Below the pieces are notes generated by a model. It was given only the letters and a program-made list of their open reading frames with translations. It did no database searches and had not been told where the DNA came from. From assembly GCA_016840305.1 (NCBI GenBank), contig JAEOSP010000500.1, positions 1 through 6,144 on the forward strand: DNA of 6,144 nucleotides, read 5' to 3'. This DNA comes from Candidatus Hodarchaeota archaeon. Its GTDB lineage: Archaea > Asgardarchaeota > Heimdallarchaeia > Hodarchaeales > Hodarchaeaceae. Below, in pieces: positions 1 through 6,144 of this stretch; position 1 is the first letter of the stretch; each line of letters starts with the position of its first letter. A program made the position numbers and the translations under genes.

Positions 1-77
1 AAAAAAAGATTTATTATAGACTCTAATACATCAAAGGTTATACTCCCGAAGTTGACAATATCAGAAGTTTACACACA

Positions 78-86
78 TATTTATAG
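78..86 (+). promoter_or_regulatory. TATA-box-like promoter element of the serine hydrolase gene
   Basis: The sequence TATTTATAG resembles an archaeal TATA box. It lies about 40 bases upstream of the ATG at 123, which would place transcription start near 105-110 and give a very short leader. A purine-rich GAGG run at 111-114 sits 8 bases before the ATG and works as the ribosome binding site. The rest of bases 1-77 is AT-rich with no gene or repeat copy that I can support. The promoter call rests on motif and spacing alone. Confidence 0.45.
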
Positions 87-122
87 ACGAAAACTCCTTG
101 TATCTATTTTGAGGGGAAACTC

Positions 123-1580
123 ATGGTTTTAGAATTAACTAAATTAAACGTTGATAAATTTGACCGATTAATTGCCGAGGAAATGGCTAAAATGAAAATT
201 GGGGGATTATCCTATGCTATTCTCAAAGATGGAGAGATAGCGTACAAACAAGGGTTTGGAGCACGAAATCTGGATAAGAACCTCCCTGCTGATGAAAACA
301 CTATCTATAATATTGCTTCTACAACTAAATCTTTTGTTTGTACTGCAATCATGATTTTGGTAGATGAAGGAAAGCTACGAGTGACGGATGCTGTGAAGGA
401 TTATCTTCCTTTAGAGGTTGAGACTGGTAACACTCCAATTACTATTAAGCACTTGATGAATCATACTTCTGGCATTCCCAACCTTGAAAGTGACACTTTT
501 TCATACAATATGGCAAAGGAACAGTTTGTTATACCTGCGAATGCCAAACTGGTGCCAATGTCTTCTGAAGCTGATTTCTTCCGAATTATAAACTCAAGTG
601 GTGATTTTATTCACGAAATCGATCAGTACTTCCATTATAACAATTTTGCTTACGCCATGCTTGGAATGATCATAACCAAGGTTACTGAGAAGGACTATAG
701 AGAGTTTATTAAGGAAAGGATCTTTGAACCGTTGGGAATGACAAGTACTACCTTTTTCCCTGAAGAATTCAAAGATAATGATAATCTAGCTCAAGGATAT
801 CATGTCAATCCGAAGGATAAAGGAGGTAACACTCGGAAGATCGGTATTTTTGAGAATAGATGGGAATTTATGGCCGCCGGTGGTATTTATTCCTGTGTGA
901 AGGATCTTTCAACATATATGCTAATGCATTTAGGAAAGGGTACATACAAGGATGTTACAGTTATTAGTGAAGCTTCTTCTGAGGAAATGCAACGTAATTC
1001 ACTCCAACCTGGTACTCTAGCTGTAAAAGTAGTGAGTAATTATACTCCTCAGAAATCCTTAGGCTACGGGTACGGTTTCTTTACCAACTCCGATTTCTAT
1101 GGTCATTTCAGACTTGATCATGGGGGAAACATGTTTGGTGGTACTGCTGATTTTCTCTTTATCCCTACATTGAAGATTGGCCTTGTTGCACTAGCAAATA
1201 ATTATCTTGGTCCACGACCAATCATGGGTTCTATTCTTGCGTTAGTTGCTGGTACTCCCGAGGACCGAGTCCACTTTCTGGTTGAAAGAAAGCATTTCAA
1301 GAAATTGAATGGCATATATGAGGGCTTTAATGAAACTGATCGTCTTAAGATTTCGGGTGAATTTTCTTCTCTCACCATTCAAAGCATTGACAAACATGAA
1401 TTTGCTATTCCCCCTACTGTCTTTTTTCCCAATGAGAAGAATACCTTGACTCCTATGGAATTTTATACGAGATTTCCTGGAGGTGCTAAATTCATTGTCT
1501 TTTTCGAAGAAATGGATAGAACCCTCTGGTTCAATTATGAACGTTTACGATTCAAAAAAATCGGGAAATTGTATGATTAA
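123..1580 (+). CDS. Beta-lactamase-related serine hydrolase (class C / PBP-like fold)
   Basis: This 485-residue protein belongs to the beta-lactamase family of serine hydrolases (AmpC, D-Ala-D-Ala carboxypeptidases, esterases, archaeal Pab87-type peptidases). All three active-site motifs are visible. The SxxK motif is STTK at residues 66-69, with Ser66 as nucleophile and Lys69 as general base. The YxN motif is YNN at 172-174. The third motif is HGG at 333-335, inside LDHGGNMFGG. Supporting family features are LMNHTSGIPN (111-120), FEPLGM (201-206) and AAGGIYS (251-257). The catalytic domain spans roughly 11-375. Residues about 390-485 form a C-terminal beta-rich extension like those of many family members. 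There is no signal peptide or membrane segment, so it is probably cytoplasmic. The family covers peptidases, esterases and lactamases, so the substrate cannot be read from sequence; calling it an antibiotic-resistance enzyme would be unjustified. The start is supported by GAGG eight bases upstream. The gene stands alone and is convergent with the next. Confidence 0.93.
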   Translation: MVLELTKLNVDKFDRLIAEEMAKMKIGGLSYAILKDGEIAYKQGFGARNLDKNLPADENTIYNIASTTKSFVCTAIMILVDEGKLRVTDAVKDYLPLEVETGNTPITIKHLMNHTSGIPNLESDTFSYNMAKEQFVIPANAKLVPMSSEADFFRIINSSGDFIHEIDQYFHYNNFAYAMLGMIITKVTEKDYREFIKERIFEPLGMTSTTFFPEEFKDNDNLAQGYHVNPKDKGGNTRKIGIFENRWEFMAAGGIYSCVKDLSTYMLMHLGKGTYKDVTVISEASSEEMQRNSLQPGTLAVKVVSNYTPQKSLGYGYGFFTNSDFYGHFRLDHGGNMFGGTADFLFIPTLKIGLVALANNYLGPRPIMGSILALVAGTPEDRVHFLVERKHFKKLNGIYEGFNETDRLKISGEFSSLTIQSIDKHEFAIPPTVFFPNEKNTLTPMEFYTRFPGGAKFIVFFEEMDRTLWFNYERLRFKKIGKLYD

Positions 1581-1626
1581 GAAATTTGCTTTCATTCAAT
1601 ACATAATCTATTCCTTCAAAATTATA

Positions 1627-1632
1627 TTTTTT
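1627..1632 (+). terminator. Possible T-run terminator of the serine hydrolase gene
   Basis: A run of six T lies 47 bases after the hydrolase stop codon, with no strong hairpin before it. Archaeal RNA polymerase can terminate at bare T-runs. The surrounding TTATATTTTTT (1622-1632) could equally be a TATA-like element about 25-30 bases upstream of repeat copy 1. The two readings cannot be separated from sequence. Confidence 0.25.
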
Positions 1633-1650
1633 AGCCAGTCCCACTGATCC

Positions 1651-1807
1651 CATACGGGTTACTAGTTCAAAATTTGCAAGGAAATTTTCAGTCGTCTCGT
1701 ATTTTTAATTTATTTATTAAGAAAAGCCTTCAGGAGTCATTCACTAGAGTGGGTGTTGATTTAATTAAAAAAAGAGTCTTTCTGTTCTTATGTCTGAAGG
1801 CCTTTCT
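1651..1807 (+). repeat. Dispersed structured intergenic element, copy 1
   Basis: First of three diverged copies of an element of about 150 bases. It opens with CATACGGG, as copy 3 does at 5199-5206. It contains CAGTCGTCTCGT (1689-1700), GCCTTCAGGAGTCA (1726-1739), AGAGTGGGTGTTGATTT (1746-1762, identical in copy 3) and a terminal block beginning CTTATGTCTGAAG (1787-1799). GCCTTCAG at 1726-1733 is perfectly complementary to CTGAAGGC at 1794-1801. The stem extends outward, after one A/C mismatch, by GAAA (1721-1724) pairing with TTTC (1803-1806), giving 12 pairs closing a loop of about 60 bases. The outer stem of copies 2 and 3 is degraded here to GGTT (1657-1660) against AGCC (1725-1728). No convincing ORF. 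It sits between convergent genes, so it could be an independent small RNA, part of the hydrolase 3' UTR, or a non-coding repeat. I do not recognise the family. Confidence 0.75.
1767..1773 (-). terminator. Possible T-run terminator of the membrane protein gene
   Basis: Seven A on the plus strand read as seven T on the minus strand, about 83 bases beyond the stop codon at 1856-1858. It is the first clear T-run for the minus-strand transcript and lies inside repeat copy 1. There is no strong adjoining hairpin. Support comes only from the known use of T-runs in archaeal termination. Confidence 0.25.
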
Positions 1808-1855
1808 ATTAGGAAAATGACATATGAGGATAATTATCTATTGAAGATTATCTAG

Positions 1856-3760
1856 CTATTCTTCTTCTTCGATTTCAGCTGTTTCTTTTACAATCACCTC
1901 ATCCTTAATTTCTTCAGTTATATCTTTCTCGATCACTTCCTTCTTGGTGACAGGTTTTTCTCTTAAATCGCGTTCCTTTATTGACAATTCATCAGCTTGT
2001 AGCTTTAATTCAGTTTGTGTATCGTGTGTGACACCTGTTCTTCTCCAATGAGTCATCTTCCAAAAAACCCATCCAATACCAAAAAAGAAACCACCATAAA
2101 ATGCTAGGGATTCCACATCTGCAAAGATGTAGAATGCATCGAACAGGAGTTCAGAAAAGCCAATAATTGATAGGAAAGGGGCATCGGGAATATTCAATTC
2201 GTAAATGTAACCTAATATGTTTGTTACGATCAAGACAAAAGCTGTTGAGATTAGCAAGAAGAAAACGTCCCCTCGTTCTTTTACACGGGGGGTTATTAAT
2301 GTGACAGATAGGAATTTGAATGCTCCAGAAAAAATTATTATGATGGGAATGATTAGAAAAGGAAGGCTTTTCAGTGTAGGCCAGATTGTGGCAAACCATT
2401 CTGAAATAGGAATAATTATTACTTCGTACACCGTTTCAAAGAAATCAGGTACAGTAATTCCCAGATCAATATTAAATGTGATTACCAACATACTAACTAT
2501 TCCCGCAAAACTATCCCAAAGAAGAGAAATCCACACTCCAAACAGAATTAAATATTTAGAAAGGACTACTACCTTTGGAGGAGATCTAGCTAGAATTCGT
2601 CCTGTACGAGCAACCTCTACACCTCGGGATAATGCAGATATGATTGCAATTAGAGCAAATCCTTCAGCGAAACCTACGACAAGAGTTGCTACTGAAGTTA
2701 TAATAATGAAGTCTAGTTGGATTAAGCTTGGAATATCCACAATCCGTCCTAAGAATGCACTAATAAAATTGTTAACGATATTTCCCAGGACGAAAGCAGA
2801 TTCTGATACTCGTAGAACATCCCAAACATCCACAATACTCCAAAGAAACACTGGTAATAACCAAAGGACAATTATTAGTGGGATTATTACTAATAAATTG
2901 ACGCTAGTTATAAATGCTGTAATTTTCACTCCTCTCCACACTATTAAGAAAATGATCTTTAGTATTTGATATACCCACCAAACTAACGCCAACAGAGATA
3001 AAAATATAATAATTGGTCCTACGGCTTCATTGGCGCTGCTACTAGTGAGTTGCGTCATCATTGCAAAATATATCGACGGTGGAATAAGGATCCACAAGAA
3101 TAGTTTGTAAATCGCTCTAATTCCTTTTTTTTCATTTTCTTTCACTTCCTCCTCTTTTTTAAAACGTTTAACTATTCTCCTCCTTGCATAGGTTGTCAAA
3201 ATGGCTAAAAAGACTATGATGGAGAATCCAATTATTATTAAGAAAAAGATACCAAAATACAAATTTCTTGCAGTTTGGTAAAATTCTCTCCCTCCTAAAT
3301 TAGAAAGACCTACAATATCAAAGTCTAGTGACTCTAGGCTAATTCTCATTAAGAGAACTGGGATTATTACTAAGTAAGTTTCTCTTAGATGTACATCTAA
3401 CAGTAAATAAATTGAAGAACAGAATGACAAAGCTAGTATCAGTAAAAGCAAAAATCTCAAATTGTATACCATATTTCCATTGTCATCCCTCAAACCAAAC
3501 TCTTCTGCCATATCAAATAGAATAATTTTTGAAAAGCCAACTAGTACAAGAATAAAAGCTAGTGATGACAGTATTATGACTATCAAGTAATTAGTATAAT
3601 TGTAATCTACTGTTGATAGAACATTCAAATCTAACCCAGAAGAGAAATTCATTGTTAAGACTAAGAGCAAAGTTATAAAACCTAATCCTAATAACTTGAC
3701 GATTTGTTCAGATAGGTACTCTCTCCATGGAATACGAGTACTTTTTTCTTTTACTAACAT
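1856..3760 (-). CDS. Large polytopic membrane protein of unknown function
   Basis: This 634-residue integral membrane protein belongs to no family I recognise. By eye there are about 12-14 hydrophobic segments, roughly at residues 22-38, 57-82, 100-122, 127-140, 167-190, 218-236, 246-275, 279-305, 351-377, 399-430, 443-460, 465-489, 497-520 and 550-570. The N-terminus is basic (KEKSTR, PWRE), which suggests it faces the cytoplasm. Two charged stretches probably lie in the cytosol: a Lys/Glu-rich loop at 192-216, and a C-terminal tail at 571-634 rich in Glu, Lys and Asp, ending in EIEEEE and possibly a coiled coil. The most family-like stretch is the polar loop at about 376-400, with SALSRGVEVARTGRI and SPPK. 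No transporter Walker motif, CAAX-protease motif or glycosyltransferase DXD is obvious. The start is supported by AGGAAGG (3768-3774 on the plus strand) seven bases upstream, and an in-frame TAG at 3773-3775 excludes an N-terminal extension. It is transcribed divergently from proC. Confidence 0.85.
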   Translation of the reverse strand: MLVKEKSTRIPWREYLSEQIVKLLGLGFITLLLVLTMNFSSGLDLNVLSTVDYNYTNYLIVIILSSLAFILVLVGFSKIILFDMAEEFGLRDDNGNMVYNLRFLLLLILALSFCSSIYLLLDVHLRETYLVIIPVLLMRISLESLDFDIVGLSNLGGREFYQTARNLYFGIFFLIIIGFSIIVFLAILTTYARRRIVKRFKKEEEVKENEKKGIRAIYKLFLWILIPPSIYFAMMTQLTSSSANEAVGPIIIFLSLLALVWWVYQILKIIFLIVWRGVKITAFITSVNLLVIIPLIIVLWLLPVFLWSIVDVWDVLRVSESAFVLGNIVNNFISAFLGRIVDIPSLIQLDFIIITSVATLVVGFAEGFALIAIISALSRGVEVARTGRILARSPPKVVVLSKYLILFGVWISLLWDSFAGIVSMLVITFNIDLGITVPDFFETVYEVIIIPISEWFATIWPTLKSLPFLIIPIIIIFSGAFKFLSVTLITPRVKERGDVFFLLISTAFVLIVTNILGYIYELNIPDAPFLSIIGFSELLFDAFYIFADVESLAFYGGFFFGIGWVFWKMTHWRRTGVTHDTQTELKLQADELSIKERDLREKPVTKKEVIEKDITEEIKDEVIVKETAEIEEEE

Positions 3761-3772
3761 TATTTTTCCTTC

Positions 3773-3802
3773 CTATTTGTTACAAAATCCTTCTTTTGTC
3801 AT
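3773..3802 (-). other. Nine-codon upstream ORF / leader of the membrane protein gene
   Basis: On the minus strand an ATG at 3802-3800 opens a short frame, MTKEGFCNK, that stops at TAG (3775-3773). The stop overlaps the AGGAAGG ribosome binding site (3768-3774) of the membrane protein gene and is in frame with it. The upstream ATG has its own weak AGGA four bases before it. Bases 3782-3799 also form a perfect 6-bp hairpin (ACAAAA with TTTTGT on the minus strand) whose six-base loop reads GAAGGA, a second Shine-Dalgarno-like sequence. Whether it is translated is unknown; a nine-codon frame can arise by chance. Confidence 0.3.
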
Positions 3803-3826
3803 TTTATCCTACTGATGGCTAATACT

Positions 3827-3848
3827 AAGAAGAAAAACCCCTCTTCTT
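3827..3848. other. Perfect 7-bp inverted repeat in the upstream region of the membrane protein gene
   Basis: AAGAAGA at 3827-3833 is complementary to TCTTCTT at 3842-3848, with an 8-base spacer AAAACCCC. On the minus strand the spacer reads GGGGTTTT. If the membrane protein transcript starts upstream of this point, the hairpin would be in its 5' leader; otherwise it could be a protein-binding site. No direct evidence of function. Confidence 0.35.
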
Positions 3849-3955
3849 TAATAACCCAGTTTTTCCTTTCAAGCCACTCATTCTTACTTTTCATTAGCAA
3901 GAAATTTTTTTCTAAAAAATCCAAACAGCAGTATTTCAGTATAGCCTCATATTAC

Positions 3956-3974
3956 CGGAAATTTCATATATAAA
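3956..3974 (+). promoter_or_regulatory. BRE/TATA-like promoter element upstream of repeat copy 2
   Basis: CGGAAAT (3956-3962) fits the purine-rich TFB-recognition element and is followed after four bases by TATATAAA (3967-3974). In the plus direction, transcription would begin near 3995-4000, about 60 bases before repeat copy 2, and would run through it towards proC. The core is nearly symmetric: read on the minus strand it is CTTTATATATG, also a good archaeal TATA box. That would serve the membrane protein gene with a leader of about 185 bases. The BRE-like sequence favours the plus direction, but bidirectional use is possible. Confidence 0.4.
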
Positions 3975-4055
3975 GTTATAGATTTTTTTTATTTTTTCCG
4001 TGTAACGTGGAGTAAAAGGTTTTATCATTGATTTATTACTCTCTCACTAATCACA

Positions 4056-4201
4056 CAAGGGCTATTGTTTCTAAACAATGTGGGAATTAACAGTCCTCTT
4101 GTTTAATTAAAATTAATAGCCTTAAGGAGTCAGTCAATAGAGTGTGTTCGATAACGAGTAAAATTAGGAGAATTTCTGTTCTTATGTCTGAAGGTCTTTC
4201 T
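4056..4201 (+). repeat. Dispersed structured intergenic element, copy 2
   Basis: Second copy of the element seen at 1651 and 5199. An outer stem is perfect: GGCTATT (4060-4066) pairs with AATAGCC (4115-4121), and within it AAACAA (4073-4078) can pair with TTGTTT (4099-4104). The block CAGTCCTCTTGTTTAATT (4091-4108) differs from copy 3 at one of 18 positions. GCCTTAAG (4119-4126) pairs with CTGAAGGT (4188-4195) with one mismatch and one G-U pair, the stem equivalent to that of copy 1. The final block from 4181 begins CTTATGTCTGAAG. A copy-specific stem is also possible: AGGAGAA (4166-4172) with TTCTCCT (4198-4204). It lies between divergent genes, upstream of proC and on the same strand. Confidence 0.75.
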
Positions 4202-4250
4202 CCTTTCCATTTCTTTTTAAAACTCGATTATTCTCTTAAGTAGAATCCCT

Positions 4251-4288
4251 TTCCATTTAATGTAGTTCTCAAACTTAGGAGAATGGAA
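4251..4288. promoter_or_regulatory. Inverted repeat abutting the proC promoter (candidate operator)
   Basis: TTCCATT (4251-4257) and AATGGAA (4282-4288) are perfect inverted arms. An inner CTC (4268-4270) with GAG (4279-4281) continues the right-hand side of the stem. The right arm ends directly at the TATA-like element of proC (4289-4300), a position where a bound regulator could block TBP/TFB. The left-arm sequence also occurs as a direct repeat in CCTTTCCATTT at 4202-4212 and 4248-4258. No regulator is identifiable in the window, and chance is possible in AT-rich DNA. Confidence 0.3.
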
Positions 4289-4300
4289 TTTAATAATATA
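4289..4300 (+). promoter_or_regulatory. TATA-like promoter element of proC
   Basis: TTTAATAATATA lies about 42-53 bases before the proC ATG, preceded by purine-rich GGAGAATGGAA. Expected transcription start is near 4320, giving a leader of about 20 bases that carries the AAGGAG ribosome binding site at 4325-4330. Motif and spacing only. Confidence 0.4.
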
Positions 4301-4341
4301 CGTTATTTTTTTCTTAGAGTACCAAAGGAGAAATTCTGACT

Positions 4342-5193
4342 ATGAGTAATAAACCACGGTTATCAGAATCTATAGGAGTAATCGGTGCAGGAAAAATGGG
4401 AACTGCCCTTATTAGAGGATTATTGAAAGAAAAACTGGTGAATCCTGATCAAATACTGGCATATGACATTTTAAACGAGCTGCTAATGGATTTAGTTGAA
4501 GAAACTGGTATCAATGCAGCATTAAATAATCAGCAAATAGTTGAGCAAAGCAACATTATTTTCATCTGTGTTAAACCCCAAGTATTTGTAACAACTCTCC
4601 AAAAACTGCAAATTGCTTTCACAAGTGATCATTTGGTAATATCAATCGCTGCTGGTGTACCTTTATCGACTATCGAAAAATTAACTGGAAATGCACGATG
4701 TATAAGAATAATGCCCAATATGCCTTTTCAGGTAGGAGAAGGGGCAGCTGGATATAGTCTTGGAACCAGAAATGATAACCGAGACTCAGAAATTGTCGAA
4801 ATCGTCTTTGGCTCTTTAGGAAAGGTCTTTCAGTTCCCAGAATACTTGCTAGATGCTGTTACAGGACTTTCAGGAACAGGTCCGGCTTATGTATTTGTGT
4901 TTATTGAAGCATTAGCCGATGGAGGTGTTTTAGCAGGATTACCCCGGCGTGAAGCACTTATTTTGAGTGCACAGACCGTTATGGGTGCTGCTAAGTTACT
5001 TTTAGAACAAAATATACATCCAGGGATTCTGAAGGATGCTATTATGTCTCCAGGAGGCACTACAGCTTCAGCTTTACAATTAATGGAAGCTCGTGGTTTT
5101 CGTTCAATTTTAATTGATGCTGTGGAGGCTGCAACAAAAAAATCACAATTTTTAGGCCAAAATAATCTTTCACAATCCGATCACCTTGTATGA
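4342..5193 (+). CDS. proC: Pyrroline-5-carboxylate reductase
   Basis: It catalyses the last step of proline biosynthesis, NAD(P)H-dependent reduction of 1-pyrroline-5-carboxylate to L-proline, in the cytoplasm. At 283 residues it has normal family length. The N-terminal Rossmann domain carries the dinucleotide-binding motif IGAGKMG (14-20), the VKPQ motif (77-80) that follows the strand IIFIC, and the MPN motif (124-126). The C-terminal helical dimerisation and catalytic domain contains SGTGPAY (177-183, usually SGSGPAY), the helix EALADGGVLAGL (189-200), and the family signature around MSPGGTTASAL (235-245). The ATG is supported by AAGGAG at 4325-4330, 11 bases upstream. No proA or proB lies in the window, and neighbours are not co-oriented, so it appears to be transcribed alone. 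The stop is only five bases before repeat copy 3, so the transcript probably carries that element as its 3' UTR unless it ends first. No disrupted motif is visible. Confidence 0.97.
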   Translation: MSNKPRLSESIGVIGAGKMGTALIRGLLKEKLVNPDQILAYDILNELLMDLVEETGINAALNNQQIVEQSNIIFICVKPQVFVTTLQKLQIAFTSDHLVISIAAGVPLSTIEKLTGNARCIRIMPNMPFQVGEGAAGYSLGTRNDNRDSEIVEIVFGSLGKVFQFPEYLLDAVTGLSGTGPAYVFVFIEALADGGVLAGLPRREALILSAQTVMGAAKLLLEQNIHPGILKDAIMSPGGTTASALQLMEARGFRSILIDAVEAATKKSQFLGQNNLSQSDHLV

Positions 5194-5198
5194 ATTCG

Positions 5199-5352
5199 CA
5201 TACGGGCTATTTCTAGTTAAAAAAGTGTGGAAATGTTCAGTCCTCTCGTTTAATTGTAATTAATAGCCTTTAGGAGTCAGTTACAAGAGTGGGTGTTGAT
5301 TTTAGTAAGAAAATAGCCAAATGCTTCTGATCTTATGTCTGAAGATCTTTCT
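5199..5352 (+). repeat. Dispersed structured intergenic element, copy 3
   Basis: Third copy, starting at CATACGGG five bases after the proC stop. The outer stem is perfect: GGCTATT (5205-5211) with AATAGCC (5262-5268). The long-range stem is CTTTAG (5268-5273) with CTGAAG (5339-5344), where copy 1 has a C-G pair and this copy a U-G pair at the same position. Conserved blocks are CAGTCCTCTCGTTTAATT (5238-5255), TAGGAGTCAG (5271-5280), AGAGTGGGTGTTGATTT (5286-5302, identical to copy 1) and the terminal block beginning CTTATGTCTGAAG (5332-5344). It can alternatively form a local hairpin, GATCTT (5329-5334) with AAGATC (5342-5347), around the loop ATGTCTG. A T7 run follows, which favours the plus strand as the transcribed one. 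Confidence 0.75.
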
Positions 5353-5354
5353 AG

Positions 5355-5361
5355 TTTTTTT
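5355..5361 (+). terminator. T7 run after repeat copy 3, probable terminator
   Basis: Seven consecutive T directly follow the element, 162 bases after the proC stop, and there is no earlier plus-strand T-run in this gap. It is the likely 3' end for proC readthrough or for an independent RNA from copy 3. CTA and T residues here could also pair with AAAATAG (5310-5315 region), giving a weak hairpin before the T-run. Confidence 0.4.
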
Positions 5362-5374
5362 CATCATTTAGAAT

Positions 5375-5491
5375 TTAATCCCATGTTTCATGGATGTTTT
5401 TTCTTTTAATGATTTCTTCTTGAGTATTCATTGTTTCTTTGTATAGTTTCAATATAGCTTCGACCGAGAGGATACCCGACCTTCCTCCCAT
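5375..5491 (-). CDS. Possible small protein of 38 residues
   Basis: On the minus strand an ATG at 5491-5489 opens a 38-residue frame beginning MGGRSGILSVEAILKLYKE and ending HETWD, with TAA at 5377-5375. The composition (Glu/Lys/Ile-rich, an amphipathic stretch VEAILKLYKE) looks protein-like and unlike a random AT-rich frame. It lies 21 bases after the stop of the upstream membrane protein gene and in the same frame, but two stop codons (TAA, TAA) separate them, so it is not a simple extension. GGTG seven bases before the ATG could be a weak ribosome binding site. A second frame over the same DNA (MVHFYGRKVGY, starting near 5502) looks less convincing. It may be a genuine small downstream gene, a gene remnant, or chance. 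I do not recognise it. Confidence 0.25.
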   Translation of the reverse strand: MGGRSGILSVEAILKLYKETMNTQEEIIKRKNIHETWD

Positions 5492-5512
5492 AAAAATGCA
5501 CCATTAGGGCGA

Positions 5513-6144
5513 TTAAAATGATGCGACAGGTATCCACCAAATATACTCTCCAAGGAAAAGAATCACATAAACGTTTATGATAATGAAAAGACAAAACCAA
5601 ATAAATTGGATTAAGTTCATTTTTCGTTTTAATACAAAATCTTGGGGAACTTCAATTAACCAGCCATAACACCAGATCATAAACCATAAAGGAATTATCC
5701 AGCAAACTTGAATGCTATAGAACGGGTCCAGAATTTGTATATCCTGAAATGAGGGCAAGCCTGTTTTTTCAGGGATAACAAGAATACCCCATAATATGAA
5801 CAGAATTAACACTGAACTCGCTAGAATTACGTGACTAATAATTTGTGACTTTTGCCTCCATACCATATGATTTTTATATGTTAAATAAAGAAAGTAACCC
5901 AACACAATCTCCCAGCTTAACCAAAATAAAAGTTGTAGGTTTGAAATATAAAAAAATCCAATTGTGACTAAAAACATTATGGGGATACCGAATAATACTA
6001 TTAGATCAGTGAACATTTTCCCCTCATAGCCAGAAATATCGAGAAAATATGGGATTCTGGAGATTAACTCAATAAGCAGAGCTGAATAAGCAAATACTAC
6101 TACACCACTAATTACAATCAAAAACCATCTTAGGATATTTTTTT
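5513..6144 (-). CDS. Polytopic membrane protein of unknown function, partial at its N-terminus
   Basis: The frame ends at TAA (5515-5513) and stays open to the right edge of the window. The first in-window candidate start is a TTG at 6121-6119, giving 202 residues, but the frame continues upstream of it as KNILRWF, completing a plausible first membrane helix. The true start is therefore probably at or beyond the edge. Counting from the TTG, hydrophobic segments lie at about 1-20, 37-58, 60-80, 94-117, 136-157 and 170-197, six in all, separated by short loops. The loop at 160-168 (QDFVLKRKM) is basic and probably cytosolic. Tryptophan and tyrosine cluster near helix ends, as in real membrane proteins. 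No catalytic or transport motif is evident and I do not recognise the family. It is convergent with proC. Confidence 0.7.
   Translation of the reverse strand, partial: KNILRWFLIVISGVVVFAYSALLIELISRIPYFLDISGYEGKMFTDLIVLFGIPIMFLVTIGFFYISNLQLLFWLSWEIVLGYFLYLTYKNHMVWRQKSQIISHVILASSVLILFILWGILVIPEKTGLPSFQDIQILDPFYSIQVCWIIPLWFMIWCYGWLIEVPQDFVLKRKMNLIQFIWFCLFIIINVYVILFLGEYIWWIPVASF

What the first reader, a model, noticed from the sequence alone, without database searches (positions are those of the whole stretch)
1651..5352. Three-copy structured intergenic element of about 150 bases, always on the plus strand
Copies at 1651-1807, 4056-4201 and 5199-5352 share ordered blocks separated by diverged spacers: GGCTATT, CAGTCCTCTYGTTTAATT, AGCCTTNAGGAGTCA, AGAGTGGGTGTTGATTT and a nearly invariant 3' block starting CTTATGTCTGAAG. 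Every intergenic gap fully inside the window has one copy, all in the same orientation although the genes alternate in strand. That argues against a gene-linked cis-regulator and for a repeated small RNA gene, an RNA-like mobile element, or a dispersed repeat family. No terminal inverted repeats or target duplications were seen, and I recognise no known RNA family.
Basis: partly seen in the sequence, partly recalled or inferred. Interest (0 to 1): 0.72.

Follow-up and report, generated by a model that had tools for sequence, protein, structure and literature searches.

The report
Scattered short repeat in Asgard archaeon
Three related copies of a roughly 160-base DNA element lie between the genes of a relative of the Hodarchaeales archaea; they look like an old, scattered repeat family of a generally known kind rather than a proven RNA gene.

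Summary
The repeat is real: copies near 1642-1807, 4045-4201 and 5192-5352, all on the plus strand, 71-78% identical, with alignment scores 25-35 s.d. above 500 shuffles. The host is a Hodarchaeales-like Asgard archaeon. No reading frame is open in all three copies, though one is open through copy 1. "Structured" is not supported: single folds have z 0.04, -1.24, -0.64, the consensus fold z -0.15, and Rfam has no match. The block-and-spacer pattern is marginal (p 0.02-0.16). One orientation in 3 of 3 has a chance of 0.25. No terminal inverted repeats or target duplications were found. Best reading: a family of short interspersed intergenic repeats, amplified long ago and decaying, probably non-autonomous mobile DNA; how it moved is inferred. 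No copy was found outside the window, but no Hodarchaeales genome could be searched as such, so copy number, orientation bias and covariation stay untested. The kind is known; this family did not appear in the paper listings I saw.

The parts
1642..1807 (+). copy 1 of the repeat, between convergent genes; has a 9-column insertion after CAGTCGTCTCG and a deletion in the GGCTATT block; one plus-strand frame is open through the copy
   Evidence: profile match and pairwise alignment; frames
4045..4201 (+). copy 2 of the repeat, between divergent genes; diverged in the AGAGTGGGTGTTGATTT block
   Evidence: profile match and pairwise alignment
5192..5352 (+). copy 3 of the repeat, between convergent genes; its left edge touches the TGA stop codon of the proC-like gene (5191-5193)
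   Evidence: profile match and pairwise alignment
123..1580 (+). context: serine hydrolase of the beta-lactamase/penicillin-binding superfamily (PF00144)
1856..3760 (-). context: 634-aa protein rich in hydrophobic stretches, probably a membrane protein; no Pfam or NCBIfam match
   Evidence: membrane reading is by eye
4342..5193 (+). context: pyrroline-5-carboxylate reductase (ProC); best named relatives are Hodarchaeales/Heimdallarchaeota
5513..6142 (-). context: open-ended ORF of 209 aa, hydrophobic by eye; no Pfam or NCBIfam match

Best explanation
The three stretches are old copies of one short (about 160 bases) interspersed repeat of a Hodarchaeales-like archaeon, most likely non-coding. 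Most likely it is non-autonomous mobile DNA: a master sequence was copied to new places by an enzyme encoded elsewhere, copies that landed in genes were lost, and those between genes stayed and decayed. Shown: homology, intergenic position, no frame open in all three copies, no terminal inverted repeats or target duplications, no fold signal, near-equal pairwise divergence. Inferred: that it moves or moved, that a transposase or another enzyme acted in trans, and that it has no host function at most sites.
For: Homology far beyond chance. Pairwise identities of 72%, 78% and 71% (Jukes-Cantor distances 0.34, 0.27, 0.37) are close to a star, as expected of separate copies of one source. Little similarity outside the element: comparing whole gaps raises the scores only from 63.5 to 67.5, from 80.5 to 80.5 and from 74.0 to 79.5. 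No frame is open in all three copies. All 3 copies wholly intergenic, chance about 0.0016 for random placement. Three-way identity is only marginally clumped. The C-terminus of ProC reads SDHLV in 5 of the 6 closest of 18 aligned relatives, and ends at SDR, SDL or SDQ in 11 of the 12 others, which would fit copy 3 having landed at the stop codon in the ancestor of the close group; this is suggestive only.
Against: No terminal inverted repeats or target duplications, and by eye no common insertion site. No recognisable transposase in the window, though two of its four proteins match no family. The ends are not perfectly sharp: gap-level alignments run on weakly to 1626/4031 on the left of copies 1 and 2, and to 4269/5417 on the right of copies 2 and 3. 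No copy found by six pattern scans of viral contigs, one of genome contigs, or blastn of copy 3 in phages and plasmids. Five runs of 6 or more invariant columns and a clumping test at p 0.02-0.06, an internal promoter-like stretch in 3 of 3 copies and an open frame through copy 1 leave room for a function.
Confidence: 0.57

Rival explanations
1. A multi-copy family of small RNA genes or RNA regulators of about 150 nt, kept by selection on the conserved blocks.
For: Long invariant blocks at AGCCTTNAGGAGTCA and CTTATGTCTGAAGNNCTTTCT; weak clumping of invariant columns, p 0.02-0.06; same strand in 3 of 3 copies; an AT-rich internal stretch scoring 10 of 13 for a crude promoter pattern in 3 of 3 copies; parts of the two blocks can pair (GCCTTNAGG with TCTGAAGGY), without a break only in copy 1.
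Against: No copy folds clearly better than shuffles (z 0.04, -1.24, -0.64); consensus fold z -0.15 on the plus strand and +1.18 on the minus strand; 1 of 30 predicted pairs has a two-sided change; no shared upstream promoter-like or downstream terminator-like flanks; no Rfam match at gathering score and only weak ones below it.
Confidence: 0.2
2. A local cluster of repeats: a DNA-level site (binding site, recombination or chromosome-organising sequence) duplicated only in this neighbourhood.
For: Three copies within 3.7 kb, one orientation; no copies found elsewhere in the collections searched.
Against: The searches elsewhere were exact patterns or blastn of one copy, in collections whose Hodarchaeales content is unknown to me, so absence elsewhere says little; 71-78% identity is low for a site that must bind one protein along 160 bases (inference).
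Confidence: 0.12
3. The ends or remnants of a larger autonomous element (for example an IS200/IS605-like transposon without terminal inverted repeats, or its guide-RNA region).
For: No terminal inverted repeats or target duplications and one orientation; a small hairpin can form at the right end of copy 3; weak similarity runs on past the right end of copies 2 and 3.
Against: End hairpins are not shared: the first 60 and last 60 bases fold within 2 s.d. of shuffles and differently in each copy; no recognisable transposase or TnpB in the window.
Confidence: 0.08
4. Decayed copies of a short protein-coding sequence.
For: One plus-strand frame is open through copy 1 (54 codons); the same frame in copy 2 has one stop; around the middle the three read alike (QSS[RC]..., ESVTRVGVDF in copy 3).
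Against: No frame is open in all three; in the shared stretch of copy 3 that frame has a stop; variable columns fall 8, 4 and 8 on codon positions 1, 2 and 3, without the excess at position 3 expected of coding sequence; gaps elsewhere in the element are 2, 4 and 5 columns long; two searches with translated minus-strand frames found nothing, the plus frame was not searched.
Confidence: 0.03

Closest known systems
Small interspersed repeats of bacteria such as BOX, RUP and SPRITE of Streptococcus pneumoniae (PMC3049150: abstract, section list and the section on genomic distribution read)
   Same: Short, intergenic, multi-copy, over-represented between convergent genes, slow-moving; considered parasitic by those authors
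   Different: No sequence relation was tested or claimed; the pneumococcal repeats are said to have extensive secondary structure, this one shows none; genome-wide number is unknown here
Prokaryotic MITEs, including those of archaea such as Sulfolobus and Haloquadratum (PMC10969869: passages read)
   Same: Size, position between genes; partial MITE copies without terminal repeats are described there
   Different: Terminal inverted repeats and target duplications, which define MITEs, were looked for and not found
Non-tandem repeats of Ca. Heimdallarchaeum genomes (PMC8813620: passages and the section on repetitive features read)
   Same: Repeats in an Asgard group of the same wider clade
   Different: Those were called at 95% identity over 100 bp and overlap prominently with transposase/integrase families; a family at 71-78% identity would fall under that cut-off

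Membership tests
MITE | terminal inverted repeats | tested here: not met
   gap 1581-1855 has an inverted repeat, but its left arm (1725-1734) is internal; gaps of copies 2 and 3 show no inverted similarity above shuffles
MITE | target-site duplication | tested here: not met
   longest shared flank words 4, 4 and 5; chance median 5
MITE | short and non-coding | tested here: met
   157-166 bases; no frame open in all three copies, although one is open through copy 1
MITE | ends shared with an autonomous element of the same genome | not testable with these tools
   no genome held for the window
Small interspersed intergenic repeat (broad kind) | several diverged copies between genes | tested here: met
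   3 copies in 3 gaps of one 6.1-kb window
Small interspersed intergenic repeat (broad kind) | dispersed over the genome | not testable with these tools
   no genome held; the one genome-contig scan found only one chance match
Structured RNA gene family | fold more stable than shuffles, with covariation | tested here: inconclusive
   no stability signal; three sequences are too few for a covariation test
Known Rfam family | score at or above the gathering score | tested here: not met
   0 matches in the window; in E-value mode, of 12 matches only sno_ZL8 lies on a copy (22.4 bits, cut-off 52, E 0.24), and one other overlaps copy 2 by 2 bases
IS200/IS605-type non-autonomous element | conserved subterminal hairpins at both ends | tested here: not met
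   ends fold within 2 s.d. of shuffles and differently in each copy
Integron attC site | ends complementary so that the single strand folds into a hairpin | tested here: not met
   no consensus fold pairs the two ends of the element and the single-copy folds do not agree; the core-site consensus was only looked for by eye, from recall

The most novel reading that the evidence does not exclude
A SINE-like, very dense family of non-coding repeats fills the intergenic space of a lineage of Asgard archaea, the prokaryotes closest to eukaryotes: if the three copies per 6.1 kb held across the genome, there would be hundreds of copies per megabase, moved by an enzyme that leaves neither inverted repeats nor target duplications.
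Probability: 0.2. Interest if true: 0.7.

Novelty: new member of a known kind. Interest (0 to 1): 0.4.

Why it matters
Short interspersed repeats shape bacterial genomes, but my searches showed little on them in Asgard archaea, and the published repeat survey that I read in part used a 95% identity cut-off under which a diverged family falls. If the density seen here holds genome-wide, it would show that the archaeal relatives of eukaryotes can carry a heavy load of short repeats. If it is only local, it is ordinary.

Tried and rejected
Known RNA family: rejected. tRNA: none in the window. A short ORF opened by the invariant ATG (MSE[GD]LS plus unrelated tails, 21, 19 and 24 aa in all) was considered and set aside: the tails do not match. 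Copies in other collections: the genome-contig pattern scan gave 1 locus (L001, a Bacteroidales contig); in the 300 bases read around it I saw none of the other blocks. Six pattern scans of viral contigs gave 0, 0, 1, 5, 9 and 8 loci. All 23, with L001, were scored with the three-copy profile: 28 hits at E up to 10, of which 23 lie on the searched pattern itself and 5 elsewhere at E 2.1 or worse; the best is E 0.025 over 28 bases; I take all as chance. Two scans for relatives of two flanking genes in viral contigs found none. blastn of copy 3 (1 of 3 copies) against phages and plasmids: none. Translated minus-strand frames of the element against the protein collection, in case other copies had been called as spurious ORFs: none. 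Literature: ten searches; no paper on such a repeat in Hodarchaeales appeared among the titles listed, but searches listed only the top 20, 20, 20 and 6 of 5,530, 34, 3,004 and 15 papers, and three papers were opened, all in part. Integron attC sites, IS200/IS605 ends and C/D-box RNAs were considered and not supported.
Full report
Host. The ProC protein of the window (4342-5193) has its best named relatives in Candidatus Heimdallarchaeota archaeon B3_Heim (95% identity), Candidatus Hodarchaeales (89% and 85%), a Promethearchaeota archaeon (87%) and Heimdallarchaeota archaeon LC_3 (84%), among the best 120 listed. The window is therefore taken to be from a Hodarchaeales-like Asgard archaeon; NCBI places Hodarchaeales in phylum Candidatus Hodarchaeota. 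No whole genome is held for it.

The repeat. Three stretches, about 1642-1807, 4045-4201 and 5192-5352, are homologous. Pairwise local scores are 63.5, 80.5 and 74.0, against means of about 12 in 500 dinucleotide-preserving shuffles each, highest 25.5. Over 149, 157 and 157 ungapped columns, identity is 72%, 78% and 71%. Intergenic stretches compared in the reverse orientation stay below the highest of 100 shuffles, except stretch 1581-1855 against its own reverse complement (26.0; shuffles mean 13.8, highest 19.5), which reflects an inverted repeat inside copy 1 (arms 1725-1734 and 1794-1803). The profile finds no fourth copy in the window. Edges: the profile could not reach beyond my cuts; alignments of whole gaps run from 1626 and 4031 (copies 1 and 2) or 1648 and 5196 (copies 1 and 3), and to 4269 and 5417 for copies 2 and 3; against the cut copies the scores rise by 4 and 5.5 points where the alignments are longer.

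The blocks AGCCTTNAGGAGTCA and CTTATGTCTGAAGNNCTTTCT are in 3 of 3 copies. GGCTATT, CAGTCCTCTYGTTTAATT and AGAGTGGGTGTTGATTT are each altered in one copy. Whether conserved columns clump was tested two ways. With gapped columns left out, the longest invariant run (14) has p 0.07 and the share of columns in runs of 8 or more p 0.16. With each gap counted as one change, three measures give p 0.02-0.04 over the whole alignment and about 0.06 over its core. Constraint on blocks is thus possible but not shown.

Structure. Single copies fold with z 0.04, -1.24 and -0.64 against shuffles. The plus-strand consensus fold has energy -9.66 kcal/mol, of which the covariation term is +1.67, with 1 of 30 pairs changed on both sides; the minus strand gives -2.68 with 0 of 15. 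Against 300 column shuffles they lie at z -0.15 and +1.18. Rfam has no match at gathering score; in E-value mode the only one of 12 matches lying on a copy is sno_ZL8 at E 0.24 and 22.4 bits against a cut-off of 52, and one more overlaps copy 2 by two bases. With three sequences a covariation test has almost no power, so an RNA is not excluded.

Coding. No frame is open in all three copies. One plus frame is open through copy 1 (54 codons), the corresponding frame of copy 2 has one stop, and every frame of copy 3 has at least three. In the stretch where the three read alike, variable columns fall 8, 4 and 8 on the three codon positions.

Signals. A crude archaeal promoter pattern scores 9, 8 and 9 of 13 at its best upstream of the copies (best of 33 positions each), against an average best of 8.0 in 12-position intergenic strips; T-runs in the 30 bases after the 3' end are 2, 5 and 7 long. 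Inside the copies, sites at or above the window's 99th percentile (9) number 11, 8 and 5, and an AT-rich stretch near TTTAATT reaches 10 in 3 of 3; whether that is more than base composition was not tested.

Mobile-element features. The longest words shared between the left and right flanks are 4, 4 and 5 bases, with a chance median of 5, so no target duplication is seen. There are no terminal inverted repeats, and the first and last 60 bases fold within 2 s.d. of shuffles and differently in each copy. All three copies are wholly intergenic (chance about 0.0016 if placed at random). One orientation in 3 of 3 has a chance of 0.25, and one copy in each of three gaps about 0.14 given that they are intergenic.

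A hint of insertion. Copy 3 abuts the proC stop codon. I aligned 18 of the 119 listed relatives (P0002-P0018 and P0021; the rest, among them P0019, P0020 and P0022-P0027 at 71-86% identity, were not aligned). ProC ends in SDHLV in 5 of the 6 closest (91-96% identity; the sixth, P0006, ends in SDHRG), and at SDR, SDL or SDQ in 11 of the 12 others (P0009 ends in SDRLL). An insertion at the stop codon in the ancestor of the close group would explain this, but so would point changes; the DNA of the relatives was not available to me.

Search for other copies. The single genome-contig scan found one locus that I take as a chance match. Six pattern scans of viral contigs gave 23 loci without a copy, two scans with flanking proteins none, and blastn of copy 3 against phages and plasmids none. 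Two searches with translated minus-strand frames in the protein collection gave none. These do not show that the repeat is rare: how much Hodarchaeales DNA the collections hold is unknown to me, and exact patterns miss diverged copies.

Comparison with known kinds. In the paper on pneumococcal repeats (PMC3049150; abstract and one section read), BOX, RUP and SPRITE are small interspersed repeats, over-represented between convergent genes and taken to be parasitic. The MITE review (PMC10969869; passages read) lists archaeal MITEs and partial copies without terminal repeats. The Heimdallarchaeum genome paper (PMC8813620; passages and one section read) reports non-tandem repeats over 3% of the genome lengths, with repeats called at 95% identity over 100 bp, overlapping prominently with transposase and integrase families. 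The present repeat fits the broad kind, short interspersed intergenic repeats, but fails two defining features of MITEs.

Verdict. A real repeat family of a known kind that I did not find described. Its mobility is the best inference (0.57), an RNA gene family the main rival (0.2). The finding would gain interest only if a genome-wide count confirmed the density seen here.

Noticed in passing
window 1725-1803: Inside copy 1, AGCCTTCAGG (1725-1734) and CTGAAGGCCT (1794-1803) form an inverted repeat 59 bases apart; the match is imperfect in copies 2 and 3.
   Followed up: partly
window 1790-1855, 4184-4243, 5335-5409: The invariant ATG of the 3' block opens ORFs of 21, 19 and 24 aa that begin MSEGLS or MSEDLS and then differ.
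   Followed up: partly
window 1642-1807: One plus-strand frame is open through the whole of copy 1 (54 codons), and part of it reads like the same frame of copies 2 and 3, which have stops.
   Followed up: partly
window 5179-5193: The ProC C-terminus SDHLV is shared with 5 of the 6 closest relatives, while 11 of 12 more distant ones aligned end at SDR, SDL or SDQ.
   Followed up: partly
window 1703-1716, 4101-4114, 5249-5262: An AT-rich internal stretch scores 10 of 13 for a crude archaeal BRE/TATA pattern in all three copies.
   Followed up: no
window 1856-3760 and 5513-6142, minus strand: Two proteins that look hydrophobic (634 aa, and 209 aa open-ended) without any Pfam or NCBIfam match.
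   Followed up: no
window 123-1580: Serine hydrolase of the PF00144 superfamily with a sub-threshold Pab87 octamerisation domain at its C-terminus (26.4 bits, cut-off 27).
   Followed up: no
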